From positions 1 through 60,280 of IMG/VR virus record IMGVR_UViG_3300031718_000012: a stretch of DNA of 60,280 nt; one strand, written 5' to 3'. The stretch is from a virus. This document shows, in pieces, positions 1 through 60,280 of this stretch. Both the position numbers and the translations under genes were made by a program. Below the pieces are notes generated by a model that was given only the letters and a program-made list of their open reading frames with translations, ran no database searches and was not told the DNA's origin. The number at the start of each line of letters is the position of its first letter. The stretch's first letter is position 1.

Positions 1-1
1 G

Positions 2-172
2 CAATCGTTCGGGCGTTTGCTTTCGATTTGCTCCGAGAATCAAACCGAAATGGTCTTGCACGCAGCCGAGGTTGAATCGACGTTGCAACTCTCCACCGAC
101 CAAGAAGCCGAAGCCGGCGATCTGGCCGCGCTCCAAGAGATTGCCGATCGAGAAGGCTGGGAAACAACCTAA
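2..172 (+). CDS. Hypothetical protein, 5'-truncated by window edge
   Basis: An open frame runs from the first bases of the window to a TAA at 170-172, giving 56 residues of a C-terminal tail. It is acidic and rich in Glu, Ala and Leu and ends in EGWETT. No domain is recognisable. It is co-directional with the DUF932 gene that follows 57 bases later, so it is probably the preceding gene of the same early operon. The true start lies outside the window. Confidence 0.5.
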   Translation, partial: QSFGRLLSICSENQTEMVLHAAEVESTLQLSTDQEAEAGDLAALQEIADREGWETT

Positions 173-229
173 CGACATTCCAAGTGGCACCGCGCAGCCG
201 AGAATGCGCGGAACAAACGAGGTACGAAA

Positions 230-1300
230 ATGAAAGCAGGAGTGGACCTTCAGGCACTAGCAGCCGAAATCGAGCGACAGCGAAACACCAAGCGCGATTT
301 TAAGGCAAGCACGTCTGAACTAACCCTGATAGATGAAACCGAAGACGCAAAAGGCGCGCTCGCGCTGAAAATCAACGGCCACGGAACATTCGGCGTCACC
401 GAATTGTGCCATGACCAAATCGCAGCGCATCACGGCATCCCGGCCAAGTATTACGACAAGATGCGGCACGAAGCTCCCGAGCTGCTGGTTCGCAATGTGA
501 ATCACTGGTTCGATGCCACGAAGGACACGCGAATGCTCCGGACTCTCGACGGCCGGGCGCGTGCCTTCCTCTCCAATCGTTATCGCTCGATCGACAACGA
601 CGACGTAGCGACGGCGGTGCTTCCGATGTTTCTCGAACAGTCCGACCTTGGTTTGAAACTCGAGTCCTGCCAAGTCACCGAGACGCGGCTGTACATCAAG
701 GCAGTTTCGGAACGCATCGTCGGCAAGGTCGTCGGCGACGTGGTGCAATCCGGAATCTGCATCACCAATTCCGAAGTGGGGTTGCACGCCTTCAAAATCG
801 AGCCGCTCGTGTACGTCTTGCGTTGCACAAACGGGATGGTCCTAAATGACGCCCGTATGCGCAGGTACCACGTCGGACGTCGCACGGAAGAACTCGAAAC
901 GGCCGTCGAAGTTTTTGCGGACGACACACGCAAGGCCGACGACCAGGCGCTGATGCTGAAAATGCGTGACGTCGTGAAGGCGTGTTTCGACCAGGTTAAG
1001 TTTAACGAGATGACTCGCGGCCTCGAAATCGTCGCGGGGAACAAGCTGCAACGGAATCTGGTGGACACGGCCGACAAGGTCGTTGAAGTTTTCCAGATCG
1101 CCGACCGACATAAGGATGGAATCCTCGCGCAGCTTGCGGGGCACGCCAAGACCCGATGGGGATTGTCGAATGCTCTGACGGCCTACGCGCAGGACGATGC
1201 ACTCGATTACGACGAGGCAAGCCGCTTCGAGGAACTAGGGGGCGAAGTCATGACCCTCTCGAACACGAAGTGGGAAGAAGTCGCCGGGGTCGCGGCCTAA
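230..1300 (+). CDS. DUF932 family phage/plasmid protein
   Basis: A 356-residue protein matching the DUF932 family (often called phage/plasmid-like protein TIGR03299), which is common in phages and plasmids and whose biochemical role is unknown. Family-like stretches are the FGVTELCHDQIAAHHGIP region near residue 55, the GRARAFLSNRYRSIDN region near residue 107, and LRCTNGMV near residue 202, in the usual order. Length is normal for the family. The ATG follows GAGGTACGAAA. A stable hairpin lies just past its stop codon. In other mobile elements DUF932 genes often sit among replication or recombination genes, as here. Confidence 0.85.
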   Translation: MKAGVDLQALAAEIERQRNTKRDFKASTSELTLIDETEDAKGALALKINGHGTFGVTELCHDQIAAHHGIPAKYYDKMRHEAPELLVRNVNHWFDATKDTRMLRTLDGRARAFLSNRYRSIDNDDVATAVLPMFLEQSDLGLKLESCQVTETRLYIKAVSERIVGKVVGDVVQSGICITNSEVGLHAFKIEPLVYVLRCTNGMVLNDARMRRYHVGRRTEELETAVEVFADDTRKADDQALMLKMRDVVKACFDQVKFNEMTRGLEIVAGNKLQRNLVDTADKVVEVFQIADRHKDGILAQLAGHAKTRWGLSNALTAYAQDDALDYDEASRFEELGGEVMTLSNTKWEEVAGVAA

Positions 1301-1307
1301 CACAAAT

Positions 1308-1329
1308 CGGGGCGGCGAAAGCCGCCCCG
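1308..1329 (+). other. Stable GAAA-loop hairpin after DUF932 gene
   Basis: Nine base pairs (1308-1316 with 1321-1329) of almost pure G:C close a GAAA tetraloop, eight bases after the DUF932 stop. There is no U-tract, so this is not a classic intrinsic terminator. It may be an RNA 3'-end stabiliser or a transcript-processing hairpin between two operon genes. Confidence 0.6.
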
Positions 1330-1349
1330 CGCAGTCCGGAAGGTGAACT

Positions 1350-1493
1350 TTGAGCGACAAAATCGTTGAGCTTTGCAGGTGCGGACATGCCAAGAAGCGT
1401 CATGCTTGGCGAAATGGAATTCCGCAGGACGGGAAGTGTCGCGTGTTCCGATGTAAATGCGTTCGGTTTACGTGGACCGCGAAGGCCAAGTGA
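1350..1493 (+). CDS. Small zinc-ribbon-like protein (47 aa)
   Basis: A short gene with a TTG start 6 bases after GGAAGGTGA, a good ribosome binding site. The protein carries Cys pairs CRC near its N-terminus and C..CKC in the second half (ELCRCGHAKKRHAW, then GKCRVFRCKC), spaced like a minimal zinc ribbon, and a basic C-terminus. It ends just before the ParB-like gene. Function is unknown; such proteins usually bind nucleic acid or protein. A longer overlapping frame from 1366 lacks these features. Confidence 0.6.
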   Translation: MSDKIVELCRCGHAKKRHAWRNGIPQDGKCRVFRCKCVRFTWTAKAK

Positions 1494-1519
1494 CAAATCC
1501 AAAAAACACAGGAGACGTG

Positions 1520-2275
1520 ATGGACACACCGAAAGTAGACCTACAGAAGTTGAAGGCGCTCATTCTGCCGTTGTCGGGCCAACAGAACCGGGACCTGGTA
1601 GCGGACATCAAGAAGAATGGCTTGCTCAATCCGATCGTACGGTTCGAGGGCAAGGTGCTGGACGGCGCCGCACGCGAAACGATTTGCCGTGACCTGGGTA
1701 TCGAACGTCGGTACGTCGAGTTTGAATCGCTGGCGCTATCCTGCTCACCCGCTGATTACTTATGGTCGCAGAACGTCACCCGGCGTCATCTGACCGACGA
1801 CCAACGTGCGGTGCTGGCGTTCGCATGGGAGAAAGAGTTGAAGGGCGAAGCCAAGGCCCGACAGCTTGACGCTCTCAATAAGGGTAGTGAGCCGGGGAAG
1901 AAATCCGGCCTCGCCCCGGAGTCAAACCGGACGCGCAAAGAGATTGCGAAGCGCGCGCACGTCACGACTCACAAAATTCAACAAGTGGAAACGGTGAAGA
2001 AACGCGCACCGCGTCTGCTCAAAAAAGTAGCAGACGGAAATATGAAGTTGAAAGACGCGGTGAAGGCTGCAAGGCCGATCGCCGTGATGAAGCCGAAGAA
2101 GTGGACGGTGGCCGAGGCGCTCGCAGAGTCAATGACGTGGATTACCCGCGGAATTGACAACGCTCTCCCGCGCATCGACAACCCGAAGGCGTTCTTGCTC
2201 GCGCTGGGGCCAAAGATACAGGCACTCTGTGCAGATCGCGCCAAGGCGTCCGGGAAGGCCAAGAAAGCCGCCTAG
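1520..2275 (+). CDS. ParB-like nuclease/partition-fold protein
   Basis: Translation is assigned to ATG 1520, preceded by AGGAGA at 1510-1515. Residues 14-70 resemble the ParB/Srx N-terminal fold: Q-x-x-DL, an IKKNGLLNPIV stretch, and KVLDGAARETIC, followed by DLGIERRYVEF. Residues 75-175 include QNVTRRHLTDDQRAVLA and a helix-turn-helix-like segment (RKEIAKRAHVTTHKIQQV), as in ParB-type DNA-binding proteins of phages. The Lys-rich C-terminus probably contacts DNA. No ParA partner is seen nearby, so plasmid-style partition is not implied; phage ParB-like proteins can be regulators or nucleases. Confidence 0.75.
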   Translation: MDTPKVDLQKLKALILPLSGQQNRDLVADIKKNGLLNPIVRFEGKVLDGAARETICRDLGIERRYVEFESLALSCSPADYLWSQNVTRRHLTDDQRAVLAFAWEKELKGEAKARQLDALNKGSEPGKKSGLAPESNRTRKEIAKRAHVTTHKIQQVETVKKRAPRLLKKVADGNMKLKDAVKAARPIAVMKPKKWTVAEALAESMTWITRGIDNALPRIDNPKAFLLALGPKIQALCADRAKASGKAKKAA

Positions 2276-2331
2276 TCAGCGGGGGCGCAGCCGGGAGCGC
2301 GGAATCCCGGCACAAATTCTTGCGAGGGATT

Positions 2332-2547
2332 ATGGACGCCGTACACGAGACACCGAACGATGACGACGTGGTGCGCCGTCGCAATCTGAATACTGGGTTT
2401 CATCGCGACATGCCTTTCGGCGAGGCGCTGGACGAAATCACCAAGAAGGCGAAAAGCCAGTACCGGAATCGGTTCAAGGTCGCAGGTCGCTTGGCCGAGG
2501 GCGAGAAAATCGAAATCGGAATCCACACCTATGAATTCCGCGACTAG
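2332..2547 (+). CDS. Small hypothetical protein (71 aa)
   Basis: ATG 2332 follows GAGGG closely. The 71-residue product is charged, with MPFGEALDEITKKAKSQYRNRF in the middle and EKIEIGIHTYEFRD at the end. No known domain. It overlaps the next gene by 17 bases, which suggests translational coupling within the early operon. An in-frame TTG at 2320 is a weaker alternative start. Confidence 0.55.
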   Translation: MDAVHETPNDDDVVRRRNLNTGFHRDMPFGEALDEITKKAKSQYRNRFKVAGRLAEGEKIEIGIHTYEFRD

Positions 2548-3100
2548 CCTTTTCCCAACCGAGGGCAAAAACGAATTGCGTGACCGCGCGCGAAAAATGG
2601 GCCAGCTTCAATCGCGGATCTCCGACACGCCGGGAGCTATCTCTGGACTCAAGGGCACGTCGGGCCAGGTTCTGTACTTCATCCGGAAAGCCAAAGCGCG
2701 GACGTTGGATATGAACGACCACGATGGCCTTGTGCGGACCGTGGACACCGAACAGATGTTGACTGACCGCGACCGGCGCTACATGCAGCGCGGTAAATGG
2801 TGGAAGCCGATTCCGGAAGGCTGGCCCGGTCGCGGGAGTTATTGCACCACGCTGCACCCGAAGGAAATCGCGTACCTACAGAAAGTAGTAGATGAAATCG
2901 AGACAGAGATTTTCCAACTGGAACATGACCTGCCGGAATTGAAAGTCGAGCTGGCCAAACTCGCGCAGCACGGACCAATCCCGGCAGACCTGGCCAGACG
3001 CTACGGCGTGAAGGAGAGCAACGATGGTCCATTATGCAGTCGAGTCACAATTGAAAAAAATCGAGTGCCCGTGCAAGGTCCACCCGAACGGTGTCTGTAG
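2531..3100 (+). CDS. Hypothetical protein (189 aa)
   Basis: Starts at ATG 2531 inside the end of the preceding gene. The protein has a basic N-terminal third (KNELRDRARKMGQLQSRI), then a Trp/Gly-rich segment (KWWKPIPEGWPGRGSYC), then an acidic, probably coiled-coil stretch at residues 112-150 (YLQKVVDEIETEIFQLEHDL). I recognise no family. It overlaps the next small gene by 77 bases, so its last 25 residues may instead be non-coding shadow if the downstream gene is the real one. Confidence 0.5.
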   Translation: MNSATSLFPTEGKNELRDRARKMGQLQSRISDTPGAISGLKGTSGQVLYFIRKAKARTLDMNDHDGLVRTVDTEQMLTDRDRRYMQRGKWWKPIPEGWPGRGSYCTTLHPKEIAYLQKVVDEIETEIFQLEHDLPELKVELAKLAQHGPIPADLARRYGVKESNDGPLCSRVTIEKNRVPVQGPPERCL

Positions 3101-3218
3101 CGCAAGGAATCGAACGGTCGAAGAACTGGCAACGGTTTACGACGGGGGTTTCGGATTTGAAATCTCCACTGACGAACAGGCTGTACTTAAATTCAGGAAC
3201 TGGAAGCAGCAAGCGTAA
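3024..3218 (+). CDS. Small hypothetical protein (64 aa)
   Basis: ATG 3024 is preceded by AAGGAGAG, a strong ribosome binding site with suitable spacing, which is the main support. The product has a Cys pair region (CPCKVHPNGVC) that could bind metal, then an acidic C-terminal half. The 77-base overlap with the upstream frame is unusually long, so either the upstream protein ends early in evolution or both are translated. Confidence 0.5.
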   Translation: MVHYAVESQLKKIECPCKVHPNGVCSARNRTVEELATVYDGGFGFEISTDEQAVLKFRNWKQQA

Positions 3219-3254
3219 CCAGCACGCGGAAGCTGGCCAATCGAGGGATACCTA

Positions 3255-4379
3255 ATGAGTGGCACGACGGAACGGAGAATGAGTTTGTTTTACCGCGACA
3301 TCGAAGTCGGCGGCAAAAGCGACAAGGTCTACACCGTGGAAATCGTGAGCGTCGGCACCAAGGCGACGCCGGCCTACCAAGTGAAATATTTGTTCGGGCC
3401 TCGCGGCGGCTGGGTGCAATCCGGGTTCAAAACCAAGAACGCGGTGACGCTGACCGAAGCGAACGCGACGTTCGATGAAGTAGTCGCGCACCAGATTGAA
3501 AAGAAAGGCTACCGGCCTGAGGCAGAATATGCGTGCGCAGGTCCAACACTCGCCGCGGTCGAACCGAAAGATGCAAAATCGACCACCCGGTATGCGTGCG
3601 AACAGCCACAAGATGCGACGCGCGAGGAATCCGATGCGTTAATCAAGAACTCGAAATTCTGGCTCCAACAAAAGATGGACGGCGTTCGTCGGCAAATTCA
3701 CAAGACGCCGGCGGGAGCTTTCATCGGATACAACAAACTCGGGAAAGCCGTCGAGCTTCCGACGTCGATGCTGGCCGAGCTGATGGCCATTCCCGCGAAA
3801 AGTTTTTGGATGGACGGCGAGCTGGTCGGCGATAAGTATTGGGCGTTCGACCTGTTCGAGCTGAACGGGGACGTTGTCGCGCAGGAAGCGTACAGCACGC
3901 GATTCACCCGGCTGACACAATTGCTTGGCATGGGCGAGAACGTCTGCATAGTGCCGACGGCCGTCTCGATCGCGGCCAAGACCGCAGCAATGGCGGGACA
4001 CGTCCAGTTGCGGCATGAAGGCGTGGTATTCAAGCGGACCGACGTGAAGTACCGCGCAGGAGATTCCGGCCAGCACAAGCGATTCAAGTTCGTGAAATCG
4101 GTTTCGTGCTACGTCACGTCACTCAGCACCAAGAAGGCCAGCGCGACGGTGTCCATGCTCGACGGCGCCAGGTGGATTGAAGTGTCCGACGTGTCGACAA
4201 ACGGCAAGGGTACGATCGCTAAGGGCGACGTGGTCGAAGTGCTGTTCCTCTACGCGACGGCCGGACGTCGGCTTTACCAGCCCCGCATCAAGGAAGTCCG
4301 CACCGATGTCGAAGCCGCGGACTGCACCATCGACCAACTCGCCGGAAAATTCAAAGAGGGAATCGCCGAGGCCGCATGA
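3255..4379 (+). CDS. WGR-domain ATP-dependent DNA ligase-like protein
   Basis: A 374-residue protein joining two domains. Residues 9-90 look like a WGR domain (SLFYRD, SDKVYTVEIV, then the VKYLFGPRGGW strand and a final EKKGYRP), although the W-G-R signature itself is degenerate. Residues 130-281 show nucleotidyltransferase motifs of ATP-dependent DNA ligases: K140-M-D-G (motif I, the lysine that takes AMP), MDGEL 186-190 (III), YWAFDLFEL (IIIa), EGVVFKR 255-261 (IV) and KRFKFVK 275-281 (V). An OB-like region follows. It would seal nicks in replicating or recombining phage DNA. Start ATG 3255 has GAGGG 7 bases upstream; ATG 3279 is less well placed. Confidence 0.8.
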   Translation: MSGTTERRMSLFYRDIEVGGKSDKVYTVEIVSVGTKATPAYQVKYLFGPRGGWVQSGFKTKNAVTLTEANATFDEVVAHQIEKKGYRPEAEYACAGPTLAAVEPKDAKSTTRYACEQPQDATREESDALIKNSKFWLQQKMDGVRRQIHKTPAGAFIGYNKLGKAVELPTSMLAELMAIPAKSFWMDGELVGDKYWAFDLFELNGDVVAQEAYSTRFTRLTQLLGMGENVCIVPTAVSIAAKTAAMAGHVQLRHEGVVFKRTDVKYRAGDSGQHKRFKFVKSVSCYVTSLSTKKASATVSMLDGARWIEVSDVSTNGKGTIAKGDVVEVLFLYATAGRRLYQPRIKEVRTDVEAADCTIDQLAGKFKEGIAEAA

Positions 4380-5115
4380 GCCGAATCCGTTCCACTCCTA
4401 AACCCTGGACGGCGCGTGAAGATAAAAAACTCCGTGCGCTCTATCCCACGATGCCGAACCTCGGAATCGGGGAACATTTTGGGCGCACGGACAAATCGGT
4501 AGCTTCACGCGCCAAGGTACTTCGGCTCGACAAAGGCACCCGGAAGCGCTTCACCGAGAAAGATGACGCGATAATCCGAAAACTTTATCGACGTCACACA
4601 ACCGTCTCGATCGCGAAGATACTTAACCGGAGGGCCATGTTCCGGCGAACAAAGGATTGCGGCGACCAGGCTGGTCCGTTGGCCGGGGCCGGATGCAGTC
4701 GACGCAATTCAAGAAAGGCGAAATCACCGGGTCGGCGCTGGCTAGATTAAAACCCGTCGGTACGGTCGTGATGCGAGATGGCTACATGATGATGAAGGTC
4801 AAAGCCGAACCCGAGACAGTCGCAGGTAAGGGCGCTCACTCCACGAACTGGATGTACGTTCACAAAATGGTGTGGGAATCCGCGAACGGAATGATTCCAA
4901 AAGGCTGGCGAATGTGGAAAGACGGCGACCACCTGAACTGCTCACTAGATAATCTCGAACTGGTGAGCGGTCGGGACCATGTCATGCGTACATCTATTCA
5001 AAATTTCCCACCGGAGCTACGAAAGACGTACCAGCTAATCGGTGCGCTCAAACGGAAACTAAAAAATCGCAAGAAAAAAAGGGAGAACATTGATGGCCGA
5101 GAACAAGCTAGCTGA
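4376..5115 (+). pseudogene. HNH endonuclease gene interrupted by a frameshift/deletion
   Basis: Two frames together look like one family: a SANT/Myb-like N-terminal part (WTAREDKKLRALYP; FTEKDDAIIRKLYRR) read in one frame to about 4630, then GHVPANKGLRRPGWSVGRGR, TQFKKGE, an HNH-like core (VHKMVWESANG, IPKGW, KDGDHLNCSLDNLELVS) and a PELRKTYQLIGALKRKL tail read in the other frame to 5115. In typical homologues about 30 residues lie between these halves and the frame is continuous, so both a deletion and a frame change are indicated near 4625-4640. The second half could still start at TTG 4657, so a free HNH domain is possible. Such enzymes are usually homing-type nucleases. Confidence 0.65.
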
Positions 5116-5395
5116 CCTTCGTAACATTCTGTTCGAGCAGTTGGAGCGGTTGAAAAACGCCGAGCAACCGGATTCGGAAATCAAAAGAGCCGAAGCGGTT
5201 TCCGAAGTCGCTACCACGATCTTAGCGACCGCGCGCGTCGAGCTGGACTTCTTGAAAATGGTGGGCCAAGAATTATTGCCGCCCACCGTCGACGCGGCCG
5301 CGACGGCGCGCTTCCTCGAAATGGAAGCCGACCCGAGAACCAACCCGAAAGCGAAAGGCCTCGGCACCGGAAAGAATCTTGGGGGCGGTCGATGA
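5093..5395 (+). CDS. Small helical phage protein (100 aa)
   Basis: ATG 5093 follows GGGAGAACATTG. The protein is mainly helical: DLRNILFEQLERL, then IKRAEAVSEVATTILATARV, then VELDFLKMVG, with a Pro/Gly/Lys-rich tail. Proteins of this layout are common in phage early regions and are of unknown role. It overlaps the end of the HNH frame by 23 bases and the clamp-loader start by 4 bases, so it is embedded in a tightly coupled operon. Confidence 0.65.
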   Translation: MAENKLADLRNILFEQLERLKNAEQPDSEIKRAEAVSEVATTILATARVELDFLKMVGQELLPPTVDAAATARFLEMEADPRTNPKAKGLGTGKNLGGGR

Positions 5396-6060
5396 CCATG
5401 ATGTTCGAGTTTCCGGCAGGGCTGTCCGACAAGTACGAACCGAAGCGGCTGAAAGACTTCATCGGCATCGACAAGCCGCTTGCCACCATGAAGGCCTTCA
5501 TCAAGCGCCCGTATCCATCGGCGTGGTTTTTTATCGGGGCATCTGGCCTCGGCAAGACTACGCTAGGTATGGCGCTCGCACGCGAGGGGAACGCCGAGCT
5601 GCACCTGGTCCCATCGCAGAAGTGTGACGCCGCGGCGGTCGACGAAGTCACGCGACGATGCTGGACCGGGGCCTTCAACTTCTTTGGCGACCGCAAGGGG
5701 AAGCCGGCTGACTTCCATCTGGTCCTGGTCGACGAGGCCGACCGGATGTCGATGGCCGCGCAGTTGCAGTTCCACTCGAAGCTGGACGCGACGGCGATGC
5801 CGCCGAACACGGTATTCATTTTCACGGCGAACAGCGCGACGAACCTCCAAGACTCGTTCCTCTCTCGGTGCCGTTGTCTGGTATTCGAGCGCGAGTCGAT
5901 GAAGAAAGCACTTCCCGCGTTCCTCGTGAAAGTGTATAAATCGGAATGTCGTTTGACCTTGCCCCTAGCTCAAGCGACGAAAATCGCAGAACAATCCAAC
6001 TGGAACGTCCGCGATGCGCTCATGGAGCTTGAAGTTTCGCTCCTGGCGCGAGCGGCATAG
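5392..6060 (+). CDS. Clamp-loader-like AAA+ ATPase (RFC small subunit/DnaX type)
   Basis: A 222-residue AAA+ protein. Walker A is GASGLGKTT at residues 49-57, Walker B is VLVDEAD at 111-117, sensor 1 is TANSATNL near 145-152, and SRC at 158-160 is the arginine-finger motif of clamp loaders. The N-terminal KYEPKRLKDFIG matches the start of RFC/DnaX small subunits. It would load a sliding clamp for phage DNA synthesis, but no clamp or polymerase gene was recognised in the window. It is shorter than cellular RFC (about 320 aa), lacking most of the collar domain. ATG 5392 overlaps the preceding gene. Confidence 0.8.
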   Translation: MTMMFEFPAGLSDKYEPKRLKDFIGIDKPLATMKAFIKRPYPSAWFFIGASGLGKTTLGMALAREGNAELHLVPSQKCDAAAVDEVTRRCWTGAFNFFGDRKGKPADFHLVLVDEADRMSMAAQLQFHSKLDATAMPPNTVFIFTANSATNLQDSFLSRCRCLVFERESMKKALPAFLVKVYKSECRLTLPLAQATKIAEQSNWNVRDALMELEVSLLARAA

Positions 6061-6071
6061 GAGAACGGAAC

Positions 6072-6299
6072 GTGACGACCAAGCCGAAAATATTGGACCG
6101 AGACTTTTTCGTGAAGGCTGGAAGCCGGGGCGGGAAGGTCCGCGCCGAAAAAGCCTCCGCTGAACAGTTGTCGGCCTGGGGGAAGAAAGGCGGGAAAGCC
6201 GGCGCCGCGAAGCGTTGGGCTGGCCACAAAAAGAAACGACCCGCCCTCAAACCCAAGGCGAAGGCCAGATACAACGCACCGATTCCGAGCGCGGCCTGA
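6072..6299 (+). CDS. Basic KGG-repeat small protein (75 aa)
   Basis: GTG start after GGAGAACGGAAC. Highly basic, with glycine-lysine repeats (AGSRGGKVRAEK, GKKGGKAGAAKRW) resembling KGG or stress-induced repeat proteins and typical of nucleic-acid-binding phage proteins. The Lys/Ala/Pro tail is likely disordered. It follows the clamp-loader gene by 11 bases and probably belongs to the replication set. Confidence 0.6.
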   Translation: MTTKPKILDRDFFVKAGSRGGKVRAEKASAEQLSAWGKKGGKAGAAKRWAGHKKKRPALKPKAKARYNAPIPSAA

Positions 6300-6302
6300 G
6301 CC

Positions 6303-6647
6303 GTGGCTTGTAACTGCCCCTCGTCCCCGTGCGCGTGCTTCATCAAAGGCGCGCCGTGCGCGTGCGCGTGTTCCGTGGTTGAGCCCCTTGACCCGGACGC
6401 GCGCAAGGCCACGCTGATAGCCGAAGTCAAACCACAATGCGCCATGTGCGACCCGCCCGGCCTTGAGCCAACAAAGGAATTGACCCATGCGAAAGCTCGA
6501 TTTGTTTTTGACGCTCCCGTTAATGACGGCGTTCTACGCACTCCCGGTGGCGCACGCGCAAAAGGAATTCGGGACGATGCGAATCGTTCAGGACGAGAAG
6601 CCGCCGTCCCACATGGCCGTCCCGAGTCCGACCCCCTGCTATTTTGA
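6303..6647 (+). CDS. Cys-rich small protein, doubtful
   Basis: GTG start right after the previous stop. The first 50 residues are very Cys-rich (CNCPSSPCACFIKGAPCACAC, later CAMC), suggesting a metal-binding peptide. From 6487 the frame overlaps the next gene, which has a signal peptide and good start, so only the first part may be meaningful, or the whole frame may be chance. No ribosome binding site of note. Confidence 0.3.
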   Translation: MACNCPSSPCACFIKGAPCACACSVVEPLDPDARKATLIAEVKPQCAMCDPPGLEPTKELTHAKARFVFDAPVNDGVLRTPGGARAKGIRDDANRSGREAAVPHGRPESDPLLF

Positions 6648-6804
6648 ATGGCTGGGACCTAACATCATTCGCATTTGCCCGGGCGGAATAATCACTGAAA
6701 TTCCGGCGACGGTCGATCACTACGACGAATGGTGGCGTTTACATGTCCTGACCAATGAGTGGGAAATGACCCAGGCAAAGCGTCATAGCTTGGGGCGCGC
6801 ATGA
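6487..6804 (+). CDS. Exported small protein (105 aa)
   Basis: ATG 6487 lies after AAAGGA. Residues 1-25 are a Sec-type signal peptide: MRK, a hydrophobic core (LFLTLPLMTAFYAL) and a cleavage-like AHAQ. The mature part is rich in Trp and Pro (CYFEWLGPNIIRICPGG; HYDEWWRL). No family known. One of many exported products in this phage. It ends with an ATGA overlap to the next gene. Confidence 0.65.
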   Translation: MRKLDLFLTLPLMTAFYALPVAHAQKEFGTMRIVQDEKPPSHMAVPSPTPCYFEWLGPNIIRICPGGIITEIPATVDHYDEWWRLHVLTNEWEMTQAKRHSLGRA

Positions 6805-6959
6805 CCGCGCGGGAAATCGCCGAAGCGGAATTGATGAAGATGCGGCCCCGCTCCCGCGAGAAAGTCATTCGCCTGGTCTATGCGCTGGTCGGTCCGACGA
6901 AGGGCGACGAAGTCGTGGCCCGAGTTGGCGAGCTGGCCAGGACGAAAGGTTTACCGTAG
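6801..6959 (+). CDS. Small helical protein (52 aa)
   Basis: Starts at ATG 6801 in an ATGA overlap with the previous stop, a sign of translational coupling. The 52 residues are charged and helical (REIAEAELMKMRPRSREKV, then VYALVGPTKGDEVVARVGEL). No domain recognised. Confidence 0.55.
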   Translation: MTAREIAEAELMKMRPRSREKVIRLVYALVGPTKGDEVVARVGELARTKGLP

Positions 6960-7009
6960 GATTCCCGGACTTCGTCCGGGGTGATGACTGCGGTGAAAGC
7001 GAGGTCAAC

Positions 7010-7213
7010 ATGCCCCAAGAAGGTTCACCCGACCTAGCACTCGGCCTCGTGTATCTAGTCGTGGCGTTTTTGATTCTGGCCGTTGTTGTTTGGTTCACGC
7101 ACAAGCTGTGGCATAGACGTAAGCAACCGAAAGTGAAGTGGCCTCCCCGCCGTTCGCAGCAAATCCCAACAATAAAAAAGGAGAACAGAAAATGTCATCT
7201 GACGTACAAGTAA
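7010..7213 (+). CDS. Single-pass membrane protein (67 aa)
   Basis: ATG 7010 after AAAGCGAGGTCAAC. One strong hydrophobic segment at residues 9-30 (LALGLVYLVVAFLILAVVVW) with the basic part (HKLWHRRKQPKVKW) on the C-terminal, probably cytoplasmic, side. The gene overlaps the next by 22 bases. Function unknown; short membrane proteins in phage early regions are often host-modulating. Confidence 0.55.
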   Translation: MPQEGSPDLALGLVYLVVAFLILAVVVWFTHKLWHRRKQPKVKWPPRRSQQIPTIKKENRKCHLTYK

Positions 7214-7398
7214 CCCATCGACCCAGGCCGCTCGACGGCCGAGTATCACCAACACCGACCGAATGGAAGATTCGTTGCCATGTTACTGGTGAAATCGTGA
7301 ATCTGACTCGCCAGGAATATCTGGTACAACTCGAATCCGACCATTGGACTTGTCCATACGACCGCGGACCGGCCACGTTTATTGGAGACATAGCTTGA
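7192..7398 (+). CDS. Small hypothetical protein with single zinc-like motif (68 aa)
   Basis: ATG 7192 lies 8 bases after AAGGAGA, a strong binding site that decides this start over an upstream in-frame GTG at 7138. The product contains WKIRCHVTGEIVNL and HWTCPYDRGP, two Cys/His clusters that could form a tiny zinc site. No known family. Confidence 0.6.
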   Translation: MSSDVQVTHRPRPLDGRVSPTPTEWKIRCHVTGEIVNLTRQEYLVQLESDHWTCPYDRGPATFIGDIA

Positions 7399-7553
7399 GG
7401 CCGCGAGCGGCGCTCGCGATCGCCGCGCTGGTTAGCATGCTGATCGTGTTCTCACCCGTGATTTTTGCCGAATTCGCCGACACCGCCAGGCGAGAGGCAT
7501 GCCAAAACTTCCTACGGCGGCGACTCAAAAAAGGAGAGGCATGCGCAACCTAG
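7395..7553 (+). CDS. Small exported or membrane-anchored protein (52 aa)
   Basis: TTG start overlapping the previous TGA (TTGA). The N-terminus has Arg residues then a hydrophobic core (LAIAALVSMLIVFSPVIF) ending in AEFA, which reads as a signal peptide or anchor, followed by a basic tail with two Cys. Support is the tight coupling to both neighbours; no family is known. Confidence 0.45.
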   Translation: MRPRAALAIAALVSMLIVFSPVIFAEFADTARREACQNFLRRRLKKGEACAT

Positions 7554-7768
7554 CGAAGCGACTCGGAGCACTAGTCATGCGTTGGATTTTTGGGCCAATT
7601 GAATCTCTCGACCCGGTCGCCCTGACGTCGACGGCGCCCTGGCCTCTCACCAACTACGCGGAAGAAGAAGAACCCAAGAAGGAGCAACCGCCCTACCCGT
7701 GGTGTCCTCAACCCGAGAAGTGTATCCCGCTCGGCTACTGCCCGAAGAACCCCGGTTGTGGCGATTAG
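7541..7768 (+). CDS. Small Pro/Cys-rich protein (75 aa)
   Basis: ATG 7541 preceded by AAAGGAGAGGC, the best start; an in-frame ATG at 7499 has no binding site. The N-terminus is amphipathic and basic (MRNLAKRLGALVMRWIFG), the middle acidic (EEEEPKKE), and the end has four Cys in a Pro-rich context (YPWCPQPEKCIPLGYCPKNPGC), suggesting a metal-binding or disulfide knot. Last gene of the early operon; a terminator follows 30 bases later. Confidence 0.6.
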   Translation: MRNLAKRLGALVMRWIFGPIESLDPVALTSTAPWPLTNYAEEEEPKKEQPPYPWCPQPEKCIPLGYCPKNPGCGD

Positions 7769-7797
7769 GCTGCTACCGTCAATTACCGCTAAATACC

Positions 7798-7826
7798 AAA
7801 GGCCACCCGTTTGGGTGGCCTTTTTT
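7798..7826 (+). terminator. Intrinsic terminator ending the early operon
   Basis: Perfect 8-bp stem (7801-7808 with 7813-7820, GGCCACCC), loop GTTT, extended by A:T pairs and followed by six T at 7821-7826. It closes the rightward early genes. The opposite strand has a weaker T-rich tail, so it may also stop the leftward recombination operon converging from 7926. Confidence 0.92.
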
Positions 7827-7925
7827 GCGTTTCAGGGCCGTTTGCCGCGGTTTGGCGGTTCCGAGCCTGTTGCGGGGTACCCCGGCTGCTAGAGGGCGGG
7901 ATTTGCGGCAGGAACGCCAGGACGC

Positions 7926-8456
7926 CTATCCGCTGCGTTTGCCGCCAATCGTATGGTTCTGGAAGACCAGCTTATTGCCATTGCTCGGCACTACGGCATC
8001 GACCAGGTAAGTCGCCATCGCCCGGTGCAGGTGCTTGGAAGTCGAAACGGCATCTCGCCAGTTTAGGTTGTCGGAGTAAAAGCACCGTCGACCGAAAAAG
8101 TTGTGAAGGTGCGTTTCGCTTTCGTCGACGCAGAAGACCGCGTTGACCATCATCATGGCCATGTCCGCGATCGCGCGGAGACGAATCAGGTGGTCACGCT
8201 GCTTCGCCAACATGGCTTCATCGTAATCGTGCTCGGTAATATGCTTCGCAATTTCACCGCCCAAATCGTGGATGTGCTTAATCAGATCTTCGATACGACC
8301 GTCTTTGTCTTTTAGCTTTGCGTTCTGCGCGGCGATTACGGCCTCTTGTGCTGTGAGCTGGTCGCGTAGCTCGTTGACGATCGCCTCCTGGACGGTGAGA
8401 AACTTGGCCAGGTGCCCGACAGTCTCTTGCTGCTGTTCCTTGGTGAGCTTCTCCAC
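7926..8456 (-). CDS. Coiled-coil hypothetical protein (176 aa)
   Basis: GTG 8456 has AGGAGGA four bases upstream; an in-frame ATG at 8480 overlaps the previous gene and is less likely. Residues 1-70 form a long coiled coil (heptad-like NELRDQLTAQEAVIAAQNAKL). The rest contains MAMMMVNAVFCVDESETHLHNFFG and a C-terminus ending in GGKRSG. No family recognised. It is the last gene of the leftward recombination operon, next to the HerA-like ATPase. Confidence 0.6.
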   Translation of the reverse strand: MEKLTKEQQQETVGHLAKFLTVQEAIVNELRDQLTAQEAVIAAQNAKLKDKDGRIEDLIKHIHDLGGEIAKHITEHDYDEAMLAKQRDHLIRLRAIADMAMMMVNAVFCVDESETHLHNFFGRRCFYSDNLNWRDAVSTSKHLHRAMATYLVDAVVPSNGNKLVFQNHTIGGKRSG

Positions 8457-8464
8457 GATTCCTC

Positions 8465-10333
8465 CTAGATGTACATCCACGAAGCGGCCTTCACCTTCTT
8501 ATCGCTGCCGTCCTCGATCATGCCAGCCGTACGCAATTCCGAAATGTAATTCTTAAACGAACCCGTCGTAGGCGACACCCCGAGATATTCCCCGATCGAT
8601 TCCCGCGAAACTTCATCGCCCTGGTGTCCGTGAACGAACCGCAGGATCTTCGCCGTCGTGCTGCCGAAAACGTTGGCCGCGCGATTTAGGAGCTCGGCCG
8701 AGTCGGTCACCGGATCTTGCACCGACGGCGCCGCAGACCACCCGGTCGACGTCAGCTTTACTTTTTCTCCCGTTGTTTCGATTAGACCGGCCACGCGCAG
8801 CGCACTCAAATAATTCTTGAAACTTCCGGTACCAGCCTTCACGCCGAGCCAGCCGGCTACTAGCCCTCGACTCGGCTCGGTCACATTGATGCCGGCGAAA
8901 GCGGCGAGCGCCTCGAGGATCCGCTTCTGTGGACCCGTGAGAGAGCCATCGCCTTCGAATTCAATTGGACGTGGTTTGTGCGCTGCCGCTTCCTTCTCAG
9001 GTGAACCGTGCCGCGCAGATGCAATCTCTGCTCCTTTTTTGGATTCCACGCCCAAACCTTTTGCGAGTCCGACGTCGATCGTGATGCTTTCTTTCCTGGT
9101 CGCGGCTTCGATTTTCTCAAGGATCCGCTGCGCATCGCGTTTCAGAACATCCAGCTCGCGCGCCCTGACCGCCAGGCGATCGCCGGCCAGCTTCTTGATG
9201 TCGTGCTTCACCCGCTCGAAAGTTTTGGCCAGGTCATCGTCGGTTAGGCCGGTGGCGTCGAAGTTGATTGCGTTGATGCGTACTATAATTTTCATCGCTT
9301 CCCTCAAAATGTTTGCGAGCGTGCTGATTGCGAGCGCCTTCGCCTTGTCCACTACCAGCGCAGTTGGCGATGTGACGACAGAGGCCTTGGGCTGGGCACG
9401 CAATAGCGACTTCAGCTCGCGGACCTGGCGCTTGAAATCGTCGATCGTTTTTGCTTCTTCTTCGGCTTGCTTCGGAATGTCGCCGAGCTTCACAAGCCAT
9501 TCGCGGACTTTCTCGGTTGGCGGTGGCGGCTTTAATTCGTACTTCCGAGCTTCCTCGCCGTGTGGCGTCTCGATCGTGCCGACGTGCATCAGCTTCAGCT
9601 CGCGCGTGATTGCGCGACCGAGCGCGAAAAAGTATCCCGGCTCGAGCAATTTAATCGTGGCGAAGAATTCGGCTTGCTCTGGTTTCGGGATCCCGAGCTC
9701 ATCGGCTGCGCGCTTTTGGTTTATCGTCTCGAATGTGGGCCCGACCAGGCGATTGAGACACATGCCGGTCAGATCCTTGCTGAGCGTGGCCAGGCGTTGC
9801 GTGGCAAAGACGCCGGCGAGCATGCGTTTGCGGCCGCGCGTTGCGAGTCCTCGCATGGAATCCGCAGCGACCGAATCGCCCTTCCCATGTTCGGGGCAGA
9901 ACATATGCGCCTCGTCGACGATGACCAGGTAGGGGTGCCGCAATTCTTTCGGGGCGTCGATCAGTGCATCAAGGAATCGCTGGACCCACAGGTGCCGCTG
10001 CGATGCCGGCATCTCGTAAATGTCGCAGACGGCAGACGCGCGGCCCTCGAGCAGCGTCCGCGCGAGCTTGTCGGCCGTCCGGATGTCTGCCGGGGTATCG
10101 CCGCCCTTGCCGACCAGGAAGAAATCGAACTGGGTGCGCAGGGGAGCGAATTCACCTTCGGGGTCGATGATTATGATTCCGACCTGGCCGAATGCCTGTT
10201 CGATCAGGCGCTTTAGAAGCCAGGTCTTACCGCCGCCGGAATCCGCGGTGATCAGCAACCGCGTCGACATCAGAAGCTTTAAGTCGACCGAGACGTTACT
10301 GTTTCCGCTTTTTCCCAGAATTGCTTTTTTCAT
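8465..10333 (-). CDS. HerA-like ATPase (DUF87) with tandem C-terminal winged-helix repeats
   Basis: A 622-residue ATPase. Walker A ADSGGGKTW at residues 30-38, IIIIDPEGEF at 53-62, Walker B YLVIVDEAH at 135-143, and sensor FATQR at 176-180 define the HerA/FtsK-like DUF87 helicase core. Residues 290-460 are charged and coiled. The C-terminus has two similar segments ending in TGSFKNYLSALRVAGLIE and TGSFKNYISELRTAGMIE, which look like duplicated winged-helix DNA-binding domains. HerA ATPases move DNA and work with nucleases in end resection; a nuclease gene lies directly upstream. A role in recombination or packaging is inferred. Confidence 0.8.
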   Translation of the reverse strand: MKKAILGKSGNSNVSVDLKLLMSTRLLITADSGGGKTWLLKRLIEQAFGQVGIIIIDPEGEFAPLRTQFDFFLVGKGGDTPADIRTADKLARTLLEGRASAVCDIYEMPASQRHLWVQRFLDALIDAPKELRHPYLVIVDEAHMFCPEHGKGDSVAADSMRGLATRGRKRMLAGVFATQRLATLSKDLTGMCLNRLVGPTFETINQKRAADELGIPKPEQAEFFATIKLLEPGYFFALGRAITRELKLMHVGTIETPHGEEARKYELKPPPPTEKVREWLVKLGDIPKQAEEEAKTIDDFKRQVRELKSLLRAQPKASVVTSPTALVVDKAKALAISTLANILREAMKIIVRINAINFDATGLTDDDLAKTFERVKHDIKKLAGDRLAVRARELDVLKRDAQRILEKIEAATRKESITIDVGLAKGLGVESKKGAEIASARHGSPEKEAAAHKPRPIEFEGDGSLTGPQKRILEALAAFAGINVTEPSRGLVAGWLGVKAGTGSFKNYLSALRVAGLIETTGEKVKLTSTGWSAAPSVQDPVTDSAELLNRAANVFGSTTAKILRFVHGHQGDEVSRESIGEYLGVSPTTGSFKNYISELRTAGMIEDGSDKKVKAASWMYI

Positions 10334-10700
10334 TGACCATTCCTTCGCGTTGAAGAACGCCGTGCATGAACTTCAAAGCCGGACTATACAGCGCCTTTCG
10401 TTCGTCTACAGTGACCTGGTTAGGGCCGAAGCGGAACAGCCGCCACCCCATACGGACAGCTTCGTTCGCCTTGTCGTTATCTTCCTCGTAACCTTTGCCG
10501 CGAGTGTGCGCGCCGCCCGAGAAGATCCCGCCCTGGACTTCGACGGCAACCTTGATCGACGGCCAGGCAAAATCGAAAAGCCACCCTCGCTCATAGTGGA
10601 ATTGGTACTGACGAATCGGCGTGCGAATCCCGAACAGAGCGAACTGCTGGAACAGGCTTTTCTCCAGCTTGCTTTCTTTCTTCGGCTTTTTGGTTTTCAT
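10296..10700 (-). CDS. Vsr/DUF559-like PD-(D/E)XK nuclease
   Basis: Start ATG 10700 overlaps the previous stop (ATGA). After a Lys-rich N-terminus the protein has RYEF-like strands and the core WLFDFAWPSIKVAVEVQGG, giving D..(E-x-Q) as in Vsr/DUF559-type endonuclease folds, followed by GAHTRGKGYEEDNDKANEA and GWRLFRFGP, the usual closing helix and strand. Length (134 aa) suits the family. It overlaps the HerA-like gene by 38 bases, so the two are probably made together. It could be a resolvase or repair nuclease; substrate is unknown. Confidence 0.7.
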   Translation of the reverse strand: MKTKKPKKESKLEKSLFQQFALFGIRTPIRQYQFHYERGWLFDFAWPSIKVAVEVQGGIFSGGAHTRGKGYEEDNDKANEAVRMGWRLFRFGPNQVTVDERKALYSPALKFMHGVLQREGMVNEKSNSGKKRKQ

Positions 10701-10918
10701 ATGGTGATTATTTTTTTCTCCTTTTGCAGAAGGATGACTTGGATCGGAGCGCGGCATGCCGTGTTGTTACAGAACATCGTGACCATTACGAATTCATCCG
10801 GTGCCAGCGGGAAGTCTACCGGCCGGAAGAAAGCGCCCATCGGATCTGCGCCGCAGAACGGGCACCGCGGCTTCGGTGCGGCCTCGAGCTGCTCGGCGGT
10901 TAGGACTGGAATGTTCAT
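10697..10918 (-). CDS. Zinc-ribbon protein (73 aa)
   Basis: Two Cys pairs, CPFCGADPMG near residue 19 and CNNTAC near residue 50, form a likely zinc ribbon, with a hydrophobic C-terminus (IQVILLQKEKKIITI). It resembles restriction-alleviation (Lar)-type zinc ribbons in outline only. Coupled by 4-base overlaps to both neighbours in the recombination operon. Confidence 0.6.
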   Translation of the reverse strand: MNIPVLTAEQLEAAPKPRCPFCGADPMGAFFRPVDFPLAPDEFVMVTMFCNNTACRAPIQVILLQKEKKIITI

Positions 10919-11652
10919 GACTTTTTGAAATTCAGGTCTTCGGTTTCGGGTTCGGTGTCGGCCATGTAGAGCCAGACTTTTTTGGTGTAGTAGTTGTCGG
11001 CGAAATAGCAGACGGTCGAACCAACTTCGCCGATGATCTGGAAGCTGTACCGGGTGTCGCGCGAAATCTTCCCCGAGCCCTTGCTTTCAACGACCGAGAT
11101 GATGCCGTTGCGCAAGCGCGCACCTTTCAGGTGGAGCAAGACGTTGGGTTTCTCGTCGCCGTCTTTCGGGTCGAGCTTTACGTACACCGTTTGCGGCCGC
11201 GTGTTCTCGGCCTTGGTTTTGACCAGAGTCTCTTTCGATTCGTCCAGATATTCCCAGGCCCGTTTGACGTTTCGAGGAATCAGGGTGCGATGTTCATCTC
11301 GAAGCGGGATGCTGAACTCCATGCCGACGATCAGAGTGTCTTCGTCGGTGTCGTAATGAGGTTTGACGTAGGTGGCCATCATGTGGCCGTTGATGACCGT
11401 GGTAGGTGGCGTGTCCAGCTCGCCGGGCTTGAACATCTCGCGAGTGGCCTGTTCCCGTTTCGCCGCTTCCTCGGTTTCGGCGGCGACGACGTCGCCTGGC
11501 TTTACCATCTCGAGCCCTTGCGCTTCGGCTTCGGCGACCAGGCGTTGTCGAAACGGCGTGACGGCCGCAGTTGCCTCGGAATCTATACCCTGTGACTCTT
11601 TCACTGACTCGGACGTTTCCCGCCCGGCCAATTCTTTCTTGCCCTTCGTCAT
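10915..11652 (-). CDS. Hypothetical recombination-operon protein (245 aa)
   Basis: ATG 11652 sits after TAAGGAGGCTT, which fixes the start. Residues 1-90 are charged and probably disordered or coiled. Residues 90-230 look like a beta-rich domain: GHMMATYVKPHYDTDEDTL, FSIPLRDEHR, TVYVKLDPKDGDEKPNV, SFQIIGEVGSTVCYFADNYY. No family recognised with certainty; its place between RecT and a zinc ribbon suggests a DNA metabolism role. Confidence 0.6.
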   Translation of the reverse strand: MTKGKKELAGRETSESVKESQGIDSEATAAVTPFRQRLVAEAEAQGLEMVKPGDVVAAETEEAAKREQATREMFKPGELDTPPTTVINGHMMATYVKPHYDTDEDTLIVGMEFSIPLRDEHRTLIPRNVKRAWEYLDESKETLVKTKAENTRPQTVYVKLDPKDGDEKPNVLLHLKGARLRNGIISVVESKGSGKISRDTRYSFQIIGEVGSTVCYFADNYYTKKVWLYMADTEPETEDLNFKKS

Positions 11653-11660
11653 AAGCCTCC

Positions 11661-11849
11661 TTAGTGTTTGTGAAAAAATGCGATGAGAAGTCCGACCGAA
11701 ATGACGACCGCGATAAAAAGGATCCACGCGGCCGGGGAATTCTGCTTTGCGCCGACGACAATAACCCCGGCCTTACACTTCTTGCAAGGATGACCGTCGA
11801 CCTGGCCGTCCTTGCATCCCGGCACATCGCATTGGACCGCGAACTTCAT
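11661..11849 (-). CDS. Zinc-knuckle plus membrane-anchor small protein (62 aa)
   Basis: Four Cys in the first half (CDVPGCKDGQ, HPCKKCKAG) resemble a DnaJ-type CxxxxC/CxxC zinc knuckle, followed by one transmembrane helix (AWILFIAVVISVGLLIAFF) and a short basic tail. Starts in an ATGA overlap with recT. A membrane-tethered zinc protein in a recombination operon is unusual; role unknown. Confidence 0.6.
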   Translation of the reverse strand: MKFAVQCDVPGCKDGQVDGHPCKKCKAGVIVVGAKQNSPAAWILFIAVVISVGLLIAFFHKH

Positions 11850-12997
11850 CGCGCCGGCGGGACGCCGTTTTTGATTACTCCCATGAACGCCGCGTACTGG
11901 TCGACGGTGATCTCCTGCGGCTTATCGACGCCGAAATGCTTGCACGCTCTTTTGACCCAGGTGGTCATGTCGTCGAATTTCGGACAGATGTCCGTCGCGA
12001 GCGCGAAGACCGCGTCACATTCGGCCTTTGAAATCGCCTTGCCTTTGGCCTTGGGTTGAGTAGACTTCGAACCTCCGCGTTGATCACCGCCATTCGTTGC
12101 GCCAGTCGCACCGCCATCGAATAGAGTGCCGCCCTGTGATCCCTTCGAGCCATTTTCCTTTTCCTCCTCCGACCGCCGAGTGGCGCCCTCCGTGACGTCT
12201 ATTCCCTCGGCCTCGAGCAACGCGTAATCATCGACGCCGAGCCCAATCTTTTCTACTCCCGCTTCGTGGTAATCCTCGAGCGCCGCTGCTTTCTGTAACC
12301 TGTGATCGTTTGTGCTGAGTTCAATTCGCTTCGAGAGTCGACGAATCGTGGTCTTAATCCACTGGCGGTCTTCATGTGTGACCCACGGCCCCCCGGCATT
12401 TGCCTTCATCGACGGGGAGTTTTTCTTGATACGTAGAATTTCGTCGCGGCCCATGAACTCGAAGTCGGGACGATTGTGCTTCGTGTAGGTGATTACCGAG
12501 TACGCGCCAATCCAATCGTTGGGATCCATCGACTCGGGATATTTGACCTTGTGGTGCATCTGATGGTCGGTGCCCATGATGATATCGAATTCATCATCTT
12601 TGCGGACTACACAACCGAACATCCCGGCCACGACACCGGTGCGCATGGCTAACGCGATGTAGCCCCGATAGCCGGGCCACATCTGACATTTCAGAACCCG
12701 CTCGCTCCCCTTGCCTTCGCCGAGCGGAACTAGGTAGGCCTGGCCGAGCGCGGGGTCTAGTTCTAGTCCGAGCTGCGCCGCTTCCATCACAGAGCCGGTC
12801 ACACTGAGCGGAGTGCATTGCAGAAGCTTCGGCGTTCGCTGCGCGGCTGTGATGACCGTGCGCACAAATTTATCAGCAGTCAATCCCCTGGGAAGCGCAG
12901 TCTGAATTTGCTTGAGCATGGCGCGGTCGTTTAGTTGCCGAGCCAGGTCTTGAATCGGAGTCAATTGTTTCTTTGCCAGATCCTTTGAATCGGCCAT
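11846..12997 (-). CDS. recT: RecT family single-strand annealing protein
   Basis: A 383-residue protein with RecT hallmarks: KFVRTVITAAQRTPKLLQCTP near residue 45, SVMEAAQLGLELDP near 70, QAYLVPLG, KCQMWPGYRGYIALAMRTG near 108, and the HDR-like EDRQWIKTTIRR near 215. RecT anneals complementary single strands after a 5'-3' exonuclease has processed DNA ends; the RecB-like nuclease gene two genes upstream is the likely partner. The C-terminal quarter is a low-complexity Gly/Ser linker and a small helical domain. ATG 12997 follows GGAGG by 5 bases. Confidence 0.92.
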   Translation of the reverse strand: MADSKDLAKKQLTPIQDLARQLNDRAMLKQIQTALPRGLTADKFVRTVITAAQRTPKLLQCTPLSVTGSVMEAAQLGLELDPALGQAYLVPLGEGKGSERVLKCQMWPGYRGYIALAMRTGVVAGMFGCVVRKDDEFDIIMGTDHQMHHKVKYPESMDPNDWIGAYSVITYTKHNRPDFEFMGRDEILRIKKNSPSMKANAGGPWVTHEDRQWIKTTIRRLSKRIELSTNDHRLQKAAALEDYHEAGVEKIGLGVDDYALLEAEGIDVTEGATRRSEEEKENGSKGSQGGTLFDGGATGATNGGDQRGGSKSTQPKAKGKAISKAECDAVFALATDICPKFDDMTTWVKRACKHFGVDKPQEITVDQYAAFMGVIKNGVPPAR

Positions 12998-13009
12998 CAC
13001 TTCCTCCGT

Positions 13010-13219
13010 TTAATCGCGTTCGTAATACGAATCATCTTTGCCTTGCTCGGCCTTAGTGACGTGAAGGTCGCCACAGTGACGACATCGGTAGACCTTCACT
13101 CGGCCACTCGCTTTCCGCATTGAAGCCCGCGCCACATGCTCGCTGGGATGGCGGCGCTTGCCGGTTCTCTCGCAGATAATTATCTCCGGCGGTCCCGGAT
13201 TGAGTTTGGGTTCGGTCAT
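13010..13219 (-). CDS. Small zinc-finger protein (69 aa)
   Basis: ATG 13219 overlaps the preceding stop (ATGA). The product has CERTGKRRHPSEH in the first half and YRCRHCGDLHVTK in the second, giving Cys/His ligands of a small zinc finger like those seen in phage accessory proteins. Lies between the coiled-coil protein and recT. Confidence 0.6.
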   Translation of the reverse strand: MTEPKLNPGPPEIIICERTGKRRHPSEHVARASMRKASGRVKVYRCRHCGDLHVTKAEQGKDDSYYERD

Positions 13220-14214
13220 CCCCGCCCGCGCCGGAATGGAATATTGAGCGGACGGCAACCTGGAATCTTCATCGCTTCTTTTTGCGTGGCCGCGATTAGG
13301 TTGAGCTGCTCCTGATTGATGTCGAGCAGGTGAGTCAACTCCGGGTGCGCGATGACGTGGTCGGGAGCCAGGCCGAGAATGAACCGGAACGTCGTGCCTT
13401 TATGCTCGATCACGCCAGTCCACTTGTCGACCATGGTGAACGCCGCGGCCTGGCGATTCACGACTGGAGCGACCGGCTTGACTTCGGCCACGACCGGTTC
13501 ATCTGCCACTGCCTCAGCCATCGCTAAATCGGACGCTGCAACTTCGATGTTCTCGGCGACCCGCTCCGCTTGCTTCTCGAGCTTGGCCGCGCTTTGAGCC
13601 AGGCGCGACGCTTCCCCGGGATCCTCAGCCTGGGCTGCCGCCGCCGCCGCATCGTCGGCTTTCTTCCGGAGCTCGGCTGCCTCAGCTTCCTCGGCTTCGA
13701 GCTTTTGGCGAGCCTCATCCTCCTGCTTTTTTCTGTCCGCGCGTTCCTTGTCGGCCTTGGCCTGAGCTTCTCGTTCCCGCTTTTGACGCGCGACAGTTTC
13801 GAGTCGGTCCACTTCCTGATTGAACTCGTAGAGTTTCAGACCCAAGCCCGATTTATTTTGCTTCGACAAATCCTGAACGGCCTTGCGTTCGGTGGTCAGG
13901 CCCTTGTGTAGAAGGTGAGCGACTTCGATCAGCGGATCCACCACAGCGATCGCATCGTCCTCGTTCCCGGAGATTGACAGGTAGAGCGCGTTCGCGTCAT
14001 CGAAAGTTTTCTGGTCGACCTTTTTGTCGCCGGTGACCTTTAGCTCGAGCTTTTCGATTTTCTGCGCCAGAGTTTTTTGCTTGGCAACGTGCGGGGCCAT
14101 GTCCGACCTAACGAGCGTCAACCAATTCACGACGCGGTCTTTGGTGAGAGTTAGGATCTGGCCGGGCGTCGATCGAGCTACTTCGTCTTTCTTTTTTGCG
14201 AGTGCTTGTCCCAT
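13216..14214 (-). CDS. Long coiled-coil recombination-operon protein (332 aa)
   Basis: Three successive ATG codons occur at 14220, 14217 and 14214; AAGGAG is best spaced for the last. Residues 1-110 are helical (TLAQKIEKLELKVTG). Residues 110-230 are an extreme Lys/Glu/Ala coiled coil. Residues 255-332 are a small beta-containing domain ending in GCRPLNIPFRRGRG. Proteins of this kind sit between RecT and nuclease genes in other phages; I cannot assign activity. The start overlaps the nuclease stop. Confidence 0.6.
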   Translation of the reverse strand: MGQALAKKKDEVARSTPGQILTLTKDRVVNWLTLVRSDMAPHVAKQKTLAQKIEKLELKVTGDKKVDQKTFDDANALYLSISGNEDDAIAVVDPLIEVAHLLHKGLTTERKAVQDLSKQNKSGLGLKLYEFNQEVDRLETVARQKREREAQAKADKERADRKKQEDEARQKLEAEEAEAAELRKKADDAAAAAAQAEDPGEASRLAQSAAKLEKQAERVAENIEVAASDLAMAEAVADEPVVAEVKPVAPVVNRQAAAFTMVDKWTGVIEHKGTTFRFILGLAPDHVIAHPELTHLLDINQEQLNLIAATQKEAMKIPGCRPLNIPFRRGRG

Positions 14215-14216
14215 CA

Positions 14217-14789
14217 TCATGCTCCTTGAACCGCTGCGAGCTGTCTGCTCCAGCGTAGTGCATCGAGAAAAACTTTTAGGTCGGCCGCGAGTGTTGAGAC
14301 TGGATAAATCTTCATGTCGTAATTTTTCCCTTCGCGAAGGCCCGGCATGAGCGAAACCGCGATTCGCAAATGAGGAATGCCGAGGGTATAGGCGGCGAGC
14401 TGATACCTGGTCCACCGCGCAATCTGGCCAGTCTTGAAGTCGACCATGACTGGAAGCCGCTGGCCGCGCATCTTGCCACGCACGTCGAGCTGGCCAGCAT
14501 AGCCGTGCTTCTTCGAGAAGACCTTGTGTTCCCACTCGGTAGCCCGGAATCCGGTTTCAGCGACAAAGTTTTGAACTCCGACGAGGTACGGTTGAAGCCA
14601 TTCCGGGACGTGGCCCAGGTCATTGTCGAACCAGGCGTGAACCATTTCGTGGACGCGCGTTCCACGATCGAGATCCGCTTGCGTTCCCCAGCCCTGCAGG
14701 ATGCCGGCGGATTTTAGAACTGACGTGACACCGGGGACGCTAACGCCATTCCACTCATACGAGTGGGTTCCTGCATAGAATTCGAGCAC
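14217..14789 (-). CDS. RecB-like PD-(D/E)XK exonuclease
   Basis: A 190-residue protein with the RecB/Cas4-like nuclease pattern: GTRVHEMVHAWF (His in the helical motif) near residue 43, HGYAGQLDVRGKMRG (motif II Asp) near residue 95, VMVDFKTGQ (D..x-K, motif III) near residue 115, and RYQLAAYTLGI (Q..Y motif) near 128. It probably degrades one strand at double-strand ends and hands the single strand to RecT. Compact size is typical of phage versions. Confidence 0.82.
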   Translation of the reverse strand: MLEFYAGTHSYEWNGVSVPGVTSVLKSAGILQGWGTQADLDRGTRVHEMVHAWFDNDLGHVPEWLQPYLVGVQNFVAETGFRATEWEHKVFSKKHGYAGQLDVRGKMRGQRLPVMVDFKTGQIARWTRYQLAAYTLGIPHLRIAVSLMPGLREGKNYDMKIYPVSTLAADLKVFLDALRWSRQLAAVQGA

Positions 14790-14792
14790 GGG

Positions 14793-14975
14793 CTATAGTC
14801 GTTTCTTGTAGAACTTTTCGAGGATGAATTCGATTTGCTTGGGGACAGAGCGTTTTGCGTCCGTAGCATCGCGGTCAATTTCATAGTGTAGGTTTGCCGG
14901 AAGTCTCAAGCCGACCGCGACAGGGGACTCTACCAACTCATCGCCCGGTGCCAAATCTTCTTTTGGTTTCGCCAT
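14793..14975 (-). CDS. Ribbon-helix-helix-like regulator (60 aa)
   Basis: First gene of the leftward recombination operon. The second half, VGLRLPANLHYEIDRDATDAKR and VPKQIEFILEKFYKK, matches an Arc/MetJ-type ribbon-helix-helix: a short strand followed by two helices. Such proteins dimerise and bind operators, so it may regulate its own promoter at 14982-15010 or the divergent one. The ATG lies only 6 bases after the -10 box, implying a leaderless message. Confidence 0.65.
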   Translation of the reverse strand: MAKPKEDLAPGDELVESPVAVGLRLPANLHYEIDRDATDAKRSVPKQIEFILEKFYKKRL

Positions 14976-14981
14976 CCCGGG

Positions 14982-15010
14982 ACTCTAGACCCGACGAAAT
15001 AATCTGTCAA
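14982..15010 (-). promoter_or_regulatory. Leftward sigma70-type promoter of recombination operon
   Basis: On the minus strand a perfect TTGACA (15010-15005) is followed by a 17-base spacer and TAGAGT (14987-14982). The start codon of the ribbon-helix-helix gene begins 6 bases after the -10 box, where transcription would start, so the transcript is predicted to be leaderless. The context CTTCTTGACA is shared with the promoter at 58.55 kb. Confidence 0.7.
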
Positions 15011-15016
15011 GAAGTA

Positions 15017-15045
15017 TTGCAAAAATTGACATTCGGAGTTATGGT
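15017..15045 (+). promoter_or_regulatory. Candidate rightward promoter of the 15.06 kb genes
   Basis: TTGCAA at 15017-15022 and TATGGT at 15040-15045 are separated by 17 bases, with the ATG of the membrane gene 17 bases beyond and CCGGAGA as binding site. It lies back-to-back with the leftward promoter, so a regulator could control both. Confidence 0.45.
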
Positions 15046-15062
15046 TCGGCTCCGGAGAAACC

Positions 15063-15365
15063 ATGGACAACATTTTGAAGCTGCTGGGAATGATTCTGCT
15101 GGCCACGATCGGAGTCGTCGGAGCCTGTCTGCTTAACGCGTGGGTTTTGACCCGCCTCTGGGCCTGGTTCCTGGTTCCTATCTTCCATCTGCCAGGCCTT
15201 GGCTTGGCTGGTGCGACCGGCGTCTCGGTGGTGATTACCTTACTGACGCATCAAAGCACTCCCGCTGGACCCAAGAAATCAGTCGGCCAGTTGACCGGCG
15301 AAGTTATCGCAACTCCACTGACCTTGCTTCTGATCGGCTATGTCGCCCATCTTTTTCTCCGCTAG
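15063..15365 (+). CDS. Multi-pass membrane protein (100 aa)
   Basis: Three hydrophobic segments: residues 5-26 (LKLLGMILLATIGVVGACLL), 30-62 with a Pro/Gly break, and 79-98 (VIATPLTLLLIGYVAHLF). CCGGAGA precedes the ATG. Divergent from the recombination operon. Small multi-pass phage proteins of this sort may be host membrane modulators or superinfection-exclusion factors; nothing specific is recognised. Confidence 0.65.
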   Translation: MDNILKLLGMILLATIGVVGACLLNAWVLTRLWAWFLVPIFHLPGLGLAGATGVSVVITLLTHQSTPAGPKKSVGQLTGEVIATPLTLLLIGYVAHLFLR

Positions 15366-15366
15366 T

Positions 15367-15741
15367 ATGCATCGCTGCCCGCGCTGCAAACACGAGATGA
15401 AAGAGCATGAGCCCGACCAAGTGTGGTCGCGCTACTGGGAATGTCCGTCGTGCTGGTCGTGCTGGCACATCATCCTCGAAAAAGTGACGTACAAGCGCAG
15501 AACTCGCGGCGTGTGGCGATTCGAGCGCGGCAGGGAAATGAGACAGGGGGCGGTATGGCCTACTTCAAAAGCATCGAAAAAAAATGTGTCGACTGCCACC
15601 GGCGAGCAACCGTCGAAGTCTTTGGGGATCGGAACGAGTCCTACGGATATTTTTGTCTTAACGACGGAAAGCGTCGCGTCAGCAAAATGCAGAAAGAGAA
15701 AGAAGAAGGCTCAGCCAACCGCGTCGACGTACGTCACATAA
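15367..15741 (+). CDS. Zinc-ribbon protein, C-terminal half doubtful
   Basis: ATG 15367 is two bases after the previous stop. The first 45 residues form a clear zinc ribbon (RCPRCKHEMKEHE, then WECPSCWSCWHII) followed by a basic segment. From 15555 the frame runs inside another gene with a better zinc motif and its composition loses sense, so the gene may have been extended by a lost stop or frameshift; the true end might lie near 15550. Confidence 0.5.
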   Translation: MHRCPRCKHEMKEHEPDQVWSRYWECPSCWSCWHIILEKVTYKRRTRGVWRFERGREMRQGAVWPTSKASKKNVSTATGEQPSKSLGIGTSPTDIFVLTTESVASAKCRKRKKKAQPTASTYVT

Positions 15742-15758
15742 AAGTGCCCCGACAATAG
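15555..15758 (+). CDS. Small zinc-binding protein (67 aa)
   Basis: ATG 15555 after AGGGGGCGGT. Motif KKCVDCHRRATVEVFG and later YGYFCLNDGKRR provide Cys ligands for one zinc; the tail is Lys-rich. Overlaps the end of the convergent DUF5675-like gene by 48 bases. Confidence 0.55.
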   Translation: MAYFKSIEKKCVDCHRRATVEVFGDRNESYGYFCLNDGKRRVSKMQKEKEEGSANRVDVRHIKVPRQ

Positions 15759-16103
15759 CGACATAATTTCGTTGAACGCCATCATGCTCTCACCGATGAA
15801 ATCGGACGAAGGGTGAGTCAATCCCACGAGACAGCAACCCTCGGTATTTTCCGGCGTGTTCCCGAAGTGAATTAGAACGTCATCGTTAGGGAACCCGGGC
15901 ACACCATAGAGGCGCGGAGTAAAAATCGGCCGGCCCTCTAGCTGCGACAGCCTGGGGGATTGCGTGATGTTCGCGCCGTAACGACCGGCGACGACAGGCA
16001 GGAGCGGTTCGAGAGTGAAGCACTGAAAGTCTGGCGCAATCTGCAGAATGCCGGTGGTCGACTGCAGACTGCGCCACTTTCGCGTTATGACGACGTCGGG
16101 CAT
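15711..16103 (-). CDS. DUF5675-like protein
   Basis: A 130-residue protein with the DUF5675 pattern: a first-strand region FTLEPLLPV, ITQSPRLSQ, PRLYGVPGFPNDDVLIHFGN and the signature NTPENTEGCCLVG near residue 90. DUF5675 proteins are frequent in phage genomes near lysis genes and are thought to have an L,D-transpeptidase-like or related fold, although activity is not established. GGGAGTAA precedes the ATG and overlaps the stop of the papain-like gene, so the two are coupled. Confidence 0.75.
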   Translation of the reverse strand: MPDVVITRKWRSLQSTTGILQIAPDFQCFTLEPLLPVVAGRYGANITQSPRLSQLEGRPIFTPRLYGVPGFPNDDVLIHFGNTPENTEGCCLVGLTHPSSDFIGESMMAFNEIMSLLSGHFYVTYVDAVG

Positions 16104-16973
16104 TTACTCCCAGGCTTTCCCGAGATGGCCCATCTTGACGTCGGTGGTGAGATTCGGATTCGCCAGGAAATCGTACGAGAGCAAACCGAAGCCGCCGGGG
16201 TCATCACTGACCGGGCACTTCGTTCCCCACGTCACATCCCAGGAATTCTCGAACCAGACGGCGCCGGGATTCGGCGCGCCAGGGCACCGAATGTCATCGT
16301 CGTATCCGATCAGCGCGTGTAGCGCGTGACCACCTTGCAGTGTTTCGCGCGACAGGTTCGGGTAGGGAATCAACCCGGTCCGCGCGGCATCGTCGCTCTC
16401 GAATGAATCGTAAACCGCGACGCCGATGACGGCCGTGTAGTCCGACAGGATGCACGACTTTATGTTCGCGATTACGTTTCCGATGGTGTGAAACGCGCCG
16501 CCAGGATATTGCGCGGCCGTTGCGATCTGCGCGGCGTTCGGGCGAACATTGCAGACGTTCTCGTCATACGGCATATCGGTAAGAGGACACCAACCGAATC
16601 CCCCGGCCTTGGGATCTGGAACCTGGACCGCCGACGAAATCATCGCGCCGACATCGCCCTGGGTGAACGTGCCTTCGAGGATCCGCTCCATCGCGTACGC
16701 GAATGCCGGGGAGAAAACTACCGGGCCGACTTGAGGTTTCCAGCGCAGATAAAGGCGCTCACCAAACGAGCAGCACGCGTGGCCGTCGCAGGATCCTTGC
16801 GTGCCCTGATTCTTGACCTTGGGAATTCTCCCCGAGACGAATGCGCGGCGTGGCCACGCGGACGGCGCCGGTGCTTTGACCAGGTGCGAGGGGAACCCGG
16901 GGGCCGCATGATCTGGAAGAGACGAAAGCAAGCCATAACGATGACCTTTAGGCGAGAGCTGCAGTTGCGGCAT
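16104..16973 (-). CDS. Papain-like (C1) cysteine peptidase
   Basis: A 289-residue protein with a papain-family catalytic layout: oxyanion Q56 in KNQGTQGSC, nucleophile C62, general base H216 in GGHALHALIGYDDD, and N243 in WFENSWDVTWG. No signal peptide is evident from ATG 16973 (AAAGGA 9 bases upstream). Its place beside DUF5675-like and holin-like genes suggests a role in release or in host takeover. Phage papain-like peptidases are uncommon but known. The first 45 residues may be a propeptide or linker. A large inverted repeat sits just before the gene. Confidence 0.8.
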   Translation of the reverse strand: MPQLQLSPKGHRYGLLSSLPDHAAPGFPSHLVKAPAPSAWPRRAFVSGRIPKVKNQGTQGSCDGHACCSFGERLYLRWKPQVGPVVFSPAFAYAMERILEGTFTQGDVGAMISSAVQVPDPKAGGFGWCPLTDMPYDENVCNVRPNAAQIATAAQYPGGAFHTIGNVIANIKSCILSDYTAVIGVAVYDSFESDDAARTGLIPYPNLSRETLQGGHALHALIGYDDDIRCPGAPNPGAVWFENSWDVTWGTKCPVSDDPGGFGLLSYDFLANPNLTTDVKMGHLGKAWE

Positions 16974-16993
16974 GTGTGGTGTCCTTTCCGGCT

Positions 16994-17025
16994 GGCCCGT
17001 CAAGCTGCATTCAACTTGACGGGCC
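16994..17025 (-). repeat. Intergenic palindromic element, copy 1
   Basis: Eleven-base perfect arms (16994-17004 and 17015-17025, GGCCCGTCAAG and its complement) around a 10-base centre. On the minus strand it carries GCCCGTCAAGTTGAATGCA, 20 bases before the peptidase ATG. The same core occurs near 42.8 kb and at 59.1 kb, each time upstream of a gene in the same orientation. No T-tract, so not an ordinary terminator. Confidence 0.75.
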
Positions 17026-17103
17026 ATGTCCGGTGCTCGCGGGTTCGGAAGGTGTCTAAACTTCCCTGTACCTACCCGCTAACCGCGCGTCGTGGGATTA
17101 TGC

Positions 17104-17784
17104 CTACAGGTGCAAATGTTCCGCGATCGAAATGTGCATGTAGACCGTAGCCGGGCAATTCAGACCAGCCTTTGCGCCGGATTCCAGAATTTCGTTGTAG
17201 CCCGACTTGAAGCTCGCGTGCGACCGCTTGTGCGGGACGATTGGCAGCACGGTCGTTGAACCGTTCGCCGACCTCGAGTAAACGGCCGTCAGGCGCGCCT
17301 TAGCGACCTGCGCCAGTTGCGGTTCTTTGGTCATGAAGCCCGCGATTGTTGAGAGTACGAACTGGATGATTCCAGCGATCGTGCTGAGCAGGTTCCCGCC
17401 AGGCAGACCGAGAGATGACAGGAAGTCGCCGAAATTGTCGACCACGGCTTTGACCGCGGCTTCGACCTTTTGCAGCGCGCCCTGGGGCGGCGGGGTGACT
17501 GCCAAATATTCAACGGCCGCGCCTTTCAGGTCGACGAGGGCAGCCTTCGCGACGGCGAGCGCGAGCAGAATCGGCGCGGAGAAAACAAAACCGTTCGCCG
17601 TAAGCAGAGTTTGAATCGAGTTGATGGCGTCCTCGGCGATCGGAGCGAAGTTTAGGAGCTCCTGCACCGGGTCGCAACCTTCCATGAGTAATGCGCCAGC
17701 GCCGACGCCGGCGACCCTCAAAACTGGAAACGCAAGTGCGCCCTTCACCAGATGGCCGTTGAACATTCGTCGTGAGAGATTCAT
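17104..17784 (-). CDS. Tat-type exported lipoprotein candidate (226 aa)
   Basis: ATG 17784 after AAGGAG. The N-terminus has a twin-arginine pattern SRRMF followed by a hydrophobic core (ALAFPVLRVAGVGAGALL) and a lipobox-like MEGC at residues 35-38, suggesting Tat export and lipid attachment. The mature part is helical and Ala-rich with several hydrophobic helices (PILLALAVAKAALVDLKG; LLSTIAGIIQFVLSTIAGF) and a basic C-terminal region. No family recognised. It lies between the peptidase and the holin-like genes. Confidence 0.6.
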   Translation of the reverse strand: MNLSRRMFNGHLVKGALAFPVLRVAGVGAGALLMEGCDPVQELLNFAPIAEDAINSIQTLLTANGFVFSAPILLALAVAKAALVDLKGAAVEYLAVTPPPQGALQKVEAAVKAVVDNFGDFLSSLGLPGGNLLSTIAGIIQFVLSTIAGFMTKEPQLAQVAKARLTAVYSRSANGSTTVLPIVPHKRSHASFKSGYNEILESGAKAGLNCPATVYMHISIAEHLHL

Positions 17785-17915
17785 GTTGCTCCTTTCGTGC
17801 ATTTATTTTTGCGGCAAGACTCTGCCGAGTCCTCCCAACTCATCCCGCTATCCGCAGCGCCAGAAACGTTTTTGTCACGGGTGCAGACCTGCCTTCCCAC
17901 TCTTGCCGCAACTCG

Positions 17916-18302
17916 TTACTTCGGAGCTGGAGCCGGTACGGATCCCGCGGTCGGTGGCGTCGGCGGCGGCGGCTTCAACTTGTAGAATTTTCGAGTACTG
18001 ACGTTGATGTCGTAGCCTGGCCCGGCCTCTCCGGTCATCTGATTATTCAAGCGTTGCGCCACTCCGCGCCACTGGTCGACGACAGGCTGCATTTTCTTAT
18101 CGTCCTCCGCGAGCTTCTCACGCAGATTTTCCCAGATGGCCAGGTTGTCGAGATACTGCTGCGAGGGACACTTTTCATCTGCACCAGCGACGCAGGTATC
18201 GGCGCTATATTTGTGATGATGGTCGACCCCGAATGCCCAATAGAGAGCGCCGGCGAGAAGCGCACAGACCGCGACAAGCCCTGCGGTGTTCTTGAAGTTC
18301 AT
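17916..18302 (-). CDS. Membrane-anchored periplasmic protein, spanin-like in layout
   Basis: One N-terminal hydrophobic helix (TAGLVAVCALLAGALYWAF) with a periplasmic helical domain (YLDNLAIWENLREKLAEDDKKMQPVV) and a Pro-rich tail. GGAGG precedes the start. The layout (N-terminal anchor, coiled-coil, position next to holin-like genes) fits an inner-membrane spanin, but no sequence signature proves it and no outer-membrane partner is assigned. Confidence 0.5.
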   Translation of the reverse strand: MNFKNTAGLVAVCALLAGALYWAFGVDHHHKYSADTCVAGADEKCPSQQYLDNLAIWENLREKLAEDDKKMQPVVDQWRGVAQRLNNQMTGEAGPGYDINVSTRKFYKLKPPPPTPPTAGSVPAPAPK

Positions 18303-18350
18303 AAGGTGGAATTTCCTCCGGCGACAATCTACATCCGACCGGGCCGCGCG

Positions 18351-18779
18351 TCAACGATGGAGCCAAAGACTGAGTAACTGGCCCAGCACGACCAAGACCA
18401 GCCCTACCCATTGCAACCTGGTTTGCCTCTCCTGATCCTTCGTCTTCTTCTGCTGCTTCTCCATATTCTCAGTATTGGTTTTTACCGCGCCGGCGAGACT
18501 CTGTACGCTTTCGAGCTTAGATACTTTGTCCTTCACGGAGCCCAGCTCTTCGCGGAAATTTTCCCGCATGTTCGCCACGTCCGAACGGAACCCGTCGATC
18601 ACACCCTGGACCGCTCCCTGCATGATCGATAACTCGCTTTTGTCTGCTTTGTTTCGGAGCTCCTTCAATATGTCGTCCTGTTTTTTGTTTATGTTATCCA
18701 GGACTCCTACTAAGGGCACCGAAAGCATGGGTTCAGACGGTTTGTTGTTTGACATTTTTTTTGATTTCCTGCGAGACAT
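18351..18779 (-). CDS. XhlA/holin-like tail-anchored coiled-coil protein
   Basis: A soluble helical region (LDNINKKQDDILKELRNKAD; FREELGSVKDKVSKLESV) is followed by one C-terminal membrane helix (WVGLVLVVLGQLLSLWL) and HR. This coiled coil plus tail anchor is the layout of XhlA-type haemolysin/holin proteins. ATG 18779 is used; ATG 18755 behind AGGAAA is a plausible shorter start. It follows another membrane protein, so the two may form a holin pair. Confidence 0.55.
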   Translation of the reverse strand: MSRRKSKKMSNNKPSEPMLSVPLVGVLDNINKKQDDILKELRNKADKSELSIMQGAVQGVIDGFRSDVANMRENFREELGSVKDKVSKLESVQSLAGAVKTNTENMEKQQKKTKDQERQTRLQWVGLVLVVLGQLLSLWLHR

Positions 18780-18784
18780 CAAAC

Positions 18785-19255
18785 CTACTTTCCGGATTCA
18801 GTGGAGCTTTTCTGGACCACCGTAGCCTCCGGAGCTACTAACTTCACTTCATCGACCTTATCCTTGGGAACGTTCATCTGCTGGAAGTCCGAAGGAGCCA
18901 GCTTGTCCTTGAAGAACGCGGGAATAAATTTCTGTGCGAAGAACCAGTCGATCAGCGAATCGGAAACGAAACCTAGCGCCATGAATGGCACCACGCCGGG
19001 ATTGATGTTGAACGGAAGGTGCCATCCAAATAGACCGAAGACGGCCGTGAAGCCGAATTTCTCGCACGCGTACCAGATAAAAAACGCAATGAACCATCGC
19101 GTCAGAATCGTGATGACGTTGCGCACGACGAAAGCCCAAACCGTGTGGAGCGGATTGGGATCCGCGGAAGTTACGAGCTGCGCGCGTTTCAGCAAGAACA
19201 CAAACTCGCCCAACAGAAAGCCCAGATAGCTGAAGACCAGAAGCCAGTTAATCAT
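18785..19255 (-). CDS. Multi-pass membrane protein, possible holin
   Basis: ATG 19255 after TAGGAGA. Three to four hydrophobic segments lie at about residues 3-22, 43-70 (VVRNVITILTRWFIAFFIWY), 72-85 and 88-105. The C-terminal 45 residues are charged and soluble. Position among release genes suggests a holin or membrane accessory; no family certain. Confidence 0.5.
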   Translation of the reverse strand: MINWLLVFSYLGFLLGEFVFLLKRAQLVTSADPNPLHTVWAFVVRNVITILTRWFIAFFIWYACEKFGFTAVFGLFGWHLPFNINPGVVPFMALGFVSDSLIDWFFAQKFIPAFFKDKLAPSDFQQMNVPKDKVDEVKLVAPEATVVQKSSTESGK

Positions 19256-19265
19256 CGCGTATCTC

Positions 19266-21575
19266 CTAAATGCTCAGAGCTGCTTTTACCTTCGACACGA
19301 ACCAGGCAAACATCGAGCTGACTGGCGACGGCGCCGTCGGAGTTCCGCCGCCGACGGCTGTTAGTGGATGTGGATAGGTGTACGGGGTGTAGGTTAAGCC
19401 CCAAGTGTTCGTTGCGGTGCAGGTGTAGAATTTTCCTTGGCCGCTGTAGCTTGCGGGATTCGACCCAGCCGTCGTATTCCACGATCCCTGATCCGTTGCC
19501 CAATATCCTACCCCGGTGGTACAGGTCGTTGGACGAAGAGCGAGCGTTCCGTGGCCGTCACCCGTAGTTCCATTGAACGGGGTACAGGTGCTGCCAGTAG
19601 GACATGAAGTTTGCGCGGTTTGATTCGATGGCTCGATAAAATAATTCCGGTTTGCCAAATATCGCAGACTCTGGTTCGATTCCAGCTTTACTGGATGCGC
19701 GATTGTCAGGCCGTTCAAAGTTGTCGCGATGATATGTGGGGGAACTAAACTTGCCGTGGGTATAAGCGGCAGAGGTACTTGAACTCCGGGCGTGCTTTGG
19801 ATGGCCTGCTCCATTGCGCGCCCCGGATCGTCAAGCGTTTGCGGCGCTCGCGTAATGACGCCGACATCCCCGGTATTCCAGGTCTGGGCTGAGCTGGTGT
19901 TAGTCGTTGGAGTCGCGTCGTACGTGAATGCCGTTCCAGAGTTTGTCGCAATCGTACTGCAAAACCCCTGGGTAACATTGCAAAGCGAGTAAGGTGACCC
20001 GCTGTTTACCCATTGGCTCGCGGTATAGCTTACCGAGCTTGTCGGAGTGCTGGCCCCATTAGACCCGGTGTGAGTGAACGCCCCATATAGAGTCGTTTCG
20101 GTGAGTCTGATCTGACCGCCATTGGTGAACGCCAGACCATTCAATCCGAATGAAGTAAAGCCACCGACGGTCAGCGAGTTCGCAGTGTTCGACAGGACGA
20201 AAGCTGTAGCGTCAGTTGTTGCATCCCACGCGAGCCATATATTCGCTCCAGGTGAACCGACGTTCAGGGTAAACGCGCCCGAGGTCCACGGAGAAGTCGT
20301 AATTGGAATAGTCGACCCACTCACGGTGCCAATGACCCAGGGGCCGGTATCGACTCTGTTGTCGAGAGCGTCGTAAACTGATCCGCCGCAGCGCCCATAT
20401 CCAGTGTCGCGAAAGCACCTCTGATGCTGGATGTTGAGCAGAAAAGTTAAAGTGGTAGCTCCGCCGAGGCAGCTAACATTCCCGCCGAAAGCCAGCGCGA
20501 TTCCGTCGCGCATGTTGAACGGACCCACGTCGTCGCCGTTGCACTCCGTTATGCTGTTCCAGACGAACGTATCTTCCAGAGAAACGTACTTGCATCCCAA
20601 TCTAGCTCTTCCGCTGGTGTCGGTTCCGTGACAAGTCAAGAACGGCGCGCCCAGACTCCCGCCAGCGTAGCTGTTGAATCGAGATTCGAAACGTCCGCCG
20701 CCGCCAAATCCGGGTTGGCCCTTGGGCGGAAACTCGCTCTCGGTCGTTCCGTACTGCCAGTTATTGTTTTCCAGATATATTTGAGTGCTGTCCGCGTTCC
20801 CTGGCCAAGGTTGCGTCCAAGAATTGTCGCCGTATCCCGCCGTGCCACCAGCAGGAACGCCCATATAGTTCGACATTTCTAAGTTCGAACATTCGATAGA
20901 GCCAGACCCGGCAAGAGGGATACAGGTCGTGTGGTCGATCACTCCGAAGAAATTGTCGATGAGAATTTTTCCGTTGGTCCCCGAACCGTTCGCGGAGTTG
21001 CTGAAACCTGTAAAAGAAATGTTGTCGATGCGGATGAAGGGAGCGCCGGAAGTTGTTTCGACTCCATACAGACTCATTGGCGGGCCGCCGTTCGTCAGCG
21101 CCCCCGTGCAGGGCGACGGATTGCCGCTGCCGTTGCATGGAACTATCGCTAGCATCGAAACGTGAACGTATTGCCCTGGAATCGCCGCCGAACATCCAGC
21201 TTGCGCTACTCCGTTAAAGGCGATTAGCGGAGTCGAACTATTATTGAATTGATCCAAGATAGTTGTGCTGTTGGTTGCCGAGCCCAATTGGGAAGGTAGA
21301 TTGTTTGGTACGCCAGCACCGATTATCGAAATGCATTTATTTGTGTTTACGCCAGCGCCCCAGACACAAGTACCCGCAGGGACGGCAACCGTGTCGCCAT
21401 TTGACGTGAGGTTTATGGCGTTCTGTACGTCGGTCGAGCCGCAAGTGACGGCGTTGAAAGTCGTAGCGCCGGCGACGCTGGGGAACGCCAGGAAGAGCCC
21501 GGCCATAAATATCGGCTGCCAGACCAGCTCAAGCGCTAGGACAAATGTTAGGACGTACGCTACAAATTTTTTCAT
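19266..21575 (-). CDS. Exported beta-helix/appendage-like protein (769 aa)
   Basis: The N-terminus is a signal peptide (KKFVAYVLTFVLALELVW, a second hydrophobic stretch, then VAGA). The mature part begins with a beta-helix-like entry, VQNAINLTSNGDTVAVPAGT, as in pectate-lyase-fold tailspikes, followed by long Ser/Thr/Gly/Asn-rich beta sequence with scattered Cys pairs. ATG 21575 (second of two) fits AGGTGG. It is the last of four fibre-like genes downstream of the baseplate. It could be a receptor- or polysaccharide-binding spike, or a secreted surface protein. Confidence 0.6.
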   Translation of the reverse strand: MKKFVAYVLTFVLALELVWQPIFMAGLFLAFPSVAGATTFNAVTCGSTDVQNAINLTSNGDTVAVPAGTCVWGAGVNTNKCISIIGAGVPNNLPSQLGSATNSTTILDQFNNSSTPLIAFNGVAQAGCSAAIPGQYVHVSMLAIVPCNGSGNPSPCTGALTNGGPPMSLYGVETTSGAPFIRIDNISFTGFSNSANGSGTNGKILIDNFFGVIDHTTCIPLAGSGSIECSNLEMSNYMGVPAGGTAGYGDNSWTQPWPGNADSTQIYLENNNWQYGTTESEFPPKGQPGFGGGGRFESRFNSYAGGSLGAPFLTCHGTDTSGRARLGCKYVSLEDTFVWNSITECNGDDVGPFNMRDGIALAFGGNVSCLGGATTLTFLLNIQHQRCFRDTGYGRCGGSVYDALDNRVDTGPWVIGTVSGSTIPITTSPWTSGAFTLNVGSPGANIWLAWDATTDATAFVLSNTANSLTVGGFTSFGLNGLAFTNGGQIRLTETTLYGAFTHTGSNGASTPTSSVSYTASQWVNSGSPYSLCNVTQGFCSTIATNSGTAFTYDATPTTNTSSAQTWNTGDVGVITRAPQTLDDPGRAMEQAIQSTPGVQVPLPLIPTASLVPPHIIATTLNGLTIAHPVKLESNQSLRYLANRNYFIEPSNQTAQTSCPTGSTCTPFNGTTGDGHGTLALRPTTCTTGVGYWATDQGSWNTTAGSNPASYSGQGKFYTCTATNTWGLTYTPYTYPHPLTAVGGGTPTAPSPVSSMFAWFVSKVKAALSI

Positions 21576-21582
21576 CATCCAC

Positions 21583-24500
21583 CTAGTGATTGGCGATTAT
21601 CAGAGCAACCGCATATTGCGGAGTCGTTGAGCAGCCGGTTGACGCCAGCGTGCTGGCTGCGGCGTAAAGTAGAGCGTTGACCGAAACGTTGGACGCGATC
21701 GACACCACACTTTGGACGAACGTTCCTGAGCCATTACCGACTGTGCCATTCCCCGAAATCGTCAGTGTCGGCCCGGCAATGGTCTGGGTGTTACCGTTCG
21801 CGTCGGTGTAGGTGATCGTCGGCTGAGCCGTGTTGCTCGCAGCTGAACAGCCGACGCCGGCGCGCGTCTGGTAAACCTGAATTCCAACGATGGCGCCACT
21901 GAAGAAGCTAGCCGCGCTGCTCGAGCCGAGCGCTGCACCAAAATTGGTCGCAGCGGAAACGGGATTGCCGCCCGCGATCGTTGCAGCGACGTTCAACACG
22001 TTAGAGGAATTGTTTTGGTTTAATCCCCCCGAGAAAGACAGCGGGGCGTCTCCCTCGTAATCGGTCGACGTCGCCGTGTTGGCCGCGACGAACATCGTGC
22101 GCCATTTGTTCAGGACCGGGACCGACGCGCTGCCGTTGAAAGTATCGCCACCGGCAAATGCGACCGTTGAGTTCGTGGTTCCGACGGTCATCAAGAAAAT
22201 CTGGAACGTGGTCGATGGCTGCGTGGCTGGAAAGGTATACGCGCAAGCCGCCGTGCAATTCATGATGACGAGCTTGCCGTTGTCGGCGGAAGTTGCTCCC
22301 TGGGACGTCGTGTACGTGACCGACCCGTTGAACCCGCCGCCGCCCGAACCGTTCGACGCTGCGGTGATCAGGCCTTTCGCGTTGACGGTAATGTTCGCAT
22401 TCGTGAAAGAGCCGACATTCGAGTTGACCGTGGCAAGCGTTGTAACCAAGCCTCCGGCTGTGGTGGTTAGGTCGCCAGTAAGCGCGGGGAATGCGGTGCC
22501 CGATAGCCGCCCATTCGCATCGGTCGGAAGAATCTCAGCCGACCAGTAATTGTTCGAAGCATCGGTCCACCAGAAAGCACACTCGGGATTTCCGCTCGCT
22601 CCCTGGCTACGCAGGATCTGCGTCGCATTTCCGTTTACCGTCGACGTCGTTGGCGTAACAGTCGCGACGACCGTTCCGGTATTGCACAACGCGAAAGCGA
22701 AACCGCTGGTGAGCGTCGCGCCCGAAGGTACGCTCAGCGCCGTCGACGTGGTGTTATTCGTGAGCTGGACGAGGTGTACGTTATCGGTCTGGGTGACCGC
22801 CGGCGTCGCGCTCGATTGCGCGTCGACTGGAACGCCAGGCGTCGAATTCACGATCGCCGTGCCGTTGTACATGAGCGTCTGGCCCGACGTGAGCGACGTC
22901 AGCGTGAGTGTGGTGCCCTGCAATTTCGAAACAGTTTGTGACGTGCTAGTTCCGGTCAGGTCGCCGCCCGCCGTGAAACTTCCGCTGGGACATCCGGACG
23001 TCGTAGCGCCGCCGTTCGCATCGGTGCACAGCGCCGCGCTGGTTCCGGTAATAGTCCCTGCCGACAATACGTTGACATCAGTGCCTTGAATCGCGGTGAA
23101 GAAGACAGCTTTCCCGGATCCCAGTTCGTCGGTGAGCGCGGCCGCAAGATTCGCGCTGGACGGAGTGCCCAGAAAAGTTGCGACACCGGTGCCCAAGCCC
23201 GAGACTCCGGTTGAAATTGGCAGACCGGTGGCGTTCGTGAGTACTCCGCTCGCGGGAGTGCCGAGAGCGGGAGTGACCAGCGTCGGCGACGTAGCGAAGA
23301 CGAGGGCGCCCGTTCCGGTTTCTCCCGTGACGGCCGCGGCCAGATTCGCGCTCGACGGAGTCGCGAGAAACGTGGCTACCCCGGCTGCCAGGCCAGACAC
23401 ACCGGTTGAAATCGGTAGACCTGTCGCGTTAGTCAACACCCCGCTTGCTGGCGTCCCGAGCGCCGGGGTGACAAACGTCGGCGATGTCGCGAAGACCAAC
23501 GCGCCGGTTCCGGTTTCGTCGGAAATTACTCCAGCGAGTTGCGCGGAAGTTGTCGCGGCGAACTGGTTCAGGCCGGATCCCGTGACGCCGCAAGTGGCGC
23601 ACGCGATCGCGCCGGCCGCGCTGATGGTGATTGGCGAGCTGCCGCTCAGTCCAGCCGATCCGACATTCGCGATCGGTATCCCCGTCGGCATCATCGCCGC
23701 CGTCAGACCGTTCAAGGTCGCGCCAGCCGTAAGCGTTAGAATTCCCGTAGCGCCCAGCGTCAAGGTATGCGGAGATGTGAACGTCAAATCCGGTTCGCAA
23801 CCGAACGCGCCGCCATTGTTGATTTGAACTGACAGCGCGGTTGTGGTGCAGGGGACGCCGGCGCTGCCGTTCGCCGCTGCGGTAATTGAGCCGTCAGCAG
23901 CAACCGTGATATTCGCGTTGGTGTAGCTGCCCGGAGTTACCGCTGTCGCCGCGATGTTGGCGTGCGGGATCCCGGTGGGGAGCATGGCGACCGTCAAACC
24001 GTTCAGCGTGGACCCGGCCGCGAGCGTCAGGATTCCGGTGGCACTCAAGGTGAGAGTGTGCGGCGAAGTGAAAGTTAAATCCGGCTCGCAAGCAAAAGCT
24101 CCGGAGACGTTGAGCTGCACCGAGCCCGCGACGGCGGTGCACGGAACCGTGATGGTTCCATTCGACGCCGCGGTGATCGACCCGTCAGCGGCGACGGTGA
24201 TGTTGGCGTTCGTATAGCTGCCGGGCGTGACGGCCGTGGGCGCGATGTTCGCGTGCGCGAGCTGCGCGACCAGGCTTAATACGCCGTTCGTGTCGAAGAA
24301 AATTCCGGTGGAAGCGGCGAGAGTCGGAAGCGCCAGGCCGCGCAAACCGACGACGGTTTGTGACGTCAGTGTCCCGTTCAGATCCCCGCCGGCTGCGAAC
24401 AGCGGACAAGAAACCGTGGTCGCGCCGCCGTTGCCGTCGGTGCAAAGCAAGAGCGCTGAAGTCCCTCCGATCGTTCCCGAGGAAAGCAGGTTGCTGTCGG

Positions 24501-25146
24501 TGCCCTGGACCGCGAGCGTCATGGTGTCGACGTAGGGCGAACCGGACGTTCCGGATCCGGTTTGCGTCAGCGACCATACACGAGAAGGCGCGGCGATAAT
24601 TTGCAGGAAATTATTTGACCCGGTAATCGCGGTCTGCGCGCCCCACTGGTAGCTCGCAAAAATGCTCGAGCCGCTGGAAGATCCTCCGAAGATGAATCCA
24701 TCGACGGTGACCAGGCCGGCGAATCCGGTCGACGTGGTTGAATCATGAAGGAATCCGATGACCCAGGTTCCGGCGGTCGGCGGGTTCGATTGTGCGTGGC
24801 ACTCGGTCGACGTAGTCGGGCTGTTGACGACGTAGCTCGCGCCGGAATTGAAAGTGTTCGAGTCGAAGGTGCAAAGCGCCAAGCCTCCGAAAGCAAGCGC
24901 GGCTGGCGTCGTCGCGGAAACTCCCGCGCCACCGACGACGATATAGGTCGGAACCTGAGTGTCCGTGATGCCGGCATTGATTGCACGGCCGGCGAGAGAA
25001 ACTTTTGCGGTTCCATTGAGCGTGGTTCCCGTCGTTGTGTCGTTTGGCTGGGGGAACGCGCGCGCGCCATTTATGACCGCCTGGCCCTGGGCCCCCAGGA
25101 CGGCGAGAAGAATGAGCAGAACCGGTGCGAAAAGTTTTTTGATCAT
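21583..25146 (-). CDS. Giant repetitive exported fibre-like protein (1187 aa)
   Basis: Residues 1-22 form a clear Sec signal peptide (MIKKLFAPVLLILLAVLGA, then QGQA). The rest is Gly/Ser/Thr/Ala-rich with phage tail-fibre motifs: repeated TPGSYTNANITVAADGSITA segments, two 65-residue repeats (ALVFATSPT, TPALGTPASGVLTNATGLP), and a C-terminal region typical of fibre ends. The start overlaps the previous gene (ATGA). Tail fibres are normally cytoplasmic during assembly, so the signal peptide is odd. Confidence 0.65.
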   Translation of the reverse strand: MIKKLFAPVLLILLAVLGAQGQAVINGARAFPQPNDTTTGTTLNGTAKVSLAGRAINAGITDTQVPTYIVVGGAGVSATTPAALAFGGLALCTFDSNTFNSGASYVVNSPTTSTECHAQSNPPTAGTWVIGFLHDSTTSTGFAGLVTVDGFIFGGSSSGSSIFASYQWGAQTAITGSNNFLQIIAAPSRVWSLTQTGSGTSGSPYVDTMTLAVQGTDSNLLSSGTIGGTSALLLCTDGNGGATTVSCPLFAAGGDLNGTLTSQTVVGLRGLALPTLAASTGIFFDTNGVLSLVAQLAHANIAPTAVTPGSYTNANITVAADGSITAASNGTITVPCTAVAGSVQLNVSGAFACEPDLTFTSPHTLTLSATGILTLAAGSTLNGLTVAMLPTGIPHANIAATAVTPGSYTNANITVAADGSITAAANGSAGVPCTTTALSVQINNGGAFGCEPDLTFTSPHTLTLGATGILTLTAGATLNGLTAAMMPTGIPIANVGSAGLSGSSPITISAAGAIACATCGVTGSGLNQFAATTSAQLAGVISDETGTGALVFATSPTFVTPALGTPASGVLTNATGLPISTGVSGLAAGVATFLATPSSANLAAAVTGETGTGALVFATSPTLVTPALGTPASGVLTNATGLPISTGVSGLGTGVATFLGTPSSANLAAALTDELGSGKAVFFTAIQGTDVNVLSAGTITGTSAALCTDANGGATTSGCPSGSFTAGGDLTGTSTSQTVSKLQGTTLTLTSLTSGQTLMYNGTAIVNSTPGVPVDAQSSATPAVTQTDNVHLVQLTNNTTSTALSVPSGATLTSGFAFALCNTGTVVATVTPTTSTVNGNATQILRSQGASGNPECAFWWTDASNNYWSAEILPTDANGRLSGTAFPALTGDLTTTAGGLVTTLATVNSNVGSFTNANITVNAKGLITAASNGSGGGGFNGSVTYTTSQGATSADNGKLVIMNCTAACAYTFPATQPSTTFQIFLMTVGTTNSTVAFAGGDTFNGSASVPVLNKWRTMFVAANTATSTDYEGDAPLSFSGGLNQNNSSNVLNVAATIAGGNPVSAATNFGAALGSSSAASFFSGAIVGIQVYQTRAGVGCSAASNTAQPTITYTDANGNTQTIAGPTLTISGNGTVGNGSGTFVQSVVSIASNVSVNALLYAAASTLASTGCSTTPQYAVALIIANH
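23131..23520 (-). repeat. Two tandem 195-bp repeats in the fibre-like gene
   Basis: Two adjacent copies of a 65-codon unit (about 23326-23520 and 23131-23325) encode nearly the same peptide beginning ETGTGALVFATSPT. A shorter, more diverged continuation follows. A second repeat class (segments containing GSYTNANITVAADGS) recurs at about 290-bp spacing between 23.87 and 24.25 kb. Such repeats allow fibre length change by recombination. Confidence 0.75.
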
Positions 25147-26078
25147 TGCGTCAGCACAACCTTTCCGGCCTGAGCGAGCGCCCAGAGAATCGTTACATTC
25201 CCTGAGCTGTCCACGTTCAGGCTGGCGGGTTCGATACGATTTCCGTTCGAGTCATACGTTGCGACCTGCAGGCTGGGCCCCAGGTTGTGAGTCGCCACTG
25301 GAATCGACCAGGTGGTGGAGCTGGTTTCGGTCTGCGCGAATACCGCGGGCCCCGTTCCGTTCAGAACGCAATAACCGGATTGCGCGATCGAGAAGGTGAC
25401 AACGACGTCGAACGTGGTTTGGTTGATCGTCCAATTCGCGGGCAGTAGCGCGTTCGCGGGTGATGCGTTGTCATAGCACGCGAGAATCAGATGGGTGGTA
25501 GCGAGCTGGTGAACTGAGCCAAGCATGGTGACCGTGGTGACTGAGACAAACGACTGCGCGTAGTTCGGCGCGGCCGGTCCTCCACCGCCCCCGCCTCCAC
25601 CCCCGCCGCCCTGCCTCCAGGTCTCAATCCACTGCGACCCGATGAGCGTCAGCCCGATCGCGTCGGTCGACGTGCTGCAGGTCCATGGCGACACGGCCAG
25701 CCGGATATCCACGGAACTGACAATCGAAGTGAAGTGGTCACCAGTGCCACAGAAAATCTGAATCGATTTGCCCGGGAACCCGCCGTTGAACGCGGTAATG
25801 TTCACGTTCGCGACGTTCTGCGTAAGCCAGTTGGTATAGCCAGCGACCGAGGGAGACGACGTTGACTGCTGCAGCTTGCCGTAACCGCCTAGCAGTCCAT
25901 CCAGAATGTTGAAGTTCGCGTTAAGGCAGTTGCCCCACACGCCGATGTTTCCGATGGGCGGAAGCCATAGCCGGACGTTTATGGTTGGCGTGCAAGGAAA
26001 ATACTGCGCATGCGCCACGCCCGAAACGACCGCCAGAAGAAAAACTAGAGCCGCGAGTTTTAGAATTTTCATTCGCAT
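25143..26078 (-). CDS. Exported fibre-like protein (311 aa)
   Basis: ATG 26078 lies 10 bases beyond a strong terminator T-tract. The N-terminus is a textbook signal peptide (MKILKLAALVFLLAVVSG, cleavage-like AHAQ). The mature part has a head-like region (NANFNILDGLLGGYGKLQ), a Gly run of 11 residues as linker near residue 160, then a beta-rich C-terminal domain also seen as receptor-binding or carrier domains in fibres. It overlaps the next fibre gene. No close family assigned. Confidence 0.6.
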   Translation of the reverse strand: MRMKILKLAALVFLLAVVSGVAHAQYFPCTPTINVRLWLPPIGNIGVWGNCLNANFNILDGLLGGYGKLQQSTSSPSVAGYTNWLTQNVANVNITAFNGGFPGKSIQIFCGTGDHFTSIVSSVDIRLAVSPWTCSTSTDAIGLTLIGSQWIETWRQGGGGGGGGGGGPAAPNYAQSFVSVTTVTMLGSVHQLATTHLILACYDNASPANALLPANWTINQTTFDVVVTFSIAQSGYCVLNGTGPAVFAQTETSSTTWSIPVATHNLGPSLQVATYDSNGNRIEPASLNVDSSGNVTILWALAQAGKVVLTQ

Positions 26079-26087
26079 GTCGTCACC

Positions 26088-26129
26088 AAAAAAAAATGGC
26101 TCGCAAGCGCCGAAGCGCCTACGAGCCAT
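26088..26129 (-). terminator. Strong intrinsic terminator inside the fibre module
   Basis: On the minus strand arms ATGGCTCG and CGAGCCAT (26129-26122 and 26103-26096) with an inner GCGC hairpin, followed by nine T (26096-26088). It would end transcripts from the baseplate and fibre genes upstream and leave the downstream fibre genes needing antitermination or another promoter. Confidence 0.93.
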
Positions 26130-26165
26130 CAGAGTCGGTCCTAAAATTCAGGAGCTCAGATCAAG
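26130..26165 (-). ncRNA. Conserved terminator-linked RNA element, copy A
   Basis: Directly upstream of the terminator on the minus strand: ATCTGAGCTCC, a short hairpin (TCCT/AGGA), then GGACCGACTCTGA. Nearly the same arrangement stands before the terminator at 44.28 kb, with changed but compensating hairpin bases. This suggests a structured RNA or a processing signal. It matches no RNA family that I recognise with confidence. Confidence 0.5.
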
Positions 26166-26168
26166 GCT

Positions 26169-26360
26169 CTACAACCTGGTTTCTTTCAACTCTCGCTTAA
26201 GACTCTTGTGCAAACATTCCGCGTCGACCAGCTCGCCATCGCGAAAGTGAATCGACACCGTTCCGTTTCGCGGACCCACTTTGAGAGCGTGAAACAAAAC
26301 TTCATCGACTTCGAGCTTTTCCCCTGTCGACGATTTGACTTCGCACTTGGGCTGGGCCAC
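26169..26360 (-). CDS. Small hypothetical protein (63 aa)
   Basis: GTG 26360 with TAGGAGAG five bases upstream. A small charged protein with strand-like segments (KLEVDEVLFHALKVGP; GTVSIHFRDGELVDAECLHK). No family. It follows the fibre-like gene at 26369 by 8 bases and precedes the terminator-linked element. Confidence 0.55.
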   Translation of the reverse strand: MAQPKCEVKSSTGEKLEVDEVLFHALKVGPRNGTVSIHFRDGELVDAECLHKSLKRELKETRL

Positions 26361-26368
26361 GCGCTCTC

Positions 26369-27040
26369 CTACAGACTTGGGACCACCGTGAACTGCATGT
26401 AGCTTTCGTTCACGGTAAAAATTTGGCCGAAGACCTCGAACGACATCGAAGATGCATCGGTCTGACCTTTCGATGTGAACGTGACGGTCGCGCCATTCGC
26501 GTAGTCGGCGGTCACAAAACTTGCGGCGAGTGAACCGTTGGCATTGTTCGCGACGGTATCGGCCTGTGACGGCCCCATGATCGTCGTGCCATCGGTGACG
26601 TACATGCTGATCGTGTTGCCGCTCGATGCCGTGTTCGATGACCAAAAATACATATAGGTGATCAGCACGCGGCAAGGGCAACCGGATGCCGGCATGGTGA
26701 TGGACTGACTGTCGAGCGAGTTCAGCACGCCGCCTGAAATGGTGGTCGTTCCGGCGAGAAACTTGGTGGTGACCGCCTGGACCGGACCGCCGCAGGAAAG
26801 CGGAATCGTGGTGAGCAAGCCACCCGTCGAAGCCTGGACGCATTTGCCGGTGGTCAAGGCCGAATCGGTGAGGGTCGTGAAGACTCCGGTCGATGGTGTG
26901 GTTGCCCCAATCGGAGATGAATCAATCGTTGAGGACTGTACCGCGATGCTGCGGACGACTGTATTCGCCGCGCCGACCGCCACGACGAAAAGCGCGGCGA
27001 GGAATAGGGTTTTCGCGGTATTGACCAGAAAATTCTTCAC
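26369..27040 (-). CDS. Exported fibre-like protein (223 aa)
   Basis: GTG 27040 lies 7 bases after GGGAGG. Residues 1-22 read as a signal peptide (VKNFLVNTAKTLFLAALFVV, then AVGAANT). The mature part starts with a fibre-type motif (STIDSSPIGATTPSTGVFTT), which in many phage fibres precedes the collagen- or GDSL-like tip, then a beta-sandwich-like C-terminal domain. First of four successive fibre-like genes with signal peptides. Confidence 0.6.
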   Translation of the reverse strand: MKNFLVNTAKTLFLAALFVVAVGAANTVVRSIAVQSSTIDSSPIGATTPSTGVFTTLTDSALTTGKCVQASTGGLLTTIPLSCGGPVQAVTTKFLAGTTTISGGVLNSLDSQSITMPASGCPCRVLITYMYFWSSNTASSGNTISMYVTDGTTIMGPSQADTVANNANGSLAASFVTADYANGATVTFTSKGQTDASSMSFEVFGQIFTVNESYMQFTVVPSL

Positions 27041-27042
27041 GC

Positions 27043-27135
27043 CTAGCCTCCCCACTTCGCGTTCCCGATGGCGTTGCCGAGCGAGGCTGCCGCTTGCTTG
27101 GCCGCGTTTTTTACCTTGGACCAAAACTTCTTCAT
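27043..27135 (-). CDS. 30-aa cationic amphipathic peptide
   Basis: A complete short frame fills the 97-base gap between two genes: ATG 27135 is two bases after the preceding stop and the TAG at 27045-27043 is two bases before the next GTG. The peptide starts MKKFWSKVKNAAKQAAASLG and ends with AKWGG. It is net basic and helix-amphipathic, like a membrane-active peptide. The binding site is weak, but the exact fit between neighbours supports translation. Confidence 0.5.
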   Translation of the reverse strand: MKKFWSKVKNAAKQAAASLGNAIGNAKWGG

Positions 27136-27137
27136 AT

Positions 27138-27704
27138 TTAGCTCGAAGTCATCGGATACGGATGTAGTGTACCACTCGAATCAACCATAAAAGATTGGAG
27201 TGACGTCTTGTTGGCCCCAGTGTCAATAGCCGCGCCCGGTACATCAGTCGGCCACACGAAAGTATGACCTCCGGCGGAGTTCTGGTGAATGATGTAGCTG
27301 ATCAAATCTCCCGGCTCTTTGTTGGCGTCGGTCGCACCAGTGACGTTTCCGGTCAGTGTAATTTCCTGAGTGACGCTCTGGGAATAATCGAAATGCGGGG
27401 TTGGGCTGAACGCCACGACGTTGATTCCGGGATGGGCTACACCGCCGATCGCGGTTATGAACTGCGCCTCGAGCGCCGCCACGTTTCCGTTGTCGGTGAT
27501 ATTCACGCCCAGCGTATCGGCGATGAATTGTGTGAGCATGGCTGCGACGACGCTGGCCTGTCGCCAGGTCTTGTTCATCTGAGCCGAAGCGATGATCCCG
27601 GACTGGACGCCGACCGTCTGCGGACCGGAACCCGCATAGGTGCCCTGAGATTCGACGTTTGCTCCCGCCCCAGTTGCAAAAGGAAGATATTCAGTAGTTG
27701 CCAT
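27138..27704 (-). CDS. Tail fibre/baseplate-attached protein (188 aa)
   Basis: The N-terminal part (YLPFATGAGANVESQGTYAG, then QSGIIASAQMNKTWRQASV and LTQFIADTLG) is a conserved phage tail-fibre attachment region. The C-terminal part is beta-rich (QEITLTGNVTGAT; GGHTFVWPTDVPG) as in fibre tips. No signal peptide here, unlike the next four appendage genes. It directly follows the DUF2612 baseplate gene, the usual place for the fibre anchor. Confidence 0.75.
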   Translation of the reverse strand: MATTEYLPFATGAGANVESQGTYAGSGPQTVGVQSGIIASAQMNKTWRQASVVAAMLTQFIADTLGVNITDNGNVAALEAQFITAIGGVAHPGINVVAFSPTPHFDYSQSVTQEITLTGNVTGATDANKEPGDLISYIIHQNSAGGHTFVWPTDVPGAAIDTGANKTSLQSFMVDSSGTLHPYPMTSS

Positions 27705-27712
27705 TGGCGCTC

Positions 27713-29362
27713 CTAAATGTTTATCGGCACGGCCAGCGCGCCGACGTCCGGTCCTGAAATCGTGCTGTTCTCGACATCTGCCCCAAAGATGGGCGTCCCT
27801 GGAACGCTCGGTGCGTAGAATCCAGTTATCCTCACGCCAGCCGGGCGCATGAGAAAAAATCCCTGAGTGAAAAGCGTGATCGTCACGACATCGGTCGGTG
27901 GATTCAGAAACGCAATTAGCATCGACATGTCCTGATTGTCTTGCACCAAGATTCCGAAGCCGGTTCCGAAGACCTGGTTCCAGATGTTATAGATCCCGGG
28001 CACCGTGCCGTCCCAGGCGTTTTGGGCGATGAACAGAAAGAGCAACGTGCGATAGTCTTCGTCATCGAGCGACGTCACGCCAGGCAGATCCCCGCCGAAC
28101 CACCCGAAAGATGAGTTGATTCCCGGCGCACCATTGTTGGCCGCGATTCCCGGACTGCCGGCTGAATACGTGGTATCGACGTCGGTCAAGAAGACCACGC
28201 CATTCACTCGGCCAACGAGCGACGTGCCTTGAATTTCGAGACACAGCAAATCGCCGAACAGCGGCGTGTATGGAACGCTTTGGATGATCGTGCCGACGCC
28301 GCCGGCCACGACGTAAAGATTCAGAGTGTTTCCATTCACGGGCGCGAGTGCATAAAAGTTTCCACCCAAGGTCATGCGAACCGCGGGCCCGATGGTTCCA
28401 CCATTCGTGATGTAGCACTCGGCGAACTGGTCGTTCGTAAACTCGGCCGGGCCAGAAGTCCAATTCGTGATGTAGGTATCGAGCACTGTGGCATTGCACG
28501 ACATTGCGACTGCGGGAATACCGCCGAGGACAGTCGTATCGGTCCCAGAGATGATCGTCGTCCCGTTCAGCTCCACAGAAATGGTTGACCCAACGGCGCG
28601 AAGTCCGATCGTATCGCCCAGGTTTACGGTCCCGGTCCAAGTCGGCCCGATTTGGTTTTCGTTTCCGTCCGTTATCGCGATGTTGAAACCGGGGCCAAGC
28701 GGACCGGTCAAATCCGCAACGTAGAATTGCAAAGTAGATTGCGTAAATCTGACCAGGGGGAAAATCGCGCCGTCGCACTGTCCGATTGTTATTTCGGAAA
28801 GTTGATTGTCTCCAAAAAGCGCGCCGACATAGGCTTCTCCGCAAATGCTTGCCGAATCCGAAGCGCAGCATTTGTCTGAAATGATTTGTAACGGGTCCGT
28901 CGAACCGAATACCGGCCCCAGGTCGATCTCGGCCCACTCGGCGGGGTTGAGCGGATTTTCATTCGCGCGGGTGAAGTTGTCGGAAGGATTCTGCGTCCAG
29001 AATGACGCGGCCCAGGTGCCGTTCGCCGATTGGCTCACCGCCTGGTCGCCAGCGATTCCCATCTGGCCGTTGGCTGAAGTCCAGGCCGAGCCGAGCGACG
29101 TCGCGTTGGCGCGCTGGAAATTGTCTTCGGCGAGCGGAATGTCGATCGCTTGTTTCAGGTTCCGGCTCACGCCGACCCACTGCCCGATTTTGTCGAGCTG
29201 GTCGCCGACCGCTTCATCGACGTCGAACAGGTCCGAAAAACTCGCCAGCAAATTCTGCTGGTCGACGCCGGCCTGGGCGAGCAACGACACCAAAGCCATG
29301 AAGTTGGGCTTCTGGTTATGCTCCGACGTGATGAGCTTCAGATAGTCGTTGATGTTCGCCAT
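27713..29362 (-). CDS. DUF2612 baseplate protein with inserted jelly-roll domains
   Basis: Residues 1-72 (DYLKLITSEHNQKPNFM, SDLFDVDEAVGDQLDKIGQW) match the N-terminal half of DUF2612, a phage protein found after baseplate J. Residues 431-549 (SLDDEDYRTLLFLFIAQNAW, NQVFGTGFGILVQDNQDM) match its C-terminal half. Between them are two segments beginning with DNF-like motifs (EDNFQRANATSLGSAW near 80; DNFTRANENPLNPAEW near 128); the first is short and looks truncated, the second resembles a concanavalin/LamG-type sandwich. The insert probably adds glycan binding to the baseplate edge. Confidence 0.8.
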   Translation of the reverse strand: MANINDYLKLITSEHNQKPNFMALVSLLAQAGVDQQNLLASFSDLFDVDEAVGDQLDKIGQWVGVSRNLKQAIDIPLAEDNFQRANATSLGSAWTSANGQMGIAGDQAVSQSANGTWAASFWTQNPSDNFTRANENPLNPAEWAEIDLGPVFGSTDPLQIISDKCCASDSASICGEAYVGALFGDNQLSEITIGQCDGAIFPLVRFTQSTLQFYVADLTGPLGPGFNIAITDGNENQIGPTWTGTVNLGDTIGLRAVGSTISVELNGTTIISGTDTTVLGGIPAVAMSCNATVLDTYITNWTSGPAEFTNDQFAECYITNGGTIGPAVRMTLGGNFYALAPVNGNTLNLYVVAGGVGTIIQSVPYTPLFGDLLCLEIQGTSLVGRVNGVVFLTDVDTTYSAGSPGIAANNGAPGINSSFGWFGGDLPGVTSLDDEDYRTLLFLFIAQNAWDGTVPGIYNIWNQVFGTGFGILVQDNQDMSMLIAFLNPPTDVVTITLFTQGFFLMRPAGVRITGFYAPSVPGTPIFGADVENSTISGPDVGALAVPINI

Positions 29363-29365
29363 TTT

Positions 29366-30544
29366 TTATAGAGTCGTCAGCACCACGTTCGACGCATCGC
29401 AGGACGCGGCCTGATTAAACAAAATTGAAATGTCATCTTCTTCCGTCGGGTTCGCCGCGATGCCGATGAACAATTCGGTGACATGGTACGTCAGGCCTTC
29501 CGGATTCCGGTAATTGTTTGCCGGTCCGAAAATCCAGTTGTAGAAAACATCCTGGCCGATGGGCAAGCCGTTGATGAAGTTTACGATCGCGTTGACCAGG
29601 TCCACGCCATCCTGCGCGACGTATCCGGTGAGCGGTTGAATCGTAACCGCGACAAAGATTGGCGTCTCGGCCAGTTCAAAAAAGTTGATGGTGATTGGCA
29701 CTCCGGAAGGGTCCACCACAATTTGGGATGTCGTGCCGAACGTCCCGGTCCCTGGGGATTTGGTCTGCTCGATTAGCGTCGCGATAGTGAGGATGTCTCC
29801 GCCCAAAACTACAGCCGAAATAAAATGGCCCGGGATCCCATTTATATCGGGAACGCCGGTATTGTTTTCGTACACGATCGAGCGTTCCACGCCCATGCTA
29901 TTCGCGATCGCGGCGGCAATCGTCGAAAGCGGAGTCTTGGCCGAAATCGAAGTCGATACCGACTGGCGTTGACGGAGCGTGGCGTCATCTTCGACGGCCG
30001 CTCCTACTGTCGCCGCGGACGAATTATTCACTGACTGCCAGCCTTGAACCACGGTTTGAATCTGCGTGATGGTGTTGGGCGCACCCACGATGGCGCCGGG
30101 GTCCTGCGCCGTCGCGGTGACGTTGATTGTTCCGGCCATGGGAATCGTTACGCTTGCCGGAAGGTCCCAAAGATTCCCGGCTGTATCAGCGACAATTCCG
30201 TTGGTGATGACGGTGCCGGCGACGCCTACAATCGTGACCGTCGCGGTGCTGTTCGTTCCCGCCTCGCGCGCCAGGCCATTGATCTTGACCAGCGCGGACA
30301 GTCCTGCGCCTTGGGCGAACGTCGGCATGAAACTGTTGTATGCGGCGATGATCGCCTGATTTGTGTTGAAGATGGCCAGGGCGAATACTGCGATCATCTG
30401 GTAGTCCTGCGTATCGGGCGTCAAATAAATATCAGCGCCGAAAATCGTCTGCAACGACTCGATGAGACTGTTTAGAATGTCGTTGTACGCTGGGGCGCTG
30501 ATGCCCGTCGCGTCGATCGTTGGTGCCAAAGTAGCAAGCGGCAT
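29366..30544 (-). CDS. Baseplate J-like protein
   Basis: A 392-residue Mu gp47/P2 J-type wedge protein. It starts with the typical YNDILNSLIESLQTIFGADI stretch, has Q-x-x-D near the QDYQMIAVFALAIFNTNQ helix, and EDDATLRQRQSVSTS near residue 185, a hallmark of this family, followed by VYENNTGVPDINGIPGH. It forms part of the six-fold baseplate with gp25 encoded just upstream. ATG 30544 follows the gp25 gene by 5 bases. Confidence 0.9.
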   Translation of the reverse strand: MPLATLAPTIDATGISAPAYNDILNSLIESLQTIFGADIYLTPDTQDYQMIAVFALAIFNTNQAIIAAYNSFMPTFAQGAGLSALVKINGLAREAGTNSTATVTIVGVAGTVITNGIVADTAGNLWDLPASVTIPMAGTINVTATAQDPGAIVGAPNTITQIQTVVQGWQSVNNSSAATVGAAVEDDATLRQRQSVSTSISAKTPLSTIAAAIANSMGVERSIVYENNTGVPDINGIPGHFISAVVLGGDILTIATLIEQTKSPGTGTFGTTSQIVVDPSGVPITINFFELAETPIFVAVTIQPLTGYVAQDGVDLVNAIVNFINGLPIGQDVFYNWIFGPANNYRNPEGLTYHVTELFIGIAANPTEEDDISILFNQAASCDASNVVLTTL

Positions 30545-30549
30545 TTATC

Positions 30550-30912
30550 TCACCCCACCGACAGAACTGTGTTGATCGTGGTCGCGCCGTAAATCGTGTT
30601 GACGGTCGCCTGAACCGAAAGGCTGCGCCTCGACGAATTGAAGTTCGAGGAATAGCTTGCGATTCCGCTCACGCCTTGCGTACTCAAAATCTGATTCTTG
30701 ATGGCCGGGTCGTAAAGCGACTGCGTGTTGAATCCGAGCACCTGTGTAAACCAGGGCATGCCCGCGAGCAGATTCAGAAACCACTCGCCCTGAATGAGCA
30801 AAAGCCCCGTGAGGATGGCTTGCGCCACCGTCGCCGGGGTGTTGATCAAAAACTCCGAAGGCCCGAGTCCGAACGAATAATCCCCGGATGCCGTGAGTGC
30901 TCGATACCTCAT
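30550..30912 (-). CDS. gp25/GpW-like baseplate wedge protein
   Basis: 120 residues with the gp25 layout: an N-terminal YRALTASGDYSFG, then helix VAQAILTGLLLIQGEWFLN, DPAIKNQILSTQGVSGIASY, and a final two-strand sheet (SLSVQATVNTIYG). The EWFLN position is the conserved E-W of the family. Overlaps the spike gene by ATGA. Confidence 0.85.
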   Translation of the reverse strand: MRYRALTASGDYSFGLGPSEFLINTPATVAQAILTGLLLIQGEWFLNLLAGMPWFTQVLGFNTQSLYDPAIKNQILSTQGVSGIASYSSNFNSSRRSLSVQATVNTIYGATTINTVLSVG

Positions 30913-31622
30913 AGGGGTGGTCCTGTGTCTCCGCTTCCAGTCTGTACGCCGCCGTGCAAATGCGTCGAAACCGGAACGCTGTTGAATGTGCCTTCGTCCG
31001 TTCCGACCGTCGTACCATTCACGACCAGGTTGCCATTCACCACCAGACCGCCAGGCGCGTTGATTGTGACGGCGCCGGTTGTGCCATCTATTTCGATGGT
31101 AGCACCGCCCTTCGACACGACATTCACCGAACCATCGGGAGCTAGTTCGATGTAGGTCAATCCGTCAACGCTCCGGATCTGCAGGTTGTCGGTGTCGACG
31201 TTCTCGATTAGTCCGGCCTGGCTGAACGGTCCGACAATCACCATGGCGTCGGCGAAATCGTGGAAGCGAATTTCGGGCTGGTTCTGCTGGCCACCGTTTT
31301 GCCACCAGCCGTCGATGCATCGACTCTGAAAAATAATCAGACACTCATCATCGGGTTGAATCGGGAAGGTAATGACGAAAGGTCCTCCATTTGGAAAGAC
31401 CACGGGAACATCTACGATCGGCGGCATGGGTGCCCAAAAGAAAGTCCCGTCTTTTTTTTGCACGTAGGAATTTATGTTCGGCTGCACTACGCAGGTCATT
31501 TTCGTCGCGTTGAAACTGATGATGTTCCCAGGCAGCGCGGTCCACAGCTCGCCGACGTAGCCCTCGATCGCGGCGCGGATTGCTTCCTCGAGACTGCCTT
31601 GGAATTCCCGTTGATCAGCCAT
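30909..31622 (-). CDS. Gp138-type baseplate central spike
   Basis: Residues 20-120 resemble the Gp138 N-terminal OB domain (PGNIISFNATKMTCVVQPNI, PPIVDVPVVFPNGG, FPIQPDDECLIIFQSRCIDG). The C-terminal third is a beta-helical needle (VNVVSKGGATIEIDGTTGAV, APGGLVVNGNLVVNG) ending in HLHGGVQTGSGDTGPP, where an H-x-H pair likely binds iron at the tip. It pierces the outer membrane on contraction. Confidence 0.9.
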   Translation of the reverse strand: MADQREFQGSLEEAIRAAIEGYVGELWTALPGNIISFNATKMTCVVQPNINSYVQKKDGTFFWAPMPPIVDVPVVFPNGGPFVITFPIQPDDECLIIFQSRCIDGWWQNGGQQNQPEIRFHDFADAMVIVGPFSQAGLIENVDTDNLQIRSVDGLTYIELAPDGSVNVVSKGGATIEIDGTTGAVTINAPGGLVVNGNLVVNGTTVGTDEGTFNSVPVSTHLHGGVQTGSGDTGPPL

Positions 31623-32622
31623 TCGGTCCGTAAGGGAACACCGCGGGTGCTCCCGGTTGAGGATTCGCGTTTATCGACAAGCACACCAGGTCGGAGAACC
31701 AATTGTTGTCGCGAGTGTCGCCTTCATGTTCGACCACAATTATTCGATACGTCCCGTCGTTCGAAGTGTCGATGGTCGCGAGCAGGTTCGCCGCGACTCC
31801 GTCGTTCAAGCTGTTCAGGTATTGATTCTTGATTGTGGTTTGCGTGATGTCCTTCTGGTTGATTTGCACCTGGCCGCCAACCCGGAAGTTTGGGTTGATT
31901 AGCGCCGTCACGTTGATGCCTTGCTGCGTCGATTCGGGAAATCCGATTAGACCGGTCTGGCTGTTGAGTACTATCGCTTGGCCCGGTAGCACGTCATCAT
32001 TCGCGACCACCGTCAGCACGCCATCCTGAATCGACCAACGCATCCCATAGTTCGCCAGGTCCCGCATGTACGACCGCGCCAGACCGAACATGGTTTTGCC
32101 GCGCGGCAGGATCCCGCCGAAGCCCTGTGCCGCTTGATTGAGCTGGTCAGCCGCCGCGCCGTCGATCTGCAGTCCCATCGACTGCGCGATTGCGTTGAGG
32201 CGCTGCGCTGGCGTCGACCCGGCCGGAACTGTTACGCCGCCGGCGTTCTGTCCCATGGTTCCGAAGTTATAGATAAAGTCGCCATCGGACGCATAGATGT
32301 CGAGAAAGTTGTCGGTGTTTCGTTCCTTGCCGCGCACGAATTTGGTAATGGATCCTTTGAAAATGGTCCCGACTGGCTGCGAAGGATATCCCGCGTTCAG
32401 CGCGACGTAGCCATATTCCGAAATCGCCTCGGCTACCGTTTGCTGCGTCGGATTGTAAACTCGAATGTAGGCCTTATTCAGCGATTCAGAATCCTGCGCG
32501 GTGGTCTTGAATTTTATGCGTAGGCCTGAAAGGTCGAGCGCGTTGGTCTGGCTAATGAGATAGAGTCCAGCCTGACGGCCGAACTGTACATTCGAAGGAA
32601 ATCCGGACGGCGAACTACTCAT
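31615..32622 (-). CDS. Baseplate hub protein (gp27/P2 D-like)
   Basis: 335 residues between plug and spike. Features are LSGLRIKFKTTAQDSESLNK near residue 31, a beta-domain (YIRVYNPTQQTV), and RDLANYGMRWSIQDGVLTV near residue 187, typical of hub proteins. It forms the trimeric hub to which the spike attaches. The start overlaps the plug gene stop. Confidence 0.75.
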   Translation of the reverse strand: MSSSPSGFPSNVQFGRQAGLYLISQTNALDLSGLRIKFKTTAQDSESLNKAYIRVYNPTQQTVAEAISEYGYVALNAGYPSQPVGTIFKGSITKFVRGKERNTDNFLDIYASDGDFIYNFGTMGQNAGGVTVPAGSTPAQRLNAIAQSMGLQIDGAAADQLNQAAQGFGGILPRGKTMFGLARSYMRDLANYGMRWSIQDGVLTVVANDDVLPGQAIVLNSQTGLIGFPESTQQGINVTALINPNFRVGGQVQINQKDITQTTIKNQYLNSLNDGVAANLLATIDTSNDGTYRIIVVEHEGDTRDNNWFSDLVCLSINANPQPGAPAVFPYGPNG

Positions 32623-32950
32623 CGTCCACCGTCACAAAATAAAGATTCCCTAGAGTGCCCAGGTTGACGAAGGTCGGAACATCATCCGGCAAGTTTGTGG
32701 TCTGCGCGATGAGCTGTCCGCCGAAATTCAAATAGCCGTACTGCTCGAGCAGGTTCGCGCCAGTGACCATGGCGATTCCGCGAACGAGCCAGTTGCCCTG
32801 GTTGTCGGCGATGTCGATTTGCCAGCATTGCGCCTGGTCATTCCAGTACACGAACAATTGGTAGATGATGCCGGCGAGCGCGATGGTCAGCGTCTGCGGC
32901 TGATTTATCAACGGGACTTGAAGCGCGGTCACCGTGGGCGTCGTGCTCAT
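32615..32950 (-). CDS. Baseplate plug/cyanophage Pam3 gp18-like protein
   Basis: A 111-residue all-beta protein: VPLINQPQTLTIALAGIIYQ, then FVYWNDQAQCWQIDIADNQG and GIAMVTGANLLEQYGYLNFGG. This matches the small plug protein lying between Dit-like and hub proteins in simple contractile phages. It is thought to sit inside the hub. Overlaps both neighbours. Confidence 0.75.
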   Translation of the reverse strand: MSTTPTVTALQVPLINQPQTLTIALAGIIYQLFVYWNDQAQCWQIDIADNQGNWLVRGIAMVTGANLLEQYGYLNFGGQLIAQTTNLPDDVPTFVNLGTLGNLYFVTVDDE

Positions 32951-33570
32951 TGCGGCAACGCTCCTGCGTCAAAATTCGGCGCACCATTCAGGTTTACGGT
33001 TCCCTGGTTTACTGTCCCGCCGGTCTGTTGCGGAATCGATTGAGCGGCCGGCTGCGCGATCGCGACCAGCTGTGTGGTCGCGAACAAAATTTCCTGAAAC
33101 GAAATCTTGATCGACAGCACGTTCTCGGTTTCTTTGTCGGTTCGAACGGCCAGCGATTTGATTACCATGTTCTGGTAAATGCGTTTCCCGGTGTAGACCT
33201 TGCACGGGACGAATCCCTGTTTCAGTGCCAGGAATTGCGCGTAGAGCGACGTCAGAAACGATGGGTCCTGCGTCGTGTTTTGTGGACTGCCGCCAGCCCA
33301 GCCATACGTCAGCTCCAGGCGAGACGGCTGATTGAACGCATGGTCCGAAATAACGGATCCCTGTTCTACGGGGTTTTCGGTGATTATCGATTCGTCGTAG
33401 TGCAATTCCTCGACGGTGATGTCGGGAGTGAGCGTCGTGATCTGCAGCGCCGTAGTCGACGACAACACTGGCCCAGAAGACGACGCCGGCGAGCTGCCAG
33501 AACTGTTCTGGCCCACGATCGCGCGGTACGGCTTGATATAGGTGACGACGGGCAAAGGTGATGAGCTCAT
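32947..33570 (-). CDS. Dit-like distal tail/baseplate protein
   Basis: ATG 33570 overlaps the tape-measure stop (ATGA). 207 residues; residues 40-165 hold the Dit-like core (DITVEELHYDESIITENPVE, then SDHAFNQPSRLELTYGW, FLTSLYAQFLALKQG, VYTGKRIYQNMVIKSLAV, ENVLSIKISFQEILF). N- and C-terminal ends are low complexity. It forms the ring at the tail end to which the baseplate attaches. Confidence 0.82.
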   Translation of the reverse strand: MSSSPLPVVTYIKPYRAIVGQNSSGSSPASSSGPVLSSTTALQITTLTPDITVEELHYDESIITENPVEQGSVISDHAFNQPSRLELTYGWAGGSPQNTTQDPSFLTSLYAQFLALKQGFVPCKVYTGKRIYQNMVIKSLAVRTDKETENVLSIKISFQEILFATTQLVAIAQPAAQSIPQQTGGTVNQGTVNLNGAPNFDAGALPQ

Positions 33571-35159
33571 TTCACCGCCCCTTGCATGTCTCGCAGCAAA
33601 TTCCCGTTGACCGTGGTTTGCTCGTCGGCCACAGCTTTCCCGGCTTCTTTCGCATCGCCCGAGCCGTGAATCGTGATGTTCGTTTCCTGCTGAATGGTGA
33701 CTGGCTTGTCGAATAATTCGCGCTCTTGCTCGCGGCGCGCGGACAGGCCTGCGTTCGGGACTAGCACGCCGTTTACTCGCGCCTTGTTCCACTTTGCGAA
33801 CTCGTTATCTGCTCCCGCGAAGTCGCCGGCGTTGACGTCTTTCAGTAGAGTTGAATTCTTGAACTTCTCGGGCCCCACATTGAAAACGAAATCGGTCAGC
33901 GCGTCGAGCTGGTTCTGGTTTAGCGAACGAGTCACCATCGACCGGACAGCCGCGGCTGCTTCCGACGTGTCTTTCCCGAGCAGCTCGAGCGCCTGTTGGT
34001 TGGAGATCCCGCCAGAGAAATCTTCGCCCGGCTTGACCAGGTGCCCGAAGCCAACCGTCGGCTTACCCGTGATGTCTTTGTAGACCTGGAGCGACTTTCC
34101 TTCGAAGCGTTTGATTAAATCGCCGAGCGAGGAAGATGCTGATTTCGCTCCAGACTCGAGCTTGTCCCGATAGTGCCATCCTAGCCAGGCGAGCGCGATC
34201 GCGGCGACAACGGCAACGATTCCGATAATCACCGGGGCCGAAAGCAGACCGGCGCCGCCCGCTGCCGCCGCGCCGCCCGCTTCGGCTGCCGCCGAGCCTC
34301 CACCCAACCCGATAAATCCGAGAAGACCTTTCAACGCGGCGAATCCCCCGAATGCGGTCGCAAGTGTAGCGACGATCGAAGCGAACGCACTCGATAACCC
34401 GTGGGTCGATTTGTTCATTGCGAGCAAAAAGTCTGCACCGGTCTGCAGGAGATGAACGAGCCTTTCCGCAAATGGAATCAGCTCCGCAAATCCTGAAATC
34501 CCGATGAGCTTAATCGTGGCCCATAACGTACCGACGTCCTGCATGAACTGATTGAATTGCGCGGCTTGCTGGTCCGGGTTTACCCCACCGAGCGCGGCTT
34601 TGTCGGCTAGGACTTTCTGATATTGGATGTACTGGGGCAGAAACCTTTCGAGCATGTGCAGCGTTTGTTCGTCGATACCGAACTGCTCGGCGATCCGCGC
34701 GGCGAGAGCGTGCTGCAGCGGACCTTGCGCGGAGAGCTGCGCCAGGCGGTTGATGAGATTATTTAGGTTTTGGACGTTGTCGCTGACCTGGGTGAGCCCG
34801 AGCTGCTTGAACCAAATCCCCAGCGCCGGATTCGAGCGAATCGAAGACGCCAGATTCTGGACCAGGCCTGCGGCTTTGTCGGCCCCGATTCCAATCTGAT
34901 CGGCCGCGAAGCGAAGCCCCATGAGCGCATTGACCGTGGTGTCCGCGCCGCGCGAGGCGAAAAACAACTGCTGCATGTCATTTGCAGTTTTGAGAAACGC
35001 TGCGGAGATTGCGGCGGCGGCGACGGCCGCGCCCTTGCCCAGCTCGGCCAATCGTTCGTTGGTATTTTTGAGCCGGCCTTCTAGGTTCCGGTATTCCTGC
35101 TCGTCGACGGCGAAGCCGATGGCGACCAGGAATTCACGGAGTATGTTGCCGGTCGCCAT
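33567..35159 (-). CDS. Tape measure protein with C-terminal T4-type lysozyme (GH24)
   Basis: 530 residues, short for a tape measure. Residues 20-240 are helical (RNLEGRLKNTNERLAELG), 255-330 have hydrophobic helices (SAPVIIGIVAVVAAIALAWL), and 346-475 form a GH24 lysozyme with the E-D-T catalytic triad at E353, D362 and T368 (IKRFEGKSLQVYKDITGKPT) and FNVGPEKFKNSTLL further on. The muramidase domain would open peptidoglycan during injection. It follows the chaperone frameshift pair, as expected. Ends in an ATGA overlap with the Dit-like gene. Confidence 0.88.
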   Translation of the reverse strand: MATGNILREFLVAIGFAVDEQEYRNLEGRLKNTNERLAELGKGAAVAAAAISAAFLKTANDMQQLFFASRGADTTVNALMGLRFAADQIGIGADKAAGLVQNLASSIRSNPALGIWFKQLGLTQVSDNVQNLNNLINRLAQLSAQGPLQHALAARIAEQFGIDEQTLHMLERFLPQYIQYQKVLADKAALGGVNPDQQAAQFNQFMQDVGTLWATIKLIGISGFAELIPFAERLVHLLQTGADFLLAMNKSTHGLSSAFASIVATLATAFGGFAALKGLLGFIGLGGGSAAAEAGGAAAAGGAGLLSAPVIIGIVAVVAAIALAWLGWHYRDKLESGAKSASSSLGDLIKRFEGKSLQVYKDITGKPTVGFGHLVKPGEDFSGGISNQQALELLGKDTSEAAAAVRSMVTRSLNQNQLDALTDFVFNVGPEKFKNSTLLKDVNAGDFAGADNEFAKWNKARVNGVLVPNAGLSARREQERELFDKPVTIQQETNITIHGSGDAKEAGKAVADEQTTVNGNLLRDMQGAVK

Positions 35160-35336
35160 TTACTTTTTCTTCCTCTCAAGGTGCTGGTGGAGTCGCGCTT
35201 CATTTTCATCCAGCACATTCAGACAATCGTTCATCTTCAAAACGTCGACCAGGTTGAGCGTGAAATCGACCAGCGACTCGTATTTGCACATCCCGCGGAC
35301 GACTGGCCGCAAGACCATGTCGTCGTCGCTCGCCAT
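35160..35336 (-). CDS. Tail assembly chaperone C-terminal extension (-1 frame)
   Basis: 58 codons from ATG 35336 to the TAA at 35162-35160, two bases before the tape-measure ATG. The sequence (MASDDDMVLRPVVRGMCKYE, later NDCLNVLDENEARLHQHLER) is typical of the second part of phage tail chaperones. The frame is open upstream, without a stop, back to the T7 slip site at 35399-35405 in the preceding gene, and lies in its -1 frame. It is therefore most likely made as a fusion by ribosomal frameshifting rather than from its own ATG. Confidence 0.8.
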   Translation of the reverse strand: MASDDDMVLRPVVRGMCKYESLVDFTLNLVDVLKMNDCLNVLDENEARLHQHLERKKK

Positions 35337-35356
35337 TCGCGCCCATCGTATCCCCG

Positions 35357-35761
35357 CTACTGCTTCGCTGGATCCGGAGACTTCGGTCCAGCGGAAGGAA
35401 AAAAACCGGACATATTCTCCATCAGTACTTCTTTCACGAGCGTGAGAACGGTCAGTCCGCTCATGTCTTGATATTGCATCGCCTTTCCGGTAATCACTTT
35501 GACCGACTGGCCGTGATCGATTCGGCGCACGGCTAGAAGACAGGTCGTGAGTACGTAATCCAGGTCATCATCCGGAAGCTTAGCGATGCCGTCGAGCAGC
35601 GGAAACAGACTATCGAGCTTGAACTCGCCGTCGACCATTCCAGAAATTGAGGCAGCGCCGGCGAGCAACGGAGCGAGTCGCTTGGCGCAATGAAATTGCT
35701 GGAACACGTCGAGCTTGCCGATGATGTACTCGCTACCTTCTAGGGTGAGGCGGTCGCTCAT
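35357..35761 (-). CDS. Tail assembly chaperone (short form)
   Basis: 134 residues, mostly helical: LDVFQQFHCAKRLAPLLAG, FPLLDGIAKLPDDDLDYVL, then LTVLTLVKEVLMENMSGFF. The position between tail tube and tape measure and the presence of a slip site make it the short chaperone that coats the tape measure during tail assembly. ATG 35761 overlaps the previous stop (ATGA). Confidence 0.85.
   Translation of the reverse strand: MSDRLTLEGSEYIIGKLDVFQQFHCAKRLAPLLAGAASISGMVDGEFKLDSLFPLLDGIAKLPDDDLDYVLTTCLLAVRRIDHGQSVKVITGKAMQYQDMSGLTVLTLVKEVLMENMSGFFPSAGPKSPDPAKQ
35399..35405 (-). other. Slippery heptamer for -1 frameshift
   Basis: Seven consecutive T on the minus strand, positioned as T TTT TTT in the chaperone frame (codons GGT TTT TTT). 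Slipping back one base continues into an open frame of 21 codons that joins the downstream 35160-35336 frame. This is the classical arrangement in tailed phages. No strong downstream hairpin was identified by eye. Confidence 0.8.
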
Positions 35762-35871
35762 TTTCTTTTACCTGTCTTTTGGAGCACTTCCGCGCGGAGA
35801 ACTTCGAGGGTATTTAACTGCGAAATGGAAAGTCCGGCTTGCGGGATTCCCCACGAGCGACGGAGCCTCAT
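35758..35871 (-). CDS. Small tail-module protein (37 aa)
   Basis: ATG 35871 behind AGGAAACG gives 37 residues (RLRRSWGIPQAGLSISQLNT, then a short helix and a basic end). An in-frame GTG at 35907 would give 49 residues. It fills the space between tube and chaperone genes with a 4-base overlap to the latter. Function unknown. Confidence 0.45.
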   Translation of the reverse strand: MRLRRSWGIPQAGLSISQLNTLEVLRAEVLQKTGKRK

Positions 35872-35921
35872 CGTTTCCTGATCGGATGGCTCTTGGCGTT
35901 GGTCCACGGACCGGGAGATTA

Positions 35922-36392
35922 CTACAGCGGAACTCCCGAGCCAAGGACCACTTCCATCACGCCGACGTTGAAGTCCCATTCCAGGTTCCCCGCTGCGCTC
36001 GCGTAGTCGTTTCGCGGAATTTTGGTGAACGCCGCGGACGTGCCGGTGTAGTTATCTCCGGACACCGCGTTATTCAGAACGATGGTGTTTTTTCCCCACA
36101 ATCCCGAGCTGACTTTTTGCACGTTGTACATCGCGACTAGCAGCGAATTCACGGGCGACACTTTCTGTAGACGCACCATGAATTTCCCGCCGAGCGCAGC
36201 AATGAGCGAGTGCATGGGCGAGCCATCCGCGCCAAAAGCCAGACGGTCCTTGTCCTCGGTGAATTCGACGGAGATTCCTTCCTCGGCGTTCGCGGATCCC
36301 GCGCCGAGCGAGATGGAGCCGCCCGGCCCGACAATCGTGCAGGAGACGTCGAGGAACGAGTAAACCGGATTCGGTGCGTTGATCTGTGGCAT
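35922..36392 (-). CDS. Tail tube protein (DUF3277-like)
   Basis: 156 residues directly after the sheath gene. Family pattern: YSFLDVSCTIVGPGGSISLG, GISVEFTEDKDRLAFGADG, GGKFMVRLQKVSPVNSLL and a final NLEWDFNVGVMEVVLGSG. DUF3277 proteins form the inner tail tube of KPP10-like myoviruses. AGGAGATTCGACCG precedes the ATG. Confidence 0.88.
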   Translation of the reverse strand: MPQINAPNPVYSFLDVSCTIVGPGGSISLGAGSANAEEGISVEFTEDKDRLAFGADGSPMHSLIAALGGKFMVRLQKVSPVNSLLVAMYNVQKVSSGLWGKNTIVLNNAVSGDNYTGTSAAFTKIPRNDYASAAGNLEWDFNVGVMEVVLGSGVPL

Positions 36393-36408
36393 CGGTCGAA
36401 TCTCCTAA

Positions 36409-37902
36409 TTAAGAATTCACTGAAACCAAGACGTCGACTTCCTGTACGGCGCCCGCGAGTTTGACCGCGATTTGAATCGGCACACCGATTCGCGCCGACC
36501 GTTGGGCTTGGGTCTGCGAGGCCATCGACGGGCACCAGATGTAATAGCCCTTGCTGACCGTGTCTCCGGTATTGAGGGCCCCGAATCCCGCGGACGTCCA
36601 GGTGCCGGGAGCAAACAATCCGTTGTTTACGAATTGCTGAGCGACATTCGCGATCGCGGTGGTGATGGTCGCCATGCCGGGATCCGTTTGCGGAACCTTG
36701 GTCGGAGTCGTGAAAAGAACATTGAAGACCGCAGTCTGCGCCAGAATCGCGAAAACCAAAACGCCAATGACGGAATCGATGTACTGGCCCGAGCAGCATT
36801 GGCCCATTTCGATGATCGCCGTAGCGTTATTGTAGGCGACGTATACGTTGCAATTTTTGGCTTCGAGCGCGTTGACCTGCGTGATCGACAGGTTCTCCGG
36901 AGTGATGCCCGGCTCCTGTTTGTACATGAGCGTGATGGCCGAACCGCTCGCCTGGTAGTTGGTGGTGAGGATCCGGCCGAGCAAGCTGACGACGGCCGCG
37001 GAATTAGAAGACGAATACTGCACGCACGTCCGGTTGAGTCCCAACTGTTGCAGCAAATATGCGAGCGACGTGGTGTCGCCAGGAGTGAGCGTCGCCGCTT
37101 CCTGCGACGTCACACCGTAAAAGTGAATGTTGGCCGACGTCGCTTCGATATAAGGTCCGATCGCGAGCGCGTCGGCGTCCACGATTCCCAGCACGGTCAA
37201 ACCAAACCACAATTGGCCGAACAGCGAATCCATGAGCGTGACGCAGGTGATGGCGCTTTCGGCAACTAGGCCCGGCGCTTGGAACGAACCGGATGCGAGC
37301 TGCGAAAGTCCGGTCAACACCGAGATGTCGGTTCCCGAACCAGGCGCGGTGGCAAATGACACAGAAGACGCTGCACCGGTGGTGTTAGACGTAACGACGA
37401 AACGCTGATAAATCGCGTTCCAGACGATCGTTGCGCCAGTTAGTCCCCCTTGAATGACCGAGGCGACGGCGTTCATGTTTCCTACGGCCGAGAAGTTCAG
37501 TCCGGTCAAGTGTTCGACCGACCCGCCGTCGATCGTGATATTCATCGCGCCGGTGGTGATTGAGGTCCAGAAAGACGGAAGCTGCGAAGCCGCGGGAAGC
37601 GTCGCGCCGAGTAGCTGGCCGGCTGACGCAGTCTTGACCCAGCGACCGATTAAAAGTGAGGTGGGTTGCGGGTTCTGTGAGAACCAGAGAACGGCGGCGA
37701 GATATTCGGGGGCGCTCGTTCCGAAGTCGGCGGCCACTTGCGCGATCGACGTATAAGTCCGAATGCGCGTCACGGTGTCGATGACGGTGGACGACCCGAC
37801 GACCAGCATCGAATTGATGTTCTGCGCTTGCGCGGCCTGCGCTTGCAGCGAAACCTGGACGTTGATCAGTCGTGAAATCGGAAGCGTCGCGACACTCGAC
37901 AT
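36409..37902 (-). CDS. Tail sheath protein (DUF3383-like)
   Basis: 497 residues. N-terminal SRLINVQVSLQAQAAQAQNI and YTSIAQVAADFGTSAPEYLA are the DUF3383 entry; YKQEPGITPENLSITQVNAL near residue 325 and ALEAKNCNVYVAYNNATAI are conserved core strands; the end, IGVPIQIAVKLAGAVQEVDV, is the sheath handshake strand region. Contracts to drive the tube. AGGAGG 8 bases before ATG. Confidence 0.9.
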   Translation of the reverse strand: MSSVATLPISRLINVQVSLQAQAAQAQNINSMLVVGSSTVIDTVTRIRTYTSIAQVAADFGTSAPEYLAAVLWFSQNPQPTSLLIGRWVKTASAGQLLGATLPAASQLPSFWTSITTGAMNITIDGGSVEHLTGLNFSAVGNMNAVASVIQGGLTGATIVWNAIYQRFVVTSNTTGAASSVSFATAPGSGTDISVLTGLSQLASGSFQAPGLVAESAITCVTLMDSLFGQLWFGLTVLGIVDADALAIGPYIEATSANIHFYGVTSQEAATLTPGDTTSLAYLLQQLGLNRTCVQYSSSNSAAVVSLLGRILTTNYQASGSAITLMYKQEPGITPENLSITQVNALEAKNCNVYVAYNNATAIIEMGQCCSGQYIDSVIGVLVFAILAQTAVFNVLFTTPTKVPQTDPGMATITTAIANVAQQFVNNGLFAPGTWTSAGFGALNTGDTVSKGYYIWCPSMASQTQAQRSARIGVPIQIAVKLAGAVQEVDVLVSVNS

Positions 37903-37914
37903 GGCTAAATCCTC

Positions 37915-38565
37915 CTACAAATTGAAAGGCCCGATGCCGTAGGGCAGTTGCCCGTATCCCGGCTCGACCTTGAAGTCTTGTTTACCGCCCTCGCCGGCAT
38001 CGACGCAGAACGGGACACCAATCAAATTCGGCGACTTGTACTTGTAAATCTGTTGGCGGCGCAAACTGAATCGCACGTCTTCGCCTCGAAGCCACTTATT
38101 CTTGACCAGTGCGGGAGCCGTGACGGTTTCGCGCACCAAAATCAAGTTAAAACCGTTTTGCATGAGCTGATATCGATTCTGTTCTAACGCAATACCGATT
38201 GCAAACACTTCGCTGTTGGCTTGTGCCTTAGGACCATAGAAGCTCGCCAAAATTTCGAGCTCCTGATTTCGAATCACGCGATCGTGCGAAAGGTCGAAGT
38301 TAATCGGCGACGTGTGATGGTCGACGAAAGCGAACGCCGGCCGAGTGCGTGTCAGCCCTCCGACCGCGGCCCACGAAACATCGCGTTCGGGCGGGTCGGG
38401 TGGATTCTCCTGCCAGCGCGGTCGGACTAAATCGCCATCCAGTCCGGTAATCTGCGCGACGGTTTGCTGCATCAATCGATCGAGCAGCAAATCGTTCAGC
38501 TCGCCGTTGGTTGAATACGGCGGCGTGAATGCGCCAGGGCCAGGTTGGATTTCGGGTTCGATCAT
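37915..38565 (-). CDS. Neck/tail terminator-like protein (gp12 type)
   Basis: ATG 38565 overlaps the previous stop. 216 residues: an N-terminal helix (LNDLLLDRLMQQTVAQITGL), VRPRWQENPPDPPERDVSW, and a beta core RNQELEILASFYGPKAQANSE, then QLMQNGFNLILVRETVTAP and VRFSLRRQQIYKY. The pattern and place just before the sheath fit the phage neck terminator protein family. Confidence 0.75.
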   Translation of the reverse strand: MIEPEIQPGPGAFTPPYSTNGELNDLLLDRLMQQTVAQITGLDGDLVRPRWQENPPDPPERDVSWAAVGGLTRTRPAFAFVDHHTSPINFDLSHDRVIRNQELEILASFYGPKAQANSEVFAIGIALEQNRYQLMQNGFNLILVRETVTAPALVKNKWLRGEDVRFSLRRQQIYKYKSPNLIGVPFCVDAGEGGKQDFKVEPGYGQLPYGIGPFNL

Positions 38566-38969
38566 TCCCGCGCCTTCGTCGGGCGGTCGACCATGTCGGT
38601 CGACTCGCAGGTACATTGCACAAATCCCTTCGCGAAATTCGAATAGTCCTTCACATCCGTCACCAGGAACTGATTGCCGTTCCACTCAATGACGTCCGGC
38701 TGGAACTGGACCTGGTCGGTCGTTTCCGATTCGCCGCGCAGCGCGAACCGCGTGATGATGACAATCGTTTTGGCGTTGACCTGGCGCGCGGCCTCGCGGG
38801 TCAAACCTTCCTGGCCATCGGGATAAATGACGCCGCGAACATTCGGGATGCGGTTGATGGTCATCTTCCCTTCGCCGAAATTGTTCACGACCTGCTGTCG
38901 CCGCAAAACGATGCAGGTGTCGAGCGTGTACGGATTCGTCAGCGCGACAGACAAATCCATCATCGGCAT
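38562..38969 (-). CDS. Head-tail joining protein (135 aa)
   Basis: 135 residues, beta-rich: TLDTCIVLRRQQVVNNFGEG, GVIYPDGQEGLTREAARQ, TIVIITRFALRGESET, then WNGNQFLVTDVKDYSNFAKG. Proteins of this layout act as head-closure or adaptor rings. Its partners are encoded on both sides by overlapping genes. No firm family name. Confidence 0.65.
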   Translation of the reverse strand: MPMMDLSVALTNPYTLDTCIVLRRQQVVNNFGEGKMTINRIPNVRGVIYPDGQEGLTREAARQVNAKTIVIITRFALRGESETTDQVQFQPDVIEWNGNQFLVTDVKDYSNFAKGFVQCTCESTDMVDRPTKARE

Positions 38970-39496
38970 CAGCGTGTACTCGGTCGCAGCACATACGAAT
39001 AGTGCTGCAGAAGTTGCGCGGTATCGATGAGCGGCTTCGTTCCGGTGCGGCCGCGACGCCGGCGAGCTGCCAAGGTCGATGCGTCGAGCGGCGCGAATGG
39101 CCCGGTCTGCATTTTATTCTGGACGCCCGAAACCGCGATTTGCCCGACCGCGTGAAGATTGCGTTCGACTCCGGTCGCGCTTCCTTTCAGCGCTTCGAGC
39201 GCGGCGGCTTTTAGGTACGGCATGAACTTCGGTTCGGCGTCGAGGATCCCGGGCTCGAGATGCGGCCGCGCGGGAATATTTTGCGTGGGGCTACCGAAGT
39301 TGTGAATGTATGCGAGTGCGGCGTTCCCGATTGCGGTTGGCTTTCCAGTGGCCGGGTCCGGGTCCCGGTAATCTTTTTCCTGCGGGATGCCGACGAGGAC
39401 GTCGGTCTTCGTGAGCGCCGCGACGCCGCGCGCGAGCTGCGCGGAATTGTCGGTGACCTTGATGGACGAAACCATTTTGATCAGTGGTCGCGGCAT
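38969..39496 (-). CDS. Virion morphogenesis/HK97 gp10-like protein (175 aa)
   Basis: ATG 39496 overlaps the DUF4054 stop (ATGA). Contains LARGVAALTKTDVLVGIPQE, LAYIHNFGSPTQNIPARPHL (the N-F-G...IPARPFL-type motif of phage virion morphogenesis proteins) and ALKGSATGVERNLHAVGQ, then LDASTLAARRRRGRTGTKPL and an ending LLQHYSYVLR. It is likely part of the neck between connector and tail. Confidence 0.8.
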   Translation of the reverse strand: MPRPLIKMVSSIKVTDNSAQLARGVAALTKTDVLVGIPQEKDYRDPDPATGKPTAIGNAALAYIHNFGSPTQNIPARPHLEPGILDAEPKFMPYLKAAALEALKGSATGVERNLHAVGQIAVSGVQNKMQTGPFAPLDASTLAARRRRGRTGTKPLIDTAQLLQHYSYVLRPSTR

Positions 39497-40014
39497 CAGT
39501 TTCCGAAGGTGGTAATTCCAGGGCGGGTATTGGGTCCGGAGTACGCTGGACCTCCGTCCGAAGCTCCGGGAACTGTTCCAGCAATGCAACCATCTGGGCC
39601 AACTTGGATAGGGCCCATTCCAGCCAACTGCAGGAGTCGGTAGAAACGAGTACCGTATGTCGTGAGGTTGTAATTGCCGGCTCCTTCCTCGAGAGTGTCG
39701 GGCACATCGTAACTGAGATTGACGTCGCCCGCGCCTTCGGCCGAAATCGCGCCCTTCGAAATTCCCGGCCATCCCCCGGCTTGCGCGGAGCTCTGCGCCT
39801 GAGCCTCGAGCACCATATTGTGCGCGGCAAAAAGTTCGGTGGCCAGATACAAAATGTTGGGATCAACGAACCGTTCAGGGCGAAGAAGGAAAGAAGCGAC
39901 CGCCAGCCAATAATTTAGTGTTGAAGGAAGATACGTGGTGGCGTTCGCGAATTCAGGAAAGTCTTCGCGGAATTGCGCGACGGTTACGACGGGAGTAATG
40001 TTTGCAAACGGCAC
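39496..40014 (-). CDS. Head-tail connector (DUF4054-like)
   Basis: 172 residues with the gp6-like adaptor fold of DUF4054: VAQFREDFPEFANATTYLPS, LNYWLAVASFLLRPERFVD, YLATELFAAHNMVLEAQAQ, then ISAEGAGDVNLSYDVPD and TTYGTRFYRLLQLAGMGP. It forms the first ring below the portal. The N-terminus follows the small DUF6496-like gene by 6 bases. Confidence 0.88.
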   Translation of the reverse strand: MPFANITPVVTVAQFREDFPEFANATTYLPSTLNYWLAVASFLLRPERFVDPNILYLATELFAAHNMVLEAQAQSSAQAGGWPGISKGAISAEGAGDVNLSYDVPDTLEEGAGNYNLTTYGTRFYRLLQLAGMGPIQVGPDGCIAGTVPGASDGGPAYSGPNTRPGITTFGN

Positions 40015-40020
40015 CGGGCC

Positions 40021-40299
40021 TCACGTTTGTTTCCAGAGCGCGGCGTTGCGGCGATTGATTTCCGCTGCCGTAATTTTTACCGGAACGGTTTCTTCCGCGT
40101 CGATCGTCGGCTGGTACGACTGCGTCGATCCCGCGCCAGATCCCGCGCCGTTCCCAACCAGGGGCACCTGATAATCGGCCGATTTGCGCGCTTCGTTTTC
40201 GGCGATCGCCACAGCTTGTTTCTCCGGCTTCCCTGCATGGCGCTCGGTCGCGATGTTTTGAGAAATGGTCGCCTGCGAACTGCCCTCTTTTAGCGGCAT
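40021..40299 (-). CDS. DUF6496-like small head-module protein (92 aa)
   Basis: Begins [20 protein letters not shown] and continues [20 protein letters not shown], the conserved start of a small family found in phages and annotated as hypothetical. The C-terminal half is Gly/Ser/Thr-rich with a helix ([18 protein letters not shown]). Role unknown; co-encoded with capsid genes. Confidence 0.7.
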
Positions 40300-40307
40300 G
40301 CGACTCC

Positions 40308-40811
40308 TTACTTATCGAAGCCGAGTCCCGTCGCGATGGGCTTCTTTTGCTGGTTGCCGCGATTCGACTTCATCTCTTCCGCTTTTTTGTTGATGGTGTA
40401 ATTCTTGTGCGCAAGAATCGTTTTCGTTCCTTCCTCGTCGACGATTTTGGTAGCTGCTTCGCGGTCGGGAGTTTCGCCATCGGCGACTTGTTCCGACATG
40501 AGCCAGCTGATCGCTTCCTCGCGCAGCGGATTGACTTGCGTCGCCGCGCCGGCTTCGCTCCCGACTTCCGAGGCGGGCCGCATGTTGGCGACGATGTATG
40601 GATGGTTCTTCAGCTCGACCGCGACGGCGTTCATGCCCTTGAAGTAGTCGATCGTTTCCCCCTGGTGCAAGGTAAGCGTGAACGGCGAGTCGGCGAACAT
40701 CAGAACTTTGTCGCCCGAGAGCTGCGCCAGGTGGGGAACTTCGGGCATGGGCTTCAAGTGCGGGAATCGCTTCTGAACTTCTGCTCGCGTCGGGGGAGTG
40801 CTGGTTTCCAT
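40308..40811 (-). CDS. Head-module hypothetical protein (167 aa)
   Basis: Placed between capsid and connector genes. Sequence shows a Pro-rich N-terminus, a beta segment ([20 protein letters not shown]), [20 protein letters not shown], and a charged helical C-terminus. No family recognised. It may be a capsid accessory or completion protein. Confidence 0.6.
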
Positions 40812-40832
40812 GGCTTTTGTCTCCTAAAGCTA

Positions 40833-40857
40833 CGGGCCGGATTATGAGTCCGGCCCG
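40833..40857 (-). terminator. Hairpin after major capsid gene
   Basis: Nine-base G:C-rich arms (40833-40841 with 40849-40857) and a 7-base loop lie 26 bases after the capsid stop. The T-tract is poor (TAGCTTTAG), so this may be a leaky terminator or an mRNA-stabilising 3' hairpin that raises capsid message over downstream genes. Confidence 0.6.
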
Positions 40858-40883
40858 CGAAAGTTGTCAACGACGACCGGCGT

Positions 40884-42062
40884 TTAGATCTGGTCGAAGT
40901 AGCCGACGGTCTGGGGGTACACGAATTCCATGACGCCCAGGCGGCAGAAATAGGTGGTCTTGTGGTAGATCCCGTCGTACTGAATCGGAGTGCGCTGCAA
41001 CATGGTCATCGGGAAACGGACCTTGTCGTAGGCCTTGGTGTACACGATCATCCGATCGACCGTGTTCAGCGTTCCGATCGTGCCGCCGGCTCCTGCGCCG
41101 ATCGCCCACTTGAGCGGAAGAATTTCGAGCTTCGCGCCGCCGTTCTGCTCGAGCAGGTTGTTGTCTTCGATGTACTTCTTGATCGATACGTTCCCCGCGT
41201 TTGAAACTTTCGCCGTGGAGATGTAGCCGTATTGAACTGGAGGAAGCAGGATCCGGTTCGACATGATGGCGAAGCCCGACGCCGTCCAGACCGAGACGAG
41301 CGCGGTGTTGATGTCGGCCAGAATTTCATCCGGCGATTTGCTGACCCACTGCGTGAAGCCGGCTGCGCCCGCCGGGACGTTGGTCTTCGTCACGTTCGGG
41401 TTGGTGATTAGGCCCTGGTCGCCGGTGGACGTATCGCCGATGTAGACCTGTTCGTCGATGTCCATCTGGTGCTTGAGCGACATGCCCTGGAATTTCTGCA
41501 CGTCGATGGGACGGCCGAGTTTCGCCGCGCTCTCGAGTTCCGGAATCGTGTACTTCAATTCCGTGCCCCAGAGGCGCAAGGGCGAAACGAACTTGCCGAT
41601 GTCGACGCCGATGCCGGTAATTTGCGACGTGTTCTTTCCGATCCACGCCTTACCGTTGCCGATGCCGTTCCCCGCGCCCAGGCCTCCGGACGCGCCGTAG
41701 GTCGAAGCAGTGAAGCTCGACACTTCGTCGGCGAGCGTGACGTCTTCGCGCAAGTCGATGTCGCGGCCCCAGGTGACGGCGGCGAGAGGGTTGTGGAGCG
41801 TCTGATCGAGGCGTTCCAATTCTCCGATCAGGAACGCGCCCGTCGAGTCATAGGTGCGCGTCGACCCCGAAGCGGAATCGTAAACGTCGCACGGGCGACC
41901 GAAGCGCATCCCGGCATGCGTGGGGATATTGTCTCCGCACAGACCGTGGTCCATGACCATGCTCGTCTGGTCGAACGTCATGAGCTGGTCATTGGTCCGA
42001 CGGCGCCCCGCGAATTCTCCGCCACGCACCGGGCGGGAAAACAAGCTCTTGAGTGATCGCAT
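40884..42062 (-). CDS. Major capsid protein (DUF2184-like)
   Basis: 392 residues with an HK97-fold DUF2184 pattern: RRTNDQLMTFDQTSMVMDHG, ERLDQTLHNPLAAVTWGRDI, WGTELKYTIPELESAAKLGR (the conserved Y(T/S)xxEL motif), DEQVYIGDTSTGDQGLITN and, at the C-terminus, RTPIQYDGIYHKTTYFCRLG then EFVYPQTVGYFDQI. It lies downstream of the cement and DUF2213 genes in the usual order. Confidence 0.92.
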   Translation of the reverse strand: MRSLKSLFSRPVRGGEFAGRRRTNDQLMTFDQTSMVMDHGLCGDNIPTHAGMRFGRPCDVYDSASGSTRTYDSTGAFLIGELERLDQTLHNPLAAVTWGRDIDLREDVTLADEVSSFTASTYGASGGLGAGNGIGNGKAWIGKNTSQITGIGVDIGKFVSPLRLWGTELKYTIPELESAAKLGRPIDVQKFQGMSLKHQMDIDEQVYIGDTSTGDQGLITNPNVTKTNVPAGAAGFTQWVSKSPDEILADINTALVSVWTASGFAIMSNRILLPPVQYGYISTAKVSNAGNVSIKKYIEDNNLLEQNGGAKLEILPLKWAIGAGAGGTIGTLNTVDRMIVYTKAYDKVRFPMTMLQRTPIQYDGIYHKTTYFCRLGVMEFVYPQTVGYFDQI

Positions 42063-42109
42063 GTCGTTACGCTCCCGTTACAGATTCAAAATCTGCTGCT
42101 GCAAAATTG

Positions 42110-42757
42110 TTAGAACTTCAGTTCGACGAGGCCATCTGGACCGGCCGGGCCGTTGAAATAAACGCTCGGAACCGGAAGGGCGATGGTCGAACCGCCGGTG
42201 GACGACACTTCGAATCCACCCTGGACGTGCGCGCCGCTCGAGGCCGCAACCCAAACGAAAACCGGAGCGCCTTTGACGATCGCGCCCGTGCCCGATTGCG
42301 CAACGATGACGTAGCCCGACTTCAACACGTCGATGACGCCGGCCGGCGGTACACCCGCGGTTGGTGCGCTGGTCGGACCGGAAATCGCGACGGCGCCGAA
42401 ATTCGAAGTCGAAGACGGCTGAATCGGGAAAGGACGAACCGCGACGCCCGCGATATTCGTCAGGCCGGTGTCGCCCGCGACCATGCCGCGATAGGCGTTC
42501 GGCGTGTTGCCGGTCAGTGAGAAATACACCGCCAGGCCGTAGGCCCCGACCGGGTTCGTCGTGTCCTGCAAGCCCTGCTCAATCCAGAACGGGTGTGATC
42601 GATTGACGTCGCCCTGGAATCCCGTGCCCATCCGGAAACCGAATGACACGCCGTCGTGGGTGCGCCGACGCATGACCAGGAGATTTCCCTTTCGATCGCG
42701 CATGTGCGGCGTCGGGGAGAAGCTGCCAACCAGTGCTCGCATGGTTTCGAATTTCAT
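42110..42757 (-). CDS. Structural cement/capsid decoration protein
   Basis: 215 residues, N-terminus HMRDRKGNLLVMRRRTHDGV, then NRSHPFWIEQGLQDTTNPVG, GMVAGDTGLTNIAGVAVRPF and a beta-barrel-like region (DVLKSGYVIVAQSGTGAIVK, APVFVWVAASSG). This matches the structural cement protein gp24 type that decorates DUF2184 capsids. A palindromic element lies 45 bases upstream. Confidence 0.8.
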   Translation of the reverse strand: MKFETMRALVGSFSPTPHMRDRKGNLLVMRRRTHDGVSFGFRMGTGFQGDVNRSHPFWIEQGLQDTTNPVGAYGLAVYFSLTGNTPNAYRGMVAGDTGLTNIAGVAVRPFPIQPSSTSNFGAVAISGPTSAPTAGVPPAGVIDVLKSGYVIVAQSGTGAIVKGAPVFVWVAASSGAHVQGGFEVSSTGGSTIALPVPSVYFNGPAGPDGLVELKF

Positions 42758-42802
42758 GGTCTATCGGCTCCTTGATTCAAAATCGGTTCACAAAACTCTT
42801 TG

Positions 42803-42828
42803 CCGTTCAGTTGAATTCAACTTAACGG
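42803..42828 (-). repeat. Intergenic palindromic element, copy 2
   Basis: A 26-base palindrome with one mismatched pair, centred on GAATTC at 42815-42816. On the minus strand it reads GCCCGTTAAGTTGAATTCA from 42830, matching copies near 17.0 and 59.1 kb. It overlaps the stop codon of the DUF2213 gene and precedes the cement gene. Confidence 0.75.
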
Positions 42829-44249
42829 GCGTTTTGGCGATTCCAGAATTCCGCGTTCGCCTTGTTCACATCCGTGATCGAGCGGATCTTGCCCTTGCCG
42901 GAATCGGCCGTTGCGGCTGCGCCGTTCGCGCGAGCCGGCTGCGCTTGGTTAGCAACTTTCTTCGCCGCGCCCACCGCGTTGAATAGCGTGCGCGTTTCGT
43001 GGCTCGACAGTTTCTCGATACCATCGGCGGTAATTTCGCGGCCGCGAATGGCCCACGTGAGCTGGCACGTTGCCGCATCGAGCAATCCGAGTTTCAGCGC
43101 GCGCTTGCGCAGACCGGTGACGGCTTTCAGCGTGACCGTCGGCTTGGCTTTTGAATCGAACGTTGCGAGCTGCACGCCAGGGGCGATGATTTCGGCTGTC
43201 GCGAGCGTCTGTTGGAACGAACCTTCGAGGACCGCGGAGTCGCCGGTGAGCGAGATGGCCGAGTCGCCGGTTCCCGGCGGCACTTCCTCGGACATTTCGT
43301 CCTTGGCTTCTTTTTCCTCTTTTTCCTTTTCCGCTTCGGCGTCCTTCGAGGCTTTGTCCTCGGACTCGGTCTTGCCTTTCTTGAGTTCCTCGATCGAGTC
43401 CATGACTTTCTTGAACGAGTCGTCGATTTTCTTTTCCATCTCGCCGAACTTGCCCTCGATCGCGGCGTCGTTCCACTTGGGAGCGCCATCACCCGGGGCC
43501 GTCGACGTTCCGGCTTTGCCCGGTTCGCCGCCGATATGGAAGTGCTGTTCGACCTTGTGACCTTCATCCGCGGAGTCGTACGTCATGGCCGTCGCTTCCG
43601 TCGGAGCTGCGGCCAGAATCGCGTCGATGTTTTTCTTGGCATCGCCGGTCAGCTTGGAAGCGGCGCAGCGCAGGGATTCCAGAAAGTTTTTCTTGGACAT
43701 TTCGTTTCCTCCGAATTTTTCATCGCCGACACGACACGTTGAACCGCATCGCGCCATATCGACCAGCGCCACATGGTTCACGATGATATTTTTCTGATAA
43801 CCGCGCCCCGGCTCCGTCTGGAAATAGTCGCAGTCGTATCCGCAGGACAGCTCGACCTTGCCCCCGTCGATTTCTTCGATCGCATCGGCATCCATGACCA
43901 CGACATCAGCGACCAGGTAATCCGAGAGGTCGCCTTTGCCCCGGCGAGGATCCAGCACGATTCCGATCGCCAATTCCTTGAAATTGGTGGGATCCACTGG
44001 GTGGTGGAAACTGATCAGCGGCTTTGCGTTCGCGCTCGCAATCGTTTCCGGCCGGAACACTTCATCTTCGTGGCGCTCGATCGTGACCAGGCCGCGTTCG
44101 TCGCCCTTGAGGTGAACTTCGGCTTCGGTGTAAATCTGCTCGCCGATGCGCGCGATCGGTGATTCGGGGAAAACGTAGAAACCCTCGGGCGTCTTCCACT
44201 TTTTCGCCGAGAGCTTTTCGGTTGTGTAGAACCGCATCGCCACGCGCAT
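42822..44249 (-). CDS. DUF2213 prohead protease/scaffold-like protein
   Basis: 475 residues. Residues 15-170 match DUF2213: WKTPEGFYVFPESPIARIGE, EVFRPETIASANAKPLISFH, VVVMDADAIEEIDGGKVELS, CGYDCDYFQTEPGRGYQK and NHVALVDMARCGSTCRV. The middle (residues 230-330) is an extremely charged Lys/Glu coiled region suited to scaffolding; the C-terminus is Ala-rich and helical. DUF2213 is thought to be the maturation protease or scaffold of this capsid type. ATG 44249 follows the T-tract of a terminator at once; ATG 44237 is an alternative. Confidence 0.82.
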   Translation of the reverse strand: MRVAMRFYTTEKLSAKKWKTPEGFYVFPESPIARIGEQIYTEAEVHLKGDERGLVTIERHEDEVFRPETIASANAKPLISFHHPVDPTNFKELAIGIVLDPRRGKGDLSDYLVADVVVMDADAIEEIDGGKVELSCGYDCDYFQTEPGRGYQKNIIVNHVALVDMARCGSTCRVGDEKFGGNEMSKKNFLESLRCAASKLTGDAKKNIDAILAAAPTEATAMTYDSADEGHKVEQHFHIGGEPGKAGTSTAPGDGAPKWNDAAIEGKFGEMEKKIDDSFKKVMDSIEELKKGKTESEDKASKDAEAEKEKEEKEAKDEMSEEVPPGTGDSAISLTGDSAVLEGSFQQTLATAEIIAPGVQLATFDSKAKPTVTLKAVTGLRKRALKLGLLDAATCQLTWAIRGREITADGIEKLSSHETRTLFNAVGAAKKVANQAQPARANGAAATADSGKGKIRSITDVNKANAEFWNRQNAR

Positions 44250-44255
44250 TGCTCC

Positions 44256-44296
44256 AAAAAAAAACGGCCACCGACCCGGTTAGGGTCGATGGCCGT
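44256..44296 (-). terminator. Strong intrinsic terminator before DUF2213 gene
   Basis: Fourteen-base stem on the minus strand with one non-Watson-Crick step (44296-44283 with 44277-44264) and nine T at 44264-44256, only 6 bases before the DUF2213 start. It would split head-protein expression from upstream genes and leaves no room for a separate promoter, so readthrough or antitermination is implied. Confidence 0.93.
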
Positions 44297-44329
44297 CAGA
44301 GTTGGTCCCGTCTAGCGGGAGCTCAGATT
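44297..44329 (-). ncRNA. Conserved terminator-linked RNA element, copy B
   Basis: Minus strand: ATCTGAGCTCC, hairpin TCCCG/CGGGA with a 5-base loop, then GGGACCAACTCTGA, joined to the terminator stem. Flanking bases match copy A at 26.13 kb almost exactly while the hairpin stem has compensating changes. Role unknown: processing, antitermination or a small RNA 3' end. Confidence 0.5.
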
Positions 44330-44344
44330 GGGGCCGCTAAACTT

Positions 44345-44851
44345 TTACAGAACGCCTTTGTTCGAACTCGCTACCACCTGCGCCGTGCAAGACGTCCCGG
44401 TGAAGGTGCCACTCGAAACAATTTCGAAACCGGTATAGCCCGCAAGGTTCACGGTGTAATTCACGGCGGTCACGTTGAAAGCGGGGAACGCGGCTCCGGT
44501 GACGATCACGGGTACGTTCGAAGTGTAGACGCCGGCGAAATAGGGAATCGCGAAATAGTTCGTCTTGGTGGGCCCGACGTCGGCGGTCGCCTTGATCTGC
44601 AGGGTGCAAGCGGTCGCGGTCCCGGAAATTATCACCTGGGCGGTGGAGACGCCGCCGATGAGCTGAGTCTTGGTCTGCGAGGTCGCGGTGAAGACCATCG
44701 CGGGGTATTGCACGTTCGGAAGGAGTATCGCTTGTGAACCGGGGTAGTTCGGAGTTTGTGCTGTCAGATGCCGCTCGGCGAAACCGCCGACGATGAGCAA
44801 CGCGGCCATCACTGCGATCGAAGAAATTTTTCGGAGCCAGGTGTTATTCAT
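44345..44851 (-). CDS. Exported hypothetical protein (168 aa)
   Basis: GGAGGAAAT precedes ATG 44851. Residues 1-31 resemble a signal peptide (WLRKISSIAVMAALLIVGGF, then a TAQT-type cleavage). The mature part is a small beta-sandwich-like domain (PAMVFTATSQTKTQLIGGVS, TACTLQIKATADVG, ITGAAFPAFNVTAVNY). No family recognised. It sits in the head module, where an exported protein is unexpected. Confidence 0.6.
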   Translation of the reverse strand: MNNTWLRKISSIAVMAALLIVGGFAERHLTAQTPNYPGSQAILLPNVQYPAMVFTATSQTKTQLIGGVSTAQVIISGTATACTLQIKATADVGPTKTNYFAIPYFAGVYTSNVPVIVTGAAFPAFNVTAVNYTVNLAGYTGFEIVSSGTFTGTSCTAQVVASSNKGVL

Positions 44852-44868
44852 TTCGCATTTCCTCCGGG

Positions 44869-45201
44869 TCAGTCCCCATACTGGAGAACAAAGGCCGCGT
44901 TGTACAGGATTAAATTATTCGCGTTGTCGAATTGCGGCAAGGCGTTCGGAAAAGTAAATAGCACCGTCGTGCCGTTGAGCTGCACCGTGACGTTCGCTAG
45001 GTCGCCGACGATGCCCTCGCCCGTGATGGCTGGATCCACGATTCCGGTGGGAAGGTTCCCGCGAAAATCTTCGCTGACTGGGGCCACGCTGCAATCGATC
45101 GAAAGCGTGGTTGATTCACCGTCGGAATTAAAGGGAACGTTGTATTGCTTTCCGGGCGTGTTCACACTCTGGAATCTAAGTACGATCTGCGGAATTGTCA
45201 A
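44869..45201 (-). CDS. Hypothetical beta-rich protein (110 aa)
   Basis: TTG start without clear binding site, overlapping the previous gene by 26 bases. The protein is beta-rich (PQIVLRFQSVNTPGKQYNV, TTLSIDCSVAP, VTVQLNGTTVLFTFPNALP). It may be a capsid decoration or an accessory protein. No family known. Confidence 0.5.
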   Translation of the reverse strand: MTIPQIVLRFQSVNTPGKQYNVPFNSDGESTTLSIDCSVAPVSEDFRGNLPTGIVDPAITGEGIVGDLANVTVQLNGTTVLFTFPNALPQFDNANNLILYNAAFVLQYGD

Positions 45202-45463
45202 CTGCGGTTGTCGAATCCGCTATCTGGTAAAACTCGAATTTAATATTTTTTATCTTGGTAGAAATCCAGTCGTACATCTCGGGGGCCCCTACAACAGAAA
45301 CTCTTTGCCTAAGAATATCCGTCTGACGTTTAGTCAGGCGGATTCGGCATATGCCGTCGGTTGAGCAACAGATTTTGCGCAAATCTTCAAATATTTCCGA
45401 GGGGGTCTTTCGGTCCCACTTAGCTGAGCCAGCAGCGCCGATGATGCTAATTTCCACCTTCAT
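45176..45463 (-). CDS. Hypothetical protein of AT-richer composition (95 aa)
   Basis: ATG 45463 overlaps the head-morphogenesis stop (ATGA). The protein (KVEISIIGAAGSAKWDRKTP, ICCSTDGICRIRLTKRQTDI, MYDWISTKIKNIKFEFYQI) matches no family I know. The coding sequence is visibly AT-richer than its neighbours, with an AAAAATATT-like stretch near 45240, suggesting recent acquisition. Confidence 0.55.
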   Translation of the reverse strand: MKVEISIIGAAGSAKWDRKTPSEIFEDLRKICCSTDGICRIRLTKRQTDILRQRVSVVGAPEMYDWISTKIKNIKFEFYQIADSTTAVDNSADRT

Positions 45464-46254
45464 CGAATCACATCCGGAATAATCGGCTCCGCGTAGCAGC
45501 GACAATTCGGGCCTTGGCCTGGGTGGTATCGCATCCCATCGGTCCCGGCGACCGGCGGATTTTTCCACGCGAAAGTTTTCCCATCGAGCTTCCGATGCTC
45601 GGCGCGCACATCCGAATCGTGAACCGTGTGCCAGACGTAATGCGTTGAGCCGATATATCGCGCGCGCGATTCCTGCAGGAGAGCCGCGGTCCGCGAAGTC
45701 TCGGTGCGTGCAATCAGTTTCGCGCGGCCGATTGTTACCTGGCCCGACTTCATGATTTCTTTTTCGATTTCCGAAGCGCGCGTGGAATTCATCAAGCCTT
45801 CGGTCGTGAGTTTGTGGATCCTCTGCGCGGCTTCGGTGGGCAGCGAAGTAATCAGGTGAACCTGTTCGGACAGCGCCGTGCGGAACAATTCGCCCGTCGG
45901 TGCGGTGCGTAACTCTTTGCGCAACGACCGCGCCATTTCCTTCGACAGTTCGGTCCAGGTCCCGAGGTCGCGCTTCTTGACTTGCTCGTGCATACGCTCG
46001 GTGACTGCGCGCGCCCAGGGCCGGATCAGCTCGGCATATCGGTTGAGCATCGTGGTTAGCTCCGACACGTTCTTGACTTTCCCGCCGGGAGCCATGCCGT
46101 CGACGAGCGTTCCAACTTTTTTGGCGACGGCGACGAGCTGGCGCTGGAATGATTTTTCAGCGGCGCGCGCGCGGGTGAATTGCTGCTCGGCGATTCGCCG
46201 GCGTTGAAGCGGGGTGAGTTTCTTCGGCTTAGGCGTTGGCTTTTTTGGCGGCAT
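45460..46254 (-). CDS. Phage head morphogenesis protein (MuF/SPP1 gp7-like)
   Basis: ATG 46254 lies inside the end of the preceding gene. 264 residues: a Lys/Pro-rich start, helical region, IARTETSRTAALLQESRARY near residue 180 and the domain core THYVWHTVHDSDVRAEHRKL, DGKTFAWKNPP, GMRYHPGQGPNCRCYAEPI at the C-terminus. These are the conserved residues of the SPP1 gp7/Mu gpF domain, a minor head protein injected or bound near the portal. Confidence 0.9.
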   Translation of the reverse strand: MPPKKPTPKPKKLTPLQRRRIAEQQFTRARAAEKSFQRQLVAVAKKVGTLVDGMAPGGKVKNVSELTTMLNRYAELIRPWARAVTERMHEQVKKRDLGTWTELSKEMARSLRKELRTAPTGELFRTALSEQVHLITSLPTEAAQRIHKLTTEGLMNSTRASEIEKEIMKSGQVTIGRAKLIARTETSRTAALLQESRARYIGSTHYVWHTVHDSDVRAEHRKLDGKTFAWKNPPVAGTDGMRYHPGQGPNCRCYAEPIIPDVIR

Positions 46255-46519
46255 TGTTTTTCCGGAACATTTTTTCGTCGGGGCAATCGGCGAAATGCGG
46301 TTGATACTTCGGGCCGCATGGCGCGACCGGCGCCGTCGCAAATAATTTCCCGGCGGTGGTTTCTGGAATCGTGATTACGCGCGACATCGGAATCTTCGCG
46401 CCGCCTGGCGTCTTGAACCAGAACACGCGCGATCGACAATGCGGTCCAGTGCATGCCGCATCGTTGGTAAAAATAAATCCCTCGGCCTTGAGCTGCTCGT
46501 GAGTGGCGGGGTATTTCAT
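46229..46519 (-). CDS. Small hypothetical protein with Cys/His cluster (96 aa)
   Basis: Features are EGFIFTNDAACTGPHCRSRVF, KTPGGAKIPMSRV, then ATAPVAPCGPKYQPHFADC. Two Cys groups could bind metal; the beta layout resembles phage proteins that bind head components. Overlaps the next gene by 26 bases and the previous by 4. Confidence 0.6.
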   Translation of the reverse strand: MKYPATHEQLKAEGFIFTNDAACTGPHCRSRVFWFKTPGGAKIPMSRVITIPETTAGKLFATAPVAPCGPKYQPHFADCPDEKMFRKNNAAKKANA

Positions 46520-46860
46520 TTGTTCCTCTCGAACGTGACTTTACCGATAGCCTGGTCGCGCGCAACGGCGTCCAGGTCCGCGGACGAAGGCAGCCCGCCG
46601 CGACCGTGATGCGCGGGGCACTCGGCGACGCGGTCTGCCGAACAGTGCACGTTACGACAACGCCACAGGTGCTCGCCCGTTTTGCACCAGTGCTCTTTTC
46701 CGTCGTTTGTCTCGACCATGCTTCCTCCCGTGGCCTTCGCCACTATGGTTCTTCCAGAACCACGCCTCCATGTCGAGCGCGAATGACGCGGTTGCGACGT
46801 CACGGTCATGTGGGCTCCGCAGATACAATTGCAGACGATCGGTGAAAATACCTGCTTCAT
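46516..46860 (-). CDS. Zinc-binding hypothetical protein (114 aa)
   Basis: ATG 46860 overlaps the GNAT stop (ATGA). Cys/His groups NCICGAHMTV, EHWCKTGEHLWRCRNVHC and AECPAHHG suggest a multi-zinc protein. No family recognised. It is part of the tight cassette between the replication-organiser-like gene and the head genes. Confidence 0.55.
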   Translation of the reverse strand: MKQVFSPIVCNCICGAHMTVTSQPRHSRSTWRRGSGRTIVAKATGGSMVETNDGKEHWCKTGEHLWRCRNVHCSADRVAECPAHHGRGGLPSSADLDAVARDQAIGKVTFERNK

Positions 46861-47222
46861 TTGTGGCCTCGCTTTGCTTTTGGTTGCGGCTTCGCGAGAA
46901 ACCACTTGTTGGTGTTCGGCTCGAATTTATAACCGCGCGCCTTCATGAACGCCAGCCCTCCGGTCTTTGAACCTTCCGTCGTGATGACGCGGCCATATGC
47001 CCGCAGCAGTCCAGCATTGAGCGCGCTGCGCACTCCTTGCCTTCGCGCCCATGGCAGCGTATAGCTTCCCCACACGTCGAAACAATTCTTGCCGTTGGTA
47101 ACTCCCCAAACGAATCCGAGTGGGCTGGGGAACGCGCGATTGAACAGAGCGTAAAAAGCTACGCCGAAGCCGAGAGCTTGCATGTCTATCCAATCTTTCG
47201 AGTGGTCGATTTTTATTTTCAT
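46857..47222 (-). CDS. GNAT-fold acetyltransferase-like protein (121 aa)
   Basis: Residues 38-110 resemble a GNAT core: GFVWGVTNGKNCFDVWGSYT (strand 4), LPWARRQGVRSALNAGLL with the R/QxxGxR/A-like acetyl-CoA loop, TEGSKTGGLAFMKARGYKF as the last helix and strand. It is short, lacking the first strands. Phage GNATs acetylate host or phage proteins; target unknown. Overlaps both neighbours by 4 bases. Confidence 0.6.
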   Translation of the reverse strand: MKIKIDHSKDWIDMQALGFGVAFYALFNRAFPSPLGFVWGVTNGKNCFDVWGSYTLPWARRQGVRSALNAGLLRAYGRVITTEGSKTGGLAFMKARGYKFEPNTNKWFLAKPQPKAKRGHK

Positions 47223-47365
47223 GCGCGTTCCTTGATGCGCCTGGCTACCGCAGCTTTCTGTTTCTCGATCGTCTTGCGCTTCGATTCGTCCGAAGGCTCG
47301 ACGGTGATTTTTGGCCCGAGCGATTTTGCGTCGGCGACTTTCTGGAATTGGATTTTGAAGGTCAC
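47219..47365 (-). CDS. Small basic protein (48 aa)
   Basis: GTG 47365 in a GTGA overlap with the preceding stop. The product is charged and helical (DAKSLGPKITVEPSDESKRK, TIEKQKAAVARRIKE). Its end overlaps the GNAT start by 4 bases. Tight coupling on both sides supports it; function unknown. Confidence 0.5.
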   Translation of the reverse strand: MTFKIQFQKVADAKSLGPKITVEPSDESKRKTIEKQKAAVARRIKERA

Positions 47366-47685
47366 CGGTCGAATCCTCGCGATTTCAAATCGCTCAATAG
47401 GCTCAGAAGTACTTCGTGCATGATGGCGTAATCGTGTGGCGTAAGTTTTCGATCGCCAAGCGCAATTTGGGCCGTGTTCGTACTCGCCAGCCATTCCTCG
47501 ACAACCGCGACTGCTTCCTTCGCTGACGGCGCCGGGATCACAACAGTATCCGCTTCCTGCCTTTCTATTTCGTCGAGGATCCGGCGAGCGCGAAATACGG
47601 CGTTGTATTCGTCGAGGCCTATCGCGCCATGAATCCCCGCAGCCATGTGCGCCAGAAGCTTTTTACGTTCCGAAAACTGACTCAC
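47362..47685 (-). CDS. Hypothetical helical protein (107 aa)
   Basis: 107 residues: HMAAGIHGAIGLDEYNAVFR, RRILDEIERQEADTVVIPA, KEAVAVVEEWLASTNTAQIA and MHEVLLSLLSDLK. It starts in an ATGA overlap with the replication-organiser-like gene, a hint that it is a partner. No family known. Confidence 0.6.
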   Translation of the reverse strand: MSQFSERKKLLAHMAAGIHGAIGLDEYNAVFRARRILDEIERQEADTVVIPAPSAKEAVAVVEEWLASTNTAQIALGDRKLTPHDYAIMHEVLLSLLSDLKSRGFDR

Positions 47686-48383
47686 TGAGTCCTCACGATT
47701 TTCGCGTCGTAACCGCGACGCTTGAAAAATTCCACCCAGTCATCGGCGCGCGACCCGACCATGGTTTCGGCTTCGGTCTGCGTCCAGAGGCGTTTCAGTT
47801 TTGAGGGGTATACGACTTTGATCTGCTCCCCACCACAGAACACGATTTCGGTTTTGGTTCGAAGGCGAACGGAAGGCGAATGGTTCCCCCCACCGTTTTT
47901 GTGGGGGGTAGGGGGGGCATTTGACTTTCCCTCCCCACCCATACCAAACCCAACCAAACCTAGGTAGGACTGTCCTAGGACAACAGTCGGATCGGCGGTT
48001 CGATGCATGTATTCCCTAAGTCCTTTCGCTGGAGGCTCTGGGCCGCGTTCCATCCGCTCGCGCTGAGTTGGCGGCGGAAGCCTTCCGGTCTTGTCAATTC
48101 CGACCCAAAAGCCCCATTCCTTCGCCGCACGTTCGCTCCACCTGAACAGCAAACCGACCCGCTCGAACTCTCCTAGGATTGTCCTAGCCATGTCACAGGA
48201 TATGTCGGGGCGGTTGTATGAATAGACCTTCGTCCAGACTAAAAAGGGGTCACATTCGAAGACTCCGTTGGCCAGGGCGAGTGGGATGAGATTGGCGTAT
48301 TCGGGGCGAAAAGTGAGCGGCATCACCGCTCGAATTCTATTTGAAGTCCAGACTGCGTCACCGTCAACGATGCGCTTTGGCAT
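47682..48383 (-). CDS. Replication-organiser-like DNA-binding protein (233 aa)
   Basis: Residues 1-100, from MPKRIVDGDAVWTSNRIRAV through FRPEYANLIPLALANGVFEC, FLVWTKVYSYNRPD, LGEFERVGLLFRWSE to GIDKTGRLPPPTQRERM, resemble the N-terminal winged-helix region of phage replisome-organiser proteins and a family I associate with acidobacterial genomes. The central linker is Gly/Pro/His-rich and encoded by G/C homopolymer runs. The C-terminus (KRLWTQTEAETMVGSRADDW, FFKRRGYDAKIV) is a second small domain. Two palindromes of the CTAGG type lie inside the gene, as origin repeats do in phage replication genes. Start ATG 48383 fits the family; ATG 48440 is upstream in frame. Confidence 0.65.
   Translation of the reverse strand: MPKRIVDGDAVWTSNRIRAVMPLTFRPEYANLIPLALANGVFECDPFLVWTKVYSYNRPDISCDMARTILGEFERVGLLFRWSERAAKEWGFWVGIDKTGRLPPPTQRERMERGPEPPAKGLREYMHRTADPTVVLGQSYLGLVGFGMGGEGKSNAPPTPHKNGGGNHSPSVRLRTKTEIVFCGGEQIKVVYPSKLKRLWTQTEAETMVGSRADDWVEFFKRRGYDAKIVRTQ
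47886..47917. repeat. C/G homopolymer hairpin and G-run in coding linker
   Basis: Arms CCCCCCAC (47886-47893) and GTGGGGGG (47901-47908) form an 8-bp stem, followed by seven G (47911-47917). It encodes the Gly/Pro linker of the replication-organiser-like protein. The runs are prone to slippage and to unusual structure. Confidence 0.65.
47964..47978. repeat. CTAGG-type inverted repeat, internal copy 1
   Basis: GTAGGACTGTCCTAG: a 13-base perfect palindrome (47965-47977) with the outer pair mismatched. Together with the copies at 48173 and 48504 it follows the pattern CTAGG-5 bases-CCTAG. Confidence 0.6.
48173..48187. repeat. CTAGG-type inverted repeat, internal copy 2
   Basis: CTAGGATTGTCCTAG has perfect six-base arms (CTAGGA and TCCTAG) around three bases. 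It lies inside the replication-organiser-like coding region, about 195 bases from the gene start. Confidence 0.65.
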
Positions 48384-48494
48384 CAGTTCATTGTCCTTGT
48401 TTCGCCGGATGAAAAGCCCTCGCGTGCAGTTGTGGGCCATCCGGCGAAGGAAGGTTTACCACTGGACCACACGCGAGAGCAAAACCGCTCGGGG

Positions 48495-48523
48495 AATATA
48501 GTACTAGGTAGCCCCTAGGTCAA
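48495..48523 (-). promoter_or_regulatory. Promoter of the 46.2-48.4 kb cassette with operator-like repeat
   Basis: On the minus strand TTGACC (48523-48518) and TATATT (48500-48495) are spaced by 17 bases. The spacer is filled by CTAGGTAGCCCCTAG at 48504-48518 (plus strand), an inverted repeat with perfect CTAGG/CCTAG arms, so a repressor bound there would block the polymerase. The gene start is about 105 bases downstream, leaving a leader with no assigned feature. Confidence 0.65.
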
Positions 48524-48590
48524 GTGTTCTGATACACTTTCCACAATGTTTTCCACCGGCCAGGCTTGAACGCCTAGATGTCACCCACAC
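48524..48590. other. Non-coding gap upstream of the cassette promoter
   Basis: Together with the promoter and leader this makes a 207-base gap (48384-48590), the largest in the late block. This part holds AT-richer sequence and a T-arm-like GTTCAAG stretch, but no complete tRNA or small gene that I can support. Confidence 0.4.
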
Positions 48591-48794
48591 TCAGGCCTCG
48601 CCGGCCCTTTCCGCTTCGATTATTTTTTCTCGGATTTGTTCGCGGGATTCTTCGACTTCGATTTCATTTCCATCGAGAAGGTGAATCACGCCGCCGTCGA
48701 CGTCGGAATGGTATCGCGCGATGTTCTCGGCGACCACGTCGTTCTCGACAATCTTTTTATTCTCGACGAATTGTCGGACTGTGATGAGTGTCAT
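48591..48794 (-). CDS. Small FlbD-like-fold protein (67 aa)
   Basis: ATG 48794 overlaps the previous stop. The sequence MTLITVRQFVENKKIVENDV, then GGVIHLLDGNEIEVEESREQ and REKIIEAE resembles the strand-strand-helix layout of FlbD-like small proteins, which have unknown function. Last gene of the portal transcription unit before the cassette promoter. Confidence 0.55.
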   Translation of the reverse strand: MTLITVRQFVENKKIVENDVVAENIARYHSDVDGGVIHLLDGNEIEVEESREQIREKIIEAERAGEA

Positions 48795-49126
48795 GGTGTT
48801 ATCGCTCCGTTTGTCACATGGCCATGCCAAGCGCAGCCAGAATCGAGAAGAATCGAAGGCGTGAGCGTCAGATCCTCGTACGATGTCCCTGATGCACCCC
48901 AGCGCGTTGGCTTTCCATCTTTTCCATGTGAACCTTGGGCCGGCAGAACGCCGCGACCGGAGAATGAAACCTCGACCATGTGTGTTCCTACTGGGCCTTT
49001 ATTTTTCTCGAAGCACAGCGGACACAAAAACCAAATTCCCTGGGCACTGGAAAAGCTTTCACCGTGACGCGTTATCCTATCGCCTTCGTACTTGACGAAG
49101 CTCGGCTCCAAGCCAATTAGCCTCAC
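48791..49126 (-). CDS. DUF6527-like zinc-binding protein (111 aa)
   Basis: GTG 49126 in a GTGA overlap. Contains WFLCPLCFEKNKGPVGTHMV, a Cys pair, and the ending SYEDLTLTPSILLDSGCAWHGHVTNG, which resembles DUF6527 proteins of phages. The conserved C-x-W-H motif may bind metal with the Cys pair. Role unknown. Confidence 0.65.
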   Translation of the reverse strand: MRLIGLEPSFVKYEGDRITRHGESFSSAQGIWFLCPLCFEKNKGPVGTHMVEVSFSGRGVLPAQGSHGKDGKPTRWGASGTSYEDLTLTPSILLDSGCAWHGHVTNGAITP

Positions 49127-49311
49127 CGGGGATTGGCCAGCACGAATTTTTGAAGTTCTTCGTAAAGCGGATCGTCACACAGCGCGAGGTTGAGCGGCTT
49201 GTCAAAATCTTTCTGTTCGATCGTCACCAGGTCTATTCGAACTCGCACCGCTTGCAGCTTGCCTGGGTTTATTTTGCTGTTGAAGTCGATGAAATACTCT
49301 CCCACTTTCAT
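49123..49311 (-). CDS. Small beta-rich protein (62 aa)
   Basis: ATG 49311 overlaps the portal stop. 62 residues, KVGEYFIDFNSKINPGKLQA then VRIDLVTIEQKDFDKPLN and a helix. No known family. Coupled to the portal gene. Confidence 0.55.
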   Translation of the reverse strand: MKVGEYFIDFNSKINPGKLQAVRVRIDLVTIEQKDFDKPLNLALCDDPLYEELQKFVLANPR

Positions 49312-51050
49312 AGTGCCCCCATTATTTTTTTGAGGAAGAAGTCGCAGCCGCCCTCGGCCGCGATCGGACCGCGCACAATCTGGCAAAGTTCCGGTGACTG
49401 AAACCGCGCGCAAATCCCGCAATGATTTTCGCCCTTGCGCTCCGCATGGTATCCCGCCTGCTTCTGCGTTAACTTCGCGGACTCATCGCAATCGTTCGTC
49501 GTGCGTCGATCGCCAGCGCGCTTCGGACTAGGCGATTCTTCGCCTTCCTCGACTTTCGATTTCGTGGATCCTTCGCCCGCGCCGCTACCCGCGCCGACAT
49601 CCGGACCTTCGGGAACTGGCGGCCGCGGAGTGTCATCGGCGGCTTCGATTTCGTCGTCTGTGATGTTCGTCCAGACACCAGTCTTGACGGACGATTCTTT
49701 CAGCTCCTTCAACCCCACCTGGTCGCTGATCAATCCGGAGCTCACGGCCGACATTACCGTTTCGGTTACGCTCTTGGCCAGGTCGCCCTTTTCGGTTTCA
49801 GTCATTTGCCACAGCGGATTGAACGTCAGTCCGAAACCTTTCGGCACCTTGATACCGTTGGATTGCGCGATACAACGATATGCGATCGTAAGCGGCCCGA
49901 GCAGGTGACGGTTCTGCTGCTGATTGATGCCGTCGTAATAAGTGCGCAAATCACTCTCGCCCGTCGAATTCAGGCCGCCTGGGGACTGGCCGAACAGGCG
50001 CGTCATCGGAACCTGAAGCGCACCCGAGATTTGCATGGCGAATTGCAACAGCGCCTCGTTCAATCCCGAGAACGGCGGTGCCGCCATCGTCTCCATTTCG
50101 TCGCCCATGTCCAGGAGCGTGATGCCCTCGTTCGACTGCGTCTGCCGCATGAACTGCACGGTCTTCACCAGACCTTCGAACATTTTTCCGCCGCCGGCGA
50201 CGGTAGTTCGGAAGTCCTTGAGCTTGTAAGTGCGCAGGTAAGATTTGTAGACCAGCTGAGCGGCGCCGGTGGTGGCCGAGTCGAACGCGATCATGCGATC
50301 GTACATTCGCTCGAGGACCGACAGGCCCCACAGATTTTCCTGCAGCCGCTGTTGCCAGGGCAGCCGAATTCCTTCGAGGCGCATGATGCGCGAGTAGTGA
50401 ATCTTCTGGCCGTACAGCATCGGCGCGTCTTGCGTGACCGTGTAGAACTTCGGCAGGCCCATGTGCGGGCCCCATTCGGTGACCAGGTCGCTGAGCGAAC
50501 ATTCCACCTGCCAGCGATCGAGCGAATAGATTCCCTTGAACTGGTTCTGGCCGACCGTCTCGATTCGGAATGGCGTCGAAAGTTTTTGCCCATCGATCAG
50601 CAGCACGCCAATGCAGCCGCCGTACAGCCGCGACCACTTGATCACGTCGTTCACGCCGTTCCACACGCCGAGCATCCCGGCCTGTTCCTCGATCGCCGCG
50701 GAGTCATCCGGATCGATATCGCCCTTCATGGTGACGCCGGCGCGCGTCATGTCATCGGCGACCAGGTCGATCGCTACGCCGCCAATCCAGGTTCCCCGGT
50801 GGATCCACTCGAGCAGCGTGCGAATGCGCGTGATGGGATTGAAACCGTAAGTCGTGGCCGAGCTGAGATTGGAAGTGCCGATGCCCAGGCCTGCGGCAAA
50901 GTTTTGGAGCGAGTCGGACGTCTTGGCCAGTGACGCGACGGCGGGCGTATCGAACTTCCCGAGAACGCGCGCACGCGCCAGGGCATCATTTGCCTTGGCT
51001 TGCTTGGCGAAATCGCGGACGCTGCGCTTCTCTGGCGGTTTATTCTTCAT
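49308..51050 (-). CDS. Phage portal protein (DUF1073-like) with C-terminal Cys cluster
   Basis: 580 residues. Residues 40-460 carry the DUF1073 portal pattern: EWIHRGTWIGGVAIDLVADD, GVNDVIKWSRLYGGCIGVLL, RLQENLWGLSVLERMYDRMI, GLVKTVQFMRQTQSNEGITL, QVPMTRLFGQSPGGLNSTGE and LTFNPLWQMTETEKGDLAKS. Residues 470-530 are a Gly/Ser/Glu-rich linker. The last 45 residues contain CGIC, then C 9 residues on and C 12 further (CQIVRGPIAAEGGC), resembling a HiPIP-type iron-sulfur fold or a zinc site. Portals form the DNA gate of the head. GGAGAAAACGCG precedes the ATG. Confidence 0.9.
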   Translation of the reverse strand: MKNKPPEKRSVRDFAKQAKANDALARARVLGKFDTPAVASLAKTSDSLQNFAAGLGIGTSNLSSATTYGFNPITRIRTLLEWIHRGTWIGGVAIDLVADDMTRAGVTMKGDIDPDDSAAIEEQAGMLGVWNGVNDVIKWSRLYGGCIGVLLIDGQKLSTPFRIETVGQNQFKGIYSLDRWQVECSLSDLVTEWGPHMGLPKFYTVTQDAPMLYGQKIHYSRIMRLEGIRLPWQQRLQENLWGLSVLERMYDRMIAFDSATTGAAQLVYKSYLRTYKLKDFRTTVAGGGKMFEGLVKTVQFMRQTQSNEGITLLDMGDEMETMAAPPFSGLNEALLQFAMQISGALQVPMTRLFGQSPGGLNSTGESDLRTYYDGINQQQNRHLLGPLTIAYRCIAQSNGIKVPKGFGLTFNPLWQMTETEKGDLAKSVTETVMSAVSSGLISDQVGLKELKESSVKTGVWTNITDDEIEAADDTPRPPVPEGPDVGAGSGAGEGSTKSKVEEGEESPSPKRAGDRRTTNDCDESAKLTQKQAGYHAERKGENHCGICARFQSPELCQIVRGPIAAEGGCDFFLKKIMGAL

Positions 51051-51249
51051 CGCGTTTTCTCCGGTAGCCGGATCCTCCGTGCAGAGCGCACACGGATTTC
51101 GATTGATCTTCGAGGAGCATATGACAAACCTTACATCGTTTTGCGGGCTTCGGGGGTTTCGTTCCTGCGCGGATGTAGTGAAGTGTTAAGCCGCGTTCTC
51201 GATCGACTTTACGCAGAGGTACAGCGATGAAGGTCGGCGGCTGGGCCAC
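51040..51249 (-). CDS. Small zinc-finger protein upstream of portal (69 aa)
   Basis: GTG start with no clear binding site. The end of the protein has AKRCKVCHMLLEDQSKSVCA then LHGGSGYRRKR, a C-x2-C...C-x2-H zinc finger. It overlaps the portal by 11 bases. No terminase gene is found in this usual place. Confidence 0.5.
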   Translation of the reverse strand: MAQPPTFIAVPLRKVDRERGLTLHYIRAGTKPPKPAKRCKVCHMLLEDQSKSVCALHGGSGYRRKRDEE

Positions 51250-51268
51250 GCCGAAAATCTAACATGGT

Positions 51269-51808
51269 TTACTTCTTGGGGTTTCGACAATCCTCGGAAA
51301 TGAAGATCCTGCCGTTGACGGGCGGATAAATTGTTAGGACGTATCCCGCTTTCAGCAATCTGTCGAGAGTTTCCGGGGGCACCGACTTCGACGGCTTTCC
51401 TGAGACTGTGCCGTCCGAATATGTGTCGTAGAGGTAACCGCCGGTCGAGCCTGTGCATGTGCTGGACGCAACCGGGTCGCCCGATACGATTTGGATATCG
51501 GCGATCTTGGGAAAGTTGTCATCCTTCGGAGATTGTGCAGCGGCCTTGTTCACGTTGGCACAAGCGGACGCGACGAACGATTCGGCATCAGCCAAGTTCG
51601 TGAGCGTCGAAGATTTGTTGCAGCCGTTCGCCACATAGCCGATGCCGGGGATATTCTTGACCGTGCCGAGAATCGGTCCCACCGACAAAACGTACTGCCA
51701 TTCGTTCGCTGTCGTTTGGATCCAAACCGGAGTGCCCGGGACTTTGCCAGCGCAGCCGAACAAAATGACCACCAACATTACCCAGGTGAATCTCAGAAAG
51801 TTTCGCAT
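51269..51808 (-). CDS. Exported lipoprotein (179 aa)
   Basis: GGAGGAAACACC before the ATG. Residues 1-19 read as a lipoprotein signal (MRNFLRFTWVMLVVILFGC), with Cys19 as the lipid site. The mature part has several Cys and a VSVGP-like beta region, then VASACANVNKAAAQSP, STCTGSTGGYLYDTYSDG and ISEDCRN. No family known. One of a group of exported proteins upstream of the portal. Confidence 0.65.
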   Translation of the reverse strand: MRNFLRFTWVMLVVILFGCAGKVPGTPVWIQTTANEWQYVLSVGPILGTVKNIPGIGYVANGCNKSSTLTNLADAESFVASACANVNKAAAQSPKDDNFPKIADIQIVSGDPVASSTCTGSTGGYLYDTYSDGTVSGKPSKSVPPETLDRLLKAGYVLTIYPPVNGRIFISEDCRNPKK

Positions 51809-51894
51809 GGTGTTTCCTCCAGGTAAAACCAGCGGAGCCGCACTTTACTCAGTCGCAGAATGAGTAGCGCTCCCCGGTAGCGGCTCTGCGACAT
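51793..51894 (-). CDS. Possible very small basic peptide (33 aa), doubtful
   Basis: A short frame MSQSRYRGALLILRLSKVRL that overlaps the lipoprotein start by 16 bases. No strong binding site. It may be a leader peptide or chance. Listed because the gap 51809-51952 otherwise holds only a weak 6-bp hairpin (TACTCA/TGAGTA). Confidence 0.25.
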   Translation of the reverse strand: MSQSRYRGALLILRLSKVRLRWFYLEETPCETF

Positions 51895-51952
51895 CACCGA
51901 TACCTTAACAAGAGAACGCCTGCGGCCCCGCTGTCCTGCCTCGTCGTCGGGG

Positions 51953-52129
51953 TTAACTCGATGCACGCGCTCTTGCGCGACGTGCCAGAACTTTTGCCTG
52001 ACGGCGCCCGATTGGTTTTCTCGGCGTCCGCACCCAATGGCTGTGGTGCGGGTCGAACACGTAGCCGCTCGCCAGGGCCGCGCCGCCGCGCGCGTGTTTG
52101 TGACCAGGCGTCGAATCGCTGCAATGCAT
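51953..52129 (-). CDS. Small basic protein (58 aa)
   Basis: ATG 52129 lies 7 bases after the previous stop with GTAGG in front. The product, CSDSTPGHKHARGGAALASG then YVFDPHHSHWVRTPRKPIGR and a run of Arg/Ala, is very basic and His-rich. No family recognised; it may be RNA- or DNA-binding. Confidence 0.4.
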   Translation of the reverse strand: MHCSDSTPGHKHARGGAALASGYVFDPHHSHWVRTPRKPIGRRQAKVLARRARARASS

Positions 52130-52136
52130 CCTACGC

Positions 52137-52373
52137 TTATTCGTGCCGAAGCAGGTCGGGTTGCGCTTCCTTGCCAGATCCGCTGAGTCCATCGTTCACC
52201 GTTGGTACGACGTGTCCGCGACCACTCAGAATCGTGTCGCAAGTCGCCGCGAAATTTACCACGCAATTCTGGGAGACGCCATCAATTTCGGAGATGGCCA
52301 GCCGTGGCGCGCCTGGAACGCCTTTCGCGAAATTCGCCTGAAATGAGGCCAAAAGCACGAATATCGACGTCAA
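52137..52373 (-). CDS. Possible small exported protein (78 aa)
   Basis: TTG start without good binding site. A short hydrophobic start (MTSIFVLLASFQANFA) resembles a weak signal peptide, then beta-like sequence VPGAPRLAISEIDGVSQNCV. It shares the V-P-G-A-P entry seen in the FN3-like neighbours, suggesting a degenerate relative. Coding status is uncertain. Confidence 0.4.
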   Translation of the reverse strand: MTSIFVLLASFQANFAKGVPGAPRLAISEIDGVSQNCVVNFAATCDTILSGRGHVVPTVNDGLSGSGKEAQPDLLRHE

Positions 52374-52397
52374 TAACAGGGAATTGTCACCGTTTTG

Positions 52398-52577
52398 TCA
52401 GAGATCCGTGAAACCGGAAAAGCAGGGAAGTTCGCGCATCCGGTCCACGTTGACCGTCCCGTCCGCTCGATAAAATATGGCGATGATTGGCTGGTCCGTC
52501 TCCTGGGTTTTCTTCGCGTAGGCCAGAAGCTTGTCGTACAGATTTGCCTCGTCGGTGTTTTTGAATTTTAGGCTCAT
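52398..52577 (-). CDS. Small hypothetical protein (59 aa)
   Basis: ATG 52577 overlaps the previous stop (ATGA). The product (MSLKFKNTDEANLYDKLLAY, then TQETDQPIIAIFYRADGTVN) is soluble and looks like a real small domain. No family recognised. Confidence 0.55.
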   Translation of the reverse strand: MSLKFKNTDEANLYDKLLAYAKKTQETDQPIIAIFYRADGTVNVDRMRELPCFSGFTDL

Positions 52578-52864
52578 GGGATTTTTATCGTTTCGATGTT
52601 TGAAAGTGGGCTGGTGCCGTTGGCGTTCGTTGCGGTTTCCGCATAGTCGTATGACAGACCGCTCGCCACCGACGTATCGACAAATGACGTACCTGTGGTC
52701 ACGCCCACGCGGATCCAGCCGTCCGCGCCATGGGGCGACCGCATTACGTTATACGACGTGGCACCTGGAACCTTGCTCCAGCTCGCCACCACGGAATGAG
52801 AAGAACCGCCGCCGCATCCCTTGAACATCAGGAATAGAGCGGCGGCGGCAACTAGGAGCTTCAT
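52574..52864 (-). CDS. Lipoprotein with fibronectin type III domain (96 aa)
   Basis: Residues 1-17 form a lipoprotein signal (MKLLVAAAALFLMFKGC). The mature part is one FN3 domain: VVASWSKVPGATSYNVMRSP, GVTTGTSFVDTSVASGLSYD, then AETATNANGTSPLS. FN3 domains mediate protein or carbohydrate contact. A phage product tethered to the host membrane could change the cell surface. Starts in an ATGA overlap with the next exported FN3-like gene. Confidence 0.75.
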   Translation of the reverse strand: MKLLVAAAALFLMFKGCGGGSSHSVVASWSKVPGATSYNVMRSPHGADGWIRVGVTTGTSFVDTSVASGLSYDYAETATNANGTSPLSNIETIKIP

Positions 52865-53298
52865 TGTAGAACGAGTGGGTTCTGAGTGGGCGCGCCTGGG
52901 GGCCCGGGATTTGGCGTGACGCCGGACGTCTCATTCGACTTCGGACCTTCGCCAGAACAATTCGTTGCGCTGATCGTATAGAAAGCCGCGGCTCCCGGCG
53001 TGACGTTGGTGTCGATGAACTGCAGATTCGCCGGCGGCGGATTTAGAACCGTGAGCAGAACTTCGTTGCCCGATGCCGTGCCTTTGTAAATCGTGTTCGC
53101 CGTGACGGCCGTCGAACCGCTTCCACTCGGGCAAGTCACTTTCGGATCCACGACGCCCTGGCCCCACGACAAAGTCGTTTGATGTTGCGTGGCCGAAGCT
53201 TTCAACTGCGGCGCTGCCGCATGCACGCGGCCCATTCCGGCGACGGCGAGAACTGCGGTCAGAGCTGAGAACAGGAAAAGCGATGCGCTGAGTTTCAT
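52861..53298 (-). CDS. Exported FN3-like protein (145 aa)
   Basis: Residues 1-27 are a Sec signal peptide (MKLSASLFLFSALTAVLAVA, cleavage near VHAA). The rest is FN3-like: TQHQTTLSWGQGVVDPKVT, TIYKGTASGNEVLLTVLNPP and TPGAAAFYTISATNCSGEGP, ending with a Pro-rich tail. GAGGGCACACC is the binding site. First of a pair with the downstream FN3 lipoprotein. Confidence 0.7.
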   Translation of the reverse strand: MKLSASLFLFSALTAVLAVAGMGRVHAAAPQLKASATQHQTTLSWGQGVVDPKVTCPSGSGSTAVTANTIYKGTASGNEVLLTVLNPPPANLQFIDTNVTPGAAAFYTISATNCSGEGPKSNETSGVTPNPGPPGAPTQNPLVLQ

Positions 53299-53329
53299 GG
53301 TGTGCCCTCCGGCGCGAGTCTATCAAACT

Positions 53330-53403
53330 TGGAGCCCCAGGTGAGAATCGAACTCACGTTTGCTGATTACGAATCAACCGCTCTACCACTGAGCTACCGG
53401 GGC
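53330..53403 (-). tRNA. tRNA-Thr (anticodon CGT)
   Basis: A complete cloverleaf on the minus strand: acceptor arms GCCCCGG and CTGGGGC (one G:T pair), D-arm GCTC/GAGC, anticodon stem GTTGA/TCAGC with loop TTCGTAA (anticodon CGT, reads ACG threonine codons), T-arm GTGAG/CTCAC with loop TTCGATT, discriminator T and encoded CCA at 53332-53330. Phage tRNAs supplement host decoding. It lies between two exported-protein genes in the same direction. Confidence 0.96.
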
Positions 53404-53404
53404 A

Positions 53405-53662
53405 CTACGCCGCGATTTCAATTCGCCAGCCGATACGCGGCCTACGACGGCGAAAATTCACTTGAGCTTGGTAGAGGGTTGGCGCTTTGTTCGGGTCGAA
53501 CTCCCGGTCCTGCAGGAAACGTTGTGGCGTCCCCATCGCGACCATTTCCGGACCGCTTAAGGCTGTCACAAGTTGCGGCCCACTTTCCGTCGGGAGAGTA
53601 CGACATCCCGTCAGCAAAGAGGCCGCTATCAGGAGCGCCGACAGTGACCACCGAGAATCCAT
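53405..53662 (-). CDS. Small lipoprotein (85 aa)
   Basis: Using ATG 53662 the N-terminus is a lipoprotein signal (MDSRWSLSALLIAASLLTGC). The mature part is basic at the end (NFRRRRPRIGWRIEIAA). In-frame starts at 53731 and 53728 exist but would bury the signal. It ends one base before the tRNA. Family unknown. Confidence 0.55.
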   Translation of the reverse strand: MDSRWSLSALLIAASLLTGCRTLPTESGPQLVTALSGPEMVAMGTPQRFLQDREFDPNKAPTLYQAQVNFRRRRPRIGWRIEIAA

Positions 53663-53759
53663 CCGGACATTCTGCGTCCCAAACGTAACTCGAAACCCAT
53701 ATTGGCTCAGGTGCTTTATCACGCGCATCACCTCGCTTTTTTGGCAGGTTGCCGCGAAC

Positions 53760-53924
53760 TTAGAAACCTAGAACGTGACGGCCGTTGCCGAGCAATATCC
53801 AAACGAGCAAGACGATAAGGATGACCGTGACGGTGGAAATGCCGCCACCGGTTCCCCAGCGATCGTAGCCGACGTACCCACCACCACCGAGCAAAAGCAA
53901 AAGCACGACCAGCAAGAGCAACAT
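53760..53924 (-). CDS. DUF3309-like membrane peptide (54 aa)
   Basis: TAGGAGGAACC before ATG 53924. Two hydrophobic helices (LLLLVVLLLLLGGGG and VTVILIVLLVWILLG) flank a short YDRWGTGGG turn, the layout of DUF3309 small membrane proteins. It directly follows a strong terminator. Function unknown. Confidence 0.65.
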   Translation of the reverse strand: MLLLLVVLLLLLGGGGYVGYDRWGTGGGISTVTVILIVLLVWILLGNGRHVLGF

Positions 53925-53934
53925 GGTTCCTCCT

Positions 53935-53974
53935 AAAAAAAACGGGGAGAGCCAGGCCAGCTGGGCTCTCCCCG
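53935..53974 (-). terminator. Strong intrinsic terminator upstream of DUF3309-like gene
   Basis: Eleven-base stem on the minus strand (53974-53964 with 53953-53943), then eight T (53942-53935), 11 bases before the next ATG. A second hairpin (GGGGC/GCCCC) lies just upstream of it. It resembles the terminators at 26.1 and 44.3 kb in being placed just before a gene start. Confidence 0.92.
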
Positions 53975-54017
53975 CTACTGCTATCGAGTGGGGCAAAGCG
54001 CCCCTTGCGGTTTAGGT

Positions 54018-54719
54018 CTAGCTGCCAGCGGGTGGCGTGACCGGGGGAGTCGCCGGGATGCCGATGACTTCCGACGCTTCCACACCGACTGCCGTTTCGA
54101 ACAGCTGTTGGCCCGTGTCGTTGTTTCCGCCGGTGATCGCGTAGCTGACCGGGAACGGGTCGTTCACATCGGCGCTACCTGCGGCCGCTGGCGTGAAGAC
54201 GCCCGAAGCCAGCGATTGGATATTGGTCCAGAGTTTCCCGCTCGAGTCTACGAACGAGAAAACGCCTGGCGTCGTATCCTGCACGAACGAACCCGGCGTG
54301 CCGTTGGCACCCGCGCCCGCGGTCATCGAGATCGACGCGCCAGCCGGAAGAACTGCGCCCGGAACGCCGGCCTTGTCGAATCCGAAAACTGCAATGGCCT
54401 GGGGGTCGGAATCGGAAATCTGAATCGGACCGGCCGCCTTCGCAGCGCCCGGCTTTACAAACGCGAGAAGCTTTCCTTTTTGAAGCGCCATGTTCATCTC
54501 CTTGTTGTTGACTGCTGCGATTTGAAAACTGACTGCGATGTTGCTGGGCGGCGGGGGAATCGGCTGATTAAAATCCTGCGCGATTTGTTGCAGCGCAGAA
54601 GCTCCGAGCGCAAACGAACTCACCAGGCTTTGGGCCGACCGCGCAAGGCTTTCGCCGATGACTGCGAAACGCTCGAAAAGTTTGTGGGTCGGTTCGTCCA
54701 GGCTGATGATGATTCGCAC
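54018..54719 (-). CDS. Hypothetical two-part protein (233 aa) with strong internal start
   Basis: The frame opens with GTG 54719 without a clear binding site. Residues 1-76 are helical (HKLFERFAVIGESLARSAQS, SALQQIAQDFNQPIPPPPSN). At residue 77 there is an ATG (54491) behind AAGGAG, followed by a beta-rich part (LQKGKLLAFVKPGAAKAAGP, QAIAVFGFDKAGVPGAVLPA) with a Pro tail. Either one protein with two starts or a shorter 157-residue protein is made. No family known; the second part could be FN3- or Ig-like. Confidence 0.55.
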   Translation of the reverse strand: MRIIISLDEPTHKLFERFAVIGESLARSAQSLVSSFALGASALQQIAQDFNQPIPPPPSNIAVSFQIAAVNNKEMNMALQKGKLLAFVKPGAAKAAGPIQISDSDPQAIAVFGFDKAGVPGAVLPAGASISMTAGAGANGTPGSFVQDTTPGVFSFVDSSGKLWTNIQSLASGVFTPAAAGSADVNDPFPVSYAITGGNNDTGQQLFETAVGVEASEVIGIPATPPVTPPAGS

Positions 54720-54783
54720 GGGCTGAATGATAACCCCGAAGCATGTTACGCGGAAATGAAATTTTCAGGTTTCGAGAATTGCG

Positions 54784-55230
54784 TCAGGGTTTCTCTGTAG
54801 GTGAAGAACGGTCCTTCGGCACTCGACAAACGACGGAACCCAAATCCTTGACTCTGCAGGTCCAAAGCTCTGAGTCAGCCTTTTGCTTTCCAATCCGAAC
54901 GCCGTCCTCGAATCCGTTCGCTTCTCCAATTCTGTAGCAATTCATTAGGTCGTTTGCGTCCACATAGCCGTGGTGCCATGCCATTCCGCGACCTTCGCCG
55001 GGCAAGGCTTCGCACCACCCGTGCGGAAGCTCCGTTTGCTCCTGCGCGTGAACGCAATCTCCGAAGCCTACATTGGGATCGTCGTAGACAGTGCATGGCG
55101 GGAGATGCGCAAGTTTTATTTCGGGGTGCGCGTGATACCAACGATCAGCCGAATGCTTCCCCCACGAATGGCCGATGAACCAGAATCCTGCCGCCGTGCA
55201 CAGTACCAAAATCGCTCGATCTAATCGCAT
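54784..55230 (-). CDS. Exported/anchored Cys-rich protein (148 aa)
   Basis: Residues 3-20 form a signal anchor (LDRAILVLCTAAGFWFIG). The rest holds His/Cys-rich segments (PPCTVYDDPNVGFGDCVHAQ, HGWCEALPGEGRG) and ends in KDRSSPTEKP. Starts in a TAATG overlap. No family. Confidence 0.55.
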   Translation of the reverse strand: MRLDRAILVLCTAAGFWFIGHSWGKHSADRWYHAHPEIKLAHLPPCTVYDDPNVGFGDCVHAQEQTELPHGWCEALPGEGRGMAWHHGYVDANDLMNCYRIGEANGFEDGVRIGKQKADSELWTCRVKDLGSVVCRVPKDRSSPTEKP

Positions 55231-55496
55231 TACTGAATTATCCTCGGCCGCGCAGCGCGCTCCTGCTCGAGCCAGATGCCCATGACGATGCCGTATTGAA
55301 TCCCTTGCGCGATCGCCTGCACCGGACTCGACCCGGCCTTTTCACAATGATCGCAGATTTCGATGACGAACTGTTTCATCGCCGGGTCATCACGCATTGA
55401 CTTGCGAATTATGGCGGTCAGCTCGCCGCGTTCCTGCGCGCGTGCGCCGCCCAACATCTGCTTTACGATTTCGTGAATGTCCCACTCAGCTTTCAT
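55230..55496 (-). CDS. Hypothetical helical protein (88 aa)
   Basis: GAGGGGATATTCAG precedes ATG 55496. Residues: KAEWDIHEIVKQMLGGARA, ELTAIIRKSMRDDPAMKQFV, then CDHCEKAGSSPVQAIAQGIQ and a hydrophobic end. No family known. Confidence 0.6.
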   Translation of the reverse strand: MKAEWDIHEIVKQMLGGARAQERGELTAIIRKSMRDDPAMKQFVIEICDHCEKAGSSPVQAIAQGIQYGIVMGIWLEQERAARPRIIQ

Positions 55497-55716
55497 CTGA
55501 ATATCCCCTCGGTCGAATGTCAGTGACCATGACGCAGTCAATTCGACAAACACAATACGGCGGAAGTGGTCCAACGTGGCGAGTTATTCGCGGGAAAACA
55601 TAAATCTTCATGCCGTTACCGGAATCGTCGCGGGCCACAGCGCCCCAAGTCGAACCCGGGTAAGCACGGAATCCAGTTCGCGCGAAATCCAGAGTCCTGA
55701 TTTGAAGACCGTCCAT
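55486..55716 (-). CDS. Small hypothetical protein (76 aa)
   Basis: ATG 55716 overlaps the previous stop by one base (TGATG). The product has GFRAYPGSTWGAVARDDSG and KIYVFPRITRHVGPLPPYCV then CRIDCVMVTDIRPRGY. No family. Coding support is mainly the overlap pattern. Confidence 0.5.
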   Translation of the reverse strand: MDGLQIRTLDFARTGFRAYPGSTWGAVARDDSGNGMKIYVFPRITRHVGPLPPYCVCRIDCVMVTDIRPRGYSDES

Positions 55717-55913
55717 CACGATAAAAATTCCATTTCCATGACGAGCAGCTCATCCATGGGAACCTCGGCCACGCAACGCGGATTCGAACACAGCGTCTCG
55801 GCAACGTCAACCCAAGAGCACGGGAAAGACTCGGCGTCATCGCCATTGTGGATGACATAACACGGCGTGGTTTCGGTGCACCCGCAGATGCGACACACTC
55901 CGCTAATGGGCAT
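55716..55913 (-). CDS. Cys-rich metal-binding protein (65 aa)
   Basis: Seven Cys: CRICGCTETTPC, then PCSWVDVAETLCSNPRC. This C-x2-C-x-C...C and W-V/D-x5-L-C-S pattern is common in phage zinc or iron-sulfur-like small proteins. The ligand is unproven. Overlaps the previous gene by 11 bases. Confidence 0.65.
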   Translation of the reverse strand: MPISGVCRICGCTETTPCYVIHNGDDAESFPCSWVDVAETLCSNPRCVAEVPMDELLVMEMEFLS

Positions 55914-56214
55914 GTATCTCCTTGCAATTCTCGCCCTCTGGACATTCCCAAGTGTTCGCGCAGTACACTCGGTCGCCGCACTGTAGCAGCATGCGCGGAA
56001 TCATGAATTCGTTCCACCAGCGATCGCTATCTTCCTGGCCTTTTTTCTTGCCTAGTCCGAAGCCGAGCATCATCGCCAGAATAATCATCCCGGCGATCGG
56101 TATGCACGCGTCTGCGATCGCTCCCACCCAAATCTCCCACACGGTGAGCTTCTTGCCGCACTCCACGCAGCACCGCGGATCTTCGTGCGGACACTCATTC
56201 GTCTCGTTCGACAT
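55903..56214 (-). CDS. Zinc-ribbon plus membrane helix protein (103 aa)
   Basis: ATG 56214 is spaced 7 bases from GGGAGG. Cys group CPHEDPRCCVECGKK, a hydrophobic helix (ADACIPIAGMIILAMMLGFG) and a second Cys group (LLQCGDRVYCANTWEC, then NC). Zinc domains on both sides of the membrane or a re-entrant helix are possible. No family. Confidence 0.55.
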   Translation of the reverse strand: MSNETNECPHEDPRCCVECGKKLTVWEIWVGAIADACIPIAGMIILAMMLGFGLGKKKGQEDSDRWWNEFMIPRMLLQCGDRVYCANTWECPEGENCKEIHAH

Positions 56215-56554
56215 CGACAATCCTCCCGTCCTTGAAAGCGACTATGACCGACTGGTCCTTATCGAAACCGCAATCGAACCCGAAATAAATCTGGCCGGCT
56301 GGCAGAACCGCCGAAGCTTCGGCCTCCGCGACGTGGACGTCTGTGCGAGTGAGCGGTTTGCCTGGGTCGCGCGGCCGCTCCATGATTTTCTCGCCCGGCT
56401 TGAGCGGCGGCAAATTCTTGAGCATGTACCAGGGCAGAGGCGCAGACTTTTCCGGGACGGCGCCGCCGCCTGGCGCTTCCATCTCGCTAACGATTTGCTT
56501 TTGCGATTTGCCGGTTTCGATTGTCTGGCGCGGGCCTACGAATTCATCTTCCAC
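56195..56554 (-). CDS. Hypothetical protein (119 aa)
   Basis: GTG start behind AGAGGAA. N-terminal half is polar with Pro/Gly (MEAPGGGAVPEKSAPLPWYM); C-terminal half is beta-like (QIYFGFDCGFDKDQSVIVAF, KDGRIVDVERDE). No family known. Confidence 0.55.
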   Translation of the reverse strand: MEDEFVGPRQTIETGKSQKQIVSEMEAPGGGAVPEKSAPLPWYMLKNLPPLKPGEKIMERPRDPGKPLTRTDVHVAEAEASAVLPAGQIYFGFDCGFDKDQSVIVAFKDGRIVDVERDE

Positions 56555-56810
56555 GGCGGTTCCTCTTGGTGTGGCGAAAAGACCTTCGGGCTGTTAACAA
56601 ATTTTTCAGGTTCTTGTTGCTGCTTTCAATATCACCCGACTTCTGGTCGATTATCCGCGTGATTTTTCGGCGCTCATCTTCGGCATAGGCCTTGTGCTCG
56701 TAGCAGTAACCTTTTTTGCGGACCATCCAGACCGTCGGCTTTTTGTTGCAGATTACGCAGCCCGATTTCTCGGCAATCATATTGTCGGCGAAAGTGTCCT
56801 TGAGCGTCAT
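56544..56810 (-). CDS. Small zinc-binding protein (88 aa)
   Basis: ATG 56810 overlaps the previous stop (ATGA). Motif SGCVICNKKPTVWMVRKKGY then CYEHKAYAEDERR gives a C-x2-C...C-x2-H zinc site; the tail is Lys/Arg-rich, as in nucleic-acid-binding proteins. Confidence 0.6.
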   Translation of the reverse strand: MTLKDTFADNMIAEKSGCVICNKKPTVWMVRKKGYCYEHKAYAEDERRKITRIIDQKSGDIESSNKNLKNLLTARRSFRHTKRNRRGR

Positions 56811-56935
56811 CCGTGTGACCTCATCGCTCCCACGATGAACAGAACGGCCAGCAGCGCCAGGCCGATCGCAATCGTTATGACAAAGTGGCGGTCACCCGTG
56901 TCGAGCAACCGCCACGCTTTGTGAAGTGGACTCAT
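56807..56935 (-). CDS. Membrane peptide (42 aa)
   Basis: ATG 56935 overlaps the previous stop. A basic N-terminus (SPLHKAWRLLDTGDRHF) and a membrane helix (VITIAIGLALLAVLFIVGAM). No family. Confidence 0.5.
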   Translation of the reverse strand: MSPLHKAWRLLDTGDRHFVITIAIGLALLAVLFIVGAMRSHG

Positions 56936-57156
56936 CCCTTTTTTTCTTGCGGCGGGAAAAACACCGGCGGCATGTGACAGTGAGCGAACGCGAACCGAAT
57001 CAGCGTCACCATGCCTTCCGGTGGAATCACCAATTCGAAACCCTCGCGCCCCGGCAACATCGGATTGACGTGCAGCCGAATTGATTCTGGCACGCCGTTG
57101 TGTGTGACCACTTCCGCTTGAACGCCATTGCCGAGATATACCTGTGGTTTTTCCAA
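56932..57156 (-). CDS. Small hypothetical protein (74 aa)
   Basis: TTG 57156 with AGGAGG 8 bases upstream. The product is beta-rich: QVYLGNGVQAEVVTHNGVPE, RLHVNPMLPGREGFELVIPP. No family known. TTG starts with strong binding sites recur in this block. Confidence 0.55.
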   Translation of the reverse strand: MEKPQVYLGNGVQAEVVTHNGVPESIRLHVNPMLPGREGFELVIPPEGMVTLIRFAFAHCHMPPVFFPPQEKKG

Positions 57157-57159
57157 GGC

Positions 57160-57498
57160 TCATTCCTCCTGTACTTGCGCTTTAAGATACTCCACCTGCT
57201 TTGCAAAATCGTCGACCGCCGCGAGAAAGCCGTGAACTTCGTTGCGTTCATATCGGGCGAGCAGCTCGGGGCTGGCCAGGAAAGTATCGCGCATATCCTT
57301 CAAGACCTCGGCGGCTGTCGCACTCAATCCACCAGGCCAACTCGGTCCACCAGGTCCTTTGATTGGGACACGCGTGAAGTACAGATTGCTGTCCCTCACG
57401 AAACGCTCGAATTGCTCGAACGCCGAACTTACCTCAGCTTTCATTTTCTGGTCCGCTCGTTCCTTTAGCCGAGCTTCCAATTCACTGACAGCACTCAT
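57160..57498 (-). CDS. Helical hypothetical protein (112 aa)
   Basis: ATG 57498 after GGAGGG (an ATG at 57501 overlaps the previous stop). Helical (SELEARLKERADQKMKAEVS, FEQFERFVRDSNLYFTRVP) with a Gly/Pro loop and a coiled C-terminal end (LLARYERNEVHGFLAAVDD). No family. Confidence 0.6.
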   Translation of the reverse strand: MSAVSELEARLKERADQKMKAEVSSAFEQFERFVRDSNLYFTRVPIKGPGGPSWPGGLSATAAEVLKDMRDTFLASPELLARYERNEVHGFLAAVDDFAKQVEYLKAQVQEE

Positions 57499-57785
57499 CA
57501 TCCCTCCGGATTTATTTCGTTCAACACCTGCCGCAACGCCATGCACAACCGCGACTTCACGACCTCCGGTGTCTTCTTCTCCACATTCGCTGGCCGACAA
57601 TTCCCGCACCAACACAGATACGCGCCTTCGTGGTACGTGACGACGGCATTTTCTTCGAGCGCGGTGATCAGCTTGCCGCCCGCGCGATGACGCCGGCAGA
57701 GCGTGACCGGCGCAGGGTTATCTGACGGGTCGTGACAATCTGTGCATTCTTCTTCGTCGCTGTCGATGTACGGGTTTCGTGCCAC
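57498..57785 (-). CDS. Zinc-binding hypothetical protein (95 aa)
   Basis: GTG 57785 with GGAG five bases upstream. Cys groups ECTDCHDPSDNPAPVTLC and YLCWCGNCRPANVEKKTP form likely metal sites, then a helix (SRLCMALRQVLNEI). No family known. Confidence 0.55.
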   Translation of the reverse strand: MARNPYIDSDEEECTDCHDPSDNPAPVTLCRRHRAGGKLITALEENAVVTYHEGAYLCWCGNCRPANVEKKTPEVVKSRLCMALRQVLNEINPEG

Positions 57786-57786
57786 G

Positions 57787-58227
57787 TTATCTCCAGATGT
57801 GTGAGTAGATACTTTCGCGCCATTGCGCTGGGCGCTCGGCAAGCCGAAAATCGTAAAGGCCGATGCCCGGGAAATGCCAGTCGCCCATGTGCCAAGTGCT
57901 GAGGAACATCGCTGGCGTCGGCTTCCAGTACGGCCAGCCATCGTACATGCAGATGTCGATAACCTTGCGCCAGTAATCGCCATCCAAGACCTGCAGAACC
58001 TTATTGTCCTCGTCGGGTTGATACAGGGACGCTAGAACCTTTGCTCTCGTCTTACGTCGAAGGAAGATATGCTCTACCTGAAACCACATTTCGATGTCGC
58101 GCGCCATGCGTTCGCATTTATTTGCCTCATCCGTGCAGAGACCCGAATAGTGGCGCATGAAATCGTAGGACCAATCAATCGGTCCCATGTTCTCGCCTTC
58201 GTTGTGCGTGACTTGGTAGCTTCTCAT
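57787..58227 (-). CDS. Hypothetical protein (146 aa)
   Basis: ATG 58227 overlaps the previous stop. Residues include YDFMRHYSGLCTDEANKCER, HIFLRRKTRAKVLASLYQPD, VLQVLDGDYWRKVIDICMYD and WHMGDWHFPGIGLYDFRL, rich in Trp, Tyr and His. It looks like a folded soluble protein of unknown family. Confidence 0.6.
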   Translation of the reverse strand: MRSYQVTHNEGENMGPIDWSYDFMRHYSGLCTDEANKCERMARDIEMWFQVEHIFLRRKTRAKVLASLYQPDEDNKVLQVLDGDYWRKVIDICMYDGWPYWKPTPAMFLSTWHMGDWHFPGIGLYDFRLAERPAQWRESIYSHIWR

Positions 58228-58526
58228 TTGCCGCCGACTCCCACGGCCAGGAACACCCCGATGATGATGATCGCCGCCACGCCAACCGCGAACGCCATTC
58301 CTTGTAGAGCGACTTTCCAGCCCATGCTATCTGACGCTAGGGCCACAATGACTAGAAACGCACCGAGCACCATGCAAGCGCCGACGCACCTTTTCACGAC
58401 GTCCAAATCCATGCGGTCGATTGCGCGGTAAAAGAATTCCCTCATCACATCCTCCCATATGCCCACAATGACCATCACCAGCACGATCACGGCCAGCGCC
58501 ACAATTTGTAATAAATCGGAAAGCAT
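58224..58526 (-). CDS. Multi-pass membrane protein, first gene of the long leftward block (100 aa)
   Basis: Three hydrophobic segments: LLQIVALAVIVLVMVIVGIW, ACMVLGAFLVIVALA and FAVGVAAIIIIGVFLAVGV, with a charged helix between the first two. The ATG is 7 bases after the -10 box, so the transcript should be leaderless. No family recognised. Confidence 0.6.
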   Translation of the reverse strand: MLSDLLQIVALAVIVLVMVIVGIWEDVMREFFYRAIDRMDLDVVKRCVGACMVLGAFLVIVALASDSMGWKVALQGMAFAVGVAAIIIIGVFLAVGVGGK

Positions 58527-58533
58527 GAGCGCA

Positions 58534-58561
58534 AGTGTAGCTAGGGCCTAGCTTATGTCAA
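58534..58561 (-). promoter_or_regulatory. Leftward promoter of the long block, leaderless type
   Basis: TTGACA (58561-58556), 16-base spacer and TACACT (58539-58534) on the minus strand, with the start codon 7 bases after the -10. The upstream CTTCTTGACA context is shared with the promoter at 15.01 kb. The spacer holds a perfect palindrome. Confidence 0.75.
58539..58553. promoter_or_regulatory. Operator-like palindrome in promoter spacer
   Basis: AGCTAGGGCCTAGCT is a 15-base perfect palindrome with CTAGG/CCTAG arms like those at 48.5 kb but with a one-base centre. A repressor here would block promoter access. Confidence 0.65.
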
Positions 58562-58682
58562 GAAGTTTAGGTATGCTCTCCGCGTCGGGACGGTTCCCGG
58601 GAAACCGGAGATTGCGCGCTGGCTGTGGTAGCAGCCGTTCAGTCCCGACAAAGTTTGACGGATATTTACACCGGAGAAACCA

Positions 58683-59129
58683 ATGGTCCGAAGGGGATTT
58701 ATTTTTGCTGCTCTGTCCGCATTGGGCCTGGTCGCTTGTGGCCATCGGGCGGAAGTGCAGGGTATTCAAACTCAAGATGGCGACGGCTCGGAAGCGACAC
58801 CGTACACCGACCGGATAGCTCACGGGCCGCTCGACCGCGTCAGCACTCCGCTGCTCTACGCCAGATCGCGGGTTGCTCTCCAATTGCAATTGGACTTTCC
58901 GAGTTTCAGCACATGCGGACGCTGTCGATGGCCCTGGGCAGTCGTGCGTCTTCACTCCACGCATTTCGACTCTAACCGTGGAATGTTTCCGCTTTGCGAG
59001 GATTGCTGGACTGAGTTGCAAACTCCTGAAGACCGCATGCCCTATTACGATGCGTTGATCGCGGAGTGGGACGAGCCGAGCATAAGAGATGCGGTGCACC
59101 AGGCGGTCGAAGACGAAGCGAAGAAGTAG
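58683..59129 (+). CDS. Lipoprotein-signal protein with zinc-ribbon domain (148 aa)
   Basis: CCGGAGAAACCA before the ATG. Residues 1-19 look like a lipoprotein signal (MVRRGFIFAALSALGLVAC). Residues 76-130 contain STCGRCRWPWAVVRLHSTHF then GMFPLCEDCWTELQTPEDRM, a zinc domain found without any signal in other phage proteins. The fusion of export signal and a normally cytosolic zinc domain is odd; either the start lies further inside or the domain is really exported. Confidence 0.55.
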   Translation: MVRRGFIFAALSALGLVACGHRAEVQGIQTQDGDGSEATPYTDRIAHGPLDRVSTPLLYARSRVALQLQLDFPSFSTCGRCRWPWAVVRLHSTHFDSNRGMFPLCEDCWTELQTPEDRMPYYDALIAEWDEPSIRDAVHQAVEDEAKK

Positions 59130-59147
59130 CCCGTCAAGTTGAATTCA
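59129..59147 (+). repeat. Intergenic element, copy 3 (half-palindrome)
   Basis: GCCCGTCAAGTTGAATTCA directly after the stop codon at 59127-59129 and 16 bases before the ATG at 59164. Same orientation to its downstream gene as the copies near 17.0 and 42.8 kb. Here the right arm is not conserved. Confidence 0.7.
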
Positions 59148-59163
59148 TCCACACGGAGAAACC

Positions 59164-60069
59164 ATGAACCAAGAATTGTGCCAGTGCGGCCAGCCGCGGA
59201 ACTCGATTCGCCATTCCTTCACATCAGCGTCCAGCGTGGACGCTCACGAATTCAAGCCTGCGGATAACCCGGCGCTCCGAGAAACCAGACCAGAGGCGCA
59301 GCCGCCCAGCCAGGCGCATCAACAAGATGAGCTAAAAAATCTCGCGGCGTGGCTTGTAAATAAATCAGAAGATTTGATGAAGCAGGCCATGGCTCGGCGG
59401 GGAAATAGCGAATGCATGTCAAAGGCGACACTTCAAGAGCTAAAGGAAGCCAAGAAACTTGCTGAGCGCATGTCGGGTAGAAAAATGCGCCCCGTCAACA
59501 TGGAAGAGAACAGGCGAGATGTAGAGATTCAGAACAAAATAGCAGAGAAACTAGAAACCGAGTCGTTTTGCCTGTCCCTGTGGGCTGAAACTATTGGCAA
59601 GTTGGCTGCGGCCCAGCGCGAGGCCAGCGTAGCTCCCCCGCAGGATTTGTTGCCACTGTTGCAGAGGGCGGCTTCGATGTTGGCGATGTTGGCTGTTCGT
59701 GACCCGCAAGGGCGAAAGACAATTGACGATTTTGCGGATGAGCTACACGAAACCTGTTTGAAAATTAAAGCGATGCGTGCGCAGGCCAGCGTAGCAGAGC
59801 AGCCCACCCCGCAGACGGGCGAGTATTTGTGTGGTGCGTGCCATAGTCCGATTGGTGAAGGTCAGATGCAGGCGTCTGCGAGAGTAGCCGAACAGATACG
59901 CAACGAGGCATTGGAAGAAGCGGCCCGCGAAGTGAGTTTTGAGGGCGATGGTTATTTCATGGAGAGTCCCGGCGCAAAGGAATTGGCGGTAGGGAGAGCT
60001 TTGCTAGAAGCAGCCAAAACGATTCGGGCGCTGAAATCCGGGGCTGGGCGCAAAGGGGAAACGATATGA
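59164..60069 (+). CDS. Hypothetical helical protein (301 aa)
   Basis: CACGGAGAAACC precedes the ATG. Starts with CQCGQPRNSIRHS, a small Cys pair, then a polar stretch, then long helices (KATLQELKEAKKLAERMSG, ETESFCLSLWAETIGKLAAA), and CGACHSP near residue 222 forms another Cys pair. The codon use looks AT-richer than in the structural genes. Ends in an ATGA overlap with the next gene. Confidence 0.6.
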   Translation: MNQELCQCGQPRNSIRHSFTSASSVDAHEFKPADNPALRETRPEAQPPSQAHQQDELKNLAAWLVNKSEDLMKQAMARRGNSECMSKATLQELKEAKKLAERMSGRKMRPVNMEENRRDVEIQNKIAEKLETESFCLSLWAETIGKLAAAQREASVAPPQDLLPLLQRAASMLAMLAVRDPQGRKTIDDFADELHETCLKIKAMRAQASVAEQPTPQTGEYLCGACHSPIGEGQMQASARVAEQIRNEALEEAAREVSFEGDGYFMESPGAKELAVGRALLEAAKTIRALKSGAGRKGETI

Positions 60070-60280
60070 ACCGAGAGCAGGTAGCCGCTTCAATTGCCGC
60101 AGAGTGCGAGCGAGCGCAGAAGAAGTTCGACAGTTTCAACAGCGCCCACGAAGGTTTCGCCGTGATCGAAGAAGAGTTTATCGAGCTGCGGGATGAGGTG
60201 TTTGCTGGCAAGAGGCGCGATGTTCCGCAGATGAGAAAAGAGGCTATCCAGCTTGCGGCAATGGCAATGCGCTTCGTGTT
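60066..60280 (+). CDS. MazG-like/helical phage protein, truncated at window end
   Basis: ATG 60066 overlaps the previous stop. The visible 71 residues (QVAASIAAECERAQKKFDS, NSAHEGFAVIEEEFIELRDE, KEAIQLAAMAMRFV) resemble the small MazG-like family common in phages, with the E-E-x-x-E helix (EEEFIELRDE) where metal ligands lie in MazG pyrophosphohydrolases. The end is outside the window. Confidence 0.65.
   Translation, partial: MNREQVAASIAAECERAQKKFDSFNSAHEGFAVIEEEFIELRDEVFAGKRRDVPQMRKEAIQLAAMAMRFV

Follow-up and report, generated by a model that had tools for sequence, protein, structure and literature searches.

By common assumption, tail fibres reach their fold inside the cytoplasm, in many cases helped by chaperones of their own. 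The 60,280-nt viral sequence analysed here (the window) encodes four fibre-like proteins that appear to begin with Sec signal peptides, and their export would raise a puzzle: how does a virus that is built in the cytoplasm acquire fibres from outside of it? We ask whether these proteins are exported and, if they are, whether they are destined for the virion.

Signal peptides in the fibre cassette

The window, an IMG/VR virus record, derives from a tailed soil phage and carries genes for portal, capsid and DUF3383 proteins. Its minus strand encodes baseplate J (29366..30544; PF04865), a baseplate DUF2612 protein of 549 aa (27713..29362; PF11041, E = 8.8e−35) and a short anchor or adaptor of 188 aa (27138..27704; PHROG 11303 tail fiber, E = 1.5e−24, supported by alignment). 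The DUF2612 protein carries an insertion of ~330 residues, most relatives being ~220 aa long, and this non-exported insertion is a candidate receptor-binding site. On the same strand, the anchor is followed by the four fibre-like genes, whose positions we verified in the record, and then by small membrane-protein and putative lysis genes. The four genes thus lie after the baseplate and anchor genes, in the position of tail fibres and spikes.

Fibre-like protein 1 (26369..27040; 223 aa, GTG start) opens with the predicted signal peptide MKNFLVNTAKTLFLAALFVVAVGA, to be cleaved before ANT, and has 4 Cys in its mature part. Fibre-like protein 2 (25143..26078; 311 aa) has the predicted signal MRMKILKLAALVFLLAVVSGVAHA before QYF, 6 mature Cys, a WGxxxNxNxxxLD domain at its N-terminus (identified by alignment), and a C-terminus that matches a PHROG virion structural protein (E = 7e−5). 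The long repeat fibre 3 (21583..25146; 1187 aa) has the predicted signal MIKKLFAPVLLILLAVLGA(QG) before Q and 18 mature Cys, and its repeats also occur in signal-less podoviral fibres (tblastn and blastp). The beta-helix-like spike 4 (19266..21575; 769 aa) has 20 Cys and a long hydrophobic leader that ends near SVAGA/TTF; its N-terminal motif and C-terminal domain are matched in Acidobacteriota proteins. AlphaFold models of fibres 2 and 4 (pLDDT of 50 and 33) gave no disulphide geometry, trimers or confirmation of a beta-helix. A Lom/Ail-type lysogenic outer-membrane protein was considered and rejected, as none of the four proteins has a Pfam match.

Gene starts and signal peptides were called with our own scripts, the latter by a simple score of n-, h- and c-regions. 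In a calibration on Escherichia coli K-12, scores of at least 5.3 were reached by 11 of 12 secreted, 0 of 47 cytosolic and 3 of 18 inner-membrane proteins. Fibre-like proteins 1 to 4 score 7.0, 9.1, 7.4 and 5.3, respectively. A positive n-region, a hydrophobic core and an AxA-type cleavage site are clear in the first three and borderline in the last, and the first-pass observation of signals on the four proteins holds with this reservation. The leader of spike 4 consists of two hydrophobic segments with E, W, Q and P in between, and this borderline case may be a long signal or, alternatively, a helix that is not cleaved. The anchor has no signal by the same score, as had been proposed, and neither does J. 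Of the 63 genes in the window that encode 100 aa or more, 9 score at least 5.3, and when gene order is shuffled, four such genes in a row occur with P = 0.012; recurrence in related phages is a stronger argument than this value. Further signal-like or lipoprotein-like N-termini occur outside the fibre cassette, in the minus-strand genes 17104-17802, 44345-44851 and 52861-53298, one of which adjoins capsid and DUF2213 genes.

The four genes are less strictly consecutive than originally described: a 63-codon ORF (26169-26360) and an intrinsic terminator hairpin with a T-run tail (26095..26130, minus strand; −29.8 kcal/mol, z = −8.1) intervene between genes 1 and 2. The hairpin lies directly upstream of fibre gene 2 and divides genes 2-4 from the tail operon, and no promoter-like site was found between that operon and genes 2-4. 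An alternative upstream ATG at 26129 would mask the signal of fibre 2. Because this codon falls inside the strong hairpin, the ATG at 26078 is the likely start. The stop codon of gene 2 overlaps the start codon of gene 3 (25146/25143), and gene 4 begins within ~10 bases of gene 3, an arrangement from which genes 2-4 look translationally coupled. Between the anchor and fibre gene 1, a 30-codon minus-strand ORF (27043-27135) encodes a cationic, helix-like peptide, MKKFWSKVKNAAKQAAASLGNAIGNAKWGG, which is possibly membrane-active or may be a chance frame. Beside the putative lysis genes, the minus-strand gene 16104-17027 has the papain-like motifs QGTQGSCDGHA and GGHALHALIGY and no Pfam match.

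Recurrence in viral relatives and cultured phages

When fibres 2 and 4 were searched directly against viral contigs and cultured phages, no relatives came up, and we therefore used baseplate J and the anchor to collect them. The signal was not used in this collection, in which several viral records are fragments. At places 1 to 4 after the anchor, signal-bearing genes number 13/96, 9/40, 7/39 and 5/40; elsewhere, they number 0/231 among J and anchor genes and 69/1366 among other genes. Four signal-bearing genes in a row recur in L022/L025. Signal-bearing homologues of fibre-like protein 1 were found in L098, L169, L100 and L009, and a homologue without a signal in L007. Modules common to recognised fibres were identified in fibre 3 and in a relative from L014, which shares them with Bcep781, BcepC6B and Mulvp2 fibres; they were identified weakly in fibre 1 and not in fibre 4. 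In the window, G406 (L169) and G002 (L025), all fibre-like proteins (surveyed as low-charge, G/S/T/N-rich proteins of at least 150 aa) are signal-bearing, the anchor excepted. In L008 (14722-15561) and L010 (14719-15432), a gene with a lipoprotein signal follows the exported fibre, and the one from L010 has an SGNH-like GDSIF motif.

Proteobacteria prophages with J, DUF2612 and anchor genes have the same baseplate and anchor gene order as the window. In these prophages, however, the anchor has the length of a complete fibre, the next gene encodes a Caudo_TAP chaperone or a DUF4376 protein, and signals are absent. Caudo_TAP was found in 0 of 12 signal-group records, some of them fragments, compared to 6 of 6 signal-less relatives. 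A search for DUF4376 matched nowhere, and its absence in the signal group carries no weight. In a search for hosts, the window's baseplate was found in only one Acidobacteriota MAG, where it belongs to a prophage with ordinary signal-less fibres. For the viral contigs, the window among them, we infer hosts from the weak resemblance of their fibres to those of Tunturiibacter phages.

Among these cultured phages, Tunturi_1, Tunturi_2, Tunturi_4 and Tunturi_5 (Demina et al. 2025, PMC11924767) resemble the window in having runs of signal-bearing fibre or spike genes with even Cys numbers, although they are from different phage lineages and their fibres are only weakly similar to those of the window. 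The term "signal peptide" does not occur in the main text of that paper. The signal-bearing genes are gp12-14, gp16 and gp17 in Tunturi_1 and Tunturi_2 (gp13, with a score of 4.85, was assigned by eye), gp111, gp113 and gp114 in Tunturi_4, and six consecutive fibre genes, gp337-342, in Tunturi_5. As in the scheme of the window, Tunturi_4 also has a short WGxxxNxN protein without a signal (gp112). The deposited start of Tunturi_4 gp111 (PP885687; L228 20077-23172) is too late and omits the signal; a longer frame that starts with TTG has a signal like that of gp113 and raises the Cys number from 9 to 12. Tunturi_3, which shares its host strain with Tunturi_1 and Tunturi_2, has ordinary fibres in the parts of the genome that were read.

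The tail fiber gp49 of Burkholderia phage Bcep781 also combines a signal peptide with 14 mature Cys. Unlike the window, Bcep781 has one exported fibre, and its record notes a "possible signal peptide domain" and says nothing on the role of the signal. BcepC6B gp19 and PBR31 gp35 are likewise signal-bearing, at the place where the signal-less homologue Mulvp2_69 has another N-terminal domain; BcepC6B and PBR31 also encode a separate signal-less fibre or spike. Single cases have thus been noticed before, as in the Bcep781 record, and our literature search found no paper that describes signal-bearing tail fibres as a class. Nor did it find virion proteomics for phages of this kind; virion mass spectrometry of JC1 and BcepIL02 was set aside as a test, since their fibres lack signals.

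Cysteine parity and homologue boundaries

Exported bacterial proteins favour even Cys numbers (PMC7678975), and the mature Cys counts of the four fibre-like proteins (4, 6, 18 and 20) are all even. We extended the count to 42 signal-bearing fibres in 31 families. In 29 of the 30 families with at least two Cys, the number is always even (P = 2.9e−8 under a null of 0.5; P = 2.7e−5 under a conservative null of 0.64, which allows for falling count distributions). The two odd exceptions among the 42 fibres are a 381-aa protein of L124 and Tunturi_2 gp16 (149 aa). Signal-less genes of the same loci have no such bias (381 even and 488 odd; J, 39 and 46; anchors, 37 and 54). Cys are also gained or lost in pairs: the pair of the WGxxxNxN domain is either present or gone as a whole, and another is complete in L008 and completely missing in L009. 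Even numbers are expected of exported, disulphide-bonded proteins, which supports real export of the fibres. Signal peptides that follow a Q-rule have been reported for phage genes of Porphyromonas gingivalis (PMC10367356), but these genes are of unknown function and are not described as fibres. We found Gln at +1 in 24 of 31 families; because 6 of 12 E. coli and 10 of 20 Acidobacteriota controls pass the same loose test, we do not count the Q-rule as evidence.

Homologues without the hydrophobic N-terminus, which the first-pass annotation would have read as a sign of misread starts or unused signals, do exist. From residue 2 onward, the protein L007 13465-14040 aligns with fibre 1 from residue 26, and L185 10353-12362 with fibre 2 from residue 28; in both fibres, cleavage is predicted after residue 24. 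The L007 gene has a stop codon immediately before its ATG and its product has no Cys, whereas the L185 protein has three Cys, none aligned with Cys of its exported relative, Tunturi_5 gp342. Because both begin by the mature end and lack the Cys pairs, the signal is a discrete optional module rather than a misread start, and it appears to travel together with the disulphide pairs. Several exported fibres keep the N-terminal domain that opens the signal-less L185 protein and Tunturi_4 gp112.

Proposed fates of the fibre-like proteins

The first-pass idea of export is well supported by Cys parity, clean homologue boundaries and recurrence in cultured phages, and we consider it very probable that the fibre-like proteins are exported. 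Between the two fates that had been suggested, a role at the host surface or as decoys and an unusual route of appendage maturation, we lean slightly towards maturation, as the short anchor is the only other fibre-like gene of the phage. The reading that we prefer, at about even odds, is that the proteins are Sec-exported, disulphide-bonded spikes that serve as the phage's own receptor-binding appendages and dock at lysis. Under this proposal, Sec would export the four proteins, signal peptidase I would cut them (spike 4 less surely), and disulphides would form in the periplasm, while the virion, with its baseplate and signal-less short anchor, would be assembled in the cytoplasm. The oxidised fibres would wait outside the inner membrane until lysis brings them together with the virions, and they would then dock, presumably with the short anchor as the platform. 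Export would take the place of the usual cytoplasmic fibre chaperone and yield disulphide-stapled spikes. The parts of this proposal that the sequences support are the signal peptides, the even Cys numbers, the missing chaperone and the lack of another fibre-like gene; from these we infer cleavage, disulphides, incorporation into the virion and docking at lysis.

A quite plausible alternative, to which we nevertheless give well under even credence, is that the proteins are truly exported and never enter the virion, acting instead to mask receptors, to block readsorption to debris or superinfection, or to digest capsule on the host surface or matrix. The evidence for export fits it too, BcepC6B and PBR31 have their exported protein beside a signal-less fibre or spike, relatives carry esterase, lectin and pectate-lyase-like domains, and the motifs of spike 4 are common to bacterial beta-helix proteins. 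The DUF2612 insertion could bind the receptor instead, which also speaks against a virion fate. However, if the proteins are not virion fibres, the phages have none, save the anchor and, in the window, this insertion: no other fibre-like gene is present in the window, L025 or L169 records. The genes also have a late position, between baseplate and putative lysis genes, whereas known exclusion proteins act in lysogens. The N-terminal domain of several exported fibres, moreover, recurs at the start of signal-less proteins.

It is improbable that the N-termini are uncleaved helices for trimer nucleation or for attachment to the virion or membrane, with fibres assembled in the cytoplasm: the long, interrupted leader of spike 4 and weak cleavage sites in some fibre-1 relatives (L008, L101) would suit such helices, but most of the proteins have AxA-type sites, Cys numbers are even, and Cys pairs are gained and lost jointly. 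Chance or wrong start codons are very improbable, for although the run of four by itself reaches only P = 0.012, this reading is largely refuted by homologue boundaries, Cys parity and the longer frame of Tunturi_4 gp111, and it does not account for recurrence in unrelated phages.

Beyond the window, we tentatively suggest, with slightly less than even confidence, that tailed phages of one class, to which most cultured phages of Tunturiibacter (Acidobacteriota) would belong, finish their virions outside the cytoplasm: Sec-exported receptor-binding spikes, oxidised in the periplasm, would dock only at lysis on tails that were built in the cytoplasm. The cultured Tunturi and Bcep781 phages make this model testable now. 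If true, a recurrent two-compartment route would change the annotation of receptor-binding proteins, whose annotated starts are in some cases too late (Tunturi_4 gp111 is an example). It would affect their laboratory expression as well, because disulphides would not form in proteins expressed in the cytoplasm. In soil phages, it would account for the way in which spikes come to be hardened by disulphides.
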